A DNA stretch of 64,000 bases from Terriglobales bacterium (GTDB lineage Bacteria; Acidobacteriota; Terriglobia; Terriglobales; Acidobacteriaceae): the NCBI GenBank assembly GCA_025462725.1, contig JAOAPE010000002.1:186001-250000 (forward strand), written 5' to 3'. The position numbers and the translations under genes were made by a program. Shown here one piece after another: positions 1-64,000 of the stretch; position 1 is the stretch's first letter; the number at the start of each line of letters is the position of its first letter. Below the pieces are notes generated by a model. It was given only the letters and a program-made list of their open reading frames with translations, had not been told where the DNA came from and did no database searches.

Positions 1-3000
1 GTGTTGTTAAAGGACGGTACTCGCGTTCAGCCCTGGAAAGATACGAATGGTAATACCGCCTCAGATACTAGTGACATGTTGGGACGCAACTTACTCCCGA
101 TGACATACTACGGGTCTAATTACGTTCTGTACTCTTACACAGACGCGACCGGGACTGCCCAGAGTTATCGGATCGACTACGCAACCTTCAATTATCAAAC
201 AGATTTCTGTCACGGCACTGGGATCACATCAACAAACTGTTATGAGGCTAGCGGGCAGCAGCAATTACCAATAAAGCTGACCGGCCCCAATAACCTGGTT
301 TACCAGTTCCATTGGCAAGACAACGGTTCGCTTGATCTTCAAAAGGTAGACCTCCCGACGGGAGGTTCAATCTCCTACACCTATTCGTCAATAAATAAAG
401 TTACTCCGCACGTGATAGGCAATGCGCGACGCGCCGTCTCAACCAGAACAGTCAATGACGGCACGGATCACGTTTGGACCTATTCAGGTGTAGGTATTGA
501 AGTGGGAGATACCAGAATCACTGATCCTCTGTCTAATTACGAAGTGCATACATTTAGCCAGTGGAATGGCCACCTAAGAACAAGTTTCGAGACAATGGTG
601 CGGTACTACGATTCCAGCAACAATCTGCTCAGAACTATTCAGAAGGATTATCTTGCTGAACAAGACCCCACCGGCGGTACTCCGCCAATTAATCTTCGGC
701 AGATACGTCAAACCACCACTTTGGACGGTGGGCTGGTAAGCAAGTCGGAAACTGATTATGAAACTTTTGCTTCTTCTTACATAGGAACCAGCTATACCAC
801 TACACGCTTAAATCCCACTGAAAATCGCGAATACGACTTCGGCCAGGGCGCGGCAGGGGCCATGCTACGTAAGACAGCAAAGACCTACGTCCATAACGCC
901 AATTCGTCCTATCTGGCCGCGAATATCGCGGACAGAGTGCTGAGCAATGCAGTGTCGGATGGCACGTCTACGCTAGTCGCCTGGACAACTTTTGGATATG
1001 ACGACACTGCAATTTCGCCATCGGGCATCACAACTGCCCACGATTCTAGTTACAACACCAGCTACATGACTCGCGGGAATGTTACGAAGGTGAATCGCTG
1101 GCTAAACACCACGGGTGCCTTGTTGACCACCACGAACACCTATGACGATCTAGGAAATCTAAAATCCATTTCTGATCCGCTCGGACACCAAACACAGTTC
1201 TTCTACTCGTCTGCTTTTGCTGGGGCGTATTTGACCCAGACTCAAAATGCTTTGGGACATATCACCTCGGCGAATTACAACTTCTATACAGGGCTGCCGA
1301 TCAGCGCAACTGATGCAAACCAAAACACAACCACCTTCGCCTACGACTACATGTTAAATCGAATTTCAACTACATTTCCCGACACGATGGCGGGTGTGCA
1401 AGGAAATCTGAGCGTCGATTACCATGGGTATTCCTTACCGTTCAAAATCACAACTACTCGACGAGCAAATCCTAATCCGGCAATCGTATCGAACGTCAAC
1501 TTGGACATGCTGGGACGAGCATCCGTTGCGGAGCAGTGTGAGGACGGACCAGCCTGTACTCAAAAGATCAAGTCCGTCAAGACCTACGATGCACTAGGAA
1601 GAATAAGCACAGTATCGAATCCATATCGCAGCACTTCAGATACCACGTACGGCCTTACTACAACAACTTACGATGCACTTGGGCGAGTCGTTTATGTAAT
1701 CAAACCGGACGGTAGCTCTGAGTACAACGAGTATGCAGGTAATTGGCACACCCAATACGATGAATTAAGGAAGCCAAGAAGCTTTAAAACCGACGCACTC
1801 AATCGACTTGCACTTGTGTACGAGCCTGACCCAGCCACTGGCGCATGGGCGTATGGGACGAGTTATGCGTATGACACGCTAAACAATGTGACAACAGTTC
1901 AACAGGACGGCGGTGCGCCTTCCACTGCGCGATGGAGATATTTCAGCTACGATTCTCTTTCGCGACTCCTGAGTGCCAATAACCCCGAAACCGGCACCAT
2001 CAGCTATGCGTACGATGCGGACGGAAATCTAGCCGGCAAGACCGATGCGCGAAATATCACTACGACTTTCGGCTATGACGCTTTGCATCGGCTGAAACAA
2101 AAGACGTATACGGACACGACGCTTCCCGCCTTCTACTACTACGACGAAGTCGCACAAAACATCGGGAGGCTTACTAGTATCGGAACATGGGGTAGTGGTG
2201 GCTGGGCAACAGCCGCAAACTACAGATATGACGCGATGGGTCGTGTGACAACGCAAATCGATTACTGTGTCCCTTTTTCATACTCATGCTATTACTCCAC
2301 GACGGCTGAATACAACCTCGCTGGCGGATTAAACACACTTACCTACCCTAGTGGCCGAAAGATCACAGATAGCTACGATGCGGCTGGGCGGCTCGGCACT
2401 GTGACCTTCACTAGCTTCGGTGCCAGTGCAATCAGCAACTACAATTATTATGTCGCTTCGACTTTTACTCCTGCTGGCAGCGCACAGAATTGGACTCTCG
2501 GCAACACGGTAGGTGAAGCGGCTACCTTGAACAACCGCTTGCAGCCGAACAGCTACGGAATAGCCTATGCGGATGCGACGGGAACTTATGCTTGGATGAA
2601 CCGGAACTATGGCTATTGGAACGGTTCTGACCCTTGTGCAATAAAGCAAAATACTGCTACTTCCAACAACGGAAATATCGTTCTGGTCATCGACAATCTC
2701 AATGCTGGTCGAACCCAAAGTTTTTGTTATGACAACCTGAATCGGATCACCGGAGCCTGGTCCGGCGCGGGAAGTGGATCAGACGCTTGGGGGCAATCAT
2801 TTACGTACGATCCCTGGGGAAACCTCACTCAGCAAACTGCCTGGAAAGGCACTCCTCCAAACTTCTCTGCTGCAGTCAACCCAAATAACAGGCTGGTCGG
2901 TTACGGTTACGATGCAGCCGGGAACATGACGGCCGATTTGGGTCACACCTACATCTACGACGCGGAGAGTCAAATCACCGGCATTGACTCAAACGCAACC

Positions 3001-4605
3001 ACCTACATCTATGACGCAAATGGCGAGCGCGTCCGCAAGACTACTGGCTCGAACTTTACCGAGTACGTCTACTTTGGCGGACAACCGATCGCGGAAAAGA
3101 ACCAGGCCGGCGATTGGTCGGACTACATATTTGCCGGAGGCAAGCGTGTAGCGAAGGCTGACAGTTTTCAAGACCGTCTGCATATTCATGGAATCAACGC
3201 TTGCTCGACAACTTGCTATTCAGGATTTCCGCTCTCCAGTATTCCAGGCGTAGGTGGATACACCATACGCTCTGGCGACAAACTGTACTTAAATCAGTAC
3301 GGTGCTCAAGGTTATGGCGGTATCTATCTGGGATTCAATGACGGAACAAATGCAGCAGGAATGCTGGCAGATCAAGATCAACAAAGTTCCGTCAGCGACG
3401 GTTTTCAGAATGTCTGGCATAAGCGGACGATCAGTCTAGCCCCTGTGATTGGAAAAACGATAAATGGGGTGACTTTTACAAGCTGGACAAGCACCCCAAC
3501 AGGGGGTTGGGATATTTATTTCGAAGATGTCGCGATCATCTCGCTTGATGGTTCCGTACATCCAATCTATTCGCGAGAACCAAGTTCACCATTTGGATCC
3601 CCGTGGGCAACTGCCGGAATTTCGGGACTGGTTTCGGAAGTTCAACACGTACCGGATACGAGTGCATCGGACACGACTGTCTACTATCATGGCGACCATC
3701 TCGGCTCCGCGCGGATGTTGACTTCACCGGCGGGTTGGCCGTTATCGCAGGGAACCTTCCTGCCGTTCGGGTATGAATACAATCTGCAGACGTCAACTAA
3801 TCACTACAAGTTCACGGGCAAGGAACGCGATTCCGAGACACTGAATGACTACTTCGGGGCGAGATACTACAACAGCAGCAGTGGAAGATGGCTGACTCCT
3901 GACTGGAGTGCTTCGCCAGTGCCTGTGCCTTACGCGAACTTGAGCGATCCGCAGTCGTTGAATCTGTATGGATACGTCAGGAATCTACCAATTTCACACA
4001 CTGACGTAGACGGGCATTGCCCTGATGGTATGGACGTCTGCTTCATGCCCAAGTTGGCACAAGACGCAAATTATTTGAAAGGGTATCAAATGGGTGCCGC
4101 AGCGGGGCTAGGTCTTCTTGGGGCGGGAGGAGTGGCTGCTGGATTTTCTGAATTAGGCCCCCTTGCAACGGGACTCTATGCAGCCTTCCTTGGCACTTCG
4201 CATGTGACTACGCCCATTGTTGTGGACACTCTAGAGGGGCTTGTGCCAGGTCGCTCGGGAACACTGACAATATCCAGCACGACGAGTCTTACGGCAAATG
4301 AGATCAGGACCGGTGTTAAATTCGCCTCACAGAGTGGCAAGGCCTTAGTCCAGAGTGAGCATGTGGGGGCCGAGTTCGTAGATGCTGCGGGCAAAACCTA
4401 CGACGCCATGGGAGGTGGGAAGGCTTTTGAACACTTCAAGGACGGAAGCCAGTTTTTCAATTCGATTCTCCATCACGTAAACAAATCAGTAGATCAAGTA
4501 GTAATTGACCTCGCAGGAGCGTCAAAACAACAGATTGGTGCAGTTAAAGACTTCGTCAAGACGCTAACCAAAGAGCAACAAGCTAAAGTTGTATATGTCA
4601 ATTGA
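1..4605 (+). CDS. RHS/YD-repeat polymorphic toxin with CdiA-type tRNase-like tip (5' partial)
   Basis: A 1534-residue reading frame open to the left edge. It begins mid-protein (GTG at base 1 is just the first in-frame codon), so the N-terminal delivery region is missing. Many YD repeats (YDALGR, YDAAGR and similar) form the shell. A beta-rich insertion of about 130 residues (roughly 1060-1200) interrupts them and resembles a carbohydrate-binding sandwich. The RHS core follows at about residues 1227-1339 (GDHLGSAR, FTGKERD, GARYY, LNLYGYV, DVDGH). The variable tip after residue 1340 has a hydrophobic glycine-rich stretch and ends in GKTYDAMGGG...SILHHVNKS...VVIDLAGAS, which resembles the BECR-fold CdiA C-terminal tRNases. 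RHS proteins are known to encapsulate and deliver such tips into rival cells; the nuclease activity here is inferred from motif likeness. A small gene follows 36 bases later, as expected for an immunity gene. Confidence 0.88.
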   Translation: MLLKDGTRVQPWKDTNGNTASDTSDMLGRNLLPMTYYGSNYVLYSYTDATGTAQSYRIDYATFNYQTDFCHGTGITSTNCYEASGQQQLPIKLTGPNNLVYQFHWQDNGSLDLQKVDLPTGGSISYTYSSINKVTPHVIGNARRAVSTRTVNDGTDHVWTYSGVGIEVGDTRITDPLSNYEVHTFSQWNGHLRTSFETMVRYYDSSNNLLRTIQKDYLAEQDPTGGTPPINLRQIRQTTTLDGGLVSKSETDYETFASSYIGTSYTTTRLNPTENREYDFGQGAAGAMLRKTAKTYVHNANSSYLAANIADRVLSNAVSDGTSTLVAWTTFGYDDTAISPSGITTAHDSSYNTSYMTRGNVTKVNRWLNTTGALLTTTNTYDDLGNLKSISDPLGHQTQFFYSSAFAGAYLTQTQNALGHITSANYNFYTGLPISATDANQNTTTFAYDYMLNRISTTFPDTMAGVQGNLSVDYHGYSLPFKITTTRRANPNPAIVSNVNLDMLGRASVAEQCEDGPACTQKIKSVKTYDALGRISTVSNPYRSTSDTTYGLTTTTYDALGRVVYVIKPDGSSEYNEYAGNWHTQYDELRKPRSFKTDALNRLALVYEPDPATGAWAYGTSYAYDTLNNVTTVQQDGGAPSTARWRYFSYDSLSRLLSANNPETGTISYAYDADGNLAGKTDARNITTTFGYDALHRLKQKTYTDTTLPAFYYYDEVAQNIGRLTSIGTWGSGGWATAANYRYDAMGRVTTQIDYCVPFSYSCYYSTTAEYNLAGGLNTLTYPSGRKITDSYDAAGRLGTVTFTSFGASAISNYNYYVASTFTPAGSAQNWTLGNTVGEAATLNNRLQPNSYGIAYADATGTYAWMNRNYGYWNGSDPCAIKQNTATSNNGNIVLVIDNLNAGRTQSFCYDNLNRITGAWSGAGSGSDAWGQSFTYDPWGNLTQQTAWKGTPPNFSAAVNPNNRLVGYGYDAAGNMTADLGHTYIYDAESQITGIDSNATTYIYDANGERVRKTTGSNFTEYVYFGGQPIAEKNQAGDWSDYIFAGGKRVAKADSFQDRLHIHGINACSTTCYSGFPLSSIPGVGGYTIRSGDKLYLNQYGAQGYGGIYLGFNDGTNAAGMLADQDQQSSVSDGFQNVWHKRTISLAPVIGKTINGVTFTSWTSTPTGGWDIYFEDVAIISLDGSVHPIYSREPSSPFGSPWATAGISGLVSEVQHVPDTSASDTTVYYHGDHLGSARMLTSPAGWPLSQGTFLPFGYEYNLQTSTNHYKFTGKERDSETLNDYFGARYYNSSSGRWLTPDWSASPVPVPYANLSDPQSLNLYGYVRNLPISHTDVDGHCPDGMDVCFMPKLAQDANYLKGYQMGAAAGLGLLGAGGVAAGFSELGPLATGLYAAFLGTSHVTTPIVVDTLEGLVPGRSGTLTISSTTSLTANEIRTGVKFASQSGKALVQSEHVGAEFVDAAGKTYDAMGGGKAFEHFKDGSQFFNSILHHVNKSVDQVVIDLAGASKQQIGAVKDFVKTLTKEQQAKVVYVN

Positions 4606-4641
4606 TTGACTTTTAGTGAGTTGCCTTGTGGAGGAAAAACT

Positions 4642-5019
4642 ATGGGCACGAGTTTTGTAAAATTTAAGGGATTTGGCTATTGGAGCCGGGATGCGGCACT
4701 TGATAAGTGGCTGGTTACGCTCTTGGAGGACATGCGAAGCCTACAAACACTGGAGCCATGGCAAGAAGCATTAATGAATCATTGGCGGGCCCAGGTTGGT
4801 ATCGATGCCGGCTGCATGTCTCTTGGCCTTGATGAGTTTCTGACCGACTCGAACAAGGAGTTGTTTGTATTATCGCTATCGAAACAGGCTATCAGTCGCA
4901 CGGAATCATTAGTCAGGCGTACTGGTGAACTCTTCATTGATCTTCTCGAAGGGAAACTACGAACCAACGATGCTAGTCCAATCGACTACCTCGATCCACC
5001 TCGTGCCAAGTCATCGTAA
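4642..5019 (+). CDS. Putative immunity protein of the RHS toxin
   Basis: A 125-residue acidic, mostly helical protein without a family I recognise. The ATG at 4642 is preceded by GGAGG (4630-4634) at good spacing; the frame stays open upstream to 4606 but without a better site. It lies 36 bases behind the RHS tip on the same strand, has no signal peptide or membrane segment, and is the size of a cytosolic immunity protein. The assignment rests on position only: in polymorphic toxin loci the gene directly after the toxin tip normally encodes the inhibitor. A degenerate region begins right after its stop, which fits a locus where tip/immunity pairs are exchanged. Confidence 0.65.
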   Translation: MGTSFVKFKGFGYWSRDAALDKWLVTLLEDMRSLQTLEPWQEALMNHWRAQVGIDAGCMSLGLDEFLTDSNKELFVLSLSKQAISRTESLVRRTGELFIDLLEGKLRTNDASPIDYLDPPRAKSS

Positions 5020-5028
5020 GGTGAGTCT

Positions 5029-6042
5029 TCCAAAGCATTCTCGCTATAGCGGTTGCGGGGAGCCGCCGTGGTGGGTCGCTGCAAAAGGTTCTGCTTTTCA
5101 CTCCGCCAGTACACGACGAGACCCTCGTGCCAGTTGCAGAGTAATTGGGATGTTAGGATGGCCGATCTCCCAGACTTTACTGGTGATACCTTTCTTCTCT
5201 ATAGCTTCTCGCAAAATCCGCTGCATAGGTGTGAGCCGACTGCGACCGCACTCGGCTTCGATGAAAGTAATTCTCTTGATTAAACGATCCAGTGTCAGCC
5301 CATCAAAAGAGCACGTGGTCCACTGGAGCAGAGATGCAGCGCATATCGCGGGGATCATAGGCAAAGGTTCTAAATCAGGGAGATAGTGTTCCATCATCTA
5401 CCCGGATTTTGTACAGTCCTGTCATGGACTGCAGGAAGTCGCTGGTATGAGTACTCCCCTGCTTGATACACCGTAAGCCGCCAGCAAAACTCCATCTGAC
5501 TAATGCTTGGGTAGGCCTTCGTATGTGAATGTGAGAGTCTTGGTTTTCGTCTCAGGTGAGAAGCTGGGTAGTTGCTTACCATTAAAGGAAAGCTCTAATG
5601 CGACGCATTGCCGAGCTTCAATACCATCTCCCTGCTGGCATGAAACGATCTTATGGAGTTGTCCACCATCTCACCTTCCCAAATCAGCGATGGTTCCCCT
5701 TGGGAAAGCATGCTTCCGAAGAGCGGGTGCCGGGGGGGCTCCGGCATCTTCATTTCTGAAGCAGCAACGGCCGGGCTTAGCGGGGCTTCTTCCTTTTTCT
5801 TGGAAACCGGGAAGCAGGAGGTTCATCCATCCACATTGCTACCCAAAGGGCGGAAGACATTACGACGACGTAGAGTACATAACCCATGCCTTACCTCCAA
5901 TGCAGATGAAAGATAGTCCCGCTCTGGCCTGAAGTCAAAAACTTCTAGGCGACCCAGAGCCGCCAGCGGTTCCCCTTTGGAAAGCATTCTTCCGAATAGG
6001 GTGGTGCCAGAGAGCCGCCCGGTCGTCACCGCAAAAAGGTGT
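5029..6042 (+). repeat. Three degenerate dispersed direct repeats
   Basis: Copies lie at about 5029-5089, 5686-5770 and 5961-6042. The second and third share the run TTCCCC, TGGAAAGCAT, CTTCCGAA with few changes. The first and third share CCAAAGCATTCT or GGAAAGCATTCT, then GAGCCGCC and CGCTGCAAAAGG or TCACCGCAAAAAGG. Spacing between copies is irregular, so this is not an array. Aligned by eye only. Confidence 0.45.
5098..5397 (-). CDS. Possible small hypothetical protein
   Basis: A 99-residue frame starting with two adjacent ATG codons (MMEHYLPDLEPLP...). Its residue mix looks more protein-like than the overlapping plus-strand frames. The middle (FIEAECGRSRLTPMQRILREAIEKKG) is loosely reminiscent of the start of VSR/DUF559-type endonuclease domains, which often read SPIE/SPMER...ALREAG, but the frame stops before any catalytic motif, so it would be a truncated remnant. 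There is no strong Shine-Dalgarno site. Function unknown; it may be non-coding. Confidence 0.25.
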   Translation of the reverse strand: MMEHYLPDLEPLPMIPAICAASLLQWTTCSFDGLTLDRLIKRITFIEAECGRSRLTPMQRILREAIEKKGITSKVWEIGHPNIPITLQLARGSRRVLAE

Positions 6043-6210
6043 CGGCCAGGCCCTAAAAGCCCCCTTTCTTCGCAATTTCTGATCCTCTACCTGATCCAAC
6101 GCATGATCCTGTATGCGATCTCCCCCCTGATCCCCACTGCATGTTTATTGGGCGTTGCGTATGCGATACCGATGTAGAAAAGGGCATCTAGAGAATCTTT
6201 CGCTTTTTCT

Positions 6211-6239
6211 TTGCCCAAGACAAGTCGTGAGCTTACAAT
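6211..6239 (+). promoter_or_regulatory. Candidate sigma-70 promoter of the TcmP cassette
   Basis: TTGCCC at 6211-6216 and TACAAT at 6234-6239 are separated by 17 bases. The element sits 27 bases upstream of the first cassette gene at 6267, which has an AGAAGGA ribosome site at about 6249-6255. It suggests that the three genes to 8140 are transcribed on their own, independently of the toxin locus. Confidence 0.5.
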
Positions 6240-6266
6240 TATTGAGAGAAGAAGGATAGGCGATCC

Positions 6267-7124
6267 ATGGCAGGTCACCAAATTGCTGCTGCAAAACCTG
6301 TAAAGCTGGATGAGATTGGGGACTGGTCTGTCCTCAAGTTAGAGATACTAAAAAAATACGCCAGCGCATACTCCGCAATTCTTCACGGGCAACACCGGTT
6401 TCATCACATGTACATCGACGGCTTCGCAGGTGCAGGCCATCACATCATCAAGAAGACGCGGGAACTCGTAGCCGGTAGTCCGCTGAATGCGCTTCATATC
6501 GAACCACCGTTCAAAGAACTACATCTGATCGACTTAGATTCGGCGAAGGTTTCGGAACTTAACAGGCTCACACAACAAATGAGCCATGTGACCGTTTACG
6601 GCGGGGATGCGAACAAGATTCTTCTCTCGGAGGTTTTCCCCAAAGTTAAGTATGAGGATTACAGACGTGCTCTTTGCATTCTTGATCCGTATGGCATGCA
6701 ACTTGATTGGAGAGTTCTCGCTGCCGCCGCAAAGAGCCAAACCATCGAAATCTTCCTCAACTTCCCCATCATGGACATGAATCGAAATGTCCTACTGTGG
6801 AACGGTGACAACGCCGACCCAAACGACATCGCTAGGATGACAGCGATTTGGGGTGACGATAGCTGGCGACAAGCTTGCTATGTGGAAACGCGGGACCTGT
6901 TCGGCGGAGTAGGATATGAAAAACAAGCTAACAGCCAAGTGGCAGAAGCATTTCGGCAACGCCTGATCAAGGTTGCCGGGTTCAAGCATGTCCCCCAGCC
7001 GGTTGCGATGCGGAACAAGAACCGAGCCATCGTTTACTATTTGTTCTTCGCGGCACAGCGTCCGGTAGCAGGAAGCATCGTCAAACAGATTTTTGATGGG
7101 TATCGGAACAAAGGACTGCTGTAA
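6267..7124 (+). CDS. tcmP: Three-Cys-motif partner protein TcmP
   Basis: A 285-residue protein matching the TcmP family, found next to Gp37/Gp68-type three-Cys proteins in mobile regions. Visible motifs follow the order of a class I Rossmann methyltransferase: DGFAGAG at 51-57, an acidic LIDLD at 87-91, GDAN at 113-116 and LDPYG at 139-143. A SAM-dependent role is therefore plausible but unproven. ATG at 6267 has AGAAGGA upstream. Its stop directly abuts the next ATG (7124/7125), and the third gene overlaps the second by four bases, so the three form one translationally coupled unit. Members are often found in islands with defence genes; the biochemical role is unknown. Confidence 0.85.
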   Translation: MAGHQIAAAKPVKLDEIGDWSVLKLEILKKYASAYSAILHGQHRFHHMYIDGFAGAGHHIIKKTRELVAGSPLNALHIEPPFKELHLIDLDSAKVSELNRLTQQMSHVTVYGGDANKILLSEVFPKVKYEDYRRALCILDPYGMQLDWRVLAAAAKSQTIEIFLNFPIMDMNRNVLLWNGDNADPNDIARMTAIWGDDSWRQACYVETRDLFGGVGYEKQANSQVAEAFRQRLIKVAGFKHVPQPVAMRNKNRAIVYYLFFAAQRPVAGSIVKQIFDGYRNKGLL

Positions 7125-7859
7125 ATGTCGGATCGCTCGGCAATTGAGTGGACAGATGCTACGTGGAACCCGGTGCGTGGCTGCACGAAGATCAGTCCCG
7201 GCTGCAAGCACTGCTATGCTCAAACCTTTGCTGAACGCTTTCGCGGAGTGCCGAATCACCCGTACGAACAGGGGTTCGATCTCCGGCTCGTCCCCGAAAA
7301 GATTGACGAGCCGTTTAAGTGGCGAACACCTCGCCGCATATTCGTAAACTCGATGAGCGACCTCTTTCACACTAAAGTCCCAGACGACTACATTGCTGAA
7401 GTGGTAGATGTGATGCTCAGGGCGGACTGGCACACCTATCAGGTTCTGACTAAACGCGCATCGCGGATGAGCGAGTTACTAAATGATCGCCTGAAAAAGG
7501 CTGCTGCTAAGCCACACATCTGGTGGGGGGTGAGCGTCGAGAACAAGAAGCACGGGCTGCCACGGATTGACTTCCTGCGATCTGCTAGAGCTAAGATGCG
7601 GTTTCTGTCGATTGAACCGCTGCTTGAAGATTTGGGCAAACTTAATCTGCGCGGAATCCACTGGGCAATTGTCGGAGGCGAGAGCGGCCCAGGTGCGCGT
7701 CCCATGCGACCTGAGTGGGTCACCTCGATTCGTCACCAGTGTCAGGCTCAAAATGTGCCGTTCTTCTTCAAGCAGTGGGGCGGCGTCCGCAAGGCAAAGG
7801 CAGGACGGCTGCTCGAAGGGCGCACTTACGACGAGATGCCTTTTATAGTCGGCACATGA
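7125..7859 (+). CDS. Gp37/Gp68 (DUF5131) three-Cys-motif protein
   Basis: A 244-residue member of the phage Gp37/Gp68 family (DUF5131). The N-terminus EWTDATWNPVRGC is followed by the cysteine motif C20-x6-C27-x2-C30 with Y31, similar to a radical-SAM cluster loop. Further family blocks are FVNSMSDLFH, VLTKR, WWGVSVEN, FLSIEPLLE and VGGESGPGARPM near the C-terminus, and FFFKQWGG at the end. Length is normal for the family. It starts immediately after the TcmP stop and overlaps the next gene at ATGA (7856-7859). An iron-sulphur radical SAM-like activity acting together with TcmP is the family hypothesis; the substrate is unknown. Confidence 0.88.
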   Translation: MSDRSAIEWTDATWNPVRGCTKISPGCKHCYAQTFAERFRGVPNHPYEQGFDLRLVPEKIDEPFKWRTPRRIFVNSMSDLFHTKVPDDYIAEVVDVMLRADWHTYQVLTKRASRMSELLNDRLKKAAAKPHIWWGVSVENKKHGLPRIDFLRSARAKMRFLSIEPLLEDLGKLNLRGIHWAIVGGESGPGARPMRPEWVTSIRHQCQAQNVPFFFKQWGGVRKAKAGRLLEGRTYDEMPFIVGT

Positions 7860-8140
7860 TCACCATCGCTCACCTCACCAACTCTTCGCTATCTCCCATG
7901 GGAGATGCACTCGTGCGCCGAGGCTTCGCAGTGCATGAAGCCGTCAGCATTTCTGAAATCACTTACCTCTGCGAACACTACTCTATCGACGTTGTGATCA
8001 TTGCTCACGGCGTGGAGACCCTCGGTCACATTCAGGGCAAACAAATCACCCTGCACTTGAAGGCACAAGCGACAGTTGCGGATGTTGTATGGGAGCTAAC
8101 GAACCTGTTTCCCGGCAGGATCAGCATGACAGTACAGTGA
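7856..8140 (+). CDS. Small receiver-like protein in the TcmP cassette
   Basis: A 94-residue protein starting at the ATG that overlaps the previous stop (ATGA at 7856-7859). The layout is that of a shortened response-regulator fold: an N-terminal strand MITIAHL, a helix, then YSIDVVIIAHG, where a receiver domain would carry its phospho-acceptor strand, and QITLHLKAQATVADVVWEL near the end. The expected aspartate is replaced by histidine (IIAHG), so it is unlikely to be phosphorylated in the normal way. It may be a regulator or structural partner of the two preceding proteins; that role is inferred from coupling only. Confidence 0.65.
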   Translation: MITIAHLTNSSLSPMGDALVRRGFAVHEAVSISEITYLCEHYSIDVVIIAHGVETLGHIQGKQITLHLKAQATVADVVWELTNLFPGRISMTVQ

Positions 8141-8254
8141 GCGGTCACCCCAACCACGCCCCCACGTGGCTGAGGCTGGCCCCCACCCTGAGAGTGTGCG
8201 GCGAAAATCGACGCCACACAATTACATGCCTCCGTCTTCCCTGCACTCACTTCC

Positions 8255-8416
8255 TTAGTCGCCCATTGTGGCATCGCTGGCATTGGGCGTGTCATGCACC
8301 AACTGATCCAACTTCACCACGATCTCTGAGTGCGGCACGACTTCTTGGCGGGTAATCGCTCCTTCTTGTTGCAGGCTTTCCGGCATATCCTTCAGGTACT
8401 CATCTATAAGATTCAT
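8255..8416 (-). CDS. Small hypothetical protein, 53 residues
   Basis: A short gene on the minus strand: ATG at 8416, stop TAA at 8255, with a GGAGGA ribosome site (8423-8428 on the complement) six bases upstream. The product starts MNLIDEYLKDMPESL and is acidic and helical, without cysteines or membrane segments. It faces the TcmP cassette convergently. The clean Shine-Dalgarno site and spacing are the main support. No family recognised. Confidence 0.5.
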   Translation of the reverse strand: MNLIDEYLKDMPESLQQEGAITRQEVVPHSEIVVKLDQLVHDTPNASDATMGD

Positions 8417-8647
8417 ATTGAATCCTCCTATATATAAGGAACCCGTATTGGTTAAATGCGCAGACTGGTGATACCACTGATACCTTTTTTGGTGATAACG
8501 TGGTCAATTAGAGATACTGTGGAAACTAACTCGGAAGATTTAGATTAGCGGAAAGGCTTGTAAACACGGGCGATTCTTGCTAAATACCGCGTGATCAAAA
8601 ACTTACGATTTTTGCCCCAATAGAATCCCTCTCTCTCCGCCATAAAT

Positions 8648-9400
8648 ATGGATAATTCCAGCGCAAGAGATAAGTTCCGGGAACTTCATCGCGAGGGCTG
8701 CTTCGTAATCCCGAATCCCTGGGATATAGGCAGCGCTAAACGGCTCGAAGCGATGGGGTTTCAGGCGCTAGCTTCGACAAGTGGCGGAGCGGCCTCAGCT
8801 TTGGGGCGAGATGACGGGCAGATGACCCGGAGCGAAGTGCTGCAGCATGTGGCAATGCTTTGTGAGGCGACGAATTTGCCGGTCAATGCAGATTTTGAAG
8901 CAGGCTTTGCTGACACTCCAGAAGAACTTGAAAAGAGCGTCGCGCTGCTTATTCAAACCGGCGTAGCAGGATTTTCGATTGAGGACTATCAGGGGCCGAA
9001 TCTCTACGACAGTTCCGAAGCTGTAGAGCGCATCCGCGCTGCGCGTAAAGCGATCGACCGCTCGGGTGAAAACGTGTTGCTGGTTGCGAGGTCAGAAGGA
9101 TTCATTCGTGGGCGTCCTGATCTTCAGGAAACGCTGCGCCGTCTAAAGCTGTACAGCGAGGCAGGAGCTGATTGCCTGTATGCCCCCGGTGTGACGGAGC
9201 TTTCGTCGATTCGGGAGATTGTCGAATCCGTCGCTCCGAAACCGGTAAACGTTTTGTTAATGCCTGGACTTCGCGTGAGTGATCTGGCTGGATGCGGTGT
9301 GCGCAGAGTCAGTGTGGGAAGCTCGCTCGCCCGAGCTGCGTGGTGTGGCTTTGAGCATGCCGCGCTGATGTTGCGCGACGAAGGCACTTTGCCGAAATAA
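8648..9400 (+). CDS. Isocitrate lyase/PEP mutase family protein
   Basis: A 250-residue alpha/beta-barrel enzyme of the phosphoenolpyruvate mutase/isocitrate lyase superfamily. Visible signatures are VIPNPWDIGSAKRLEAMGF at the start, ASTSGGAASALG, the metal-site block NADFEAGF and FSIEDYQGP. The KKCGH active-site loop of isocitrate lyase is absent, and the length is that of the short PEP-mutase-like group; members cleave or form C-C bonds next to a carboxylate, but the substrate here cannot be read from sequence. The start is the only early ATG, with a weak ribosome site. It stands alone and ends at a strong hairpin shared with the convergent gene. Confidence 0.85.
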   Translation: MDNSSARDKFRELHREGCFVIPNPWDIGSAKRLEAMGFQALASTSGGAASALGRDDGQMTRSEVLQHVAMLCEATNLPVNADFEAGFADTPEELEKSVALLIQTGVAGFSIEDYQGPNLYDSSEAVERIRAARKAIDRSGENVLLVARSEGFIRGRPDLQETLRRLKLYSEAGADCLYAPGVTELSSIREIVESVAPKPVNVLLMPGLRVSDLAGCGVRRVSVGSSLARAAWCGFEHAALMLRDEGTLPK

Positions 9401-9403
9401 CAT

Positions 9404-9440
9404 CACATGAATCCGGGGCAGTGAGCCCCGGATTCATGTG
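9404..9440. terminator. Perfect 16-bp hairpin between convergent genes
   Basis: CACATGAATCCGGGGC at 9404-9419 pairs perfectly with 9425-9440 around the loop AGTGA. It sits directly between the stop at 9400 and the opposing stop at 9448. There is no long T run on either side, so it may act as a bidirectional transcript-end or stability hairpin rather than a textbook intrinsic terminator. Confidence 0.55.
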
Positions 9441-9447
9441 AATAGCA

Positions 9448-9906
9448 TTACTTCGCGGTCTGCGCTTGCGATCGCATCTGTTTCATCATTTCGCGCATAG
9501 CCGCAACGTGGCCCGGCGCGCGTCCTTCGATCCATTTCTCGAACCGTGTCGCGGCTTTTTCCATGTGAGCCAGGAACAACGGGTTCGAGAACCGCTTCCG
9601 ACCTTCGCTGATGGTCGGCTTCACGCGCTCCCAAATGAAGAAGAATTCGCCATTCGTCTCGAAAAATAATTCTTCGTGCAGCAGACCATGGTTGAGGTAG
9701 GCGCAGACCTGGTCCCAGTAGGTGACCACCATCATGTAAGACGTGCCCGCCTCGCTTCCCATAGGCGCGATTTTCATAGCGTCGTCAAGATTCTCCGCGA
9801 AGTAGTTCTTAACGAACCAATCGCGTGCCTGTCTCAGCCGTGCTTCCCTGCGCAATTCAAAAAGTTCGATTTGAAGTTTCCCTTGTTCATATGTTGGTTG
9901 TGCCAT
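9448..9906 (-). CDS. DUF4760-like protein in the ECF42 cluster
   Basis: A 152-residue helical protein (MAQPTYEQGKLQIELFELRREAR...) with the look of the DUF4760 family; function unknown. It has no signal peptide or membrane segment. The ATG at 9906 is preceded by AGGAG. Directly upstream, 9922-9953 carries a degenerate copy of the promoter motif found before both neighbouring DGPF genes, with the same 17-base spacer, so it is probably part of the same sigma-factor regulon. Family call by eye only. Confidence 0.6.
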   Translation of the reverse strand: MAQPTYEQGKLQIELFELRREARLRQARDWFVKNYFAENLDDAMKIAPMGSEAGTSYMMVVTYWDQVCAYLNHGLLHEELFFETNGEFFFIWERVKPTISEGRKRFSNPLFLAHMEKAATRFEKWIEGRAPGHVAAMREMMKQMRSQAQTAK

Positions 9907-9921
9907 TGTGGTCTCCTATGA

Positions 9922-9953
9922 GGTTAGTTGTGGAATGAAAAACGGTATCGAAG
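9922..9953 (-). promoter_or_regulatory. Degenerate ECF42-type promoter
   Basis: On the minus strand this reads CTTCGA, 17 bases, then CAACTAACC. The two DGPF genes have TGTCGA, 17 bases, CGACTTACC. The element is close to the ATG at 9906 and just ahead of its AGGAG site. One -35 base and two -10 bases differ from the neighbours. Confidence 0.45.
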
Positions 9954-9967
9954 AAAACAAAGCGGGG

Positions 9968-10387
9968 CTATTGCTCTTGCGCCACCTGTTCCCGCAAACG
10001 TTGTTCGCGTTCTCGGAGTTCGGGCGTGAGATTCTCACCAAAGTCCTCTGCTTCGAAGAACGGCCGGATCTCTAGCTCGACGCCGCCGTCGAAGGGAGCT
10101 CGCTTGAGCCACTCAATCGCTTCTGCCATGGATTTAACTTTACAGATCCAAAACCCAGCGACGAGCTCTTTTGTCTCTGGAAAAGGACCATCGATGACGG
10201 TGCGCTGGTCTCCGGAGAATTTCACGCGCACACCCTTACTGCTGGGGTGCAGTCCTTCGCCTGCCTGCATTATGCCCGCACTGACCAGTTGCTCATTGTA
10301 GCTCCCCATCTGGGCGAGAAGCTCTTGACTGGGCATAATCCCGGCCTCGGATTCTTTGCTGGCTTTTACAAAAACAATGACTCGCAT
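9968..10387 (-). CDS. YciI-like DGPF-domain protein
   Basis: A 139-residue YciI/DGPF family protein. It begins MRVIVFVKASKESEAG, has the YNEQLVSAGIM helix and the family signature TVIDGPFPETKELVAGFW, and ends in a charged tail after EIRPFFEAEDFGE. This length and layout fit the DGPF group linked to ECF42 sigma factors. The catalytic role is unknown; relatives belong to the dimeric ferredoxin-like barrel fold. The start has AAGGAGAAG upstream. A TGTCGA-N17-CGACTTACC promoter lies at 10438-10469. Confidence 0.88.
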   Translation of the reverse strand: MRVIVFVKASKESEAGIMPSQELLAQMGSYNEQLVSAGIMQAGEGLHPSSKGVRVKFSGDQRTVIDGPFPETKELVAGFWICKVKSMAEAIEWLKRAPFDGGVELEIRPFFEAEDFGENLTPELREREQRLREQVAQEQ

Positions 10388-10437
10388 TTCACTTCTCCTT
10401 ACGATTCAATTCACAGCGTTTGTCTGTTGTTCTCACT

Positions 10438-10469
10438 GGTAAGTCGAACACCAAGCGCCTAAATCGACA
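10438..10469 (-). promoter_or_regulatory. ECF42-type promoter of the first DGPF gene
   Basis: On the minus strand TGTCGA is followed by 17 bases and CGACTTACC. This matches the published ECF42 motif of TGTCGA at -35 and CGA at -10, and is identical in both boxes and in spacing to the promoter at 10855-10886. Confidence 0.7.
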
Positions 10470-10479
10470 TCGCTTTCAA

Positions 10480-10839
10480 TTATTTTTGGCCGGGGAGATT
10501 AGGAATTTCTACGATCGGCCGAATCTCAATCGTGCCCTTGCGGGCAGCAGGGATTTTCCCCGCTATCGCTATTACGTCATCGAGGTTTTTAGCTTCAACC
10601 ATGAAGAATCCGCCAAGCTGTTCTCTGGTTTCCGCGAAAGGACCATCAGTTATGGTGCGTTTGCCTTCGCGCACTCGCACGCTGGTAGCTGTCGAGACGG
10701 GCTGAAGCGGAGAAGCGGAGACGTACTGTCCGTTTTCCTGCAGACTATGTGCCAGCTCAGTGGACTCCCCATAGCAAAGTTGTCGTTCGGGTTCGGTCCA
10801 AACTTGTTCGTCCGCATAGATCAGCAGCATGTATTTCAC
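10480..10839 (-). CDS. YciI-like DGPF-domain protein
   Basis: A 119-residue DGPF protein starting at GTG 10839 (VKYMLLIYADE), chosen because GGAGG lies just upstream and the family begins with MKYMLLIY; the frame is open for 16 more codons without a site. The core motif is TITDGPFAETREQLGGFF, followed by NLDDVIAIAGKIPAARKGTIEIRPI. It is the classical short DGPF form, while its neighbour at 9968 has a longer tail. It is divergent from the ECF42 sigma gene and carries the matching promoter at 10855-10886. Confidence 0.88.
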   Translation of the reverse strand: MKYMLLIYADEQVWTEPERQLCYGESTELAHSLQENGQYVSASPLQPVSTATSVRVREGKRTITDGPFAETREQLGGFFMVEAKNLDDVIAIAGKIPAARKGTIEIRPIVEIPNLPGQK

Positions 10840-10854
10840 GGGTGTTCCTCCACA

Positions 10855-10886
10855 GGTAAGTCGAGCGAAAGGAGTCAAAATCGACA
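10855..10886 (-). promoter_or_regulatory. ECF42-type promoter of the second DGPF gene
   Basis: On the minus strand TGTCGA (10886-10881), 17 bases, then CGACTTACC (10863-10855), 15 bases ahead of the GTG start. It lies in the short divergent gap before the sigma-factor gene and is a perfect match in both boxes to the promoter at 10438-10469. Confidence 0.7.
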
Positions 10887-10919
10887 ACGGCGCAAAGAAA
10901 AATCATACAATCAAATTTT

Positions 10920-12167
10920 ATGGGGAATGAAGCTGTAATTGCCGTTGAATCAGTCTATCGCGCGGATTGGGGCCGCATCATAGCCGCCCTGATCTCGCTG
11001 CTGGGAGACTTCGATCTGGCGGAAGAGTATGCGCAAGAGGCTTTTACGGCTGCTTTGAACCAGTGGCCGGAATCCGGTGTTCCCGATTTGCCGGGTGCAT
11101 GGATCGTGCGAACAGCCCACAATAAAGCTATCGACCGATTTCGCCGGCAAACCCTCTTTGCCGAAAAGATCCAGGCTGAGCTTATTCGGCAAACCGATGT
11201 TCCTGTAGCCCACCCCGGGGACAAAATGGGAGAGATTCCTGACGAACGCTTGCGGCTGATTTTTACGTGTTGCCATCCAGCTCTGGCGACAGAATCACAA
11301 GTGGCACTCACGCTGCGAACTCTGTGCGGTCTTGAAACGGAAGAGATTGCTCGAGCATTCCTGGTTCCCACTGCAACCATGGCACAACGACTGGTCAGGG
11401 CCAAGAGGAAAATTCGCGGTGCCGGAATTCCCTATGCCGTCCCGGTCGCGAGCGAGATGACTGAAAGGCTGGACGCGGTCCTGACCGTGATCTATTTGGT
11501 ATTCAATGAAGGTTACGCAGCTACACGCGGCGAACATCTGGTCAGGACTGACCTCGTCGCGGAGGCGATTCGGCTACAGCGCCTCATCATCGAGCTGATC
11601 GCATCTCCTGCTCCGTCAGAGGCCGTAGGACTTCTTGCCCTCATGTTGCTACATGACGCACGTCAACCAGCACGGACAGATGCTGCGGGGGACATCGTGG
11701 TGCTCGAAGATCAAGATCGTAGCCTGTGGAATCGTGAGCAGATCAAAGCCGCGATTCCATTGGTTTCCGAGGCGCTCGCAAGAGGACGCGGCCCGTACGC
11801 ACTTCAGGCCGCCATCTCCGCTGAGCATTGCAAGGCGGCGCGAGCAGAAGATACTGACTGGCGCAAAATCGTTCAGCTCTACGAAGAGTTGGAGATCAGC
11901 CATCCGTCTCCTGTTATAGCTTTGAATCACGCTGTTGCATTAGCGATGGCAGAAGGGCCGAGTGTGGGCTTGGCGGCTATCGATGCAGTGGCAGCCGACC
12001 TTGACGACTCCCACCTGTTGCATGCGGCCCGCGCTGATCTGCTTCGTCGATTAGGTAATCGCGACGAGGCGACTCTCAGCTATGGGCGAGCGCTCAAGCT
12101 CGTGACGAATGATAGTGAACGGCGGTACCTGAAGCGGCGGCTGAGGGAAGTGCAAACTTCGAACTGA
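10920..12167 (+). CDS. ECF42-group RNA polymerase sigma factor
   Basis: A 415-residue sigma-70 family protein, much longer than a normal ECF factor. Region 2 is near residues 10-80 (DFDLAEEYAQEAF, then DLPGAWIVRTAHNKAIDRFRR) and region 4 near 110-165 (LTLRTLCGLETEEIARAF...RLVRAKRKIR). The remaining 250 residues are the DUF6596 plus TPR-like extension of the ECF42 group (FNEGYAAT, LLALMLLHDARQPAR, RGPYALQAAISAEH, ALNHAVA). ECF42 factors have no classical anti-sigma gene; the C-terminal extension is thought to control activity. It is divergent from two DGPF genes, its known partners. The ATG at 10920 has a weak ribosome site. Confidence 0.92.
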   Translation: MGNEAVIAVESVYRADWGRIIAALISLLGDFDLAEEYAQEAFTAALNQWPESGVPDLPGAWIVRTAHNKAIDRFRRQTLFAEKIQAELIRQTDVPVAHPGDKMGEIPDERLRLIFTCCHPALATESQVALTLRTLCGLETEEIARAFLVPTATMAQRLVRAKRKIRGAGIPYAVPVASEMTERLDAVLTVIYLVFNEGYAATRGEHLVRTDLVAEAIRLQRLIIELIASPAPSEAVGLLALMLLHDARQPARTDAAGDIVVLEDQDRSLWNREQIKAAIPLVSEALARGRGPYALQAAISAEHCKAARAEDTDWRKIVQLYEELEISHPSPVIALNHAVALAMAEGPSVGLAAIDAVAADLDDSHLLHAARADLLRRLGNRDEATLSYGRALKLVTNDSERRYLKRRLREVQTSN

Positions 12168-12168
12168 C

Positions 12169-12723
12169 TTAAACCAAGTGGGGATTGTCCTCTTCCGCCA
12201 CTAAGCCCATCGGCAGTGCTCCCCCGTTATATTCCGCCATGCGGTTCTTCCACTTTAGAAACTCAGTAATCGTCTGTGGTTCTATGCGGAGTTCCACGCG
12301 GCGAAGGCTTGCCAATAGCAGATTCATTTCTTTCATCAATCCAACGGGACTTCGAAGATCTTTCTTTGCCGACTTCTTCGCCACAGACACACCCTTCCGC
12401 GAATACTGAAGCAGTCCCCATCCTGCGGGCAGTTCAGCTAGCGTGATGACGCCGGCGGGAGCCAAATAGAAGCGTTCGCATCCCAATCCGTCGTCTGGTT
12501 TTGTCCGGAATGACTTATTCGCATCCGCCAGGAAATCAGCTCGAGACACTTTACATTCGATGAGCACGGATCGGTTCACACCCTTCCAGCCAATCGCATC
12601 TGGAATCTCTCCCGTCGCACAATACTGCTCAGAGAGCACGATGCCGCAACGGTATTCATGTCGAAGCCAATGAACGGCTTTGGAGACGAGTTTTGCGTGG
12701 GTAATGGAAAAAGGTTTCGACAT
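12169..12723 (-). CDS. PD-(D/E)XK nuclease-like (MmcB-type) protein
   Basis: A 184-residue protein with a restriction-endonuclease-like core: helix LVSKAVHWLRHEYRCGIVLSE, then IPDAIGW (D42) and VLIECKVSRADF (E56, K58), giving a D-x13-E-x-K site as in MmcB and other PD-(D/E)XK DNA-repair nucleases. The later part is helical and basic. The ATG at 12723 has AAGAAGA upstream; a TTG seven codons earlier (12744) is possible. It is convergent with the sigma gene, one base apart. Likely acts on DNA ends or damage; substrate unknown. Confidence 0.65.
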   Translation of the reverse strand: MSKPFSITHAKLVSKAVHWLRHEYRCGIVLSEQYCATGEIPDAIGWKGVNRSVLIECKVSRADFLADANKSFRTKPDDGLGCERFYLAPAGVITLAELPAGWGLLQYSRKGVSVAKKSAKKDLRSPVGLMKEMNLLLASLRRVELRIEPQTITEFLKWKNRMAEYNGGALPMGLVAEEDNPHLV

Positions 12724-12877
12724 TAAGTCTTCTTTGTAACTCAAACGTGCTCATTCAGGAAGTGACTGTTGAGCATCGCAAAGCATGCACCGCTTTTTCG
12801 GGCAGCAAATCGCAGATTCTGCAAACCTTTTGGGGTTTTAGCCGTATATAGAGCAGCCCCGATCCGAGGAAATACCT

Positions 12878-13954
12878 ATGCCCTTGCGTTTCTTGTGTGT
12901 GTCCGCCGTTGTCTGCTTGTCCACTGCTGCATTTTCGCAAAACGATAACCCGGAAGCGCTGATACGCGCGGGACACATCAAGCAGGCAAAGGCAATTCTT
13001 GAAAGCAAACTCAAGCAGAATCCTAAGGAGGCAAATGCGCTCTGGCAGATGGCTTGGGTGAAGATGGATTACAAAGACCTGGAAGGCGCCATTGCCATGG
13101 GGCAAGAGGCGATCGCGACTGATGACAAGAACGCCAAGGCGCATTGCCTGCTTGCGGAAGCGATGGGGACGAAGGCGCAGCAGGATGGCGTGGGGATGTT
13201 TGAGAAAATGCGGCTGGCGAGGGGTGTCCGCAAAGAGGCCGAACGCGCGCTGGAGTTGAACCCGAAATACACGGATTGCATGGATGTGCTGGCAAGTTTT
13301 TACGAGCAAGCGCCGGGAATCGTGGGCGGAGACAAGAATAAGGCGGCTGAGATGCTGGATCGCATGGTGCATACTGACCCCGTTGCGGGCAACCTGAAAA
13401 AAGGCAATGTCGCAGCTAACGCGAAGGACTGGACGAAGACCGAGGAGTATTACAAGGCGGCTTATGCGGCTGACCCGAAGCGGTTCGAAGCTGTCATCAA
13501 CCTAGGCTCTCTTTATTCCAACGACATCTTCAAGAAGTATGACCTCGCGGAAAAACATTCGAGGGAGGCGATCCAGATCGATCCTAAACGCGTGACGGCA
13601 TATTCGCTGCTCGTGCAGGTTTTACTGCTGGAGAAAAAAGACGCAGAAGTGGAGCAAGTCCTTGCGCAAGCGGAGAAGAACGTTCCGGACAATCTCAATC
13701 CTTATTTTCAAGCAGGCAGGATATTGTTGGTGATGAACCGGGATTATCCGAAAGCGGAGAGATATTTCTGCAAGTATCTGACACAGGAACCGGAACCAAA
13801 CATGCCGCCGCTCGCCAATGCGCATTTCCGCTTAGGCCAGGTTCTCGACAAGCAGGGACGAAAGCCGGAGGCGATATCCGAACAAGAGACGGCGCTGAGG
13901 CTCAAACCCGATCTGAAAGTCGCACAGGAAGAACTCAAGAGGTTGAAGCAGTAA
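12878..13954 (+). CDS. Secreted TPR-repeat protein
   Basis: A 358-residue protein with a signal peptide (MPLRFLCVSAVVCLSTAAFSQ) followed by tetratricopeptide repeats over its whole length (for example ALIRAGHIKQAKAILESKLKQNP, YYKAAYAADPKRFEAVINLGSLY, and QGRKPEAISEQETALRLKPD). It probably acts as a periplasmic scaffold. ATG with GAGGAAAT just upstream. It stands alone and its 3' end faces the M28 peptidase gene, seven bases apart. No enzymatic motif. Confidence 0.8.
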   Translation: MPLRFLCVSAVVCLSTAAFSQNDNPEALIRAGHIKQAKAILESKLKQNPKEANALWQMAWVKMDYKDLEGAIAMGQEAIATDDKNAKAHCLLAEAMGTKAQQDGVGMFEKMRLARGVRKEAERALELNPKYTDCMDVLASFYEQAPGIVGGDKNKAAEMLDRMVHTDPVAGNLKKGNVAANAKDWTKTEEYYKAAYAADPKRFEAVINLGSLYSNDIFKKYDLAEKHSREAIQIDPKRVTAYSLLVQVLLLEKKDAEVEQVLAQAEKNVPDNLNPYFQAGRILLVMNRDYPKAERYFCKYLTQEPEPNMPPLANAHFRLGQVLDKQGRKPEAISEQETALRLKPDLKVAQEELKRLKQ

Positions 13955-13961
13955 TCGGCTA

Positions 13962-16553
13962 CTACCTCTGATTGTTAAAGGGGACCTCAACATTCATTTG
14001 GACGCGCACGGGATTGCCGTCCTTCATCGCCGGTTGAAAACGCCAGGTTCTAACAGTTGAGACTGCAGTCTCATCTAAACCGTGTCCCAGAGGACGAGTG
14101 ACTCTGGCATCTTGCACAAGGCCATCAGGTCCAACAACTACCCAAAGCACGACGACTCCTGACAATTTAGCTTTCGCTGCTTCCTCTGTGTAGTTTGGGT
14201 CGGGTGTGTAGACCGGTTTCGGAGCAGATACGTCTCCTCCCACGCGAAAGATACCGCCGGTAATCCCAGAGCGTTGCGTTGATACATTCCGCACTATTTG
14301 CGACAACTCATCCAGCGATGTCGCCAAAGCAGTGAGCGCGTTTGCTACACGAGTGATCTCCTGATCGGCTTCGACGTAACGCTCCTGCTCGATTCCCTCA
14401 CGTATTCCCGGAAGTGTTTTGGCTCCGTATCCGGTGTACCAGCCAGGCGCGTAGATCAAGTGCTTGTACCATGCACGGCGCGGAAGGCCTGCGTCGCTGG
14501 TCAGTAGGCGTTCCATCGCAATCAGCTTTATGTTGATGGCTTTCCACTGTTCCGGCGTGAACGATTGCGGCGCGCTGGTTGCGGAGGATAACGCCTTGTC
14601 GCAGGCTTCCGCGCTTTTTTGCAGAGTGGCGAGGGCGTTGTCCAACGGCGCGAAGTTCAGAAACGGCGGTACCGGCTTTTTCGGCGGAGCAAACGTCGGG
14701 CGCTTGGGATCGGAGACTGCATCGAAGACACCGTCGTCAATGCGAGTGTTGTCTTCAGTAATGGAATCCTTGCGGTCCTGCAAAAGCTTTTTCACTTCCG
14801 TGGTGTACTTCGCGACCGTGTCGGAGAGATTGCCGAAGCGAAGCGGGACTACGTCGGCATTGGCGAGACGCATGACCGCGGTGCCTACGGTCTGCGAGAG
14901 TGCGCGTCCGTAAGAAAAATCCGTGTCAGAGAAGTGCGTGAACCAGTAGAAGTCGTCATAGATGGAGTGGTAGATACCGCCGTTGTCTTCGCCGCCGTAT
15001 CCGACGTTGAGTGTGGCGATGCCTAGAAAATCTATGAAGACGGTGTAATCACTACCGGAGCCAAGCGCGCCGATGCGGAGGTCAGCGCGGCTGCGCGCAT
15101 CCTTGCGGGCGTCCTTGTCACCTTCAGAAATCTCCTGCGCCTGTTGGCGTTTCCAAACGGGAATCTTCTTTTCAGGATCAGTGATGTCTTTTGCGACGCC
15201 ATTGATGAAACTCTCAAGCGAATGCGAACCGGCTGCGCCGAAATATCCACGACCATTGCCGTCAGTGTTGATGTAAGCAGCGGCGTGCTGGCGAAGTTCG
15301 TCGGCGTGCGCCTCTCCCCATTCGGTGGAGCCAAGCAGCATGGGTTCTTCACCATCCCACGCGGTGTAGACGATGGTGCGGCGCGGCGTCCAACCTTGTT
15401 TCAGTAATTCCCCGAGTGCGCGTGCTTCTTCGAGCATGGCAACTTGGCCGGATGTCGGGTCCTCAGCGCCGTTCACCCACGCGTCGTGATGGTTGCCGCG
15501 GACGATCCAGATGTCGGGCTCGACCGCGCCGGGAATCTTGGCAATAACGTCGTAAACTTTTTTCGTGTCCCAATTGAATTCGACTTTCAAGTGCACTTTC
15601 GCGGGACCGGGGCCGAGGCGGTAAGTGATGGGCAGTCCGCCGCGAAATTCTTCGGGAGCAACCGGGCCGCGCAATGCGGCGAGAAGTGGTTGCGCGTCTG
15701 CATAAGAAATGGGCAACACGGGAATCTTGCTGATGGTTGGAGCTTCGCTGAGCGGAATGCGCTTGGCATTCGGAGTTGCGCCGACTCCGGGAGTGACGGG
15801 ATCTCCGGGAAATTGCGGCATGTCCATGACGCTGCCACGCTGGACGCCATCTTTCGGACGCATTGGCCCTTCGGGAAAAACTGGGTCTTGCGCGTATCCG
15901 TCATCGGCGGGGTCAGAGTAGATGAGGCATCCGACAGCGCCGTGCTCCGCGGCAATCTTCGGCTTGATGCCGCGCCATGAGTGTCCGTACTTGGCAATGA
16001 CAATCGCGCCTTTCACAGAGACGCCGTTGCGCTGAAGCTTTTCGTAATCTTCTACTACGCCGTAGTTGACGAAAACCAGCGGAGCCGTCACGTCGCCATC
16101 ACGCGAGTATGCGTTGTAAGTGGGAAGCTGTTCGGATTTTTGCCCCGTGGTGGGATCGTTAGGGAGAGTAGGTTCTTCGAGCTTCGCTGTGAATCGCGTG
16201 GGCTCGAGCATTTCTACAATGCGTGTCTTGGGCGTTGGGAATACGACATCGAAGGACTCGATCTGCGCGTCCCATCCCCACTCTTTGAACTTGGAGAGGA
16301 TCCATTCGGCATTGGCTTTGTCGTATGGTGAGCCGACGTGGTGCGGGCGGGCACTGAGCTTCTCCATGTAGGCTCGCTGATTCTCCGGTGAAGGGATGGC
16401 GCGAAACTTCTCTTCCCATCCGCGCTCGGTGGCCGCGTTGGCGGAGGTGAAGCCGAGAATCGCCGAGGCGCTCGCGGGAGTAGCCGATTGCGTTTGCGCG
16501 AATGTGGGAATGAAAAATTGCAGAATCAGAGCAATAGAAATAACGCGTCGCAT
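13962..16553 (-). CDS. Secreted M28 peptidase (GCPII-like) with C-terminal TonB domain
   Basis: An 863-residue protein starting at ATG 16553 (MRRVISIALILQFFIPTFAQ, a clear signal peptide); the frame is open 41 codons upstream but that part reads as non-coding. Domain order: PA insert (VFVNYGVVEDYEKLQRNGVSVKG, IYSDPADDGYAQ), M28 catalytic core with the zinc ligands of glutamate carboxypeptidase II in order (HHDAW, EDPTSG, GEEPMLLGSTEW, YINTDG, IYHSIYDD), transferrin-receptor-like dimerisation domain, and at the end about 80 residues of a TonB C-terminal domain (AKLSGVVVLWVVVGPDGLVQDARV...TVRTWRFQPA). The peptidase core is well supported. The TonB fusion is unusual; it may anchor or pair the enzyme in the periplasm. 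Confidence 0.92.
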   Translation of the reverse strand: MRRVISIALILQFFIPTFAQTQSATPASASAILGFTSANAATERGWEEKFRAIPSPENQRAYMEKLSARPHHVGSPYDKANAEWILSKFKEWGWDAQIESFDVVFPTPKTRIVEMLEPTRFTAKLEEPTLPNDPTTGQKSEQLPTYNAYSRDGDVTAPLVFVNYGVVEDYEKLQRNGVSVKGAIVIAKYGHSWRGIKPKIAAEHGAVGCLIYSDPADDGYAQDPVFPEGPMRPKDGVQRGSVMDMPQFPGDPVTPGVGATPNAKRIPLSEAPTISKIPVLPISYADAQPLLAALRGPVAPEEFRGGLPITYRLGPGPAKVHLKVEFNWDTKKVYDVIAKIPGAVEPDIWIVRGNHHDAWVNGAEDPTSGQVAMLEEARALGELLKQGWTPRRTIVYTAWDGEEPMLLGSTEWGEAHADELRQHAAAYINTDGNGRGYFGAAGSHSLESFINGVAKDITDPEKKIPVWKRQQAQEISEGDKDARKDARSRADLRIGALGSGSDYTVFIDFLGIATLNVGYGGEDNGGIYHSIYDDFYWFTHFSDTDFSYGRALSQTVGTAVMRLANADVVPLRFGNLSDTVAKYTTEVKKLLQDRKDSITEDNTRIDDGVFDAVSDPKRPTFAPPKKPVPPFLNFAPLDNALATLQKSAEACDKALSSATSAPQSFTPEQWKAINIKLIAMERLLTSDAGLPRRAWYKHLIYAPGWYTGYGAKTLPGIREGIEQERYVEADQEITRVANALTALATSLDELSQIVRNVSTQRSGITGGIFRVGGDVSAPKPVYTPDPNYTEEAAKAKLSGVVVLWVVVGPDGLVQDARVTRPLGHGLDETAVSTVRTWRFQPAMKDGNPVRVQMNVEVPFNNQR

Positions 16554-16603
16554 GGAGAGATCCTCTAGCAGAGATTTGGATGTCCCAAAATCAGTGGCGC
16601 GAA

Positions 16604-17200
16604 TTATACAGCGGCAGCGGCAGCCAGCGGCGGAGCTGTGAGTTCCTGCCGCCAGCGGATGAATCCTGCAACGCACATCACGAAGAACACGAAATAGAGG
16701 AAAGATGTAAGGTACAGCCCCTTATAGATGAAGAGTGCGATGGAGATCACATTCGCAAAATTCCATAGAAACCAATTCTCCAAGATCTTGCGGCTCATCA
16801 TGTATTGCGCAGCCAGGCTGAGGGATGTTGTGGTGGCGTCTCCCCAAGGGACATTGCTATTGGTTTGCGTCTTCAACAGCCAGGCAATCACCAGAACACT
16901 GAACGCTGTGGTCAAGGCGATGTAAATTCCGTGTGCGCGCGTTACCCGCGATATCTTCAACTCGGAATGTTGCTCGCCTCCCAGACGCCAGCTCCAGAGT
17001 CCGTAAACGGAGATGATGATGTAAACCACTTGCAGGCCGCAGTCCGCATAGAGCCCGCTGCGGAAAAAGACAACAATGTACAGCACATTGTTGGTAATGC
17101 CGATGGGCCAATTCCAAATGTTCTGCTTCACCTGCAAACCTACGCAGACGGCTCCGGTGATGAATCCCCAGATCTCTAACCAGTTCAACTCGAATCCCAT
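16604..17200 (-). CDS. pnuC: Nicotinamide riboside/mononucleotide transporter PnuC
   Basis: A 198-residue integral membrane protein of the PnuC family: LEIWGFITGAVCVGLQVKQNIWNWPIGITNNVLYIVVFF near the N-terminus (the conserved NWPIG block), YADCGLQVVYIIISVYGLWSW, and ILENWFLWNFANVISIALFIYKGLYLTSFLY near the end. PnuC carries NAD precursors across the inner membrane as energy-independent facilitators. Its ATG overlaps the stop of the upstream hydrolase as TAATG (17198-17202), so both are translated from one message. Full-length for the family. Confidence 0.92.
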   Translation of the reverse strand: MGFELNWLEIWGFITGAVCVGLQVKQNIWNWPIGITNNVLYIVVFFRSGLYADCGLQVVYIIISVYGLWSWRLGGEQHSELKISRVTRAHGIYIALTTAFSVLVIAWLLKTQTNSNVPWGDATTTSLSLAAQYMMSRKILENWFLWNFANVISIALFIYKGLYLTSFLYFVFFVMCVAGFIRWRQELTAPPLAAAAAV

Positions 17201-18183
17201 TAGTGCGCCAGAAACTCGTTGATGGTCTTGATGAACAAAGCCGGCTGGTCAACGAAGGTCATGTGCCCACTGTTGGGAAGGATGACCAATTTCGATCCGG
17301 CAATCTTGGCATTCATCTCTTTTGACATTTTGGGATCGCTCTCGTCGGAGTCACCTACGATGATCAGCGTTGGAATTTTGATCTGCGAGAGCTTGTTCAC
17401 GTATTCGACTTCCGCGAGGTTGCCGTCCACAACAAATTCGCCATGCGAGCCCCACATCTCACGGTAGACGTCCCAAGCGGTGCTGGTGTTTCCGCCAGCG
17501 GGATCGTAGTTCGGGTCAGGGTGGTTGCGATATAGATACGGAAAATACCCCGGGCCCCAGGCGAGCTTGGCGTACTCGTCAGGATAGCGGCCATGCTCCC
17601 AGGCAGCGCCTTTGCCGAAGAGTCCTGCGGCTTCGAGTTCGTCAACACGCTTGCGGTCGGCGGGCATCATGTTGGCCTTCATCGCCGCGAGCGCTTCGTT
17701 CAACTCCTTTGTGCTGGAAAAAGTGCTGCCCAATATGAGATGAGAGAGATGCTGCTGGTACTTGAACGCGTATGCTTGGACGAGAACGCCGCCAGCGGAA
17801 TGTCCGAGCAGGCTGATCTTGCCGAGACCGAGTGCGTTGCGAACGTTCTCGATGTCCTCAACCATGTTTGCGACGGTGTATTGCTTGGGGTCTTCGAGTT
17901 TTGACGAACGACCGGAGCCGCGCTCATCAATAAAGATGAGCTTATTCGTGCGCATCAGGGGCAACAAATGCGGGAGCAAATAGTCATGCGATGCGCCCGG
18001 TCCGCCGTGCACGATCATCAGTGGTTGTCCCCGCCCGATGATTTTGTAGTAGATGAGCGCGCCGTGGCTGTCCACAAAGCCTTCTTGCATGGAGTAATTG
18101 GCGCCGGAGGGAGATGCTTGCGCGAAAGAGTAATTACAAAATGCTATGACGGCGATGAGCAGGAACAATCGAATGGTACGCAT
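17200..18183 (-). CDS. Secreted alpha/beta hydrolase, proline iminopeptidase-like (S33)
   Basis: A 327-residue protein from ATG 18183 (MRTIRLFLLIAVIAFCNYSFAQA, signal peptide); an 18-codon longer frame is less likely. It has the S33 features HGGPG (59-63), FIDERGSGRS, nucleophile motif GHSAGG (S129), then a cap region, DSDESD and NSGH for the acid and base. It probably releases N-terminal residues (often proline) from peptides outside the cytoplasm. It is coupled to pnuC by TAATG; a shared role in scavenging is only suggested by this overlap. Confidence 0.87.
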   Translation of the reverse strand: MRTIRLFLLIAVIAFCNYSFAQASPSGANYSMQEGFVDSHGALIYYKIIGRGQPLMIVHGGPGASHDYLLPHLLPLMRTNKLIFIDERGSGRSSKLEDPKQYTVANMVEDIENVRNALGLGKISLLGHSAGGVLVQAYAFKYQQHLSHLILGSTFSSTKELNEALAAMKANMMPADRKRVDELEAAGLFGKGAAWEHGRYPDEYAKLAWGPGYFPYLYRNHPDPNYDPAGGNTSTAWDVYREMWGSHGEFVVDGNLAEVEYVNKLSQIKIPTLIIVGDSDESDPKMSKEMNAKIAGSKLVILPNSGHMTFVDQPALFIKTINEFLAH

Positions 18184-18343
18184 GGCGAGGAATGTTATCA
18201 CCGTACCGCGAAGGGAATAAGCAGAATTCGGGCGCAAGTGATATAAAAGTGCGGCACGATTGTTGTGTCGGATTTGTTACTCTTAACTGCTTTCCAGCTC
18301 GACAAAATGTTTTCGGCTCTGGCCTTCGTTCGGAGGTTCCGCA

Positions 18344-19099
18344 TTGGCTGAATTACAAATCGTTGGTCAACAGGGTTTTGGCGCAACCAAGCGCCGCGAT
18401 TCCTGGTGGATCGAGATTCTTCCCGTCTTCATAGTCCTGAACAGCTTTGGTGCCTATGCAACTTTCCGTGCCTTCGAAGGAAAGTTTTACGAGTGGGGTC
18501 CATATCTTTCGCCGTTCTATTCCCCGCTGATCGATGCGGGACATACTTGGTGGAAATTTTCTCCGGCGCTGCTGATCCTCGCCGGGCCGTTGGGATTCCG
18601 TGCGACTTGTTACTACTATCGCAAGGCTTACTACCGGGCTTTCTTTTTGGATCCGCCAGCCTGCGCCGTAAACGATCGCGGCGGGCACAACTACAAAGGT
18701 GAGACTTCTTTCCCATTCATCCTGCAGAACCTTCACCGCTACTTCTTTTACCTCGCGCTGATTTTTCTCGCGTTCCTTTGGTATGACGCAGTCCTGTCAT
18801 TCAGGTGGGACGGACACTTCGGCATTGGCTTGGGGTCGCTGATCATGACGGTTAATGTCATCCTGCTGTCGCTCTATTCCTTCTCATGCCACTCATGGCG
18901 GCATTTGATCGGCGGCAAGCTTGATTGCTTTTCGTGCTCTAAGTCCACGCAAGTTCGACACGGAGGCTGGAAGGCCGTGAGCGCGCTGAATGAAAAACAC
19001 ATGCTCTTCGCGTGGCTCAGCTTGTTCTCAGTAGGACTCACAGATTTGTATATCCGCCTGGTCTCTTGCGGCGCAATCACGGACATTAAGATCCTATGA
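18344..19099 (+). CDS. Succinate dehydrogenase membrane anchor subunit
   Basis: A 251-residue protein with about five membrane segments (near residues 17-38, 60-84, 128-147, 155-180, 217-240), encoded directly upstream of sdhA and overlapping it by ATGA (19096-19099). Start is TTG 18344 with CGGAGG at 18331-18336. Blocks such as GHTWWKFSPALLILAGPLGFRATCYYYRK and SFSCHSWRHL are unlike the classical SdhC/SdhD pair. The order anchor-flavoprotein-FeS and the single anchor resemble the mycobacterial Sdh1 (type F-like) arrangement. Quinone binding is assumed; heme content cannot be decided. Confidence 0.75.
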   Translation: MAELQIVGQQGFGATKRRDSWWIEILPVFIVLNSFGAYATFRAFEGKFYEWGPYLSPFYSPLIDAGHTWWKFSPALLILAGPLGFRATCYYYRKAYYRAFFLDPPACAVNDRGGHNYKGETSFPFILQNLHRYFFYLALIFLAFLWYDAVLSFRWDGHFGIGLGSLIMTVNVILLSLYSFSCHSWRHLIGGKLDCFSCSKSTQVRHGGWKAVSALNEKHMLFAWLSLFSVGLTDLYIRLVSCGAITDIKIL

Positions 19100-20808
19100 G
19101 CGATAGATTCGAGACGCATGAACATGATGTCCTGATCATTGGCGCTGGCGGAGCGGGACTGCGCGCAGCGATTGAGGCGCTCGCGCACGGCGCGAAGGTG
19201 GGCGTCGTCTGCAAGTCGCTCCTCGGCAAAGCGCATACCGTTATGGCTGAAGGCGGCATTGCAGCGGCGATGGCCAACGTTGATTCCGCAGATGGATGGA
19301 TCCCTCATTTTCGCGACACCATGCGTGGCGGCAAGATGCTCAACAACTGGCGCATGGCTCAGCTGCACGCGCAAGAATCGATCGATCGCGTGAAAGAGTT
19401 GGAGCAATGGGGCGCGCTGTTTGATCGCACCAGTGATGGCAACATCCTGCAGCGCGCATTCGGCGGACACACATTCAAACGCCTCTGCCACGTGGGCGAC
19501 CGCACCGGACTCGAGATGATCCGAACGCTTCAAGATCGCGGCGTGGAGATGGGTGTCGACGTCTATATGGAATGCACCATCACGAAACTGCTGAAAGATG
19601 GTGACCGCATCGCCGGAGCTTTCGGATACTGGCGCGAGCAAGGACGGTTTGTCCAATTCAAGGCGAAGTCCGTGATCATCTGCACCGGCGGGATCGGCAA
19701 GTCGTGGAAGATCACGTCGAACTCGTGGGAGTGCACCGGTGACGGGATGGCGCTGGCCTACGATGCCGGCGCGGAATTGCTCGATATGGAGTTTGTGCAA
19801 TTCCATCCGACCGGCATGGTGTGGCCTCCGGGCGTACAGGGAATCCTGGTGACGGAAGCGGTGCGCGGCGAAGGCGGACTGCTGACGAATAAGCTCGGCG
19901 AACGCTTCATGCAGAAGTACGATCCGAAAAAGATGGAGCTTTCTACGCGCGACGTTGTGGCGCGCTCTATCTACACCGAAGTGAAAGAGGGCCGCGGCAG
20001 CGAGCATGGCGGCGCTTTCCTCGACATTTCACACAAGCCTGCGGAGTACGTGAAGCAGAAACTTCCCAGCATGTATCACCAGTTCAAAGAACTGGCAGAC
20101 GTGGACATCACCAAACAGCCGATGGAAGTTGGTCCCACGTGCCATTACATGATGGGCGGAATCCGAGTGGAAGCCGAGACGGCACAGACCACCGTGCCCG
20201 GATTGTTCGCAGCGGGAGAAGCCGCAGCAGGATTGCATGGCGCGAATAGGTTGGGCGGTAATTCCCTTTCGGACCTCGTCGTCTTTGGGCGCCGCGCGGG
20301 ATTAGCTGCCGCGGAGCACGCCAAGAAAGTTTCGGCGCCGAACATTGATGCCAGCGAGATTGAACGCGCAGAGCGTGAGATGCTCGCGCCATTCGACCAG
20401 AGTGCGGGCGAGAGTCCGTATGCGGTGCATCGCGATCTTCAGGACATGATGCAGAGCCTAGTTGGCATATTCCGCGTGGAAGATGATCTGAAGACTGCGC
20501 TGGCGGAACTAGACAAGCTAAAAGAACGTGCAACGAAGGTGCGAGTGGAAGGTTCGCGGATGTTCAATCCCGGATGGCACCTCGCCCGCGACCTGCAATG
20601 TATGTTGACCGTGTCAGAAGCTGTGACGCGAAGCGCATTGGCTCGCAAAGAAAGTCGCGGTGCGCATAGTCGGATTGATTATCCCGGTCTGGATGAACAG
20701 TGGGGCAAGCAGAACAACATCACCAAACGCGAAGGCGAGACGATGATGTTGAAGCAAGTCGCTAGACCGCCGTTGCCGGATGATTTGAAAAAGATTTTGG
20801 ATGAGTAG
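19096..20808 (+). CDS. sdhA: Succinate dehydrogenase/fumarate reductase flavoprotein subunit
   Basis: A 570-residue flavoprotein. The FAD-binding fold is at residues 12-30 (DVLIIGAGGAGLRAAIEA), then the flavin attachment region HTVMAEGGIAAAM, the substrate/capping region (EFVQFHPTG, TEAVRGEGG), GPTCHYMMGGIRV, and the second FAD block VPGLFAAGEAAAGLHGANRLGGNSL. The C-terminal part has the usual SdhA helical domain, although the MFNPGWHLARDLQCML block is atypical. It oxidises succinate to fumarate in the TCA cycle and feeds electrons through SdhB. Translationally coupled to the anchor gene; the Fe-S subunit gene follows after an inserted four-helix-bundle cassette. Confidence 0.94.
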   Translation: MSDRFETHEHDVLIIGAGGAGLRAAIEALAHGAKVGVVCKSLLGKAHTVMAEGGIAAAMANVDSADGWIPHFRDTMRGGKMLNNWRMAQLHAQESIDRVKELEQWGALFDRTSDGNILQRAFGGHTFKRLCHVGDRTGLEMIRTLQDRGVEMGVDVYMECTITKLLKDGDRIAGAFGYWREQGRFVQFKAKSVIICTGGIGKSWKITSNSWECTGDGMALAYDAGAELLDMEFVQFHPTGMVWPPGVQGILVTEAVRGEGGLLTNKLGERFMQKYDPKKMELSTRDVVARSIYTEVKEGRGSEHGGAFLDISHKPAEYVKQKLPSMYHQFKELADVDITKQPMEVGPTCHYMMGGIRVEAETAQTTVPGLFAAGEAAAGLHGANRLGGNSLSDLVVFGRRAGLAAAEHAKKVSAPNIDASEIERAEREMLAPFDQSAGESPYAVHRDLQDMMQSLVGIFRVEDDLKTALAELDKLKERATKVRVEGSRMFNPGWHLARDLQCMLTVSEAVTRSALARKESRGAHSRIDYPGLDEQWGKQNNITKREGETMMLKQVARPPLPDDLKKILDE

Positions 20809-20813
20809 CCCAG

Positions 20814-20841
20814 TTTCTAGTTTCTAGTTTCTAGTTTCTAG
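20814..20841 (+). repeat. Tandem 7-bp repeat, four copies of TTTCTAG
   Basis: Four perfect TTTCTAG units directly upstream of the four-helix-bundle ATG (20847). The first two lie within the left inverted repeat. A related sequence (TTCTCGTTTCTAG) appears near 33659-33673, between two unrelated genes. Confidence 0.85.
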
Positions 20842-20846
20842 TTCTT

Positions 20847-21185
20847 ATGCAAACTTCCAATTCGTATCGGGACTTGATCGTGTGGCAACGGGCAGTCGCC
20901 GCCGTAACGTTGCTCTACCGCGCCACGGAGAACTTTCCCAAACACGAGCTTTACGGACTCACGAGTCAACTCAGGCGGGCAGCGGTTTCTGTGGCTTGCA
21001 ACATCGCTGAGGGTCAGGGCCGAAGATCAAATGGTGAATTCCAGCAGTTTCTCGGGAATGCAAAGGGCTCATTGCTAGAAGTTGAGACACAGCTCGTGAT
21101 CAGCAAGGACTTGGGCTATCTCTCGCCAGCCGATTTCGCGACATTAAGTTCAGAGTACGAAGAAATCTCAGGAACCAGAAACTAG
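20847..21185 (+). CDS. Four-helix-bundle protein (23S rRNA IVP family)
   Basis: A 112-residue four-helix-bundle protein with the family landmarks YRDLIVWQRAV, LYRATENFPKHELYGLTSQLRRAAVSVACNIAEGQGR, EFQQFLGNAKGSLLEVETQL and DLGYLS. Family members are encoded in 23S rRNA intervening sequences and, more widely, in small scattered cassettes. The stop codon TAG (21183-21185) lies inside the right inverted repeat, so the last codons come from the repeat itself. No Shine-Dalgarno site before the ATG, only the TTTCTAG repeats. Role unknown; it is not part of the SDH enzyme. Confidence 0.9.
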   Translation: MQTSNSYRDLIVWQRAVAAVTLLYRATENFPKHELYGLTSQLRRAAVSVACNIAEGQGRRSNGEFQQFLGNAKGSLLEVETQLVISKDLGYLSPADFATLSSEYEEISGTRN

Positions 21186-21199
21186 AAACTGGGGGCTAA

Positions 21200-21931
21200 A
21201 TGTCTGAAGCAGTGATGCAGGTCTTTCGCGGGAATCGCGAAGGTGGAAGCCCAGTGGAGTTTCGTGTCCCCATCACGCCGGGGATGGTGGTGCTCGACGC
21301 GCTCCACCACATTCAAGGGCATCAAGCGCCGGACCTCGCTGTCCGCTGGAATTGCAAAGCCGGAAAATGCGGTTCGTGTTCAGCAGAAGTGAATGGGCGT
21401 CCGCGATTGACGTGCAAGACGCGAATGGATGCATTGCCGACAGACCAGCCAATCACGGTGAACCCGATGAAGACGTTTCCGGTCATCAAAGACCTCGTCA
21501 CGGACGTCTCCTGGAATTACGAAGTGAACAAGAAGATTCCGGCGTTCAAGCCGAAAGCGGGCACTGATTGGAAGATGTATCAAGAGGACATTGACCGGGT
21601 TCAGGAGTTCCGCAAATGCATCGAGTGTTTCCTATGCCAGGACGTTTGCCACGTGCTGCGCGACCACGACAAGAAAGAGTTCGCGGGACCGAGATTCATG
21701 GTCCGCACAGCGGCATTGGAGATGCATCCGCTGGATTCCGCTGACCGCATTCCGTTGGTGAAAAAAGAACTCGGTATCGGATATTGCAACATAACGAAGT
21801 GTTGCACCGAGGTTTGTCCGGAGGAGATTCACATCACGGACAATGCGATCATTCCGCTGAAAGAGCGAGTGGTGGATGAGTTCTACGACCCCATTGCCAA
21901 GCTGGTACGGAAGATAACCGGCGCGAAGTAA
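21200..21931 (+). CDS. sdhB: Succinate dehydrogenase/fumarate reductase iron-sulphur subunit
   Basis: A 243-residue protein with all cluster ligands: a plant-type [2Fe-2S] site C52-x4-C57-x2-C60...C72, then C140-x2-C143-x2-C146-x3-C150 and C196/C201/C202/C206 with CP for the [4Fe-4S] and [3Fe-4S] clusters. It passes electrons from SdhA to quinone at the membrane anchor. It belongs to the anchor-sdhA-sdhB operon, but a 385-base cassette separates it from sdhA, so its expression depends on readthrough of that element. The ATG at 21200 has a G-rich stretch upstream that is part of, or borders, the cassette end. Confidence 0.94.
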   Translation: MSEAVMQVFRGNREGGSPVEFRVPITPGMVVLDALHHIQGHQAPDLAVRWNCKAGKCGSCSAEVNGRPRLTCKTRMDALPTDQPITVNPMKTFPVIKDLVTDVSWNYEVNKKIPAFKPKAGTDWKMYQEDIDRVQEFRKCIECFLCQDVCHVLRDHDKKEFAGPRFMVRTAALEMHPLDSADRIPLVKKELGIGYCNITKCCTEVCPEEIHITDNAIIPLKERVVDEFYDPIAKLVRKITGAK

Positions 21932-22074
21932 AAATATGGGAGTGGTTTGTAGTGAGGGTGAGCGTGGAGCGGGCGCCGCTCAGAAGCGCGAGGGCACAGC
22001 GGCTTGCCGCGGAGCCCTGGAAGAAACGATTGCCGGCGCAAAATGAGCTAAACTCGCGCTATACGGAGCGCACT

Positions 22075-22581
22075 ATGGAACTCAAGCTGAAGCCCATCTC
22101 GAAGAGCGGAATACAGGAAGCCCTCTCCAAAGTCACGCATTACCGCTACCTCAATCAGTTCGACGAAGCAGAATCGATCTGTCGTGACATCATCGCTGCC
22201 GATCCTGAAAACCAGCGCGCGCGCCGAATGTTGGGCCTTGTGCTGACAGACCAATTCACCGGCAAACATTCTGATAATTATTCCGAAGCAGAGAACATTT
22301 TCGAAAGTCTGACCGACGCGTACGAGCGACAGTATTACACAGGCATTTTGCATGAGCGTCGCGCGAAGGCACAGTTAAGTGCGGGACACCTGCCGCACAC
22401 TGTTTCCGGGCATTTTGAAGAAGCGATGCGCTGCTACGAGGCCGCGGAAAAGATTCGTCCGGCTGGCAATGACGATGCCATCTTGCGATGGAACAGATGT
22501 GCGCGGTTGTTGCAGAGCCCGGGAACGCCCCGCGAGCCCGAAGAAGAGTTTGAAGCGAGTGATAGTGCGCCGTTGCGCTAA
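22075..22581 (+). CDS. TPR-like hypothetical protein
   Basis: A 168-residue protein from ATG 22075 with GGAG at 22064-22067; the frame extends to 21952 but that part overlaps a hairpin-rich spacer. The N-terminal half (YRYLNQFDEAESICRDIIAADPENQRARRMLGLVLTDQF) is a TPR unit, and the second half (HFEEAMRCYEAAEKIRPAGNDDAILRWNRC) another. No signal peptide. It follows sdhB by about 140 bases on the same strand but has no known link to it. Confidence 0.7.
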   Translation: MELKLKPISKSGIQEALSKVTHYRYLNQFDEAESICRDIIAADPENQRARRMLGLVLTDQFTGKHSDNYSEAENIFESLTDAYERQYYTGILHERRAKAQLSAGHLPHTVSGHFEEAMRCYEAAEKIRPAGNDDAILRWNRCARLLQSPGTPREPEEEFEASDSAPLR

Positions 22582-22608
22582 TAACGTCTGAGTTTGCGAG
22601 GTGTGATC

Positions 22609-22911
22609 ATGATGGGAAACCGCACAAATGAGCAGTGGATCGCGCAGTATGCGACCAGCCACACGCATCCGGTAAACCGCTTCTGCCACACTTTGGGAAT
22701 CCCGATGATCGCGATATCGCTGCCGCTGTTTGTGGTGGCAATCTTTGTGCCGCACTTCTGGATGATCCCCACTGCGCTATTTTTGGTGGGCTGGATTTTC
22801 CAGTTTGTTGGCCATGCCTTTGAAGGCAAGCTGCCTGAGTTCTTTACCGACTATCGTTTTCTATTTGTAGGACTGCGATGGTGGTTGGCGAAGATGCGCG
22901 GTCAAGCCTAG
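22609..22911 (+). CDS. DUF962/Mpo1-like membrane protein
   Basis: A 100-residue protein of the DUF962 family (Mpo1/YGL010w-like). It shows the conserved histidines: TSHTHPVNRFCHTLGIP near the start, and VGHAFEGKLPEFF after two hydrophobic segments. In yeast Mpo1 is an iron-dependent dioxygenase of 2-hydroxy fatty acid alpha-oxidation; bacterial members are presumed similar. ATG 22609 has GAGG at 22598-22601; a TTG at 22594 is in frame but less favoured. Its last bases overlap the convergent phosphatase gene. Confidence 0.85.
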   Translation: MMGNRTNEQWIAQYATSHTHPVNRFCHTLGIPMIAISLPLFVVAIFVPHFWMIPTALFLVGWIFQFVGHAFEGKLPEFFTDYRFLFVGLRWWLAKMRGQA

Positions 22912-24719
22912 CTGCCAGCTGGCATCTTCATCGTGGGTTCGGTGGCATGCTTTGGGCGACCGCGATAGACCAATTCCAACAGCGTGCAGTCATCACTCAG
23001 CGGCACAACTCCACAGAACTCTCGTATTGCGGCGAGGACGTGATCAAAGCAAGGGTCCTCACCCATCAGAGTCGCCGCTTGTTCCAGGCGCTCATCGCCA
23101 AAAAATTCTCCATTGCAGTCTTCGGCTTCCGTTACTCCGTCAGTCACGAGAATTAACCTGTCACCCGGTTCCAACCGACAAGAGCCGCTTGTAAAAGTCG
23201 CCTCTTCAAGCAAGCCTACCGGCAGATTCGCCGGGAGAATGCGTTCGGCATGGCGTTTGCGCACGAGCACTGGAGGTACGTGTCCGCAATTGACGTACGT
23301 CACTTCACCGTCGGGAGTGAGACGTAAGATAAGCGCGGTCGCGTATTTCTCGCCATGAACGCGCTGGCAGAGAAAACGATTCGCGGAAGTAACGATGTCT
23401 TGCAGCGGAACTTGCGCGACCACTTGCGAGTAGATCAATCCTTGCAATATGGAAGCAAGGATCGCGGCGGAGATTCCCTTTCCGGAAACATCCGTGACAA
23501 CAACAGTCAGACCTTGCTCATCGACAACAACGTCATAGAAGTCGCCTCCGATATCTCTGCAAGGAAGATTCTTTGCGCTCAGCGTTGCAAAGGACAATTC
23601 CGGAATGGTGACCGTCATTAGCCGCTGCTGAATTGTCGCGGCGATGGTGAGTTCCTGCTGATATCGGCGGCCAGCTTCTTCGGCTTGCGCCAAGCGTGTG
23701 CTTTCGACCAACGCCGCGGCCTCGCGCGCAATGACGCCGAGAATGTCATGACTCACGCCACTGATGCTTCCCGAGGCAAAGCGGCTGTCAAGATACAGAA
23801 CTCCGAGAACTCTTTCAGGCTTGCTGTCGAGGCTTTGTTGTCCATGCGCCTTACGCAGCGGAATAGCAATCACTGTGCGCAGATCGTGGGCAACAATGCT
23901 CTGGCGTGCTGCCATCTCGCCTACCTTCATCGTGTCCGTGACAATGAATTCAGAGGCCGCTTTAGCGGCGTCGGCGAGTATGGAATGCGAAATTGTTTTG
24001 TCGCTGGTAAGGCGTTCCCCGCTCGAAGTGCAAGCCGCACTGAGGGCAAGCCCTCCGTCGTCGCGGCAAACAAAGATGAATCCACGCTCTGCGCCGGTCA
24101 ACTTTAGAGTAGTGCCGATAAGCGAGAGAAGAATTTCCTCGAACGCATCAGACGTATTCAGCTTCCGCGCTGCTTCGAGGAAGAGTGCGAGCTTCTCCAA
24201 GTCATTGGATTTTTCGTCAACCGAAATAACGGAGAGTTGACTCAGGAATTCGCGGGCGACGACGGAGTTCTCCGCAATAGGATCAAAGACCAAATGCGCG
24301 CCGACTCCGATACCGAACTCGATGCGGTCGTTGCGCACCAGTTTGCGTCGCTGCACACGCTCTTTATTGACGTATGTTCCCAACTTGCTGCCGCAGTCGA
24401 TAACGTAATAGTCGCCCTCTTCACAGACGATCTCCGCGTGGTCGCGGGAGATGCGAGGATCGGGAATCTCCAAGTCCTTGCCGCTCTTCCTGCCGATGCA
24501 GAACGGCAGGAGCGAAAGTCGCAACTCGCGCTGCTCAGCGCCGTGGACGAAGAGCATCGACGGAAAGATGGAATTGCCGGCGTGCGAAGGCGGTTGCGCC
24601 TTGATGGGGATTGCCGACGATGATGAGAGCGGAGACATTTGACGGTTTAGGGCCATTGAATCGGCCGCAGGACAATCGTATCGCAGTTGGCCAAAGCTGC
24701 ACGGGGAAAGTTTGGCCAT
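22908..24719 (-). CDS. FHA-GAF-SpoIIE protein phosphatase
   Basis: A protein of up to 603 residues. An FHA domain lies near residues 55-150 (IGRKSGKDLEIPDPRISRDHAEI, GSKLGTYVN), for phosphothreonine binding. A GAF domain at about 190-345 follows (ILLSLIGTTLKLTGAERGFIFV, VLGVLYLDSR). A PP2C-type SpoIIE/RsbU domain occupies the C-terminus (DIGGDFYD, VVTDVSGKGISAAILAS, YVNCGHVPPVLV, LPVGLLEE, DRLILVTDGVTEAED, SDDCTLLEL). It probably dephosphorylates an anti-sigma antagonist or similar target in response to a signal. The start is uncertain: the residues before MALNRQMS (24656) read as non-coding, and no start has a strong ribosome site. Confidence 0.9.
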   Translation of the reverse strand: MAKLSPCSFGQLRYDCPAADSMALNRQMSPLSSSSAIPIKAQPPSHAGNSIFPSMLFVHGAEQRELRLSLLPFCIGRKSGKDLEIPDPRISRDHAEIVCEEGDYYVIDCGSKLGTYVNKERVQRRKLVRNDRIEFGIGVGAHLVFDPIAENSVVAREFLSQLSVISVDEKSNDLEKLALFLEAARKLNTSDAFEEILLSLIGTTLKLTGAERGFIFVCRDDGGLALSAACTSSGERLTSDKTISHSILADAAKAASEFIVTDTMKVGEMAARQSIVAHDLRTVIAIPLRKAHGQQSLDSKPERVLGVLYLDSRFASGSISGVSHDILGVIAREAAALVESTRLAQAEEAGRRYQQELTIAATIQQRLMTVTIPELSFATLSAKNLPCRDIGGDFYDVVVDEQGLTVVVTDVSGKGISAAILASILQGLIYSQVVAQVPLQDIVTSANRFLCQRVHGEKYATALILRLTPDGEVTYVNCGHVPPVLVRKRHAERILPANLPVGLLEEATFTSGSCRLEPGDRLILVTDGVTEAEDCNGEFFGDERLEQAATLMGEDPCFDHVLAAIREFCGVVPLSDDCTLLELVYRGRPKHATEPTMKMPAGS

Positions 24720-24768
24720 CCAGAGTCACACAACTTAAGGGATAAACGCTAGAATCGCAGAGTACAAG

Positions 24769-25545
24769 ATGAGTCAGGCACGAAAATCCGGTGTTTTGCG
24801 GCGGCTTTGTGCGGCATTGATGCTGCTAGCCGGGTTGTGCGTGGCCGCATCCGCAGAAAAGGTACAAGACCTTAAGCCCACTAATTACGTCAACGATTTT
24901 GCCGGCGTCATAGATCCGGGAACACAGGCGCGACTAAATGCCATGTGTCTCGAAGTCGACCAGAAGGCCAAGGCACAGATAGCGATTGTCACCATCAAGT
25001 CGCTGGAAGGCAGGCCGGTGGAGGACTTTGCCGTTGAGTTGTTCAAGGCCTGGGGCGTGGGCGGCAAGAGTGAAAATCGCGGAGTGCTGATCCTGCTCGC
25101 GAGTGGCGATCGTCAGTATCGAGTAGAAGTGGGGTACGGGCTCGAGCCGATCCTTCCCGACGGGAAAGTGGGCGCGTTTGGGCGCGAGATAGTTCCGCTG
25201 CTCAAGGAGTCCAACTACAGCGCGGCGACTACATTACTGACAACTCGCATCTCGCAGACGATTGCCGACGACGCTCAGGTGTCATTGACAGGCGTACAGC
25301 AACTGCCGCATAAGTCGGGCAGAAACGCGCCGCAGCAACTGACCCTGCTTCATAAGTTAGTGCTCGTTGTAATCGTGATCATTGTTCTGATCATACTCGT
25401 CACCAACCCAGGCCTGCTCTTTTGGCTTCTCCTCAGCGGTGGTGGCGGTGGCAGAAGCAGCGGTGGGGGATTTGGTGGTGGTGGTGGTTTTGGCGGGTTT
25501 GGCGGCGGATCATCAGGAGGCGGCGGAGCCAGCGGAAGCTGGTAG
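24769..25545 (+). CDS. TPM-domain (YgcG-like) secreted membrane protein
   Basis: A 258-residue protein with a signal peptide (LCAALMLLAGLCVAASAEK), a TPM domain at about residues 35-165 (YVNDFAGVIDPGTQARLNAMCLEVDQKAKAQIAIVTIKSLEG, NRGVLILLASGDRQYRVEVGYGLEPILPDG), a membrane segment near 200-225 and a tail made almost only of glycine and serine. This layout is typical of YgcG-type proteins that occur with LemA. It is followed after 12 bases by a nucleotidyltransferase gene and then by lemA. Function in the membrane or outer envelope is unknown. Confidence 0.9.
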   Translation: MSQARKSGVLRRLCAALMLLAGLCVAASAEKVQDLKPTNYVNDFAGVIDPGTQARLNAMCLEVDQKAKAQIAIVTIKSLEGRPVEDFAVELFKAWGVGGKSENRGVLILLASGDRQYRVEVGYGLEPILPDGKVGAFGREIVPLLKESNYSAATTLLTTRISQTIADDAQVSLTGVQQLPHKSGRNAPQQLTLLHKLVLVVIVIIVLIILVTNPGLLFWLLLSGGGGGRSSGGGFGGGGGFGGFGGGSSGGGGASGSW

Positions 25546-25557
25546 CCGGACAAGATA

Positions 25558-26295
25558 ATGAGCATTAGCACAGCGCAACAAAAACTTCTTGATGCCATGC
25601 TCGAGAAACTGAAGCAAGCCAATAGCGACAACTTGGATTCGGTCGTCCTCTACGGATCGGCGGCAGCGACTGAGGATGGGTTTCATCCGGAGTTCTCTGA
25701 CTTGAACGTACTGTGTTTGCTCCAGCGATTGGATTCGGCGGCTTTACAGAAGCTGAGTCCTGCTGTTGCATGGTGGGAGAAGCAGCAACAACCAGCACCG
25801 ATGCTTTTCACTCTGGAAGAGCTGCGAAGTTCGGCTGATGTTTTTGCGATCGAGCTATATGACATCAAAGCAACGCATCGCGTGCTGTTCGGGGCCGACC
25901 ATTTCACGTCCTTGAACGTTCCGATGGACCTGCACCGCGTCGCGGTAGAACGCGAGCTACGAACAAACCTTATTCGTCTGCGCCAACGATACATGCTGGC
26001 GAAAGCGGCAGACCGGAAGGCCGTTCTGCGGTTGATGACCGATTCTGCTTCGAGCTTCGTTACGCTCTTCCGACACGCATTGATCGCGCTCGGCGAACAA
26101 CCGCCAAAGCAGAAGCGTGAAGTTGTGAATCGGCTTGCAACTGTGATTGGCTTTGATCGCGCCGCATTCGACAAAATTCTGGATGTGCGTGAAGGCAAGA
26201 TGAGCAAAGACGTAGTAGATGTCGGAACTGTATTTGATGGCTACCTTCAGGCGATTTCGCGCGTGGTGGAGCAGGTGGACAAGCTACTGGCTTAG
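25558..26295 (+). CDS. Nucleotidyltransferase-domain protein
   Basis: A 245-residue protein whose N-terminus fits the pol-beta-type nucleotidyltransferase fold: SVVLYGSAAATEDGFHPEFSDLNVLCLL, where GSA is the G-[ST] motif and SDLN supplies the carboxylate region (only one of the usual two aspartates is clear, so activity is doubtful). The rest is helical (HRVAVERELRTNLIRLRQRYML, GEQPPKQKREVVNRLATVIGFD), like a substrate-binding helical bundle. It lies between the TPM gene and lemA, 12 bases from the former. Substrate unknown. Confidence 0.75.
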   Translation: MSISTAQQKLLDAMLEKLKQANSDNLDSVVLYGSAAATEDGFHPEFSDLNVLCLLQRLDSAALQKLSPAVAWWEKQQQPAPMLFTLEELRSSADVFAIELYDIKATHRVLFGADHFTSLNVPMDLHRVAVERELRTNLIRLRQRYMLAKAADRKAVLRLMTDSASSFVTLFRHALIALGEQPPKQKREVVNRLATVIGFDRAAFDKILDVREGKMSKDVVDVGTVFDGYLQAISRVVEQVDKLLA

Positions 26296-26339
26296 CATTT
26301 CCCGTAGAATGATGCTGCACAAAAAAGAGGAGACTAAAG

Positions 26340-26957
26340 ATGGTCAAAGGCCTGATTTTTCTTGCTGTGATCGTTCTCATTCTGCTGATGTTCGGCGGAA
26401 TGTACGTTGGTTCAAAGAACCAGATGGTATCGAAGAACGAGCAGATCAAATCAAACTGGTCGCAGGTTGACGTTGTGCTGCAACGCCGTGCTGACCTGAT
26501 CCCGAATCTGGTCGAGACGGTGAAAGGCATCGCTGGCCAGGAGCAAGCGGTCTTCGGCGAGATAGCGCGAGCACGATCCACGCTGCTTTCCGCGCAGACT
26601 CCGCAGGCGAAAATTGCCGCCAACCAGCAACTCGATGGCGCACTTGGACGGTTGCTCGCGGTGGTCGAGAACTATCCGCAATTGCGGTCGAGCGAAAACT
26701 TCCTTCGGCTTCAAGATGAGTTGGCGGGAACGGAAAACCGTATCGCTGTAGAACGCAAGCGGTACAACGATTCCATCCAGGACTACAACACCTACATTGG
26801 CCAGTTCCCTAACAGCCTGTTCGCGGGCTTTGCAGGCTTCTCGCGTAACAACGCGTACTTCGAAGCGAGCGAAACTTCGAGACAGACTCCGAAAGTGAAT
26901 TTCGGGAACAATCCTGCACCAAGCACGGCACCGACACCAGCCACTCCGAAACAGTAA
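26340..26957 (+). CDS. lemA: LemA family protein
   Basis: A 205-residue protein: N-terminal membrane anchor (LIFLAVIVLILLMFGGMYVG), then the LemA helical core (NEQIKSNWSQVDVVLQRRADLIPNLVETVKG, IARARSTLL, ENYPQLRSSENFLRLQDELAGTENRIAVERKRYNDSIQDYN) and a proline/threonine-rich tail. ATG with GAGGAGA upstream at 26327-26333. LemA proteins are anchored with the body outside and typically pair with TPM proteins, as here. A strong terminator follows. Confidence 0.93.
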   Translation: MVKGLIFLAVIVLILLMFGGMYVGSKNQMVSKNEQIKSNWSQVDVVLQRRADLIPNLVETVKGIAGQEQAVFGEIARARSTLLSAQTPQAKIAANQQLDGALGRLLAVVENYPQLRSSENFLRLQDELAGTENRIAVERKRYNDSIQDYNTYIGQFPNSLFAGFAGFSRNNAYFEASETSRQTPKVNFGNNPAPSTAPTPATPKQ

Positions 26958-26968
26958 CTTTCCTCACA

Positions 26969-26996
26969 GCAGAGACGCTTTGGCGTCTCTGCTTTT
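26969..26996 (+). terminator. Intrinsic terminator after lemA
   Basis: GCAGAGACGC (26969-26978), loop TTTG, GCGTCTCTGC (26983-26992), followed by TTTT. It sits twelve bases after the lemA stop and ends the TPM-nucleotidyltransferase-lemA unit. Confidence 0.85.
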
Positions 26997-27059
26997 CTCT
27001 CCCGCCAACCACAGCTTGTTCCCACTACATCGAAACCTCTAGGACTCGAGAGGTGAGGT

Positions 27060-27458
27060 ATGCCCGGAACCATCAGCCGCGACGAACTCAAGCAAAAAAT
27101 GGAGAGCGGCGAAAACTTTCTTCTGGTCGAGACGCTCGCTCCGGAGCATTACGATTTCGCTCATCTGCCGGGCGCAATGAACATCCCGCCGGACCGCATT
27201 GCGGAGATGGCTCCAGCGTTGCTGCCGAACAAGCAAGCAGAGATCGTCGTCTATTGCGCCAGTCCTCATTGACACGCTTCAGAAAACGCTGCCCGTGAAC
27301 TGGCGGCAATGGGATACACCAACGTATTGGACTACGAAGGCGGCAAGCAGGACTGGATCGAGGGCGGCAATCCGGTTGTAGGACAGCACGCCCATCAGCA
27401 CGAGCACAAGCCTGCGATAAAGGATGCGACTACGAATCCGGAAGAGGATGTGGCTTGA
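27060..27458 (+). CDS. Rhodanese-like protein with in-frame TGA (probable selenocysteine)
   Basis: A rhodanese domain of 132 residues if the TGA at 27270-27272 is read through. ATG 27060 has GAGGTGAGG upstream. The N-terminal part has SRDELKQKM, FLLVETLAPEHYDFAHLPGAMNIP and the active-site loop VYCASPH; codon 71 is TGA. The same frame then goes on intact with ASENAARELAAMGYTNVLDYEGGKQDWIEGGNPV and a His-rich tail to TGA 27458. Acidobacterial and other homologues have a cysteine at this place (YCANxxC type), so TGA stands exactly for Cys. A six-base-pair hairpin with an 8-base loop begins 15 bases after the TGA, within the usual bacterial SECIS distance. A point-mutated pseudogene is the alternative; whether selA/B/C exist in the genome is unseen. 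Confidence 0.75.
27288..27307 (+). promoter_or_regulatory. Candidate bacterial SECIS hairpin
   Basis: GCTGCC (27288-27293) pairs with GGCGGC (27302-27307), five Watson-Crick pairs and one G-U, around loop CGTGAACT (27294-27301). The loop starts 21 bases after the TGA. Bacterial SECIS hairpins lie about 16-37 bases after the UGA and carry a G in the first two loop positions; here the second loop base is G. Confidence 0.5.
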
Positions 27459-27459
27459 G

Positions 27460-27492
27460 AGCTGTCAGCTGTAGGCTGTCAGCTCTCAGCTA
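27460..27492. repeat. Short repetitive spacer (AGCTGTCAGCT-type)
   Basis: AGCTGTCAGCTGTAGGCTGTCAGCTCTCAGCT-like sequence between the rhodanese stop and the peptidase stop: three CTGTCAGCT or CTCTCAGCT units with internal palindromes. It resembles small dispersed intergenic repeats; no second copy was noticed in the window. Confidence 0.5.
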
Positions 27493-27505
27493 AACCTGTT
27501 CGAAA

Positions 27506-29677
27506 CTACTGAAACTTCTCTACTCCCAGCTGCGTTAAGAAAAATGCATAGTCGAATGCTACTTCGTGCAAGTAATCGTAGCGGCCGGATGCGCCGCCGT
27601 GTCCTGCGGCCATGTTGGTCTTGAGCATCAGCGGATGCTGATCGGTTGCAGGCTTTAGAGTCCGCATTTTCGCAACGTACTTCGCTGGCTCCCAATACAT
27701 CACCTGGCTGTCATTAAATGAAGTTTTCACCAGGATCGTGGGATACACGCTCGCCTTCAAGTTGTCATAGGGCGAGTACTGCTTCATGTAATCGAAATCC
27801 GGCTTCTTGTTCGGATTGCCCCACTCTTCGTACTCGCCGACCGTGAGCGGCAGCGAGGCGTCGAGCATAGTGTTGAGCACGTCAACAAACGGGACGCCGG
27901 TGAGCACGGCCTTCCACAGATCAGGACGCATATTCGTGACAGCGCCCATCAGCAATCCGCCGGCGCTGCGGCCTTCAATGGCGATGCGGTCCTTCGACGC
28001 GTACTTCTGAGCGACCAGGTATTCCGCGCTGGCGATGAAATCAGTGAAGGTGTTCATCTTGTGCATCATGCGACCGTCGTCGTGCCACGGCTTGCCTAAA
28101 TCTCCGCCACCTCGGATATGCGCAAGCGCGACCACCACGCCGCGATCGAGCAATGCGAGTCGGCTGGCGTTGAAGCCGAGCGGGATGGAGATTCCATATG
28201 AACCGTAGCTGTAGAGATAGAGCGGGGCCGTGCCATCGCGCTTCACGTTCTTGCGATAGATGACGGAAACAGGAACCTGCTTGCCATCGTGCGCGGTGGC
28301 GAAGACTCGATCTACCTGGTAGTTGTTGCGGTCGAATCCGCCGGGGACTTCCGTCTGCTTGATCAGCGTGGACGAGAGGTTGTTCACGTCATAGTCATAC
28401 GCAGAATTGGGCGTGATCGGCGAAGTGTAGTTGTAGCGAAAAACGGACGTGTTCCATTCGGCGTTGGGCCCCGGCGATGCTGCGTAAACCGCTTCGGGGA
28501 ATTTGATGCGATTGTCAGCGCGGAAGGGCTTACCGTCGCCGTTGCGGAGATCAATGATGCGCAACTGCTGCAAACCGTTGTCGCGCTCACCGAGAACCAT
28601 GAACTCGGCGAATGTATTGAGGCTTTCCACCATGACGTTGTCGCGATGGGGAATGAGCGACTTCCAGTTCTTGCGGTCAGGATCGCTGATGGGCGCGGTC
28701 ATGATGCCGTAGTTGCGTCCACCCTGATTCGTGCGGATGTAGAACTGATCGCCGTGGTCGGAAACGAAATATTCCTGATCGTGAACGCGCGGCGCGATCA
28801 TCTTGAAGTCGGCGGTGGGCTTGTCAGCGGAGATGAATCGCGACTCAGAAGTGGTATGGCTGCCGAGTTCCAGGAAGATGAATTTCTTGCTGCGCGATTT
28901 GTAGACGTCCACGTTGAAGGCTTCATCGGCCTCTTCGTAAATCAGCTTGTCAGTCGCGGGATCGGTGCCAAGTTCATGGCGATACATACGATACGGCCGC
29001 TTGGCGCTGTCCTCGACGACGTAGAAGATGGTCTTGTTGTCGTTCGCCCAGGCGATAGAGTTGGTCTTCGCGATCGCCTCTGGCAAGAGCTTGCCAGTGC
29101 GCAGATCTTTAACGTGCAGCGTGTACTGGCGAAATCCGGTGTTGTCAGTGGAGTACGCGAGATAGTTGGCGTCGTCACTGATAGCAAAGGCGCCGAGACT
29201 CATAAATTTCTCGCCCTTCGCGAGTTCGTTCTGATCGAGGATGACTTCCTCGGGAGCGTCTAGCTTGAGATGTTTCCGCGCGTACGTGGGATATTGCTTC
29301 CCCTGCTCGGTGCGTGAGTAGTAAAAGTAGTTGCCGTTCTTGTACGGCGCGCTCACATCCGTTTCCTTCACATGGCTCAACAGCTCTTTATAGAGCTTGT
29401 CCTGTAGCGGCGTGGTGGGCGCCATGAGCGCGTCAGTGTAAGCGTTCTCGGCCTCCAGATACGCGGCCACTTCGGGATTCGACTTCTCGCGCATCCAGAA
29501 GTAGTTGTCTTTAAGAGTGTCGCCATGGATCTGCGTCTCTTTGACGACGCGCTTGGCGACAGGCGGCTTTGCGTCATTTGCGGCCTTAGTCTTAGTGTCT
29601 TCGGCGCTGGTAAGAGGAGTAGAGCTGATAGTGGCGGTCATGAGCAGGCTGAGTATCCACTTCTTAGAATTCGTCAT
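27506..29677 (-). CDS. Prolyl oligopeptidase family (S9A) peptidase, oligopeptidase B-like
   Basis: A 723-residue protein from ATG 29677 (MTNSKKWILSLLMTATISSTPLTSAED, signal peptide); the frame extends 70 codons upstream into non-coding-like sequence. N-terminal PREP propeller block (GDTLKDNYFWMREKSNPEVAAYLEAEN) and C-terminal hydrolase with nucleophile GRSAGG, the aspartate in SFNDSQV and the histidine in GHGGASGR. PFVDVLNTMLDASLPLTVGEYEEWGNP is typical of oligopeptidase B relatives. It probably degrades short peptides in the periplasm. Single gene, followed by a short repeat spacer and the convergent rhodanese. Confidence 0.93.
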   Translation of the reverse strand: MTNSKKWILSLLMTATISSTPLTSAEDTKTKAANDAKPPVAKRVVKETQIHGDTLKDNYFWMREKSNPEVAAYLEAENAYTDALMAPTTPLQDKLYKELLSHVKETDVSAPYKNGNYFYYSRTEQGKQYPTYARKHLKLDAPEEVILDQNELAKGEKFMSLGAFAISDDANYLAYSTDNTGFRQYTLHVKDLRTGKLLPEAIAKTNSIAWANDNKTIFYVVEDSAKRPYRMYRHELGTDPATDKLIYEEADEAFNVDVYKSRSKKFIFLELGSHTTSESRFISADKPTADFKMIAPRVHDQEYFVSDHGDQFYIRTNQGGRNYGIMTAPISDPDRKNWKSLIPHRDNVMVESLNTFAEFMVLGERDNGLQQLRIIDLRNGDGKPFRADNRIKFPEAVYAASPGPNAEWNTSVFRYNYTSPITPNSAYDYDVNNLSSTLIKQTEVPGGFDRNNYQVDRVFATAHDGKQVPVSVIYRKNVKRDGTAPLYLYSYGSYGISIPLGFNASRLALLDRGVVVALAHIRGGGDLGKPWHDDGRMMHKMNTFTDFIASAEYLVAQKYASKDRIAIEGRSAGGLLMGAVTNMRPDLWKAVLTGVPFVDVLNTMLDASLPLTVGEYEEWGNPNKKPDFDYMKQYSPYDNLKASVYPTILVKTSFNDSQVMYWEPAKYVAKMRTLKPATDQHPLMLKTNMAAGHGGASGRYDYLHEVAFDYAFFLTQLGVEKFQ

Positions 29678-29998
29678 AGGTTTAGATTGTGCTGCGTAAG
29701 ATTGGGTGCAGAGTGACCTAACTGCTTCACGGAAACGATACTCCAGAGCAGGGGGGAAAACAAATGGGGCGTCACTTGGCCAGTTTCTGACCGTGACTGA
29801 CGAATAACTGCCTAATCCCCAGACACATAATTTAGAGCCATCTGGGAGTCTCAAGTCCAAGTACGCTCCTAAGTCATTTGCTATCAATTTTTTACCAAAG
29901 CGAGCTTTGGCGCGAAGCTTTGGCTATAGGGCTGCACTTAGAGCAAGTGCATGCGCGGATAACAATCGCCAATGATTTAAGCCCAGAGGATTACCACC
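29678..29998. other. Intergenic region with candidate sigma-54 promoter
   Basis: No gene seen. The left part belongs to the 5' side of the peptidase gene. At 29921-29936 TGGCTATAGGGCTGCA has the invariant GG-N10-GC spacing of a -24/-12 promoter, 62 bases ahead of the ATG at 29999. CGAGCTTTGGCGCGAAGCTTTGG just upstream contains the short inverted match AGCTTTGG/CGAAGCT. The purpose is inferred from the activator gene next door. Confidence 0.45.
29921..29936 (+). promoter_or_regulatory. Candidate sigma-54 promoter before the truncated gene
   Basis: TGGC-TAT-AGGG-CTGCA matches TGGCACG-N4-TTGCA in the invariant GG and GC and their spacing. It faces the signal-peptide fragment at 29999. Confidence 0.4.
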
Positions 29999-30226
29999 AT
30001 GAAACGCTTTGCACTCGCAACCTTCTTCACTTTTCTAGTCTTGGCAACTTCTTCGCTGTACGGTCAAAACGACCACACGAAGAGCGAAATCACCTCCGAT
30101 CTGCCAAATGACAGCACGCTATCCGCGGCGCTTCCCCGCTCTCTATCAATCAGTAACATCTCGTGCGAGAGCTTTCCGAATTCCGTGACATTCTCGAGCT
30201 CACGAACATTCCCGGGCCATGAATAA
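29999..30226 (+). pseudogene. 5' fragment of a small secreted-protein gene, truncated
   Basis: ATG 29999 has AGAGGA upstream and encodes a clean signal peptide (MKRFALATFFTFLVLATSSLYGQ) followed by NDHTKSEIT, the start pattern of small acidobacterial secreted proteins. After about residue 35 the frame runs into the antisense of the convergent sigma-54 activator gene and reads as nonsense to the stop at 30226. The real gene probably continued differently before a deletion or rearrangement joined it here. Its promoter region looks intact, so a short exported peptide could still be made. Confidence 0.5.
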
Positions 30227-31302
30227 TTTGCGAGCACCAGTTGCGCGCGTCGTGAGATTCCCGCAACTGGCTTGTTGTAGAGCTTTGAAAAGTGTTCAAC
30301 GAAGTGTCGTTCGAGGAATGGCAGGTCTTCTCTTCTCTGCTGAAGGCGCGGGACATGAATCTCGACCATGGAAAGGCGGTAATACAAGTCTTCCCGGAAA
30401 GTTTTTTGGGCTACCATCGCGCGAAGGTTGCGGTGCGTGGCTGCAACAACCCGTACATCGACTTTTCGAGTTACCGGGGATCCAACGCGCTGGATCTCTT
30501 GATTTTCTAACACCCGCAGCAGCTTTGCTTGAGCCACCAAAGGTAATTCACCGATCTCATCCAGAAAGACTGTGCCTCCATTGGCGTACTCGAAGAGGCC
30601 GATCTTGTCCTGCGTTGCTCCCGTGAATGCCCCTTTGACGTATCCGAACAGTTCGCTCTCGAACAGAGTGTCTACAAGCGCCGAGCAGTTACACACTGCA
30701 AACTTGTCTTGCTTCGCAGGGCTTAACTTGTGCAGGGCATTTGCCACCAGTTCTTTGCCAGACCCTGTAGGGCCACTCACCAATATGTTCCGAAAATGCG
30801 GAGCAACCCTGCGAATCCGCGAAAAAACCTCCAACATTGCTGGACTTCGCCCGATGATCCCTTCGAAGGTGTAAGCCTGGAGTGCTTGCCTATCCAGAAG
30901 CATTGACGCTTCTCGCAGTTTGGCTTCAGCGATAGGCCTGGAAATCCGTTGCTTCAGCACGTCTATGGGGACGGGCTTGTTTATATAATCAGCCGCCCCT
31001 TTCTGGATCGCTTGCAATGCGGTCTCGGCCGAATACTCCCCGGACATCAGGATCACTTCGACACCGGGATCTACGTCTATCAGCTTTTCCAGTAACTCAA
31101 TTCCCGTCATCCCGGGCAGCATCAGGTCAGTGATCACTATCTGCGGACGTTTTTCTGAGAACAGATCTAAGCCTTGTTGAGGATTTGAAGCGGTATATAT
31201 CTTTAAACCCGGCTGTGCCAGTCCGTGCTCAAGCGCTTCCAAGGTGGGAACATCGTGGTCAATTACGAGGGCTGAAATTTCTTGAACACCATCAACGTAC
31301 AT
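30064..31302 (-). CDS. Sigma-54 activator (NtrC-type) lacking its DNA-binding domain
   Basis: A 412-residue response regulator: receiver domain 8-125 (acidic D15/D17, acceptor D59 in IVITDLMLPGMTG, K in NKPVP), then the AAA+ sigma-54 domain with Walker A GPTGSGKE, GAFTGA, Walker B GGTVFLDEIG, and WPGNVREL. After ENVTEFGKLSHEMLLIDRERG the normal Fis-type helix-turn-helix is missing; the last 30 or so residues (SAADSVLSFGRSEVISLFVWSF) are antisense to a secreted-protein fragment. The gene is therefore truncated and cannot bind enhancer DNA by itself. Some activators work without HTH, but the junction with another broken gene favours damage. Confidence 0.85.
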   Translation of the reverse strand: MYVDGVQEISALVIDHDVPTLEALEHGLAQPGLKIYTASNPQQGLDLFSEKRPQIVITDLMLPGMTGIELLEKLIDVDPGVEVILMSGEYSAETALQAIQKGAADYINKPVPIDVLKQRISRPIAEAKLREASMLLDRQALQAYTFEGIIGRSPAMLEVFSRIRRVAPHFRNILVSGPTGSGKELVANALHKLSPAKQDKFAVCNCSALVDTLFESELFGYVKGAFTGATQDKIGLFEYANGGTVFLDEIGELPLVAQAKLLRVLENQEIQRVGSPVTRKVDVRVVAATHRNLRAMVAQKTFREDLYYRLSMVEIHVPRLQQRREDLPFLERHFVEHFSKLYNKPVAGISRRAQLVLANYSWPGNVRELENVTEFGKLSHEMLLIDRERGSAADSVLSFGRSEVISLFVWSF

Positions 31303-31476
31303 TTATGGGCCTGCAATTCTTCGGAATCCTGAGTCGGAGTAATTTGGTTGAGACAGCTTAGCTTCTTTCTCGATGGCCCGGTTTACGAAAACCGGAATTT
31401 AGCTTTATTACTGCGCGCAACCTGCCCCTTGTGATATACGACGCGTTGCCGTGGGGAGACCTTGAACACCAGTCAA

Positions 31477-31518
31477 GGTGCCTGCCAGGTGGACATGTCT
31501 GCACAGGTTTCAGGCACC
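31477..31518 (+). promoter_or_regulatory. Inverted repeat, possible activator-binding site
   Basis: GGTGCCTG at 31477-31484 and CAGGCACC at 31511-31518 are perfect 8-bp inverted copies, 26 bases apart, with CCTGCCAGG overlapping the left arm. Position relative to the downstream promoter fits an NtrC-type enhancer. Confidence 0.35.
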
Positions 31519-31580
31519 GCAGCTTCCCTCGACCCTCATCTCTCGCCTGTGTTTACAGCAACTTACATGCGCAAATAGAC

Positions 31581-31596
31581 TGGCCTGCTGAATGCT
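31581..31596 (+). promoter_or_regulatory. Candidate sigma-54 promoter
   Basis: TGGCCTG-CTGA-ATGCT carries GG-N10-GC. It lies 45 bases ahead of the GTG at 31642 and divergent from a sigma-54 activator gene. Confidence 0.4.
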
Positions 31597-31641
31597 TTAT
31601 CCATAGCAGAAGTTGAGTTTTCATTTAAGGGAGATAGTTCA

Positions 31642-32013
31642 GTGAAAAGCCATTCTGATTTGATAAAGCGGATCATCAAAGATTTGAGTAAGGTCGATTT
31701 GGTCCTGATGTTTCAGCAACCGGCCGAAAAAAATTCAATTGAAGAAGCGCTACTCTGCGAGTTGAAGAGTGCGACGGACAATCTGAGGACGGCCATGTGG
31801 TGCCGCATGCGCGCGGGTGAGACGCAGGAAGACGAAACGCGAGCTACCATTCAACAGTACCGGGAGCAGCGTGTGGCCAAGTTGATACAACAGTACCCAA
31901 TGTACGTAAGACAATCTAATGCGCGGGAAGGTTCAAAATTGGGGAAATTTGAAGAGATGGCGAACATCGCACTTCAAGAGCACCTGGCAGCACCGACAAT
32001 GCAAGTAAATTGA
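31642..32013 (+). CDS. Hypothetical protein divergent from the sigma-54 activator
   Basis: A 123-residue, mostly helical cytosolic protein (MKSHSDLIKRIIKDLSKVDLVLMF...). GTG start at 31642 with AAGGGAG eight bases upstream. No cysteine motif, membrane segment or known family. A candidate sigma-54 promoter and inverted repeat precede it, which makes it a plausible target of the neighbouring activator before that gene was truncated. Confidence 0.6.
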   Translation: MKSHSDLIKRIIKDLSKVDLVLMFQQPAEKNSIEEALLCELKSATDNLRTAMWCRMRAGETQEDETRATIQQYREQRVAKLIQQYPMYVRQSNAREGSKLGKFEEMANIALQEHLAAPTMQVN

Positions 32014-32039
32014 AACGTGTCGTAGAAGTACAAGAATCG

Positions 32040-32066
32040 AAAAAGCCTGCCCTCTCAGGCAGGCTC
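32040..32066 (-). terminator. Intrinsic terminator of the DUF4412 gene
   Basis: On the minus strand AGCCTGCC-loop-GGCAGGCT (32066-32045) is followed by TTTTT. It lies twenty bases beyond the stop at 32086. Confidence 0.8.
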
Positions 32067-32085
32067 CTGCTTTGCGAATAGTTCG

Positions 32086-32712
32086 TTACTGATTGTCCCG
32101 TCCTTGGCGCATGGCACTCATGTCGAACTTCTGGTAATCCTTGGGGACTTCGAAGTTCTTGGCATCCTGCGGGCCTTCCTTGAAGTTGGTGAACTCGAAC
32201 GTGGTGCCGTCCGCGCCAACGCTCTTCATGGGGAGGTGAGTTTTCTGATCCACCCATGCGGTGCGGTTCTGCTTGGGGTCGGTGGTGTTGGTGAATTCCC
32301 ATTTGTCGCAGGAGCGCCCGTTCACGGTCTCCGTGCCGACTTTCTTGCAAGTCATGTCTTTCTCACTGGCGCAAGGATTCTCGCTGAGGGCCTTGATGTC
32401 CGGCATCTTGGGGCCGCGGCGACGTCCACCTGGGCCGCCGGCGAGATTGGTTTCCATGTACATCTTCATTTCATGCATAAGCACAATGCTTTTCTGAGTG
32501 GCGCTATCAGTGATGGTGGACATCTCACCGCGTTGCGAGTTCATGTCCATGCGGACTTTGCCAGCACCAAAAAACATCTTGCCCTTCATCGGTTGGCTGT
32601 CCGGATTGCTGACCGAGATGTCCGCGGAGAATTGCGGAGGCGAGGGCATCTGCGCGAAGGCGCAAACTACTAGGATTGCGAAACTCAGGGTGAAACGGGT
32701 AAGGGTTTTCAT
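32086..32712 (-). CDS. Secreted DUF4412-like protein
   Basis: A 208-residue protein from ATG 32712 with AGGAG upstream; the longer frame is not used. Signal peptide MKTLTRFTLSFAILVVCAFAQ, then a beta-rich body (QFSADISVSNPDSQPMKGKMFFGAGKVRMDMN, IVLMHEMKMYMET, ACSEKDM-like CASEKDMTCKKVGTETVNGRSCDKWEF), as in DUF4412 proteins. Two cysteine pairs may form disulphides. Probably a periplasmic or outer-envelope protein of unknown function. Single gene. Confidence 0.75.
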   Translation of the reverse strand: MKTLTRFTLSFAILVVCAFAQMPSPPQFSADISVSNPDSQPMKGKMFFGAGKVRMDMNSQRGEMSTITDSATQKSIVLMHEMKMYMETNLAGGPGGRRRGPKMPDIKALSENPCASEKDMTCKKVGTETVNGRSCDKWEFTNTTDPKQNRTAWVDQKTHLPMKSVGADGTTFEFTNFKEGPQDAKNFEVPKDYQKFDMSAMRQGRDNQ

Positions 32713-32833
32713 TCGGCTCCTATGGATGGCATGCGCGGCGCGCGCAGCGATGTGAAAAACGAAAGCGGATATGTATAGCACGGGCGTTGCTTTGTGACAA
32801 CGCATCGGCTGTTTGGGTGGGGTCAGTTCGAAA

Positions 32834-33073
32834 CTACGCCATTGTCCAGTTCATTTGATTCTTGAAATTGGCAAAGCATTCCGGGCATATCCACTGTCCA
32901 GAGCTTGTCGTATACCCTTCAGAAAAGGCATTTTCTCCAGATTCAATAATCGTCTTCCAGCATCCCTGACAATGATCGTGGTTCGAACTAGCGTCGTGGG
33001 AGAGATATTTCTTGAATCGGAGGGCTTCGCCCCTTGTGTGTTCCAAGTTTTCAAGATGCCACGCATTGCTCAT
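32834..33073 (-). CDS. Small zinc-ribbon-like protein
   Basis: A 79-residue protein with ATG 33073 and GAGGTAG upstream. CQGCWKTI and WICPECF form a two-CxxC zinc ribbon with about 25 residues between. The N-terminus is hydrophilic with several histidines (SSNHDHCQGC). It is probably a small metal-binding or nucleic-acid-associated protein. It is not in an obvious operon. Confidence 0.7.
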   Translation of the reverse strand: MSNAWHLENLEHTRGEALRFKKYLSHDASSNHDHCQGCWKTIIESGENAFSEGYTTSSGQWICPECFANFKNQMNWTMA

Positions 33074-33173
33074 GCCGCTACCTCAGCTACTTCGCTCTCA
33101 GATAATGGCACCAACTCGTCGAAACTCAAAACTGTCGAGCCCCGGCACTTCTTCGTCGGAATGACATTGGAAC

Positions 33174-33650
33174 TCAGAACTCCTTGCGCGGCTTGGGCTG
33201 ATCGGGGCCGACGACTCCAGCGTTGATGTCGGCCGCGAAATAGTTTTCGCCCGAGATCTTGCATCCGGCCAGACGACGCAACATGGCGAGCTGTCCGATA
33301 TGCGTGAGAGAGTCAGCAATGGGACCTTGGAATAGCTTCTCCAAAGGCGATTGCAGAGGCTGGTCAGATGCGAGGTAGTCGTCAAATGCTTTCAGGGTGC
33401 GATGGAAGCGAGCTATTTCTTCGCTCCACGCGAGCGGTTTGGAATCGTTCCATGCAGGAGTTCCCTTTGCCATGTTGAGCGCCCAGTCATAGAGGTCGCA
33501 GATATGGGCGAGGATCTTCGCGGGAGTCTGCGGATTTTCCGGTGCGCCGTATTGCGCAAACGAGTCAGGCGCGTTTTGGATGGCTTTGCTGCCGCGATAA
33601 GCTACGGTCGCGAGAGTGTGTCGAAGGAGTTGGCGGGCGGAAGCCGACAT
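33174..33650 (-). CDS. DinB-like protein
   Basis: A 158-residue four-helix-bundle protein of the DinB/YfiT group: RQLLRHTLATVAYRGSKAI, ILAHICDLYDWAL, and HIGQLAMLRRLAG, with histidines that could bind a metal. Family members are often thiol transferases or stress-induced proteins. Upstream of its ATG lies a short CTAG-rich repeat (about 33655-33676) like the ends of the four-helix-bundle cassette in the sdh operon. Confidence 0.82.
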   Translation of the reverse strand: MSASARQLLRHTLATVAYRGSKAIQNAPDSFAQYGAPENPQTPAKILAHICDLYDWALNMAKGTPAWNDSKPLAWSEEIARFHRTLKAFDDYLASDQPLQSPLEKLFQGPIADSLTHIGQLAMLRRLAGCKISGENYFAADINAGVVGPDQPKPRKEF

Positions 33651-33654
33651 GATT

Positions 33655-33676
33655 TCTGGTTCTCGTTTCTAGTTAG
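33655..33676. repeat. Relic of the TTTCTAG-type repeat
   Basis: TCTGGTTCTCGTTTCTAGTTAGGG resembles the inverted ends of the element at 20809-21193. On the minus strand its ACTAG supplies the TAG stop of the gene at 33669, as the right repeat does for the four-helix-bundle gene. No second arm nearby. Confidence 0.4.
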
Positions 33677-34166
33677 GGCGCGAGTGCAGTCCTGAAATTG
33701 CGCCTTCTACAATCCGGATCTCAGGCGGCGAGTATGCAGCCACGTCGATGAGATGGTTAAGGCAAATTATTTTGTAGTGCTGGAGAGTATCAACTTGACC
33801 GCCCGTGTCGCGAGAAAGATGGTCTAGCAGATGTGATTTGTCGTAAATCCTGATTTTCCCACTGTAATTCTCGTCTTCATAGTTACCGCAGGATCCGACC
33901 ATTTCTTCAGTAACCAAATAGGCCGCATATCGCTTCCAAAACAACTCAAAAGTCCTGCATCCCTCGATTGATTCAATGGGCGATGCATCTCTCAATATCT
34001 CGGTGATTTCGGGAAGAGCAGAAGAAGAGACTTGGCCCATAGCCAATTTGTTTGATATTGCTTCTTCGACCACCAGTTTGAGTGAGTTGTCGCGCGGCTC
34101 CGAGATGTGGCGTAAATACAGGTACTTCACGCCATTAAGCAAATCGTATTCACCAGAACTGGTCAC
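33669..34166 (-). CDS. Hypothetical protein
   Basis: A 165-residue acidic protein (GTG start at 34166, MTSSGEYDLLNGVKYLYLRHISEPRDNSLKLVVEEAI...). Cytosolic, mixed alpha/beta, with CGNYEDENYSGKIRIYDKSHLLDHL and a C-terminal helix. It resembles the stress-response or WxxL-like small proteins seen in such loci, but I recognise no family. The stop codon lies within a repeat relic. Confidence 0.6.
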   Translation of the reverse strand: MTSSGEYDLLNGVKYLYLRHISEPRDNSLKLVVEEAISNKLAMGQVSSSALPEITEILRDASPIESIEGCRTFELFWKRYAAYLVTEEMVGSCGNYEDENYSGKIRIYDKSHLLDHLSRDTGGQVDTLQHYKIICLNHLIDVAAYSPPEIRIVEGAISGLHSRPN

Positions 34167-34183
34167 GCTAACCGCTTTCTAAG

Positions 34184-35779
34184 TTATCTCTTCAGCAGAT
34201 CCACAGGCGCATGCACGTCTGTGACACGGAAGTATTTTGCCAGCTCGGGATATTTTTTCTGCGTGGCCTTGAACATCGAGTATGCCACTTCGCGATAAGA
34301 CTGATGTCCGGCTTCGGTGGTGCGCAGCTCGGAGATATAGAGCACTTCGGCGAAGTCCATGTTGAAGAGGCAGCGTTTGCGATAGGCGAGTGGCAGCAAA
34401 TACTGCGAATTGGCCTCGGCTTCAGGGGCTGTTCCTTTAGCGATGTTCGCGGCGGCATCGGCGGCGCGCTTCATGGCCCCGCGATATCGATCGTGAAGTT
34501 CAGCTTCGCGCAGTTCGCCGGGCTCGTCGTATCCGTGTGCGGTGGTGTAGCCCTGCTCAATCTGCGTGCAGCGGCGATGGCGGTGCATGTCGCGGAATCC
34601 GCCGACGTCCATCAGGACATCGAAGCGGAACTTCTGTCCGGCATTGAATGGGCGGAGCAGTTCATCATGCTTGCCGCGATGGCGCAGGCCGATGTCAATG
34701 ATCTCCTGCCGCTCGGAGGCATCGCGCGATGCGACCGCTTCACGCAATTGCTTGTAGGGATAATGGCATTGAGCGTAGAGCAGCGTGGCAGCGAGTTCGA
34801 TGTCGAGCGGATCTTCGTCGAGCAGCTCGACTGATTTCACTTCCGCGATTGGCGCGCCGTTCATCAGCTCACGCGCGGCTTGCTGCAAGTCCCGGCGCGT
34901 TTCCATCTCGTACTTGTTGGCGACTGCGTACTTCACCAAGGTGGGCGAGACGCGGACATCGCGCAACAACTCCGGTGAGACTTCGTCCGCGAGTTCCGGA
35001 TTCACGGCGCGGATGCGCTCCAGCACTTCGCGCATTTTGGTGTGCGTGACGTTGAATGCAGGCTCGCGCGCGGCCTGCTTCAGCAGGTCGCCAAGCGTGC
35101 GGACCTCAGCGTGAGTATGCGAGAGGAGGCGCGCGATCTGGGTCTCGAGCGTGCGGGCGTTGACGATCTGTCCGAGCGAAGTATTGGTTGCGAGCGGCAA
35201 TAGGTATCGCGAGAGATCGAAGGCGCGCGCCTTGAGAGTGCGGTCGTAGGATGCCTGGTCCATCTCCGGCGGCTTAGGCGTGCGCGCTTCGAGATAGCGG
35301 AACATGCCCTCGGAAAAAACTTCGTACTCGGTAAAAAGGAATTTCGCGGTGTCAGTGTAAAGCTCGAGAGAGGCAGCGTCGTCGCCGAAATCAGGCGTGT
35401 GATAACCACTCTTGCGAAAATTCTGGTAGCGAGTGGACCGCTCCTGCCCGTCCCATCGTTGCTCGTCGACAAGTGAAATCGCCGCGAGCAGCGACAATTT
35501 CTCTATCGCAAATGCGACGTGCGCCAGGTCGGCGATGGAGCGGTGTCCGTATTGAAAGTAAAAGGTGTTAAGAAATTGCTCGGCCTTTTGCTCGCTGATC
35601 TCTTTCAGCGATTCCTTCATGGACAGCGCCGAGCGGGAATATTTGGCCATCGCGTAGGCCTGCACTTCCGGTTCCGCACCATGAATGGCGAACACGTTTA
35701 CCGTTGGCTCGGCGGGCTTTTCAGATGTTGGCGTAGAGGCATTGGTCTGATTTAGAGCCGTTGTTTTGGGAGTGGACAT
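34184..35779 (-). CDS. thyX: FAD-dependent thymidylate synthase, long two-part ThyX
   Basis: A 531-residue ThyX-type protein, twice the usual length. The first half contains FQYGHRSIADLAHVAFAIE and WDGQERSTRYQNF, with the SxRY end of the ThyX motif. The second half, around residue 400, contains DMHRHRRCTQIEQGYTTAHGYDEP, with the RHR part. Each half therefore has part of the signature RHRxxSxNExSxRY, as in long ThyX forms made by duplication. ThyX methylates dUMP to dTMP using FADH2 and methylene-THF. A proline/threonine-rich N-terminal extension precedes the domain. Confidence 0.85.
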   Translation of the reverse strand: MSTPKTTALNQTNASTPTSEKPAEPTVNVFAIHGAEPEVQAYAMAKYSRSALSMKESLKEISEQKAEQFLNTFYFQYGHRSIADLAHVAFAIEKLSLLAAISLVDEQRWDGQERSTRYQNFRKSGYHTPDFGDDAASLELYTDTAKFLFTEYEVFSEGMFRYLEARTPKPPEMDQASYDRTLKARAFDLSRYLLPLATNTSLGQIVNARTLETQIARLLSHTHAEVRTLGDLLKQAAREPAFNVTHTKMREVLERIRAVNPELADEVSPELLRDVRVSPTLVKYAVANKYEMETRRDLQQAARELMNGAPIAEVKSVELLDEDPLDIELAATLLYAQCHYPYKQLREAVASRDASERQEIIDIGLRHRGKHDELLRPFNAGQKFRFDVLMDVGGFRDMHRHRRCTQIEQGYTTAHGYDEPGELREAELHDRYRGAMKRAADAAANIAKGTAPEAEANSQYLLPLAYRKRCLFNMDFAEVLYISELRTTEAGHQSYREVAYSMFKATQKKYPELAKYFRVTDVHAPVDLLKR

Positions 35780-35846
35780 GGCGACAACTCATATTAAATT
35801 GCGCGTCGAGGCTTGTCATTGGGGTTCTTAGCGTCTAATCAGAACG

Positions 35847-36599
35847 ATGGATTCGATCTTGCGAGCGACGGCGCATCGGCCTTGGCCGCTACCGAGCGGG
35901 CTGTGGGTGATGAAGCAACGGTGGCATGACCTGCTGTTTGCGCACTGGGCATTGGAACCGGAGAGTGTGCGGGCGCTGCTTCCCTCGCCGCTTCGTCCGT
36001 ATATGGATACATTCAACGGCAAGGCTTGGTTGGGCGTCGTCCCATTCTGGATGAGCAATGTGAGGCCGCGCGGTGTGCCTCCGATCCCGGGGCTGTCAAA
36101 ATTTGCCGAAATGAATGTCCGAACGTATGTCACCGTGGACGGTAAGCCGGGAGTTTATTTCTTTAGTCTGGATGCGGAGAATCTGCCGGCAGTGTATGCG
36201 GCGCGAATCGGATTCAGCCTGGCGTATTTCTACGCGAAGATGAAAGTGAGTGTTGGCGCGGGCGATCAGGTGGAGTACAAGTCCGAGCGATTGCAAAAAC
36301 CATGTCCGGCAGAATTCGTGGGAGCTTATGGCCCGAGCGATAGCGGAGTCTTCAATGCCGCACCGGGGAGTATCGAGGAATTCTTGGTCGAGCGCTATTG
36401 CTTGTACACGGCGGATGCGCGCGGTCGAATTCATCGCGGGAATATCCATCATCTGCCGTGGCCATTGCAGCGGGCGCAAGCCGAAATCCGCACAAACAAT
36501 GTGGCGCAATCCCACGGAATCGCGCTGCCGAACGAAAAGCCGCTTCTGCATTTTGCGAAGCGGCTTAACGTGTTTATCTGGTTACCTGAACGCGCGTGA
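35847..36599 (+). CDS. DUF2071 (YqjF-like) protein
   Basis: A 250-residue cytosolic protein of the YqjF/DUF2071 family. It has MKQRWHDLLFAHWALEPESVRALLPSPL at the start and LPWPLQRAQAEIRTNNVAQSHGI near the end, with the family's conserved tryptophan and ARIGFSLAYFYAKM block. Function unknown. It is divergent from thyX and convergent with the trehalose gene, with only four bases to its stop. Confidence 0.85.
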   Translation: MDSILRATAHRPWPLPSGLWVMKQRWHDLLFAHWALEPESVRALLPSPLRPYMDTFNGKAWLGVVPFWMSNVRPRGVPPIPGLSKFAEMNVRTYVTVDGKPGVYFFSLDAENLPAVYAARIGFSLAYFYAKMKVSVGAGDQVEYKSERLQKPCPAEFVGAYGPSDSGVFNAAPGSIEEFLVERYCLYTADARGRIHRGNIHHLPWPLQRAQAEIRTNNVAQSHGIALPNEKPLLHFAKRLNVFIWLPERA

Positions 36600-36602
36600 T
36601 AC

Positions 36603-38042
36603 TTATGCAGCCCGCTCTTTCTTTGCCACTCCCAACATGAGTTGATACAGCAGCAGCCATCGTTTCAAGTTGGTGGTCATCAGGAAATTTTCGCGGACGT
36701 GCTCGCGGCCTTGCTTGCCAAGCTGTCGCGCGAAATCAGGATGCGTCAGCAAGTATCGGATCTGGTAAGCGCATCCTTCGACGGACTGCACCAGGACTCC
36801 GGTGAGTTTGTGAACAACCTGTGTGGGAATTCCCCCGACCGCGCCGGCGATCACGGGCTTGCTCTTCCACAGCGCTTCGGTGACGGTGAGTCCGAAACCT
36901 TCACGCAGTGACTTCTGAATGACGATGTCAGACGCGTGCTGTATCGCATTAATCTCAAGCGCGGACCACGGGGGCAGATTGAGGATGATGACGTCTGGGT
37001 CTCCGGCTACGGCTTCCAAAACTTCCTGCAAGACGATTGCACCTTCGGGGTCGTCACTGGCGCCGCCGCCCGCGAGCACAAGTTGGCAATCCACATATTT
37101 CCGCGCGAGCTTGTATGCCTGCACCACTCCGACAGGATCTTTCAGGCGGTCAAAGCGCGAAATCTGTGTGATGATAGGGCGAGTGCGGTCAATTCCGAAA
37201 TCGTCGCAGACTTTAGCGACGTACTTTTCATCGAGCGGCTTGTTCTTTTCTGAGAGCGGGTCGATGCACGGATAAAACAGATACTGCGGATTGGCGAGCT
37301 GTCGCGTGAATGACGGCGACGAAAAGATGCTCGCGTCATATTGTTCGACCATGGGGCGCAGGAAATCCCAAACGCCGGGATGCGGGTTGGACAGATCGAT
37401 ATGACATCGCCATATCCACTTCTGATGTTCCTGGCGTGATTTGATCAGCCCGGCAGGTTGAGGATCGTGAATCACGACAACGTCCTCATCAAAAGTCATC
37501 CGTTGGCGGTTCTGCTCATTGTAGGAATTGAAGATGTCGCGAATCTCCTGAGTCAGGTTGTACTCTCCGCCGTGCAGCGCGTTGTGGAACCCCTTGGTGA
37601 CCTCGAAGAAATCATTGCCGCCGGTGATCACTTCCCACTTGGTGTGGACTTCCATCTCATTCAGCAATGGGATTAGGCGGTTGAGCATCTCGGCAACGCC
37701 GCCGCCGACCGCCGTGGAGTTAACCATCTTCACGGTCTTCCCTCTTAGTCCTTTGGCGATGTAGCGGATCTCATTCAGTTCGGCTGTGCCGACGATTGGC
37801 TCGTAGTCTGCGAACTTGGGCGGAGCATCCGGCGCGGGCGGCGTGGTGGAAATGCGCGGATACTTTCTGCGCTCCATCAGTGTGGCGCGGTCAGTGCCGG
37901 GAAGGTTTGAACGTCCATTGCCTTCGGTCGCGTATGGAGTGTCAACAGCAGCGATGGCGCTCTCTGGAACTCCGGTGGACGATTGCTGCTCTTTTGCGGA
38001 GGCTACATTCTTCTTTCTCGTCTTCTTCACTTCATTTGCCAT
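36603..38042 (-). CDS. treT: Trehalose synthase (TreT-type GT4 glycosyltransferase)
   Basis: A 479-residue GT-B glycosyltransferase. The first 80 residues are a charged, disordered extension. VGGGVAEMLNRLIPLLNEMEVHTKWEVITGG and DVVVIHDPQPAGLI are typical of TreT. The GT4 C-terminus has ITQISRFDRLKDPVGVVQAYKLA, VIILNLPPWSALEINAIQHASDIVIQKSLREGFGLTVTEALW. TreT joins NDP-glucose and glucose to trehalose, for osmotic or desiccation protection. DUF5752 lies directly upstream on the same strand, its usual partner. Confidence 0.9.
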   Translation of the reverse strand: MANEVKKTRKKNVASAKEQQSSTGVPESAIAAVDTPYATEGNGRSNLPGTDRATLMERRKYPRISTTPPAPDAPPKFADYEPIVGTAELNEIRYIAKGLRGKTVKMVNSTAVGGGVAEMLNRLIPLLNEMEVHTKWEVITGGNDFFEVTKGFHNALHGGEYNLTQEIRDIFNSYNEQNRQRMTFDEDVVVIHDPQPAGLIKSRQEHQKWIWRCHIDLSNPHPGVWDFLRPMVEQYDASIFSSPSFTRQLANPQYLFYPCIDPLSEKNKPLDEKYVAKVCDDFGIDRTRPIITQISRFDRLKDPVGVVQAYKLARKYVDCQLVLAGGGASDDPEGAIVLQEVLEAVAGDPDVIILNLPPWSALEINAIQHASDIVIQKSLREGFGLTVTEALWKSKPVIAGAVGGIPTQVVHKLTGVLVQSVEGCAYQIRYLLTHPDFARQLGKQGREHVRENFLMTTNLKRWLLLYQLMLGVAKKERAA

Positions 38043-38091
38043 TAGCCGGCTCCTGGAATCTCGGTTAGCAGTTCAAATTGTTGAGTTCGGT

Positions 38092-38811
38092 TCAGGCGGT
38101 TGCGCGTACCTGCGGCGATACCGAAGGGTTCGCCAATTCCCTTTCGACAAGCTTGATGATGGACCTGCGCACACCCTCCATTGTGGAAGTGTAGATATCG
38201 ATTTCTTCGATCCGGTCGGCAAGTACTTCGAGTCCTAACTCTTCCTGCAACCACACAGAGAAATCGTTCGAGTTGAGCTTGGTGCGGAGCCGCGCATTGA
38301 TGAAGTGGAAATGAATGCTATGCAAGCTCACCTTGCGCAGTCCTTCGGCGAATTCGGCGAGGTCCTGAGCAATGATCGGCGTAGGGATGACAACCGTCTG
38401 CGCGGAGCAAAAATAAAATGTCTCCAAAGCCTTACGGTCTTTGCTCTGAGGATTGTTTGCCAAATGAGCTTCAACGACCTGAATTACTCGTTCGCGCAGG
38501 GCGCGAATGGAAGTGAACTCGCGGACGTCCACGCCGGAGAGTCGTTCGGCGAGTCCGGTCTCATTGCAGGAGAAAAATGCCCAATGAGCGAAGTCGTTGG
38601 AAAATCCTTCGCGGATGTAATGATGTTCGGCAAGCGTTTGGAACATGTGCTGGAAGATGGAGGCGTCTGGACAAACTCGCAACGCTTCCAGCAACTCGGA
38701 AAGATTTGAGGCGCGTTCTGTGCCGATTCGCAAAAGGTGCGAGGCAGAGTTGAAGGCGAACGGCTTCTTTGCGACGGTGGAATGGGCCTGGTTCGAATGA
38801 GGCGTAGCCAT
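38092..38811 (-). CDS. DUF5752 protein, trehalose-locus partner
   Basis: A 239-residue protein with the DUF5752 blocks FAFNSASHLLRIGTERASNLSELLEALRVCPDASIFQHMFQTLAEHHYIREGFSNDFAHWAFFSCNETGLAERLSGVDV and AQDLAEFAEGLRKVSLHSIHFHFINARLR. Cytosolic, helical and without catalytic motifs. It precedes treT by 50 bases on the same strand, the conserved arrangement, so it probably assists trehalose synthesis. Confidence 0.87.
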   Translation of the reverse strand: MATPHSNQAHSTVAKKPFAFNSASHLLRIGTERASNLSELLEALRVCPDASIFQHMFQTLAEHHYIREGFSNDFAHWAFFSCNETGLAERLSGVDVREFTSIRALRERVIQVVEAHLANNPQSKDRKALETFYFCSAQTVVIPTPIIAQDLAEFAEGLRKVSLHSIHFHFINARLRTKLNSNDFSVWLQEELGLEVLADRIEEIDIYTSTMEGVRRSIIKLVERELANPSVSPQVRATA

Positions 38812-38922
38812 TGCGGCAGTTCCTTCCTAAATTGGGTTGAGGTGCCGAACTAATGCCGCTCTGTGGGTTTGCGGCGGAATGTAACTTGGATGCCAACGGA
38901 GACGATGTCGTTTGCTGGATAT

Positions 38923-39294
38923 TCAGCGCTTACGGGAAATAATCAAACCATCTTTATGCGGAATAAAAAGGTAGCAGGCAGGAATAGCGATCATAAGCAG
39001 CCATGCCAAGTTGTTTCTCGCCGGGCCATTGACCATGCGGAAGCTTCCTGAAGGGGAAACAAAGTAGGCGAAGACTAGTGCACATCCTATGGCACCCAAA
39101 ATGCCTGCTCCAGATCCGAAGAGCCAAGCTGTTGCAAACACTATGCCAATGAATATGAGTGGAGCCACAGCAATGCGGCTAGGGAAAAGCCTCGCGGCAA
39201 TAAAGGCCAACAACACACACAGGAACGATCCCACGAAGGTGGTTAGGGCACGCAACGGCGCACGCTGCTCTTTTCTCAAAACAGTGTTGTTCAT
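38923..39294 (-). CDS. DUF4118-like membrane protein
   Basis: A 123-residue membrane protein with three or four segments (ALTTFVGSFLCVLLAFIAARLF, IAVAPLIFIGIVFATAWLFGSGAGILGAIGCALVFAYFV, WLLMIAIPACYLFIP). It is like the membrane part of KdpD-type kinases (DUF4118) without the kinase. ATG 39294 has AAGAAG directly upstream. Function unknown; possibly a truncated sensor or stand-alone sensor module. Confidence 0.7.
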   Translation of the reverse strand: MNNTVLRKEQRAPLRALTTFVGSFLCVLLAFIAARLFPSRIAVAPLIFIGIVFATAWLFGSGAGILGAIGCALVFAYFVSPSGSFRMVNGPARNNLAWLLMIAIPACYLFIPHKDGLIISRKR

Positions 39295-39449
39295 TCTTCT
39301 TGTTCCGTTCTTTTAGGGGCGCATAGCCATTAGACTGAAAATCCTATTCTGGAGCCAGCATTTTCGAGGGTCACTGCTCAAGCGCCTCCTCCTCGCAAAC
39401 GGGATTTTTATTCGGTGGTCGGGTACTATCTGAACGTCTAAGTAAGCGC

Positions 39450-40640
39450 ATGCCTCACACTTCTGACCCATTTCTGTTGCAGTTGCTGGTGATCTTTGTT
39501 TGGGCAAAGATCTTCGGAGAAGTGTTCGAGCAGATGTCCCTCCCAGCAGTGCTGGGAGAGATCCTGGCCGGAGTGATTCTTGGGCCTTACGCTACGGCGT
39601 TTGTCTTTCCTACTCCGGCGGTACATTCCATATCAGAGTTGGGAGCGATCTTCTTATTGTTCAGCGTGGGGTTGGAGACTCCGCCGGATGAGCTTATCAA
39701 GGTAGGAAGAACATCTCTGGGAGTGGCTCTGGCAGGGATGGTAGTTCCTTTCGCTCTGGGATTCGGATTCATCATTCTTCATGGCTCTCCGGCCAAAGAA
39801 GCCACCTTCGTGGCTACTGCAATGGTCGCCACCAGCGTCGGAATAACCGCACGAGTAATGGGCGACCTCCAAGTGCTGCACACTCGAGCGGCGAAGATCA
39901 TTCTGGCTGCTGCGGTGTTCGACGACATCCTAGGAATGGTGTTGCTCGCGGTAGTCGCCGGACTCGCTGCCACCAGCGGCGTGCAATGGGTGCAGCTAGG
40001 AGTGCTCTCGGCTGAAGCCATCGGCTTCGCGCTGTTCATGATTTTCTTTGCGCCGCGCGTCATTCACCGCATGCGCGGACGCATGCAGTACATGTCCATG
40101 CGTGATGCTCCTTTGATTTTGGCGCTGGCCATCTGCCTGGGATTGTCAGTGGCTGCGCAGAAGATTGGCATGGCGGCGATTGTGGGAGCGTTCTTTGCGG
40201 GAATCGCGTTTGCGGAGTATGCGCCGGAGTGGGAGCTGCGTCCTCGGGTGGGCGCGATCACAGAATTCCTGACTCCGTTCTTCTTCTTCGTGATGGGCGC
40301 GCAACTCAATCTGGCAGCCTTCTCTCGCGAAACCATGAGGACGGCGGCTATCATTTCGGTGCTGGCAATTCTGTCAAAGGTGATCGGCTGCGGATTGCCC
40401 ATGTTGCGCGAGGGCTGGCTGACGGCACTCAAGGTCGGTGTAGGCATGACGCCGCGGGGAGAAGTCGGACTCATTGTTGCTCTCATCGGACTGAACGCGA
40501 AGATGATCAGCGAGTCCAGTTACGCCGTAGTGCTCATCATGATTGCGGTGACTACGGTGTTTGCGCCGCCGATACTGCGCATCCTCTTCCACAAAGTGCC
40601 GGGCTTTGCTGCCAGCGAAACCGTCGTCGCTGCCGAATAG
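39450..40640 (+). CDS. CPA2-family cation:proton antiporter
   Basis: A 396-residue integral membrane antiporter: LPAVLGEILAGVILGP, LFSVGLETPPDEL, MVATSVGITARVM, VFDDILGMVLLAVV (the acidic pair of the CPA2 ion site), ITEFLTPFFFFVMGAQLNL and MTPRGEVGLIVALIG. About 11-12 segments, with no cytosolic RCK/TrkA domain at the end. It exchanges Na+ or K+ for H+. Single gene; 47 bases to the diadenylate cyclase gene, which makes co-regulation with c-di-AMP possible (K+ transport is a known c-di-AMP theme) but not shown. Confidence 0.92.
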   Translation: MPHTSDPFLLQLLVIFVWAKIFGEVFEQMSLPAVLGEILAGVILGPYATAFVFPTPAVHSISELGAIFLLFSVGLETPPDELIKVGRTSLGVALAGMVVPFALGFGFIILHGSPAKEATFVATAMVATSVGITARVMGDLQVLHTRAAKIILAAAVFDDILGMVLLAVVAGLAATSGVQWVQLGVLSAEAIGFALFMIFFAPRVIHRMRGRMQYMSMRDAPLILALAICLGLSVAAQKIGMAAIVGAFFAGIAFAEYAPEWELRPRVGAITEFLTPFFFFVMGAQLNLAAFSRETMRTAAIISVLAILSKVIGCGLPMLREGWLTALKVGVGMTPRGEVGLIVALIGLNAKMISESSYAVVLIMIAVTTVFAPPILRILFHKVPGFAASETVVAAE

Positions 40641-40687
40641 ATCGTCCTAGTCGGCTACAATAGTGAGTCTTAGAGAGGCCGGAACCA

Positions 40688-41515
40688 GTGATACTGCCCC
40701 CGCTAACTTGGTACGGAGCGCTCGACATTCTCATCGTCGCCGCACTGATCTACCAATTCCTGGTGCTGGTGAAAGGGACACGCGCATCGCAGATGCTGGT
40801 AGGCTTGGGCGCACTGGCGGTGCTGCTCTTCCTTGTGCGTCGTGGACAACTTCCCGTAGTCAACTGGGCCATCAACAATCTTCTTCCGTACGCATTCTTC
40901 GCATTGATCGTTATCTTTGCGGCGGAGATCCGCCACATTCTGGCGAAAGTAGGACGCAGCCTGACCTTTGGGACTTCAGCGAGCGAAGGTGAATCGTATG
41001 ATGACTTGGTGATGGCGGCCAGCTTCTTCGCGCAGCACCAAATCGGCGCTTTGATGGTGATTGAACGCGAAATCGGATTGCGGACGTACATTGAGAGCGG
41101 CGTGCCGATGGATGCGCGAGTTTCATACGATCTGCTGGCGACGATCTTTCGTCCTGCCGCTCCACTGCATGACGGTGCGGTCATTATTCAGAATGACCGC
41201 ATTGCCGCGGCGGCTTGTTTCCTTCCGTTGAGCATGAATCCGATACTCTCAAACCAGATGGGGACGCGACATCGCGCGGGGATCGGAATCACGGAAGAGA
41301 CAGACGCGATCGCCGTCGTAGTATCAGAAGAAACCGGATATATTTCATTGGCGCAGGCGGGACACATCGACCGCAATATCACTGTTGAAGAATTGCGCGA
41401 GCGTCTCGGCCTGTTGCTGCACCGCTTCCTGCCGCCATCTACGTTGCCAAGTCCGCTGACCGAAGCTGCCGATCCTGAATCTGCCCTGGGCAAGCCGCCG
41501 GGGGTGCAGGGTTGA
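40688..41515 (+). CDS. cdaA: Diadenylate cyclase CdaA
   Basis: A 275-residue protein: N-terminal membrane region (LDILIVAALIYQFLVLVKG, LLPYAFFALIVIFAAEI), then the DisA_N cyclase domain with ERE-IGL, DGAVII and RHRAGIGI, the DGA and RHR catalytic motifs. It makes cyclic di-AMP from two ATP. GTG start at 40688. The stop overlaps cdaR by TTGA (41512-41515). The order cdaA-cdaR-glmM matches that in Firmicutes. Confidence 0.95.
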   Translation: MILPPLTWYGALDILIVAALIYQFLVLVKGTRASQMLVGLGALAVLLFLVRRGQLPVVNWAINNLLPYAFFALIVIFAAEIRHILAKVGRSLTFGTSASEGESYDDLVMAASFFAQHQIGALMVIEREIGLRTYIESGVPMDARVSYDLLATIFRPAAPLHDGAVIIQNDRIAAAACFLPLSMNPILSNQMGTRHRAGIGITEETDAIAVVVSEETGYISLAQAGHIDRNITVEELRERLGLLLHRFLPPSTLPSPLTEAADPESALGKPPGVQG

Positions 41516-42186
41516 GGGGCAGCAATTTCTTTCGCCAATACATCTTGCACAACCTGGGATTGAAGATCGTGGCGCTTGCAATCGCAGTGTTGCTCTGGGT
41601 TGCGATCGCCAGCGCTCCGCAAGCAGAAGTAGGATTCATAGTGCCCATTGAATTCCTCAATGTGCCGAATGGGATGGAGATCAATCTGGACACGCCGCCC
41701 CAAGCTCAAGTGCGATTGCGCGGGCCTGACCGGCTGGTGCGACGCATCGCCAATGCTGACCTGCACATGGCCGTGGACGCTGGAACGCTTGCGGCAGCCC
41801 AGCCCGGAGAACGCACATTTGAATTATCCGTCGGACAGATCAATGTCCCTGCCGGAGTCGAAGTGGTGCAGATCATTCCATCCTCAGTGCGACTGAGTTT
41901 CGATAAGCGTGTGTATCGCAACCTGGAGGTTCGTCCGCGAGTGCTGGGAAGTTTCTCGCCGGGCTACCGTATCGCTTCGGTCTCCGCAGAACCTTCCGAA
42001 GTGGCGGTGGTCGGCCCGGAAAAGCGCGTGAATGCCGTCGAGGCAGCCACCACCGATCCCATCGATGCGAGCGGGGTACTCGGCAAGCATGTGTTCGTAT
42101 CGAACCCTTATGTGCAAGATCCGCTGGTGCGACTGTCGCGACCTGTTGCAGTGCATGTGACAGTGGTCACGGAAAAAACAAAGTAG
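41512..42186 (+). CDS. cdaR: CdaR/YbbR-domain regulator of CdaA
   Basis: A 224-residue membrane-anchored protein with TTG start at 41512 and G-rich site upstream. N-terminal segment IVALAIAVLLWVAIA, then YbbR repeats (IVPIEFLNVPNGMEI, PAGVEVVQIIPSSVRLSF, RVLGSFSPGYRIASVSAEPSEVAVVGPEKRVNAV). CdaR controls cyclase activity from outside the membrane. Coupled to cdaA, followed by glmM after 44 bases. Confidence 0.88.
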   Translation: MRGSNFFRQYILHNLGLKIVALAIAVLLWVAIASAPQAEVGFIVPIEFLNVPNGMEINLDTPPQAQVRLRGPDRLVRRIANADLHMAVDAGTLAAAQPGERTFELSVGQINVPAGVEVVQIIPSSVRLSFDKRVYRNLEVRPRVLGSFSPGYRIASVSAEPSEVAVVGPEKRVNAVEAATTDPIDASGVLGKHVFVSNPYVQDPLVRLSRPVAVHVTVVTEKTK

Positions 42187-42230
42187 AATTGATGGACTCG
42201 TTTCAGCGTTGAGAGTTGGGAGACCCGAAT

Positions 42231-43583
42231 TTGAGAAAGCTTTTCGGCACGGATGGCATTCGCGGTGTTGCCGGCGAATATCCTTTAGACAAGAAAACGA
42301 TCCACACGATTGGCAGCGCACTCGCTCACCACTTGGGCGGAGTGAATGGCAAGGTGCGCGTGGTGATCGGGCAGGACACCCGCGAGTCAAGCCGATGGAT
42401 CGCGGACACCCTGACGTCAGGGTTAGAGTCCGCAGGAGCGGAAGTCGCCAGTGCTGGCGTGGTGACAACACCCGCGGTTGCGTTCCTGGCGCACACACAA
42501 AAGTTTTCTGCGGGAGTAGTCATCTCGGCGTCACATAATCCATGGCAGGACAATGGGATCAAAGTCTTCGGTCATGACGGCTACAAACTTGCCGATTCTG
42601 TTGAGTTGGAGATTGAGCACGAAATTTTCAGTCAGATCGAGAAAGACAGCACTGCAACCGGGATTGCCAAACAGCCTTCATTGCCCGGCGATCACAAGTT
42701 AGCCGAGACTTATGAGCAATGGCTGAAGACATCGATCGATAATGTTGATCTGAGCAGGCTGAAGATTGCGGTTGATTGCGCCAACGGAGCGGCCAGCAAT
42801 CTAGCTCCGGAATTATTTCGATTGTGCAAGATCAACGCCAGCTTCACTCATACTTCCCCGAATGGCAAGAACATCAATGACAAGTGCGGGGCGTTGTATC
42901 CAGATGTCGTAGCTGGTGAAGTTGTTTCGCAGAAAGCCAACATGGGTGTGTGCTTCGATGGCGATGCCGACCGCGCACTCTTTTCCGATCACGCCGGAAA
43001 TGTCATCAATGGTGACGCCGTGTTGCTGCTGATAGCTCGCGAGATGAAATCGCGCGGGGTCTTGAAGAATGACACCGTCGTTGCCACAACTATGTCGAAC
43101 ATGGGGCTGGAAGCAGCGCTAAAGAAATCCGGTATTAAGATGCTTCGCGCTCCGGTAGGCGACAAATACGTTCTCGAAGAGATGCAGAAGACAGGCGCAG
43201 TTTTAGGCGGAGAGCAATCCGGACACATCATCTTCTCCGACTGCGCAACCACTGGCGATGGCTTAATGACTGCCTTGAAAGTTCTGGAAGTGGTCGCAAA
43301 GAGCGGGAAGTCGCTAGCCGAACTCGTCAGCGATCTTAAAGTTTTTCCGCAAGTGATCAAGAACGTCCGTGTCCGCGAGAAGAAACCACTGGACCAAATT
43401 CCCGAGGTCGCCAGCGCCATTAAAATCGCGGAACAAGACCTTAAAGACGAAGGCCGCGTGGTGGTTCGCTACTCGGGGACAGAGGCGCTTTGTCGGGTGA
43501 TGATCGAGGCGTCGTCAGCGGAGAAGATGACGAAACACGCGGACGCAATCGCCGGAGCGATGCAGAAGGCGATGGGTGCGTAA
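42231..43583 (+). CDS. glmM: Phosphoglucosamine mutase GlmM
   Basis: A 450-residue mutase from TTG 42231 (MRKLFGTDGIRG, the usual start; TTGGGAGA at 42216-42223 serves as ribosome site, although the frame opens there). Key motifs: active-site serine loop VVISASHNPWQDNGIK, metal loop DGDADR, sugar loop GGEQSGHI and phosphate-binding RYSGTE. It converts glucosamine-6-phosphate to glucosamine-1-phosphate for UDP-GlcNAc and peptidoglycan. In other bacteria GlmM binds and tempers CdaA, matching this operon. Confidence 0.95.
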   Translation: MRKLFGTDGIRGVAGEYPLDKKTIHTIGSALAHHLGGVNGKVRVVIGQDTRESSRWIADTLTSGLESAGAEVASAGVVTTPAVAFLAHTQKFSAGVVISASHNPWQDNGIKVFGHDGYKLADSVELEIEHEIFSQIEKDSTATGIAKQPSLPGDHKLAETYEQWLKTSIDNVDLSRLKIAVDCANGAASNLAPELFRLCKINASFTHTSPNGKNINDKCGALYPDVVAGEVVSQKANMGVCFDGDADRALFSDHAGNVINGDAVLLLIAREMKSRGVLKNDTVVATTMSNMGLEAALKKSGIKMLRAPVGDKYVLEEMQKTGAVLGGEQSGHIIFSDCATTGDGLMTALKVLEVVAKSGKSLAELVSDLKVFPQVIKNVRVREKKPLDQIPEVASAIKIAEQDLKDEGRVVVRYSGTEALCRVMIEASSAEKMTKHADAIAGAMQKAMGA

Positions 43584-43595
43584 AACGGTGTAGGT

Positions 43596-44159
43596 ATGTT
43601 CGAGAAGTACACGCAAGAAGCAAGGCGCGCAGTTTTCTTTGCACGGCGAGAAGCTGCGCATTCCGGCCACGCTTTCATTGCAATCGAACACCTTCTCCTC
43701 GGAATAGTTCATGATGAAGACACACGGATAGAGCAGTTGTTCCAGCTTAAGCAACAGCTTGCGACAATCCGTGCCGAAGTGTATCGTGCGCATCCCAAAC
43801 GCAAACGGATTTCAGAGAATCAAGACCTTCCCTTAACGAATCCATGCAAACGTGTGCTAGCGTACGCGGCCGAAGAAGGGGAGCAGTTGAGGGATAAGGC
43901 GATTGACTCAGAGCACCTGATCCTGGGAATCCTCCGAGAGCGTGATTCTATTGCCGCAACTCTGCTTGGAACATTTGGAGTGCATCTCGAAGCGGCGCGC
44001 GAGATAGTGCGAAAGAAACCCGTACCGGGACGCACTTCGCATCATTCGGAGCCGCTCATATACGTTGCACCCAAGGAATCTAAGTGGAACATAATTGGCT
44101 TGGTTCTAATCGGTGCGCTCGCAGGTGCTGTTATTGTGCTCCTGTTGCGGTTACGCTGA
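43596..44159 (+). CDS. Clp-N-domain membrane-anchored protein
   Basis: A 187-residue protein with two Clp N-terminal repeats, EARRAVFFARREAAHSGHAFIAIEHLLLGIVHDE and ACKRVLAYAAEEGEQLRDKAIDSEHLILGILRERDS-like (residues near 75-120). It has no ATPase domain. The C-terminus is a membrane segment (IIGLVLIGALAGAVIVLLLRL). It may present substrates or adaptors at the membrane, or sequester them. It follows glmM by 12 bases on the same strand, and its stop touches the polA stop from the opposite strand. Confidence 0.8.
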   Translation: MFEKYTQEARRAVFFARREAAHSGHAFIAIEHLLLGIVHDEDTRIEQLFQLKQQLATIRAEVYRAHPKRKRISENQDLPLTNPCKRVLAYAAEEGEQLRDKAIDSEHLILGILRERDSIAATLLGTFGVHLEAAREIVRKKPVPGRTSHHSEPLIYVAPKESKWNIIGLVLIGALAGAVIVLLLRLR

Positions 44160-44160
44160 G

Positions 44161-47019
44161 CTACTCCATGTCCCGCCAATTTTTCCCGATACCCACATCC
44201 ACAACCAGTGGCACATCCAGCGGGTGCACATTCTCCATCTTGTCGCAGACCAGCGCGCGCACTTCTTCGACTTCCGCTTCGGGGACTTCGAACACGAGTT
44301 CATCATGCACCTGAAGGGTCATGCGCGTTTTCAATTTGCGTTGTGTGATCTCTTCGTCGATGCGGATCATCGCCATCTTGATCAGGTCAGCGGCGGTGCC
44401 TTGGAGTGGAGTGTTCACTGAGGTGCGATCAGCGAATCCGCGCATATTGGAATTCTTGCTGTTGATGTCCGGAATGGGGCGGATGCGGCCGAAGAGCGTG
44501 CGCACGTAACCGTTTTTTCGCGCTTCGTCGAGTGTGCGATCAATGAAGTTGCGTACCCCGCTGTATCGAGCGAAGTAGTTGTCGATGTAAGTCTTCGCTT
44601 CTTTGGTATCGATGCCCAACTGCTGCGAGAGCCCGAACGGCGACAATCCATAGACGATGCCGAAGTTCACCGCCTTGGCGCGGCGGCGGTGCTCTTTGTC
44701 GATCATCATCGGTGGCACGCCAAAAACTTCTGACGCCGTGAGTGAGTGGATGTCATCGCCGCGGCGGAATGCCTGCGTGAGCAGCGGATCTTCAGAATAG
44801 TGCGCGAGCAGGCGGAGTTCGATCTGCGAGTAGTCTGCCGCGAGCAGCACGTGTCCGGCTTCTGCGATGAATGCGGCGCGAATCTCGCGGCCTTGCTCGG
44901 TGCGGATAGGAATATTCTGCAAATTCGGGTTGATCGATGAGAGACGCCCAGTAGCCGTGCCGGCTTGGTTGAATGTCGTGTGCAGGCGTCCGGTCTTGGG
45001 ATTGATCAGCACGGGCAGCGCATCAACGTATGTCGATTTCAATTTCGACATCTGCCGATATTCGAGCACCATGCGCGGAACCGGACTGGCATTCGTCTGC
45101 GCCAGTTCTTCCAGGACATCAACGGCGGTGGAGATCGTCTTGCCCTTGCCATACTTGATTGGCTTGGGAAGCTTGAGTGTGTTGAACAACACGTCGCCAA
45201 GTTTCTTCGGTGAGTTGATGTTGAACTCTACTCCGGCGTGTTGGTGGATGTCTCGTGCCTTGGCGGCGCAATCGCGCCCGAGTCGCTCAGAAAGTTCGCG
45301 CAGAACTTCAGTGTCAATTTTCACGCCTGCATGTTCCATGCGCATGAGCACAGGGACAAGCGGCAGGTCGATGTCTAGATAGACCTCGAGCAGTTTTCCG
45401 GCTTCCACTTCTTTGCGCAGCGTAGTGGCGAGCCGGCCGATCACGTCGGCGGCTTGGGCCAGTGAATCCGAGAGTCCCAGGTCGAAGCGCCTGAGCGCGA
45501 GATCGCGCAATGAGTGGCTGGAGTAAGTGGGATCGAGCAGGTAGGAGTAAAGCAACGTGTCGTGCTCGACACCGTTCAACTGCGTTCCGGAAACGGCGCT
45601 GCGATGTAATGCGGATTTCAAATCATGAACTGACTTTTTTATCTTTGGATCGGCGAGGGCGGCATTTGTTGCGGCCCCAAACTCTCCAGAAAGTTCCGCG
45701 TTAGCGGCTTTGCCGACCTGTGCCGAAAATCCGACTCTTGAAGCAGGCGGAACTTGCTCTGCAGCTAAAGCGCTGGCAAAAAGGTCACCACTTCCGTTTT
45801 CCGCAGCAGGTAGCTCTTCTTCTTCGACTGTTTCGGATTTTGCGGCAGTAGCTTTCTTCGGTGGCAGCTCGAATGCCACTGCAAGTCCGGCATCGTTCTG
45901 TATGGCAGCATCGAGAAGTTCCTTCAACTGCGATAAGGACGCGAGATCGCTGTACTCCGTTTCGCCCATTTCCACCGGCGCAGCAGCAGGCAGCACCGAG
46001 CGAAGGAGTGTCGTGAACTCCAACTCCTTGAATAGTGCCTGGCTCGCGGGGACATCCGGCTCCTGTGCGCGCATGCCCTCAAGATCAAGCTCAATAGGGA
46101 CGTTGCAATCGATCGTCACTAATTGCTTGCTGAGGAGCACCGTCTCGCGATTATTTTGCAGCGATTCGCGATACGACTTCTTCTCGATCTCGGCAGCGCG
46201 GTCGAGCGCAGCTTCCACCGTTCCGAAACGCTTGATGATCTCGACCGAACCTTTATCGCCGATCCCTGGAGCACCGGGGATGTTGTCGATCGAATCGCCG
46301 CGCAGTGCCATCACGTCAATCACCTGTCGCGGAGGCACACCGACGATCTCCTCCACTTTCGCAGCATTGCAAATGAGATTGTCTTTTGGCGGATTGAGCA
46401 CGCAGATGTGATCGTTGACCAGTTGCAGCATGTCCTTGTCGCTGGAGACGACGAAGACTTTGTGTCCGCGCTCGGCGGCTTGGCGGGCGAGAGTGCCGAT
46501 GACATCGTCCGCCTCAAAGCCTTGACTGGAAAGAATGGGAATCCGATACGCCTGAAGTGCGCGGCTGATGTATGGGACCTGCTGCGAGAGATCCGGCGGC
46601 ATCTCCTTGCGGTTGGCCTTGTATCCCATGTATTCGACTTTTTGGAATTGCTGCGTCTTAATGTCGAATTTTTGAACGGCGGTGAGCCCCTTCGCTTGCT
46701 CGTCGCGAAACGTTGGCCCGGAGAGATCGTAAACAGCGGCGAGGTACTGCGGCGAAAAGTCCTGCCGCAGTTTATTCAGCATGTTCACGAAGACGTACGT
46801 AGCCGCAGTGGGGATTCCCGTCTTAGTGGACATGGGCCTCTGCCGCGCCATCGCGTGATACGCGCGGAAGATGAAGGACATCGCGTCAATCAGGAACACG
46901 CGCTTCTTGTCGCCTTCGGGCGGACGCAGCGTCATTTCCGCGCCAGCGGATTTCTGCTCCGGCGCAGCGGACTCAATCGCAGGCTGTGGCGACTTAGCGG
47001 ATTTTTTCTTGGTGGCCAA
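44161..47019 (-). CDS. polA: DNA polymerase I
   Basis: A 952-residue family A polymerase. Residues 40-330: 5'-3' exonuclease (VFLIDAMSFIFRAYHAM, FEADDVIGTLA, SSDKDMLQL, GDSIDNIPGAPGIGDKG). A proofreading-like middle domain follows, in which the acidic residues are not visible: the region reads AVAFELPP where DxE is expected and VHDLKSAL where the NLKYD block is, so 3'-5' activity is probably lost, as in Taq. Polymerase motifs: DYSQIELRLLAHYS (about 723), RRRAKAVNFGIVYG (about 780), VHDELVFEV (about 905). A lysine-rich, alanine-rich linker region precedes. Start is TTG 47019, with weak support. Confidence 0.94.
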   Translation of the reverse strand: MATKKKSAKSPQPAIESAAPEQKSAGAEMTLRPPEGDKKRVFLIDAMSFIFRAYHAMARQRPMSTKTGIPTAATYVFVNMLNKLRQDFSPQYLAAVYDLSGPTFRDEQAKGLTAVQKFDIKTQQFQKVEYMGYKANRKEMPPDLSQQVPYISRALQAYRIPILSSQGFEADDVIGTLARQAAERGHKVFVVSSDKDMLQLVNDHICVLNPPKDNLICNAAKVEEIVGVPPRQVIDVMALRGDSIDNIPGAPGIGDKGSVEIIKRFGTVEAALDRAAEIEKKSYRESLQNNRETVLLSKQLVTIDCNVPIELDLEGMRAQEPDVPASQALFKELEFTTLLRSVLPAAAPVEMGETEYSDLASLSQLKELLDAAIQNDAGLAVAFELPPKKATAAKSETVEEEELPAAENGSGDLFASALAAEQVPPASRVGFSAQVGKAANAELSGEFGAATNAALADPKIKKSVHDLKSALHRSAVSGTQLNGVEHDTLLYSYLLDPTYSSHSLRDLALRRFDLGLSDSLAQAADVIGRLATTLRKEVEAGKLLEVYLDIDLPLVPVLMRMEHAGVKIDTEVLRELSERLGRDCAAKARDIHQHAGVEFNINSPKKLGDVLFNTLKLPKPIKYGKGKTISTAVDVLEELAQTNASPVPRMVLEYRQMSKLKSTYVDALPVLINPKTGRLHTTFNQAGTATGRLSSINPNLQNIPIRTEQGREIRAAFIAEAGHVLLAADYSQIELRLLAHYSEDPLLTQAFRRGDDIHSLTASEVFGVPPMMIDKEHRRRAKAVNFGIVYGLSPFGLSQQLGIDTKEAKTYIDNYFARYSGVRNFIDRTLDEARKNGYVRTLFGRIRPIPDINSKNSNMRGFADRTSVNTPLQGTAADLIKMAMIRIDEEITQRKLKTRMTLQVHDELVFEVPEAEVEEVRALVCDKMENVHPLDVPLVVDVGIGKNWRDME

Positions 47020-47068
47020 TGGGTTCTAAAAGTTTAGCAGGGACTTCGATCCGGGCTCACTCCCCTAC

Positions 47069-48169
47069 CTATTCAACGAACATGCAATCGCCATAGGAGA
47101 AAAATCGATATCGCTCCCGGACGGCGTGCTCATAGGCATGCAGCACCGGTTCGCGTCCGGCAAAGGCGCAGACCAACATCAGCAGTGTTGATTGCGGAAG
47201 ATGGAAATTGGTAAGGAGAGCGTCGATTACGTGAAACTGGAACCCGGGATAGATGAAGATATCAGCCTCGCCCGAACTGGCGGCGATCGTGCCATTCGGC
47301 GCCTGCATAGCGGCGAACTCCAACGTGCGCACAGTCGTTGTGCCAACAGCCACCACCCGCCGCCCCGCTTGCTTTGCCCGCGATATCTGCGCCGCCGCTT
47401 CGGCGGAAATCTCGTATCGTTCAGTGTGAAGTTTGTTCTCCTCCACACGTTCATGGCGGACAGGCTGAAACGTCCCGAGTCCCACATGAAGCGTAACCTC
47501 GGCAGTTTCGATCCCGCGCGCGCGGATTTCCGCCAAAATCTCCGCAGTGAAATGGAGTCCCGCAGTGGGCGCGGCGGCGGAACCTGTGTCCTTCGCGAAG
47601 ACCGTCTGGTAGCGCTCGCGGTCTTCGGGTGCCAGCGGACGGTCAATGTACGGCGGCAACGGAATATTTCCTAGTTTCTCCAGGACGGAAAAGAAGTCTC
47701 TGTTTTGCGGAGTGCGGAAGCGTAGCGTGCGCTCTCCGAACTCACCGCGCTGGATCACCTCTGCTTCGAGGTGGTCGCTTCCTTGGTCCCCGAAGAAAAG
47801 TTTTTCGCCGACTCCGATCTTGCGCCCGGGACGCACCAATGCTTCCCAGTCTGTCTCATTCAATTGCTTGGTCAGCAAGACTTCTACGCGTCCTTGGAGG
47901 AATTCCCTCGCAACCGGATTTCGTTCGCTCACCGGCTGCGCCTTTTCACCGCTGCGCCGTCCGAAGAGTCGGGCGGGAAAGACGCGGGTATTGTTGAAAA
48001 TCACGAGGTCGTCCGGCCGAAGCATCGAAGCGAATTCCCGGAATGTGCGGTCAGCGAGCGAGCCGGATTCCCGGTCCAAGCGCAGCATCCGCGAAGATGC
48101 GCGATCCGGCAGCGGTTGCTGCGCGATGAGTTCGGCAGGCAAATCGTAATGAAACTCGGCGACTAACAC
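47069..48169 (-). CDS. queA: tRNA queuosine synthesis enzyme QueA
   Basis: A 366-residue SAM:tRNA ribosyltransferase-isomerase. It has [24 protein letters not shown] at the start, [58 protein letters not shown], and [16 protein letters not shown] near the end. It moves the ribosyl part of SAM onto preQ1 in tRNA, making epoxyqueuosine. GTG start at 48169. Not in an operon with tgt here. Confidence 0.95.
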
Positions 48170-48281
48170 TTTGCATCATTATAGGTGTGTTCATTTTTGG
48201 GCTCATCCATAACATCACCATCGGCGAATGCGCAAAATGGTTTTGACGCTGAGAGAAGCTGGGGTAGGATAGGGTGCCACT

Positions 48282-49052
48282 ATGAGAGCAGAATTCCAGC
48301 ATCGGGAAGATTTAGTCCACTTCGGAAGACTCATTCATCAACAGGGGTTCGTCTCCGCTTGTGACGGCAATCTCTCTGTGCGGCTGGATTCAAACACTGT
48401 CTTGGCCACTCCTACATCGGTCAGCAAGGGCATGATGCAGCCCAGTGACATGGTGAAAGTTGACCTGCAGGGCAACAAGCTTGAGGGCGAAAGAAACGTC
48501 TCCAGCGAGATTGCCATGCACCTGACGATTTACCGGATCCGCCCGGACATTCATGCCGTAGTCCACGCGCATCCGGTGACCGCCACTGGATTCGCTTCTG
48601 CAGGAATGGCGTTGGACCAGCCTATCTGCTCGGAAGTGGTTGTGAGCCTGGGCGCTGTTCCGCTCGCGGATTACGGCACGACCGGCACTCCCGAATTGAG
48701 CGCGTCACTGCTGCCGTACATCCATGACTATGACGCTATGTTGCTGGCCAATCATGGCAGCGTCACTTACGGCGTGGATCTGATGCAGGCTTACCTGAAG
48801 ACGGAAGCTGTGGAGCATTTCGCAAAGATCATGTTGGTAACGCAGCAACTCGGACGCCAGCAGACCCTGAGCCCGGCAAATATACGCAAATTGGTTGACG
48901 CGCGCACCCGATACGAAGGAAATACCTCCCTCGCGAGCATGCCTCCCGGCCCGCTGCGTCCCAAACATTCTGATGATGCCCACAAAGACATTGAACGTGA
49001 CATGCAGGACATCAACGTGAATGACGCTTTCGTGACCCTGCGAAAGCGCTAG
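48282..49052 (+). CDS. Class II aldolase/adducin family protein
   Basis: A 256-residue class II aldolase: FVSACDGNLSVRLDSNTVLATPTSVSKGMM, EIAMHLTIYRIRPDIHAVVHAHPVTATGFASAG (metal HxH), and DAMLLANHGSVTYGVDLMQAYLKTEAVEHFAKIM. This is the layout of L-fuculose/ribulose phosphate aldolases and relatives, with zinc bound by three histidines (the HAHP pair and the NHG histidine). The substrate cannot be inferred. The extra C-terminal 60 residues are helical and charged. Monocistronic, divergent from queA. Confidence 0.87.
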   Translation: MRAEFQHREDLVHFGRLIHQQGFVSACDGNLSVRLDSNTVLATPTSVSKGMMQPSDMVKVDLQGNKLEGERNVSSEIAMHLTIYRIRPDIHAVVHAHPVTATGFASAGMALDQPICSEVVVSLGAVPLADYGTTGTPELSASLLPYIHDYDAMLLANHGSVTYGVDLMQAYLKTEAVEHFAKIMLVTQQLGRQQTLSPANIRKLVDARTRYEGNTSLASMPPGPLRPKHSDDAHKDIERDMQDINVNDAFVTLRKR

Positions 49053-49058
49053 CTCGTT

Positions 49059-49622
49059 CTACGCTGCTCGCCTTCCCTGCTTTCCCAATTCACTGAACAC
49101 TGAGATCATCTCCCGATTAAATGCGGGAATGTCATCCGGCTTTCGGCTGCTAACCCAGTTCCTATCGCGCAGAACCTCGCGGTCTTCCCAGTTCGCGCCG
49201 CTGTTGATGATGTCGTATCGAATGGTGGGCCAACTGGTCATGGTGCGACCTTTTGTAATATTTGCCGAGACGAGCAGCCATCCACCATGGCAGATCACGG
49301 CAATGGGCTTTCCAGCATCGTCCGCTTGGCGAACGAAGTTCTGCGCCTCACGCCAATCGCGCAAGTCGTCTGCGTTCAGTGCGCCTCCGGGGAGCAGCAC
49401 GGCGTCAAACTCCTCTTGACTGGCCTGTTGCAAGGGAAGATCAACTTTCACTTTCCCCGCCTTGTCGTGATGATGCATTCCATAGATCTCACCCGGGACG
49501 GGAGAAATGACTTTCACCTCAGCGCCAGCGTCAATCAGCGCCTGTCTGGGTTTTGTGAGTTCCACTTCTTCAAATCCGTTGGTAGCAAGTACAGCAACAC
49601 GAATCCCTGAAAGCTCTGCCAT
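49059..49622 (-). CDS. DJ-1/PfpI family protein
   Basis: A 187-residue cytosolic protein of the PfpI/YhbO group. VAVLATNGFEEVELTKPRQALIDAGAEVKVISP supplies the catalytic glutamate, ICHGGWLLVSA the nucleophile cysteine, and FDAVLLPGGALNADDLR precedes it. ATG 49622 has AGGAGA upstream. Such proteins act as stress-linked deglycases or proteases. Full-length for the family. Confidence 0.9.
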   Translation of the reverse strand: MAELSGIRVAVLATNGFEEVELTKPRQALIDAGAEVKVISPVPGEIYGMHHHDKAGKVKVDLPLQQASQEEFDAVLLPGGALNADDLRDWREAQNFVRQADDAGKPIAVICHGGWLLVSANITKGRTMTSWPTIRYDIINSGANWEDREVLRDRNWVSSRKPDDIPAFNREMISVFSELGKQGRRAA

Positions 49623-49690
49623 GTTTATCTCCTGTTAATGAATGGATGCTTTTAAAACGCAATAAGCAAAGCTGATTCGGTTGCAAGCAG

Positions 49691-49714
49691 AAAAAAGCGG
49701 GCCCAAAGGCCCGC
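49691..49714 (-). terminator. Intrinsic terminator of the amidohydrolase pair
   Basis: GCGGGCC (49714-49708 on the minus strand), loop TTTG, GGCCCGC (49703-49697), followed by TTTTTT. It lies 24 bases beyond the stop at 49738. Confidence 0.85.
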
Positions 49715-49737
49715 CTCTCCGAAGAACCAGCTTTTCT

Positions 49738-51102
49738 TTAGTGGCTATAAGCGTCCCGCAAGTCCGTCTGCCGACTGCGCATCGGAATCTCCCGTCCATT
49801 AATGAAGACACGTTTTACATCGGTCTTCATGTCCAGCGGGTCGCCATTCGAGATCACCAGGTTCGCAGTCTTGCCTACGTCGAGGGAACCGAGCTTGTCG
49901 GCCAGTCCCCAAATCTCCGCAGCGTTCAGCGTTACCGCCTTCAACGCTTCGTCCCAGGGAAGTCCGTACGCCACCGCGTATCCCGCAGCGTAAGGGATAT
50001 TGCGGGCATTGTGTGTGTCTCCCCATGAACCGAATGCGATCTTCACTCCGCGCTTCTGGAGTTCGGCGGGAATGCTGAAGACCGTGTCGTAACGCTCATC
50101 ACCTTTCGGAGCGTCATAAATGGATCCGACAATCACCGGCAATTTGCTCGCGGCAATCTCGTCGAGGATGTTGCGCGAATACACCAAATCTCCGAGGATG
50201 GCTTTGAGGTTGAATTCCTTCGCCAGACGCATTGCCACTTTGATATCACTGGGCTCCTCCGCCGTGAGCAGCACCGGTTTCTTGCCTTGCAGGTACGGAA
50301 CCAACGCTTCGAGCTTCAAGTCGCGCTTCGGAGCAGTGGGAGCATCTTTCTTGTCTTTGGTAGCGTCGGCAGACTTCTTGTTGTATTCGTCCCATTTCTG
50401 GGCGTAGTCCTGCGCGTCAATGAATGCCTGCCGAAGTTGCGCGGCCATGCCCATGCGCGTTGACGGATACTTCGAACTGGCGAACGATTCATTCCGGCGC
50501 TGTTGCCCCGTGAAGTTGAGCGGCATAGAAATGTCGCGAACCAGCAGCATTTCGTCGCTGCTGCGTCCATCGAGTTGGATGAACGCCATTTGCCCCGGGA
50601 GTGTATCCCGCGATGATGGCGAGACGATCGCGTTGGTTACGCCGTTCATCCGAGTGACGGGAATCAGTTCCGATTCCGCATGAAACGCATCGGTGACATG
50701 CATGTGCGGCATGATCTCATCGCTGGCTTCAACCATGTCATTCGTCATCTCGACTGCAGAGATCTCGGTTAAGCCGAGGTGCGACATCGAATCGATCATT
50801 CCGGGATAAACCGTCATCCCCGCAGCTTCGATGATATGTGCGTTCCGCGGAATGGTGACGCTCGCCGCCGCACCGACCGCTATGATCTTCCCGCCTTCGA
50901 TCACGACCACACCGTTTTCAATCACGCCGTGCGTGATGGTGAGCAGCTTTCCGCCGCGGATCGCAATCGGCACGGGAGCAGATGGAGCCGGTGCGGCTGC
51001 GGGCTTTGCAGATGCAGTTGCTGTAGGACGTGTCTGAGAAGAAGCTGAGAGCGCCAGCGCTATCGTGCATACAAATGTAAAAACTATTCGTGAGATTTTC
51101 AT
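49738..51102 (-). CDS. Secreted amidohydrolase with altered metal motif
   Basis: A 454-residue imidazolonepropionase-like amidohydrolase, signal peptide MKISRIVFTFVCTIALALSASSQ, and a proline/alanine-rich spacer. It has the composite beta domain (GGKLLTITHGVIENGVVVIEGGKIIAVG) and barrel. The first metal motif is GMIDSMSHLGL: the usual HxH reads MSH, so one ligand is missing. The final block is NAAEIWGLADKLGSLDVGKTANLVISNGDPLDM. The ATG overlaps the upstream paralogue's stop (TAATG, 51100-51104). A non-hydrolytic or partner role of the pair is possible. Confidence 0.85.
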   Translation of the reverse strand: MKISRIVFTFVCTIALALSASSQTRPTATASAKPAAAPAPSAPVPIAIRGGKLLTITHGVIENGVVVIEGGKIIAVGAAASVTIPRNAHIIEAAGMTVYPGMIDSMSHLGLTEISAVEMTNDMVEASDEIMPHMHVTDAFHAESELIPVTRMNGVTNAIVSPSSRDTLPGQMAFIQLDGRSSDEMLLVRDISMPLNFTGQQRRNESFASSKYPSTRMGMAAQLRQAFIDAQDYAQKWDEYNKKSADATKDKKDAPTAPKRDLKLEALVPYLQGKKPVLLTAEEPSDIKVAMRLAKEFNLKAILGDLVYSRNILDEIAASKLPVIVGSIYDAPKGDERYDTVFSIPAELQKRGVKIAFGSWGDTHNARNIPYAAGYAVAYGLPWDEALKAVTLNAAEIWGLADKLGSLDVGKTANLVISNGDPLDMKTDVKRVFINGREIPMRSRQTDLRDAYSH

Positions 51103-52448
51103 TAGCGCACCTCCCCATCGTCATTGCCGAATCCGCCAGCGCCGCTCATTGCTCCGCCATGCCAGAAAGGCAAGCCGAGGCCGGGCAAGCTGCTATCGAA
51201 GAAAACTGTTCCGTCGATTAATGTTTTCTCAACGCGTCCGTAACTCGAGAGCGGATGATTGTTCCAGATGGTGATGTCCGCATCTTTACCGACCTCGATC
51301 GAACCCACGCGATCATCTATGCCCAAAATCCAAGCCGCGTTCAGCGTGATCATCTTCAATGCTTCCTCTTCTGTTGCGCCACCGTAGCGCATCGTCTTGG
51401 CAGCTTCCTGATTCAGGCGGCGCGCGAAATCATTGGAGTCGCTCTTGATCGAGACGGTCACGCCCTTGCGCATGGACATCACGGCGTTCCATGGAATCGC
51501 GTCCCAGGCTTCATGCTTGTAGCCCCACCAATCGGCGAAGGTGGCCAGGCCCACGTACTCGGCCGCGACTTTGTCCGCCACTTTGTAAACCTCGAGCCCG
51601 TGATGAAAGGCGCGGATCTTGTAACCAAACTCTTTCGCCATCGCCATCTCGTTGAGGAATTCATCTGCTCGATAGCAATGGATCTGCACCATGAGTTTCC
51701 CACGAAGAATATCCGCCAGCGCTTCCAGCTTTAGATCGCGCTTGGGCGCTTTCGCGTCTTTGTCGCCCTTCTTAACTTTTTCGTCGTAGGCATCCCAATC
51801 ACGCATGTACTCGCGCGCTTCCTGCAATGCCGCACGCTGAACGGCGAAATTGCCCATACGGGTTGAAGGCAGCTGATTGCGACCACCGTAAACGCGCTTC
51901 GGATTTTCTCCACTCGCGAACTTGATCGAGCGCGGAGCATTGGGGAAAAGAAGCTCATCGCGGTCCAAGCCGAACTTGTGTTTGATGATCACCGCTTGTC
52001 CGCCGATCATGTTGGCGGAGCCGTGCAGCAGCAATGACGTGGTCACACCACCCGCGAGCGTGTGATAAATGGCTTTGTCGGTGTAGTCGAACGCATCAAG
52101 CATCATCATGTGCGGCGTGACCGGGCTGGTGGCCTCATTCACGTCGCTATCGAGCGCGAGATGCGAGTGCGAGTCGATGATGCCGGGCATCACGAATTTC
52201 CCTGTGGCGTCAATCACGACCGCGCCGGGCGGCACAGTGACGGACTGTCCAACCTCGGCGATTTTGCCGTTACGGATCAAGATGCTGCCGTTGTGGATGA
52301 CTCCATGCGTAACAGTAAGAATGGTGCCGTTCTTTATGACTGTGTCCACGGGCGCGGGTTTCGGCGACATCTGCGCCAGCCCGCTCATGCTGATCAACAG
52401 CATGACCGCGAGTGCCAGGACCATGAATATTTTTTTGGATTGCAACAT
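51102..52448 (-). CDS. Secreted amidohydrolase with intact HxH motif
   Basis: A 448-residue paralogue: signal peptide MLQSKKIFMVLALAVMLLISMSGLAQ, beta domain GTILTVTHGVIHNGSILIRNGKIAEVG, metal motif PGIIDSHSHLALDSDVNE (HSH intact), KVADKVAAEYVGLATFADWWGYKHEAWD with further histidine, and NAAWILGIDDRVGSIEVGKDADITIWNNHP at the end. It is probably the catalytically active member; substrates may be peptides or cyclic amides. It is first in a two-gene overlapped operon. Confidence 0.88.
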   Translation of the reverse strand: MLQSKKIFMVLALAVMLLISMSGLAQMSPKPAPVDTVIKNGTILTVTHGVIHNGSILIRNGKIAEVGQSVTVPPGAVVIDATGKFVMPGIIDSHSHLALDSDVNEATSPVTPHMMMLDAFDYTDKAIYHTLAGGVTTSLLLHGSANMIGGQAVIIKHKFGLDRDELLFPNAPRSIKFASGENPKRVYGGRNQLPSTRMGNFAVQRAALQEAREYMRDWDAYDEKVKKGDKDAKAPKRDLKLEALADILRGKLMVQIHCYRADEFLNEMAMAKEFGYKIRAFHHGLEVYKVADKVAAEYVGLATFADWWGYKHEAWDAIPWNAVMSMRKGVTVSIKSDSNDFARRLNQEAAKTMRYGGATEEEALKMITLNAAWILGIDDRVGSIEVGKDADITIWNNHPLSSYGRVEKTLIDGTVFFDSSLPGLGLPFWHGGAMSGAGGFGNDDGEVR

Positions 52449-52605
52449 CAGGCGACTCCTAAGAAGAAGTTGAGGATTTCAGGAACAGCCGATTCTATGA
52501 GGCACACCAGAGTGCGTCAATCCGACTTCTTTCGGGGACGTCCGTTAGCAGGAATCTCTCTCTCTTGACTACCGCAGCGCTAACGATTACAAGCTAAGTT
52601 TCCCG

Positions 52606-53055
52606 ATGCGAGCCGTCGTCCAACGCGTGAGCCGTGCGAGTGTGACCGTTGATGGTGTGATTGTCGGCGAGATCGGGAAAGGACTGCTCGTATTGCTGGG
52701 TGTAGCAACTGGCGATGACGAAGCTGCGGCAGAGTATCTTGCGAAGAAAATCGTAGGACTGCGAATTTTTGACGATGACTCCGGCAACATGAACCTTGCT
52801 CCCGAGGATGTCGGCGGCGCCGTGCTTGTCGTTTCGCAATTCACGCTCTATGGCGATGTGCGCCGCGGGAAGCGGCCCTCATTCGACAGGGCAGCGCGTC
52901 CGGAAGAGGCGAAACGATTGTATGAATATTTTGTGTCGCAAGTGCGCGCTGCGGGAATCCAATGCGAGACGGGAAGATTTCAAGCCATGATGGAAGTGGA
53001 ACTGGTGAACGACGGTCCGGTGACGATATTGCTCGATTCGGAGAAGGTGTTTTGA
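52606..53055 (+). CDS. dtd: D-aminoacyl-tRNA deacylase
   Basis: A 149-residue Dtd with [49 protein letters not shown], the SQFTLYGD motif and the C-terminal NDGPVTI (the GPxT-type cis-proline motif). It removes D-amino acids wrongly attached to tRNA. The stop overlaps the next start (TTGA at 53052-53055). Confidence 0.95.
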
Positions 53056-53525
53056 GGTCTGATTGGAGAATTCGCCCAGCGACGCCCGCGGATGTTGATG
53101 CTATCCTCGCGCATCGACGCGGCATGTTCGAGGACATGGGATTTACAGACGCATCCGTGCTCGACGACGTAGTTGCAGCCTCACGGAAGTTTATTGAGCT
53201 TGGTCTGACGAACGGCTCCTATCGCGGATTCCTAGCCGCGGATGATACGGATCGCGTAATCGCGGGCGCTGGACTGGCAATCACCGATTGGCTCTCGCAT
53301 CCGGCGGCGCCGAAGCAGTCGCGCAGGGCTTACATTTTGAATGTTTACACGGCGCCGGAGTATCGGCGAAAAGGCATTGCCAGAAGATTGATGAATGCAG
53401 TTTTGGAACATTGCAAGCAGGAAGGGTTCATCACCGTTTGGCTGCACGCCAGCGTGCACGGCAAACCCATGTACGAATCCATGGGCTTCGAGCCGACGAA
53501 TGAGATGAAGATCGTTCTGAAATAG
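53052..53525 (+). CDS. GNAT family N-acetyltransferase
   Basis: A 157-residue acetyltransferase with TTG start at 53052 overlapping the dtd stop, and GGAGAAGG (inside dtd) as ribosome site. Residues 5-80 carry [26 protein letters not shown]. The acetyl-CoA loop is [27 protein letters not shown] (RRKGIA), followed by [23 protein letters not shown]. Substrate unknown. Coupling to dtd suggests co-translation. Confidence 0.9.
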
Positions 53526-55577
53526 CTACTTCACCCTCTCCAGCACTCCAATGCTCTCGGCAGCTTTCAAATAATCGATAACAACATCGACCGGAACCGG
53601 GCCATATTCGGCAGAGACGCTGTCCCTGATTTCCTGCGCAGTGCGCTTCCCGTCCGCGAAGTTCAAAACTTCATAGGCATACTCGCCGCCACTACCCCAC
53701 AGCCCTTCGTACTTGAGCAAGCGGATTTTGTCGCTTCGCTCATTGCCGTATTTGCCCTCAAAGTAGTCATAGCCGAATACAGTCATCGGACCTTTGACGT
53801 TGGGATTGCGGCGGAAGATCAGAGCAGCGTCGCCGAAAGGTGCGGTAATGGGCTGAGTAATTACTGGGAACAGGCAAGTAATAACTGGGAATAGTCCGAC
53901 CAAGTTCTTGACTTGCGAACCGGGATCTCCAGGCGACACCCTATTCTGGTTGGAGATCTTAGAAACAGAATCAGCTATTTGTCGCTCATACGCTAGTTGG
54001 AAAGTGCATAGATTCAATTGCTCCGCCGAATTCAGCTGCAGCCCTCTATGCAGGGTATCTTCAGCTCGAAGCAAACTGCGCTCTCTAAGCACGTCAAACA
54101 AGTTGGCCGGTCGTGTTGCCCCTATATTCGCCAGCACATACCCACTCGTCCCTGCAATGAACGCGGCACGTTTCAGTTTTGTCGGATCGATTAGCGCGGC
54201 GATATCGAAATTCGTGTGGATGTTCCGGTCTGGCCAGTCATTCAGATAAATCGTGGGGATACTCCATGAACTGTCCGCAAACACTTCGTGATCGCTGCCC
54301 ATCGAGAATCGGGCGAAGTCGGCGCGCAGCGGTTCCTTCCCGCCATCGCGCGCGATCAGCGGAAATTCCGCTTCGCCGGTAGCAGCGAATTTGTATGTCT
54401 GTTCGTTCACGAATTCGGCGATGTCCTCAGCTACGTCATTGATGAAGGACGGCAGACTCGCCGGTCCGCGCGTGACGTGGAAGACGGCCTTCGTCTCCGG
54501 ACCGCCGCCGACCATGTCCAGGTGAATGTTCGCCTTCACCTGATTTTTGGCCCATTCAGGATGCGCATTGAGCATCGCCATCGAACCTTCCACTTCCATG
54601 GGCCAGAGAAAACGCACCGTGCGCAGCGGCGGCGCAATCTTCTTTTCGCGAATAAGTTTCGAGATGGTTCGCGCGATCTCAAGGGTGGCCACGCATCCGC
54701 TGGCATTGTCATTCGCTCCGGGGCGCGGATGGTCGAGATGGCAGGTGAAGACGATCTCCTCGCGCAGCAGCTTCGGGTCACTGCCGGGGATGCTGGCGTT
54801 CACGATGTCATATGTTCCCGGATGCTGGCCGGCGCGGACAGTGCCGTGCAGTTGCACTTTTTCTCCGCGCGCGAGCTGCTGCTGGAATGCGCGCGCCTGC
54901 CGCATGGAGATCATGAACGCGAATGTCTTCTGCTTGGCGAAGGTGTCGAGGTGTCCCCAGCGGATCTGGTCAGGATTGTCGCCGGACCACGCTGTCCGCT
55001 GGTTCTGTGCATAGCTGACGATGGCGGCCGCGCCATGCTTCAGTGCAAGCTCCGCGACTTGTCCGGGCTGCGATGAAACCAGAACGAACTTGCCGTGCAC
55101 GTCTTTTTCCGCATAGTCCTTTTCTGCTGTGCCCGCGCCTACATCCACCAGCTCGGCATCGGCTTCTCCACTCTCGCTGTCTTGGGCGAGGGTGAGGGGA
55201 ATCGCGTCCCAACTGGCGATGCGCTGCGAAGGTTTGCCATCTTTCATGATCCAAAGCTCGGCGAACTCCGCGTCCCATGCGGGACGCGAACGCTGTGTGC
55301 CGTAGAAGATCTTGCCGTCCGCGGGAAGCTGCTCGATCTGCACGTCAGTCAGTCCGTAGGACTTGAGTTGCGCTGCAATGTGTTCAGCAGCCGTATGGAA
55401 TGCCCGCGAACCGCGCATGCGGTGTTGCGTGGAGATGTATTCCAAGTTGCGCTCGGCGAGGTCGCCGGAGATCTCCTGCGCAAAGGCTGTGACGGTGGGC
55501 TTGTCGAGAAGTGCGGGAAGCTGCGCGAGTGAGAAGGACGAAGTTGCGAAGCACAACAGAAAGACGAGTTTCCTCAT
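53526..55577 (-). CDS. Secreted M28 peptidase with PqqD-like C-terminal domain
   Basis: A 683-residue protein. Signal peptide (MRKLVFLLCFATSSFSLAQ), DUF4910-like/PA part, then M28 motifs HLDHPRPGANDNASG, WPMEVEGS, HLDMVGGG and GSDHEVFADSSW...NDWPDRNIHTNFD. One expected second glutamate (EE) reads ME, so the site is slightly altered. Around residues 560-575 it holds the repeat LFPVITCLFPVIT from two 18-base DNA copies. The last 50 residues (YEVLNFADGKRTAQEIRDSVSAEYG...YLKAAESIGVLE) form a winged-helix/PqqD-like domain. It likely cleaves peptides in the periplasm. Confidence 0.87.
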   Translation of the reverse strand: MRKLVFLLCFATSSFSLAQLPALLDKPTVTAFAQEISGDLAERNLEYISTQHRMRGSRAFHTAAEHIAAQLKSYGLTDVQIEQLPADGKIFYGTQRSRPAWDAEFAELWIMKDGKPSQRIASWDAIPLTLAQDSESGEADAELVDVGAGTAEKDYAEKDVHGKFVLVSSQPGQVAELALKHGAAAIVSYAQNQRTAWSGDNPDQIRWGHLDTFAKQKTFAFMISMRQARAFQQQLARGEKVQLHGTVRAGQHPGTYDIVNASIPGSDPKLLREEIVFTCHLDHPRPGANDNASGCVATLEIARTISKLIREKKIAPPLRTVRFLWPMEVEGSMAMLNAHPEWAKNQVKANIHLDMVGGGPETKAVFHVTRGPASLPSFINDVAEDIAEFVNEQTYKFAATGEAEFPLIARDGGKEPLRADFARFSMGSDHEVFADSSWSIPTIYLNDWPDRNIHTNFDIAALIDPTKLKRAAFIAGTSGYVLANIGATRPANLFDVLRERSLLRAEDTLHRGLQLNSAEQLNLCTFQLAYERQIADSVSKISNQNRVSPGDPGSQVKNLVGLFPVITCLFPVITQPITAPFGDAALIFRRNPNVKGPMTVFGYDYFEGKYGNERSDKIRLLKYEGLWGSGGEYAYEVLNFADGKRTAQEIRDSVSAEYGPVPVDVVIDYLKAAESIGVLERVK
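53856..53894. repeat. Two 18-bp direct repeats inside the M28 gene
   Basis: AGTAATTACTGGGAACAG at 53856-53873 and AGTAATAACTGGGAATAG at 53877-53894, two mismatches, offset 21 bases. In the minus-strand frame each yields LFPVIT. The repeat is in a region where homologues are expected to have none. Confidence 0.7.
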
Positions 55578-55622
55578 GCGGTAAACCTATACAGCAGGAG
55601 AAGTAGCTCAGCAACTATTCAG

Positions 55623-56120
55623 TTAATTCGCGGTCTGAGGAATCTTTCCCTTCAGCAAAGCGCGCACGAGTTCTTGTTGAGCTTCCGGAATTACTCGCTT
55701 TGGGAACCATAGACCGGGATGTGCGCCCAACATCAAGAAGAAATGCGTCTTGCCTTCCTGAAATGCTTGAAAGTGGGACCACTGGTATTGCGTGCTGCTA
55801 GTCAAAGCCGTTTGCAGCACGCCATCTTCGGTGAGAGTTACTGAACTTCCTTCCTTCATGCAGGGAATGGATTTCCAGGCTTTTTCCACCTGACTCCGGT
55901 AAGTAAGTAGGCCGCAAACGTTCATTAACATCACACCTAGAAGCAAACCCGCCATGGCTTCAGTGCCGTTCGCAGGAGGCAGAAGATGGAGCACGACCAG
56001 CAAAAGCACTGTAATTGCAATCATGTACCAAAGCCGCCGACGCATTTTCTTTGCGAGCAATTTCGAAGCAGCACTGAAATCTTCTCCGCCTAGCTCGTAT
56101 TCAAACTTTATCTCTTGCAT
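55623..56120 (-). CDS. YcxB-like membrane protein
   Basis: A 165-residue protein with two membrane segments in the N-terminal half (MIAITVLLLVVLHLLPPAN and AMAGLLLGVMLMNVCGLLTY), followed by a YcxB-like domain: VTLTEDGVLQTALTSSTQYQWSHFQAFQEGKTHFFLMLGAHPGLWFPKRVIPEAQQELVRALL. YcxB proteins are small inner-membrane proteins of unknown role. Lies downstream of folP, 16 bases from its stop, on the same strand. Confidence 0.8.
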   Translation of the reverse strand: MQEIKFEYELGGEDFSAASKLLAKKMRRRLWYMIAITVLLLVVLHLLPPANGTEAMAGLLLGVMLMNVCGLLTYRSQVEKAWKSIPCMKEGSSVTLTEDGVLQTALTSSTQYQWSHFQAFQEGKTHFFLMLGAHPGLWFPKRVIPEAQQELVRALLKGKIPQTAN

Positions 56121-56135
56121 GATTTCCTCCGGAGA

Positions 56136-57023
56136 CTAAACCCTGTTTTCAGCCTTCAGTATCGCGTCCGCCACTCTTGCTGCTTCCACCGCGGGCTTCA
56201 CATCGTGAGCGCGAATTATATGCGCACCCTTGAGGATTGACGCAGTGATTGTGGCAATCGTTCCATTCAGGCGTTCGTCGGCAGGAACATTCTTGCCGTC
56301 TGCTGAGACGGTTTTCCCGATAAATGATTTCCGCGATGTGCCGGAGAGCAGCGGAAACCCCAACTCGTGTAGTTCGTCGAAGTGCGCCAGCAGCGGATAA
56401 TTCTCGTCGTAGTTCTTGCCGAATCCAAAACCCGGGTCGAGGACGATTCGTTCGCGCGCGATGCCGGCCGTGAGCGCGGTGTCGGCGATCTCACCGAGTT
56501 CCTTCTTAACCAGCGGAACCGGATCAGGCAATGCGGGCAGGTTGCGCCATCCTTCCGGACGACCGCGCATTTGCATGAGCACCGCGCCGCATTTCAGTTC
56601 GGCAATGGTGTGCGCCATGGCAACGTCCCAATGCAGGCCGGAGACATCATTGACGATCTCCGCGCCCGCGGCGACGGCCTTTCGCGCGACTCCTGCTTTG
56701 TAAGTGTCGATCGAGATCAGCGCTGTGGGCGAAGCTTTTAGGACGGCTTCGATCACCGGCAGCACGCGGTCGAGTTCCATCTGCTCAGTGACCGGTTCCT
56801 TTTTCCCGGGACGCGTGGATTCGCCGCCGATGTCGATGATGTCCGCGCCTTCGGCGAGCATTTGCAGCGAATGTGTGATGGCCTGGTCGTGCGCGAGAAA
56901 CTGTCCGCCGTCAGAGAAGGAGTCCGGCGTGACATTCACGATGCCCATCACGATGGTGCGCCCGCCGAGCGTGAGCTTGCGGCTGCGGAGTTGCCACTCG
57001 AATCTGGGGCGGATCTCAGGCAT
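56136..57023 (-). CDS. folP: Dihydropteroate synthase
   Basis: A 295-residue DHPS from ATG 57023, with a GGAG site upstream (a TTG five codons earlier is possible). TIVMGIVNVTPDSFSDGG is the pterin-binding start, DIGGESTRPG the next loop, then ISIDTYKAGVA, EIVNDVSGL, VLMQMRGRPEG, IVLDPGFGFGK and LLSGTSRKSFIGK. It joins 6-hydroxymethyl dihydropterin and p-aminobenzoate in folate synthesis. Divergent from the PBP4 gene with overlapping upstream regions. Confidence 0.95.
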   Translation of the reverse strand: MPEIRPRFEWQLRSRKLTLGGRTIVMGIVNVTPDSFSDGGQFLAHDQAITHSLQMLAEGADIIDIGGESTRPGKKEPVTEQMELDRVLPVIEAVLKASPTALISIDTYKAGVARKAVAAGAEIVNDVSGLHWDVAMAHTIAELKCGAVLMQMRGRPEGWRNLPALPDPVPLVKKELGEIADTALTAGIARERIVLDPGFGFGKNYDENYPLLAHFDELHELGFPLLSGTSRKSFIGKTVSADGKNVPADERLNGTIATITASILKGAHIIRAHDVKPAVEAARVADAILKAENRV

Positions 57024-57090
57024 TCTGAATCGCTCCAACTATACGGGATTCGCTTTGAGCAGCGCATGCTGCTGGACTATCATCCTGCTT

Positions 57091-58809
57091 ATGTCGCGTT
57101 CAATGCTGCGCCTTCTGCTTTTTTCATTTTGCCTGACCACAATCAGTCCGGCCTTCGGCCAAACCCCAGTGGCTCCGCCGAAAGCCGTTGCAGCAGCGCC
57201 CGTAAAGCCACTCACCGCCGCACAGCGCAAAGCGCATATAAGGAACCTCGCCAAAAAAATAGACGAGCTTCTTGTCGATCCTGAAGTTGCTCGCGGATTC
57301 TGGGGCATTAACATTGTGTCGCTGCAATCCGGGCAAACTGTTTATGAGCAGAACGCCGACAAGCTGTTCACACCCGCGTCGAATACGAAACTCTTCACCA
57401 CGGCTGCGGCGTTGGCAATGCTCGGCCCTGATTACCGCTATCACACTACTGTCGAAAGCTCGGCTACGATCGACAAACACGGACGTCTCACAGGCGATCT
57501 CATCCTCGTTGGACGCGGCGATCCCAATCTCTCCGGACGCGTGCTTCCCTACTTTCAAAGAACTCAGCGCACCACTCCCCCACTGAAATTGCTCGAAGAC
57601 TTGGCCGATCAAGTTGTCGCGAAGGGACTGAAGACCGTCGATGGCGACCTCGTTGGCGACGATACTTTCTATTCCTTTGAACGATTCGGCGAAGGCTGGT
57701 CGCAAGACGACTTGATGTGGGAATACGGCGCGCCCGTCTCCGCGCTCACGTTGAATGACAACGTGATCTTCGTGAATGTGCTCCCGAGTGGCAAGATCGG
57801 CGACAAAGCTTTTGTGAAGTTCGATCCCGATTCTACCTACTACGAAGTGAACAACCAGATCACCACCCTTGCCGCAGGCTCGGGGCCAAGAAAAATCTCG
57901 ATGGATCGCCAGCCCGGATCGCGCCAGCTAACGATGTGGGGAACCATCCCGATGGATGATCCCGGCGATTCCGAGGGGCTGGCTATCGAAGACCCCGCGG
58001 ACTTCGCCGCGCAAGTCTTCCGGACGATGTTGGAAAAACGCGGCGTCACCATTCATGGGAAGCAACGCACCAACCACGCTTATCTCGCGAATTTGCCCAT
58101 ACCCGTGGCTGCGACCACCACTGCACCAGCCGTCGGCAGTGCACTCACATCTCCTGTGCCAAAGGGCGGCGGCGCTGAGACCTTGCTGTCTGCGGTTCCA
58201 CCCCGGACAGTTCTCGCCAGTCGCGACTCCGGCCCGCTCTCGGATGACCTGCGCGTGATCAACAAGATCAGCCAAAACCTTCATGCCGAACTGACGTTGC
58301 GATTGCTCGGACACGAGAAAGGCACCGGGCCCACTCTTGAAGCCGCGTTGGAAGTTTTGCGGAACGTGCTCACTTCGGCAGGCATCGCGCCCGAAGAATA
58401 TGTGTTTTTTGACGGCTCAGGACTTTCGCGGCAGGACCTTGTCAGTCCTCGCGCCGTCGTGAAGCTGTTGCGCTTTGCTGATTCACCGAATACCGCAGCG
58501 ACATGGCGAGACGCATTCCGCAGCACCTTGCCTGTCGGTGGAGAAGACGGTTCCTTGGCAGACCGTTTCAAGGGCACTCCCGCGCAAGACCACGTCTGGG
58601 CAAAGACAGGAACGCTGGGGCACGTGAATGCTTTATCCGGCTACGCGCAGACTAGCAGCGGAGAGCCGCTGGCGTTTTCCATCATCTGCAACAACCACAA
58701 GCTGAAGAGCAAGGGCGCAACAAAGATCATGGACCAGATCGTTGAATTGTTTGTGGATGATGTGCCGCCGAAGTCCGTCAAGAAGCCGAAGAAAGCTGCG
58801 AAGCATTAA
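57091..58809 (+). CDS. dacB: D-alanyl-D-alanine carboxypeptidase/endopeptidase (PBP4-type)
   Basis: A 572-residue secreted peptidase from ATG 57091 (MSRSMLRLLLFSFCLTTISPAFGQ, signal peptide); the frame upstream is antisense to folP. Class C PBP motifs: SxxK at S97-N-T-K100, SQN (ISQNLHAE) and KTG (AKTGTLGH). A large inserted domain near residues 125-320 is typical of PBP4. An alanine/proline/glycine-rich segment lies near 350. It trims peptidoglycan stem peptides and cross-links. The C-terminus is lysine-rich (KSVKKPKKAAKH). Confidence 0.92.
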   Translation: MSRSMLRLLLFSFCLTTISPAFGQTPVAPPKAVAAAPVKPLTAAQRKAHIRNLAKKIDELLVDPEVARGFWGINIVSLQSGQTVYEQNADKLFTPASNTKLFTTAAALAMLGPDYRYHTTVESSATIDKHGRLTGDLILVGRGDPNLSGRVLPYFQRTQRTTPPLKLLEDLADQVVAKGLKTVDGDLVGDDTFYSFERFGEGWSQDDLMWEYGAPVSALTLNDNVIFVNVLPSGKIGDKAFVKFDPDSTYYEVNNQITTLAAGSGPRKISMDRQPGSRQLTMWGTIPMDDPGDSEGLAIEDPADFAAQVFRTMLEKRGVTIHGKQRTNHAYLANLPIPVAATTTAPAVGSALTSPVPKGGGAETLLSAVPPRTVLASRDSGPLSDDLRVINKISQNLHAELTLRLLGHEKGTGPTLEAALEVLRNVLTSAGIAPEEYVFFDGSGLSRQDLVSPRAVVKLLRFADSPNTAATWRDAFRSTLPVGGEDGSLADRFKGTPAQDHVWAKTGTLGHVNALSGYAQTSSGEPLAFSIICNNHKLKSKGATKIMDQIVELFVDDVPPKSVKKPKKAAKH

Positions 58810-59249
58810 TCGGCAGCTTCGTCCTTGTGGGAAGGTTTGTGGCCGTTTCCATTCCCGGTGCCATTGGCATCTGCCTTGATTTTTGCGGAAGTCAGCTCCA
58901 AAGTCTTGGCGCCGTAGACCCGCGGGTAATGGCGGACGGTGGCTTCTCCCAATCGCAAGATCACAACCTTGGACACAGCCCGTTCTGCCTCGAAGCAGCG
59001 AGTACAAAGGCACGTGAAATCCTGGAACGTTCCATCCTCATGCTCTGCGCGCACCGGCACCACGTGCCGCACATGCGCCCTGCATTGCGGACATTTAGCC
59101 CCGCCATTTAGTTTGTACTGAAATTCGGCGTAGCACTGGATGAGGCTCCAATTGCGCAGGTTAGAGACCTGGAACGATTGCGCATGCACCATCGTCTCCA
59201 GATACTCTTGGAGCACTTTCGCCGTGATTTTTCCGCGTACGCCCAGCAT
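58806..59249 (-). CDS. Conserved hypothetical zinc-binding protein
   Basis: A 147-residue protein with two cysteine pairs, KCPQCRAHVRHVV and TCLCTRC, which probably form one zinc ribbon. The N-terminal 45 residues are helical and the last 25 are a disordered basic/glycine/asparagine tail. It ends on a shared TTAA with the PBP4 gene. The start codon is not well supported by a ribosome site. Function unknown. Confidence 0.65.
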   Translation of the reverse strand: MLGVRGKITAKVLQEYLETMVHAQSFQVSNLRNWSLIQCYAEFQYKLNGGAKCPQCRAHVRHVVPVRAEHEDGTFQDFTCLCTRCFEAERAVSKVVILRLGEATVRHYPRVYGAKTLELTSAKIKADANGTGNGNGHKPSHKDEAAD

Positions 59250-59386
59250 AATGGTGTGGCTCAGAACGGCTGAATCGCTGTTCAGGGGAGAGTGTTATTC
59301 CAACATGACTCCCCATTTGCCGCAATCATAACCGCCAAAATCTTCTCTTTAGTAACAATCGCAAGTTACTACCCGGGTTCGCCGCG

Positions 59387-60193
59387 TTAGCCGGTCACTT
59401 TCAGGTAGAACACAGAGCTGGATTGCCCTTTCGGTTTGGGGTGTCGAATGGCGGAGATGCTGAATATCTGGTCAGACGTGAACGGAAATGGAGCCATCGA
59501 GCACTCATTCTCTGCAGTACGCGTCAGCAGGATGGGTTTGCCGGCGACTGCTTGCGGAAATTCAATGCTCTCCTGCGCTCCGCAACTTAGATAAAGCGAA
59601 AGCAAGTCGCAAAAGCGCAGTCCGTCCACCAATCGTTGGAGTTCGGCATCAGCAAGCTTGATCTTAGGGCGGAGTTTCTTCTGGCGGGCTTCTTCGTTCG
59701 CAATGAACTTCGAGATCGCCGGTGATCCCTTTGCTTGCACCATCGGATTCAGCGCGATGCTGCGGAAGTGCTCACTCACCATGTACCCGCCAACCGGATT
59801 TACCTTCTCGGCCGTATCTATCGAAGCGTTCCATGCGTCAGCGGCTTCATTCGCGGGCGCTGCGATAAACGAGAGAGGCATGGTGCCGCCTTTTACGCCT
59901 GAAGCCGCTCGCGATGCCTGAATGGCGACCGCGTCCGGTGGGCCCCATCCGGCATCATGCAAGGCAATTGCCCGGACGGTTGTAGCATCCAATGCTCCGA
60001 AAGCTTCCGAACTCAGCTTGGCGGCAATGTCACCGGAGAGCGCAGCGTGCGCAGGCTGCGGCACTAGCCAACACTCTTTAGCAGCCTGCAAATGCTGCTG
60101 CGTGCGGATCACCGCGTCCCAGGCAGGAACAGCAGATCCGTTAATTTTGTTGGAAAACGCACTGTCGTTGGTCTGAATCGCGCGCAGGATCAC
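59387..60193 (-). CDS. DUF3891 protein
   Basis: A 268-residue cytosolic protein of the DUF3891 family, with an HD-like helical core: AAKECWLVPQPAHAALSGDIAAKL and ALHDAGWGPPD, then a middle region with conserved serines (VGGYMVSEHFRSIALN). GTG start at 60193 overlaps the previous stop (GTGA, 60190-60193). Function unknown; metal-dependent hydrolase activity is a guess from the H...HD pattern. Confidence 0.8.
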   Translation of the reverse strand: MILRAIQTNDSAFSNKINGSAVPAWDAVIRTQQHLQAAKECWLVPQPAHAALSGDIAAKLSSEAFGALDATTVRAIALHDAGWGPPDAVAIQASRAASGVKGGTMPLSFIAAPANEAADAWNASIDTAEKVNPVGGYMVSEHFRSIALNPMVQAKGSPAISKFIANEEARQKKLRPKIKLADAELQRLVDGLRFCDLLSLYLSCGAQESIEFPQAVAGKPILLTRTAENECSMAPFPFTSDQIFSISAIRHPKPKGQSSSVFYLKVTG

Positions 60194-60615
60194 TTGCCTT
60201 TCCTCATAGCGCGCACCTCTCCTCCACCGGCAGAAGCCTTGCCGGGACCGCTCCCATTCGGGGGTTTTCGGCCGCCCTGTAACAGATCGCGGAGCATGGC
60301 GGCAGCTGTCCTCTCAGGTTCTTTTGCGGAATATAGCAACGAAACCGGTTTCGGCTGCGTGGCAAATGAATGCAGCATCTCCAACGCGGCCATCGCTTCC
60401 GCGCTGTCGAGATCGGCGAAATACTTTCGTTGCAATCCATTTGCAGATCCTGATTTGATCCTGCTGAGCTTTTCTGAGGCACCCAATGCAGGCAGCCAAA
60501 GATCGAGTTTTGCGCCTGATTTCGAGAGACCGCGGGGCCAATCCTTTTCAACGAGCACACGTATGCCATCGCTCTTACTCGGCTTGTCATACGCGCGTTT
60601 TATTAAGACAGGCAT
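60190..60615 (-). CDS. DUF488 protein
   Basis: A 141-residue DUF488 (YeaO-like) protein. It has LIKRAYDKPSKSDGIRVLVEKDWPRGLSK at the start (the usual LWPRG reads DWPRG), then LDLWLPALGASEKL, a linker and VSLLYSAKEPERTAAAMLRDLL. The C-terminus is glycine/proline rich. It is first in the two-gene operon with DUF3891. Function unknown. Confidence 0.85.
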   Translation of the reverse strand: MPVLIKRAYDKPSKSDGIRVLVEKDWPRGLSKSGAKLDLWLPALGASEKLSRIKSGSANGLQRKYFADLDSAEAMAALEMLHSFATQPKPVSLLYSAKEPERTAAAMLRDLLQGGRKPPNGSGPGKASAGGGEVRAMRKGK

Positions 60616-60672
60616 GATGTGCAGGCATTGCCGCCATCTAAGAATGGGAGGAGCCGCCTTTATAATAATCGT

Positions 60673-61041
60673 TTGCGCACACTAAATAAAAATCGCCTCT
60701 GCCTCTTGTTACTCGCAAGCTCGGCAATATTGATTACAGTCTCTTGCCATCCGGATACCCCGCCTGCAAAACCTAAGACGCTCTCAGCCACCGAGGAGCA
60801 CGGCGAGCGGATTTACAAGAGTTCCTGCGCCATGTGCCATCGCAGTGACTCCACCGCTCCGATGAACGGGCCCGGACTGAAGGAAGTGTTCAAAAAGCCA
60901 TATCTGCCTAGCGGCGCTCCCGCGAATGACGAACGCGTGCACGCCGTCATCGTACAAGGACGCAGAACCATGCCTCCTTTTGGACAGATCTACGACGACG
61001 TGCAGATCCATGACCTGATCGCTTACATGCGCACGCTCTAA
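60673..61041 (+). CDS. Lipoprotein c-type cytochrome
   Basis: A 122-residue mono-heme cytochrome c from TTG 60673; upstream in-frame starts at 60628 (TTG) or 60619 (ATG) cannot be excluded, and none has a well-placed ribosome site. From this start it reads MRTLNKNRLCLLLLASSAILITVSCHPD, a lipoprotein signal with ITVSC lipobox. Heme motif CAMCH, conserved methionine in RTMPPFGQIYDD. It is most likely anchored in a membrane and passes electrons in the periplasm. Single gene upstream of lipA. Confidence 0.87.
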   Translation: MRTLNKNRLCLLLLASSAILITVSCHPDTPPAKPKTLSATEEHGERIYKSSCAMCHRSDSTAPMNGPGLKEVFKKPYLPSGAPANDERVHAVIVQGRRTMPPFGQIYDDVQIHDLIAYMRTL

Positions 61042-61086
61042 GGCGACATCCAGTTCACGCTGTTAGAATAAAAGTGCCCAAAACTC

Positions 61087-61995
61087 ATGGCCACTGCACC
61101 CGAACTCGTTCAGATAGACCTTGCTCCGAAGCTGCGCAAGCCTAAGCCGGAGTGGCTAAAGGCTCGCGCCCCTGTGGGCGACAACTATCACGAGCTCAAA
61201 AAGCTGGCCCGCAGTCTTGACCTGCATACCGTTTGCGAATCGGCACAATGTCCGAACATCGGTGAATGCTGGAACCATGGCACCGCGACCTTCATGCTTT
61301 TGGGCAATCTCTGCACGCGACGTTGCGGATTTTGCGCCGTGCCCAAAGGACGTCCACTTCCGATAGACATGGACGAACCGCGCCGGGTCGCGGAGGCTGT
61401 CGCTACGTTAAAACTCAAGCACGCAGTTGTGACCAGCGTGAATCGCGACGACGACAATATCGGCGCTGCGGAAGTCTTTGCCGATACCATCCGCCTCGTC
61501 CGCGAACTCACTCCGGATTGTCAGGTGGAAGTTCTCATCCCTGATTTCCAAGGCCGCGAAGATGCGTTGAAGATCGTCATTGATGCGAAGCCGGAGATCC
61601 TGAACCACAACACTGAAACGGTGCCGCGCCTGTATCGCGCAGTGCGCTCGGGCGCGCGGTATCAACGCACGCTTGATCTGCTCGCCAATGTGAAAAAGTT
61701 CTCGCCCGGAATGGTATCCAAAACCGGCGTGATGGTCGGCATCGGCGAAGAGACCTACGAGTTGCTCGAAGTCTTCCGCGATCTAGCCGCGCAAAGAGTG
61801 GACATCCTCACCATCGGGCAATATCTCCGCCCGTCCAAAGACCACTTGCCGATGACGCGCTATTACTCTCCTGAAGAATTCCGCTTCCTGAAAGATGAAG
61901 CCCTGAGCATGGGCTTCCGCCACGTTGAATCCGGCCCTCTGGTGCGTTCCAGTTATCATGCGCACGAGCAGGCTGCCTCCACCGGATTGCGGTAA
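61087..61995 (+). CDS. lipA: Lipoyl synthase
   Basis: A 302-residue radical SAM enzyme with both cluster sets: auxiliary C50-x4-C55-x5-C61, radical SAM C76-x3-C80-x2-C83. C-terminal block RSSYHA (LVRSSYHAHEQ) supplies the auxiliary serine ligand. It inserts two sulphurs into octanoyl groups on lipoate-dependent enzymes. ATG 61087. Located upstream of a NUDIX gene. Confidence 0.95.
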   Translation: MATAPELVQIDLAPKLRKPKPEWLKARAPVGDNYHELKKLARSLDLHTVCESAQCPNIGECWNHGTATFMLLGNLCTRRCGFCAVPKGRPLPIDMDEPRRVAEAVATLKLKHAVVTSVNRDDDNIGAAEVFADTIRLVRELTPDCQVEVLIPDFQGREDALKIVIDAKPEILNHNTETVPRLYRAVRSGARYQRTLDLLANVKKFSPGMVSKTGVMVGIGEETYELLEVFRDLAAQRVDILTIGQYLRPSKDHLPMTRYYSPEEFRFLKDEALSMGFRHVESGPLVRSSYHAHEQAASTGLR

Positions 61996-62004
61996 TCCCC
62001 ATAC

Positions 62005-62433
62005 ATGATTGAATTTGGAACGCGCGTTGAAAACGTTTCATACGTTGAGCGCCCCGGCGCTTACGCCATCATCAGAAACGATGTCGGCGAAGTCGCCGTT
62101 CTGCACACACAAAACGGTGTGTTCCTGCCCGGCGGCGGAGTCGAGCCGGGTGAAGAGTTCGAAGAAGCGTTACGGCGGGAAATCCTGGAAGAGCTAGGGT
62201 ACGGGGTCAACATCGCTGCAAAGATCGGCTCAGCCGCTCAATATCTGTATTCGAAAGTAGCAGGCAAGCACTTCAAGAAAATCGGACACTTCTACAGGGC
62301 CGCGCTCACCGAGAAAATCACCGACGCGATCCACCCGGATCATCAACTGCTCTGGCGTTCGCCCGAGGATGGCGCGAAACTGCTGAGCCAGGAATTCCAA
62401 AGCTGGGCAGTAGGCCAAGCAATAGATATTTAA
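62005..62433 (+). CDS. NUDIX hydrolase
   Basis: A 142-residue NUDIX protein with the box GGGVEPGEEFEEALRREILEELGYGV at about 47-72, fitting the G-x5-E-x7-RE-x2-EE-x-G pattern. The substrate specificity is not decidable. It starts nine bases after the lipA stop, so it is probably co-transcribed. Confidence 0.92.
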   Translation: MIEFGTRVENVSYVERPGAYAIIRNDVGEVAVLHTQNGVFLPGGGVEPGEEFEEALRREILEELGYGVNIAAKIGSAAQYLYSKVAGKHFKKIGHFYRAALTEKITDAIHPDHQLLWRSPEDGAKLLSQEFQSWAVGQAIDI

Positions 62434-62476
62434 CATTGTAAGCAGCTTTTCCGCCTTGCAACTGATAAACATAAAC

Positions 62477-62665
62477 TCATTTCTTGCTCGGTGTAATCAA
62501 CAGATATGCCGATCTGCCGCTTGCCACGCCAACAACCAGCGCAAGTGAAACAGCAATAGCTAAGCCGTGCATGAAACGGCCTGCCATCCAATTGAAGATA
62601 GGAAATGACAATCCTCCGAAGAAGACTGCAATGACAAAGCACGCAATGAACTCAAAGTTTTTCAC
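62477..62665 (-). CDS. Small membrane protein
   Basis: A 62-residue protein with two predicted membrane segments (FEFIACFVIAVFFGGLSFPIFNW and GLAIAVSLALVVGVASG). GTG start at 62665 with an AAGGAA site about a dozen bases upstream. Simple hydrophobic pattern; no family assigned. Real status uncertain. Confidence 0.45.
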   Translation of the reverse strand: MKNFEFIACFVIAVFFGGLSFPIFNWMAGRFMHGLAIAVSLALVVGVASGRSAYLLITPSKK

Positions 62666-62697
62666 AGCCCAAGGGTTCCTTCGTATTTCTTCTGCTA

Positions 62698-62737
62698 ATA
62701 AAAAGCCCGAAGATCTTTGCAGACCTTCGGGCCGATT
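62698..62737. terminator. Bidirectional terminator at the M13 3' end
   Basis: GCCCGAAG (62705-62712) pairs with CTTCGGGC (62725-62732). Both sides carry a T/A run: TTTTTTC after it on plus, and TTTTTAT on the minus strand. On the minus strand it ends the M13 gene. Confidence 0.8.
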
Positions 62738-62749
62738 TTTTCTGCTTTG

Positions 62750-64000
62750 CTACCAGACGCGGCAGGCGTTCTCGCGGACCATTGGCTGTCCGACTTTGCA
62801 GCCGAACGCCTTCTGAAATTCCGGAGAATTGCTGACTACGCCGTTCGTCCGGAATTCTCCCGGAGAGTGCGGGTCAGTGTTCGCAAGTTCACGACGCGAT
62901 TGCTCCGTGGAGTTCTCGCACCAGATCTGTGCGAAGCCCAGGAAGAAGCGCTGTTCCGGCGTGAAGCCGTCGATGGTCTTTCTCGGCTTCCCTTCCAGCG
63001 TCTTCTGCAATGCCAGGTAGGAGACGTGAACACCACCGTTGTCGCCGGTGTTCTCGCCCAGCGTTAATCTGCCTTTCAGATGGACGTCGCCGTTCTTCTC
63101 ATCTTTTACTGAGACGAACCCGGAGTACTCATCTGCAATGCAGGCTGTCTTTTCATTGAACGCCTTCAAGTCGTCAGGGCTCCACCAGTTCTTGAAGTTT
63201 CCTTCGTAATCGAACTTGCTGCCCTGGTCGTCAAATCCGTGCGTGTACTCGTGTCCGATCACCACACCGATTCCGCCAAAGTTAACCGCATCATCAATGT
63301 TGCGGTCGAAGAACGGCGGCTGCAGGATGCCGGCCGGGAAGACGATCTCGTTGTTTGAAGAATTGTAATAAGCATTCACCGTCGGAGGCGTCATGCCCCA
63401 TTCGGTGCGGTCAGTGGGCTTGCCGATCTTGTTCAAGTTGCGTCGGCGTTCGAATGTAGCTGCGCGCAGACGGTTGCCAAGATAGTCGTTACGACTTACT
63501 TTCACAGTGGAGTAATCCTTCCACTTGTCCGGATAGCCGACCTTGCCCGTGTTGAATGCTGCCAGTTTCTGCAGCGCCTTCTCTTTGGTTTCGGCCGTCA
63601 TCCACGGCAAGTCTTTGATGTCCGCGCGAAGTGCTTCGGTGAGCGCGTCGATCATCTTGTGCATGCGGACTTTGCCATCTGCGCCAAACGTCTTCTTGAC
63701 GTAGAGTTGACCCAGGGCCTCGCCCAGTCCGCCATCGGTCGCGCGTACACATTTCTTCCAACGCGGTTCCATTTCCTTGGTGCCATTAAGGTAGGCGCCA
63801 TTGAAATCGAAGTCTTCCTTTACCAGCGCTGCTGTCAATGCGGGTGCCGCCACGTCAATGACTCTCCAACGCAGGTAGGTCTTCCAATCGTCGAGTGGCT
63901 TGTTTTCAACTAACGCATTTACTTGTTTGAAAAAGTTCGGGCTGCTGTTGTTGAGTTCCGTGAATTCCGGCGCCTTGATGGCTTCAAAATAGGAGACGAA
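62750..64000 (-). CDS. M13 metallopeptidase, neprilysin/PepO type (5' partial)
   Basis: At least 417 residues of an M13 endopeptidase; the frame is open to the right edge, so the N-terminus and signal peptide are outside. The zinc site is VIGHEYTHGFDDQGSKFD (HExxH, with the following DxxG), the third ligand region GENTGDNGG (normally ENxAD), and the substrate-binding block NAYYNSSNNEIVFPAGIL. The C-terminus ends in CRVW, the family signature. It probably degrades peptides in the periplasm. Terminated by the hairpin at 62698-62737. Confidence 0.93.
   Translation of the reverse strand, partial: FVSYFEAIKAPEFTELNNSSPNFFKQVNALVENKPLDDWKTYLRWRVIDVAAPALTAALVKEDFDFNGAYLNGTKEMEPRWKKCVRATDGGLGEALGQLYVKKTFGADGKVRMHKMIDALTEALRADIKDLPWMTAETKEKALQKLAAFNTGKVGYPDKWKDYSTVKVSRNDYLGNRLRAATFERRRNLNKIGKPTDRTEWGMTPPTVNAYYNSSNNEIVFPAGILQPPFFDRNIDDAVNFGGIGVVIGHEYTHGFDDQGSKFDYEGNFKNWWSPDDLKAFNEKTACIADEYSGFVSVKDEKNGDVHLKGRLTLGENTGDNGGVHVSYLALQKTLEGKPRKTIDGFTPEQRFFLGFAQIWCENSTEQSRRELANTDPHSPGEFRTNGVVSNSPEFQKAFGCKVGQPMVRENACRVW

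Follow-up and report, generated by a model that had tools for sequence, protein, structure and literature searches.

In the available parts of a 2026 review (PMC13188914), selenocysteine (Sec)-containing rhodaneses are divided into forms 1 to 5, with the motifs UxxS, UxxG, CxU, UxxG and UxxxxU, respectively. According to the sections of PMC8533005 drawn on here, the active loop of a rhodanese has six residues and starts with the sulfur-carrying Cys, and the residue that ends it, mostly Arg or Thr/Ser, helps break thiosulfate. We describe a rhodanese gene at positions 27060-27458 of the window (the whole 64-kb stretch of DNA analysed) that departs from this pattern of loop ending. Its loop reads YCASPH-U (Cys66-Ala-Ser-Pro-His-Sec71, C-x4-U), with a predicted Sec, or Cys in relatives, in the sixth place. 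The features of the locus are as follows.

26968-26993, + strand: terminator-like hairpin downstream of LemA, the preceding gene (consensus scan, one hit where shuffles average 0.7, a weak signal)
27048-27056, + strand: Shine-Dalgarno-like GAGAGGTGA before the ATG at 27060, read from the sequence
27060-27458, + strand: putative selenoprotein gene, whose product would be a single-domain rhodanese of 132 residues, the 71st being Sec
27078-27359, + strand: rhodanese domain, residues 7-100 (PF00581, 60.9 bits; AlphaFold2 model)
27255-27257, + strand: TGC codon of Cys66 at the catalytic position (offset -5; Cys in 35 of the 36 stand-alone TGA genes, Trp in one)
27270-27272, + strand: TGA codon predicted to encode Sec71 (TGA in 41 of the 62 distinct genes read, TGC in 19)
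27288-27307, + strand: putative SECIS hairpin GCUGCC-CGUGAACU-GGCGGC (conservation, covariation, SECIS rules)
27396-27455, + strand: C-terminal tail of low confidence, residues 113-132, outside the rhodanese fold (pLDDT below 50 at residues 112-132)

Comparison with described rhodaneses

The frame starts at ATG 27060, passes the in-frame TGA at codon 71 and ends at a second TGA (27456-27458). An earlier note on this DNA had reported this frame, its intact continuation and the hairpin at 27288-27307, all of which are present in the sequence as it described them. The read-through protein scores 60.9 bits on the Pfam Rhodanese profile (PF00581, gathering score 22.2) and the pieces on either side of the TGA score 36.7 and 17.0 bits, the second matching profile positions 74-100 of 102. 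Because both flanking pieces score on this profile, the TGA lies inside a single rhodanese domain, as does the loop YCASPH-TGA to which the note had drawn attention. A gene caller that treats the TGA as a stop would truncate the protein at residue 70, within the domain. Over the 25 codons after the TGA, dN/dS is 0.01-0.30 in all 14 comparisons with relatives, values that come from short stretches with dS often near saturation, and we infer that the downstream part of the protein is translated and constrained.

The close relative L023 has the same start and C-terminal end, and its frame stops at TAA/TAG. A tail resembling that of the window's protein was seen in L023 in a 19-row alignment in which most rows are cut at the match end. 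A His-rich stretch (QHAHQHEHK, residues 109-117, 27384-27410), similar in L023, runs into the low-confidence tail and is possibly metal-binding.

None of the NCBIfam models scored above its cut-off for the protein. The best match is TsoB (form 5, NF045694, UxxxxU) with 45.1 bits, far below the cut-off of 805. In the portion of its description available, TsoB resembles the rhodanese at 27060-27458 in having two chalcogen residues five apart, but it is a rhodanese/DsbD fusion-like protein of 572 profile positions with two Sec, whereas the protein studied here is a single domain with Cys and then Sec. From this comparison by description, the UxxxxU and C-x4-U spacings would mark the same loop. 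LYCAU (form 3, NF041203, CxU) likewise keeps the catalytic Cys and has Sec in the loop, but its Sec follows two residues after the Cys rather than five, and our protein scores 44.3 bits on this model against a cut-off of 115. Two homologues from the same order, L046 (G094) and L061 (G125), carry the CxU loop (YCTU) of form 3 and score 101.7 and 87.5 bits on NF041203, also below cut-off. We rejected membership of both models, as the scores fall below the cut-offs and the loop is C-x4-U.

Form 1 (UxxS, WP_010941598.1), compared by motif only within the available text of the review, fits as a string. A Ser lies three residues after the Sec position (U-x-x-S) in all 36 stand-alone TGA genes, with His (32 genes), Asn (three) or Thr (one) directly after it, and the C-x4-U rhodanese could belong to the same subfamily as form 1. 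The string CxxxxU is absent from PMC13188914, and we found no paper on a C-x4-U rhodanese in the partly accessible texts of the open-licence PMC literature. The C-x4-U rhodanese may be a variant beside the known forms, with the reservation that it could turn out to be form 1. We regard only as tentative the fuller reading, in which an uncatalogued C-x4-U subfamily spans at least three phyla, ends its loop in Sec, uses the Cys-Sec pair as a sulfur-redox switch and also occurs as a module fused to a potassium-channel-like domain.

The earlier note had pointed out that Sec-containing rhodaneses are reported in bacteria, which agrees with the five forms, but the motifs listed in the available text of PMC13188914 do not by themselves cover C-x4-U. 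It had also placed the TGA where related rhodaneses have C-x4-C. Such relatives exist, but Arg or Thr/Ser is the usual loop ending among rhodaneses in general (PMC8533005, sections drawn on here).

The AlphaFold2 model, built from a 15-row alignment with Cys substituted for Sec, has a mean pLDDT of 85.8, with block means of at least 90 over residues 1-110 and low values from residue 112. Its top structural matches are all rhodaneses (BH2092, 3nhv; 3tp9; 6mxv) tied within 1, with a best Z of 18.9. First in this list is BH2092 of Bacillus halodurans (PDB 3nhv, 3o3w; Z 18.9, rmsd 1.9 over 111 residues), a Cys form about 25% identical, whose loop YCWGPAC places a Cys at the Sec71 column without a gap and whose entry titles name no function. 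GlpE, PspE and yeast RDL2 share the fold and the catalytic Cys, but their six-residue loop mostly ends in Arg or Thr/Ser (PMC8533005, in part) in contrast to a longer loop with Sec sixth; from the alignment gaps, 6mxv and PspE have a loop shorter by two residues.

Conservation of the TGA codon and the hairpin

After the exclusions given below and the merging of exact duplicates, a starting set of 76 loci came down to 62 distinct genes, including that of the window (L038). The codon at the Sec71 column is TGA in 41 genes (36 stand-alone genes and five channel fusions), TGC in 19, TGG in one and CGG in one, so that 19 of the 21 sense-codon relatives have Cys, one Trp and one Arg. The homologue alignment proposed in the earlier note thus gave a column of TGA or TGC (Cys) with two exceptions among 62 genes. 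These counts are taken without L137-L139, which lack a Y/H/F-C/W/S-x4 loop, L037, whose frame is broken upstream though it has TGA at the column, the more distant rhodaneses L045-L067, and L161-L165, which were found later. L036, with Arg at the column, belongs to another branch.

The contig search gave 15 loci, 14 with TGA at the column and 13 of these in an open frame; the open TGA frame of L024 is cut by the contig end. Among the matches listed for 150 genomes of the order, the TGA form occurs in six genomes, including the window's own. Further genes came from searches of 396 genomes in the phylum and of 39 genomes in the order to which a Rubrobacterales member belongs. The latter search gave 48 matches, of which 40 were read and eight lay outside the reading (G513, G536:C283, G540, G541:C110, G538:C229, G529:C2, G515:C276 and G537). 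The same TGA recurs in Acidobacteriota, Rubrobacterales (Actinomycetota) and Gemmatirosa plasmid records, and a base error is therefore very unlikely. The Gemmatirosa gene (L164) lies at about 645253-645561 of plasmid NZ_CP007129.1 of Gemmatirosa kalamazoonensis KBS708 (Gemmatimonadota), which provides a named species and strain with the TGA form, and its hairpin GCCGCC-CGTGATCT-GGCGGC has six of six pairs. TGC forms are encoded on plasmids of Leisingera, Streptomyces, Embleya and Nonomuraea (five of 15 plasmid matches were read, that of Gemmatirosa among them). On the Leisingera aquaemixtae plasmid NZ_CP041157.1, the Cys-form rhodanese (L166) adjoins an arsenic resistance gene. In IMG/VR a single locus (L160) matched, and its + frames showed no C-x4-[C/U] loop.

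The column shows that Cys and the predicted Sec interchange at this position. On the best tree the U/C states change four times, of which strongly supported branches force one, and independent switches between Sec and Cys are likely from these sequences. Two members depart from the pair: L043 (G117) keeps the TGA and has Trp in place of the catalytic Cys, and L044 (G145) keeps the Cys and has TGG (Trp) in place of the Sec codon, so that some branches lack the full Cys-Sec pair. Among the Rubrobacterales loci without the catalytic Cys, it is lost in L137 and replaced by Asp in L138 and L139. Single Rubrobacterales genomes can encode a Sec form together with one or two Cys paralogues (L109, L128 and L136 in G528; L110 and L131 in G515).

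In the available parts of PMC13188914, a bacterial SECIS element has a loop of 3-9 nt, a stem of 4-16 bp, a spacing of 16-37 nt, a minimum free energy of at most -7.5 and a G within the first two loop bases, the loop rule being G followed by G or U. The hairpin at 27288-27307 falls within all of these published ranges, having an 8-nt loop (CGUGAACU) with G as second base, a 6-bp stem, 21 bases between the TGA (27270-27272) and the loop, and a folding energy of -8.9 kcal/mol in isolation. The earlier note was correct in its spacing, its loop G and its fit to the SECIS rules, and homologues add covariation. This fit by itself is weak evidence for Sec. Rule-fitting hairpins follow 91 of the 2113 TGA sites (4.3%) on both strands of the window, or 109 (5.2%) if a 4-bp stem is allowed, and the stability of the 51-nt fold after the TGA is not above that of shuffles (z -0.29).

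The hairpin rises above chance because it is conserved: scoring TGA+18..23 against TGA+32..37 (T of TGA = 0), all six pairs form in 34 of the 36 distinct stand-alone TGA genes (counting that of the window) and five in the other two, compared with one to five pairs, and never six, in the 19 Cys genes. In the TGA genes 99.1% of cells pair, against at most 75.5% with the partner slid, and the stem has 14 double-sided (compensatory) changes; in 18 of the 19 Cys genes (L127 was left out of this alignment) 47.2% of cells pair and double-sided changes number zero. Thirteen of the 14 double changes affect one pair, C-G to U-A, coupling Ala/Ala to Val/Thr codons, and the remaining one changes the outer pair from G-C to U-A in L025. 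None of 500 shuffles equalled the observed cells paired or the covariation score, and 14 of 500 equalled the pairs with a double change and the pair types; like the hairpin counts and the Mann-Whitney controls, these are statistics that ignore the relatedness of the sequences.

Codon choice in the TGA genes was compared at same-residue pairs. Identity is 96% at codon +6 and 100% at +7 and +11, all three with their third base in the stem, compared with 27-55% at the mainly-Ala codons -11, -20, -7 and +2 and with 44% at +12, where the third base falls outside it. Some two-fold codons that are not in the stem also show high identity (up to 0.82 at +1), and the value of 1.0 at +13 comes from 20 pairs only. 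The invariant Arg of the loop is encoded by CGT in 29 and CGG in seven of the 36 TGA genes and never by CGC or CGA, which agrees with the G[G/U] loop rule in the available text of PMC13188914. In Rubrobacterales, CGT encodes this Arg in 15 of 20 TGA genes, and by a rough count of the flanking sequence CGT makes up 61 of 771 Arg codons (about 7.9%) and CGC 237 of 771. Conservation of this kind shows selection on the hairpin that appears tied to the TGA, and a real SECIS element within a selenoprotein gene at 27060-27458 is, by these comparisons, close to certain. With Sec and Cys forms side by side and the hairpin in one set only, the family offers a clean natural experiment, and the question of what Sec gains a rhodanese becomes directly testable.

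Decoding machinery and the reading of codon 71

The earlier note had asked for a search for sel genes, and tRNA-Sec, SelA, SelB and SelD were all found in the window's genome (4.33 Mb, 91 contigs). The tRNA-Sec (C70:184250-184344) scores 65.6 bits (cut-off 47) and is called tRNA-SeC with anticodon tca by ARAGORN; SelA scores 535.9 bits (cut-off 267.9), SelB 400.4 bits (cut-off 242.25) and SelD 363.5 bits (cut-off 125). The SelD gene (C4:41564-42499, L018) has its own in-frame TGA at codon 18 (G-U-ASK), presumably the known Sec site of SelD. A formate-dehydrogenase-like frame (C56:515824-517749, L148) has an in-frame TGA in NQARI-U-H, which we take to be the Sec site of the formate dehydrogenase family. 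The C56 pieces stay below the TIGR01591 cut-off (best 150.8 bits), and a frame on C51 without internal stop scores above it. Because the rhodanese, SelD and the formate-dehydrogenase-like frame each carry an in-frame TGA, at least three genes of this genome look Sec-encoding.

Twenty genomes with the stand-alone TGA form were tested for the machinery (G000, G109, G116, G117, G118, G139, G150-G157, G181, G274, G310, G335, G351 and G499), a set that covers few of the Rubrobacterales TGA-form genomes. Nineteen have tRNA-Sec or SelB above cut-off, some having been tested for one only; in G181 and G351 the tRNA-Sec matches are weak, at about 51 bits (cut-off 47). No tRNA-Sec was found at E 1e-8 in G116 and G153, and no SelB above cut-off in G117, G153 and G156; G116 has SelB without tRNA-Sec, and G117 and G156 have tRNA-Sec without SelB above cut-off. 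G153, with neither, may be an incomplete assembly. Across the order, tRNA-Sec is detected at E 1e-9 in 58 of 150 genomes. Having the Cys form does not go with having lost Sec decoding, since tRNA-Sec is also present in G441 and G493, two Cys-form genomes.

Machinery, homologue column and hairpin conservation together support the original reading of a selenocysteine-encoding rhodanese, and we have very little doubt that codon 71 is a Sec codon. That the gene is a functional bacterial selenoprotein gene, a statement about its identity and not its chemistry, appears highly probable. Two other accounts of the TGA have to be weighed. It might have arisen by nonsense mutation, or by an error in base calling, in an otherwise ordinary rhodanese with C-x4-C, given that the Cys relatives use TGC, one base away, in 19 of the 62 genes and that the genome is in 91 contigs. 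A broken gene would not account for a TGA in 36 distinct stand-alone genes from two phyla, and in a third phylum on a plasmid, nor for purifying selection downstream of the TGA and a full hairpin only where the TGA is present; we rejected a pseudogene or base error on the conservation of TGA and hairpin, and consider it extremely improbable. The TGA might also be read as Trp, as a suppressor residue or by plain readthrough, and L044 does have TGG at the column. Here the substitute residue decides, as it is Cys in 19 of the 21 sense-codon relatives, and a reading as Trp was rejected on this ground. The genome also encodes tRNA-Sec, SelA, SelB and SelD, and a rule-fitting hairpin follows the internal TGA but not the terminal TGA at 27456-27458, which leaves decoding other than as Sec very improbable.

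Proposed chemistry, channel fusions and gene surroundings

During translation, the hairpin at 27288-27307 would hold SelB and Sec-tRNA-Sec, and UGA codon 71 would be decoded as Sec to give the 132-residue rhodanese. In the protein, Cys66 would either be oxidised or accept a sulfane sulfur, the donor being a persulfide or polysulfide. An attack by Sec71 on the persulfide at Cys66 could then set HS- free and join the two residues in a selenenylsulfide, which thioredoxin or a comparable reductant would reset. With Sec in the place usually taken by Arg or Thr/Ser in rhodaneses, the enzyme is expected to be a poor thiosulfate:cyanide sulfurtransferase, and by this analogy it should be better as a persulfide reductase or thiol oxidoreductase. 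We lean slightly towards the Cys-Sec redox pair as the working chemistry, and a persulfide as the substrate is a possibility that we hold with some doubt. The absence of the Cys in L043 and of the Sec in L044 cautions against a simple Cys-Sec picture.

Alternatively, the protein may be an ordinary sulfurtransferase in which no Cys-Sec redox cycle operates and Sec71 serves to carry the sulfur or to tune Cys66. The clear rhodanese fold (best Z 18.9) and the retention of Cys66 in 35 of the 36 stand-alone TGA genes would suit such an enzyme, but Sec or Cys replaces the Arg, Thr or Ser reported, in the sections of PMC8533005 drawn on here, as needed for thiosulfate cleavage, and the substitute is Cys in 19 of 21 sense-codon relatives. 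We judge it rather unlikely, if a serious candidate. The loop length and the arsenic resistance gene beside the Leisingera Cys relative would be in keeping with a CDC25/ACR2-type reductase of arsenate or another oxyanion, in which Sec is the resolving residue. The HC-x5-R motif of these enzymes (PMC10135228, in its available part) is absent, however, the 36 stand-alone genes having YC-x4-U-[HNT], and the CDC25-type loop was rejected for want of an Arg. The arsenic neighbour is moreover a single case, with none seen beside TGA forms among the 40 largest neighbour-ORF clusters, not all of them named, and we consider such a reductase improbable.

A longer protein with rhodanese and Ion_trans_2 domains matches at E 1e-60 in seven of the 396 phylum genomes. 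Two of these fusions were scanned (406 and 417 residues; PF07885 at 42.1 and 49.3 bits). The rhodanese loop is present in six of the seven, with no loop found in the seventh (L159), and all six have TGA at the Sec71 column (L153-L158, also L080 and L082-L085; genomes G317, G242, G324, G266, G223 and G414). A hairpin at TGA+14..30 has six of six pairs in five of the genes and five of six in the other, with one C-G to A-U double change. The motif SIG[YF]GD occurs in five aligned fusions, and the C-terminal part has CG[END]CVPR. In one fusion genome, G324, tRNA-Sec was not found. From its domain matches and TGA, the fusion is a predicted Sec-rhodanese joined to a potassium-channel-like domain. 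The words channel and potassium are absent from PMC13188914, and, judged by their titles, none of the papers listed deals with a Sec-rhodanese/channel fusion. The fusion, if borne out, would place Sec in an ion-channel protein and, if our reading of it is true, would represent a selenium-based redox sensor gating an ion channel.

In the window, the rhodanese gene is preceded by a TPM-domain gene, an ORF without Pfam match and LemA, and is followed by a prolyl oligopeptidase gene. L023 and L024, both close relatives, share LemA and the ORF before it, and L023 also shares the peptidase; a sigma-54 response regulator lies near the rhodanese in L101 and L102. Among the 40 largest neighbour clusters, which include many spurious frames, we saw no neighbour common across phyla that would hint at a substrate. 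A search of 26900-27560 for a sigma-70-like promoter found none. The Shine-Dalgarno-like GAGAGGTGA and the terminator-like hairpin after LemA suggest that the rhodanese gene forms a separate transcription unit. Short repeats (GCTGTCAGCT...) lie at 27459-27492, directly after the gene, and, to judge from their translations, some related loci seem to have similar repeats behind their genes.
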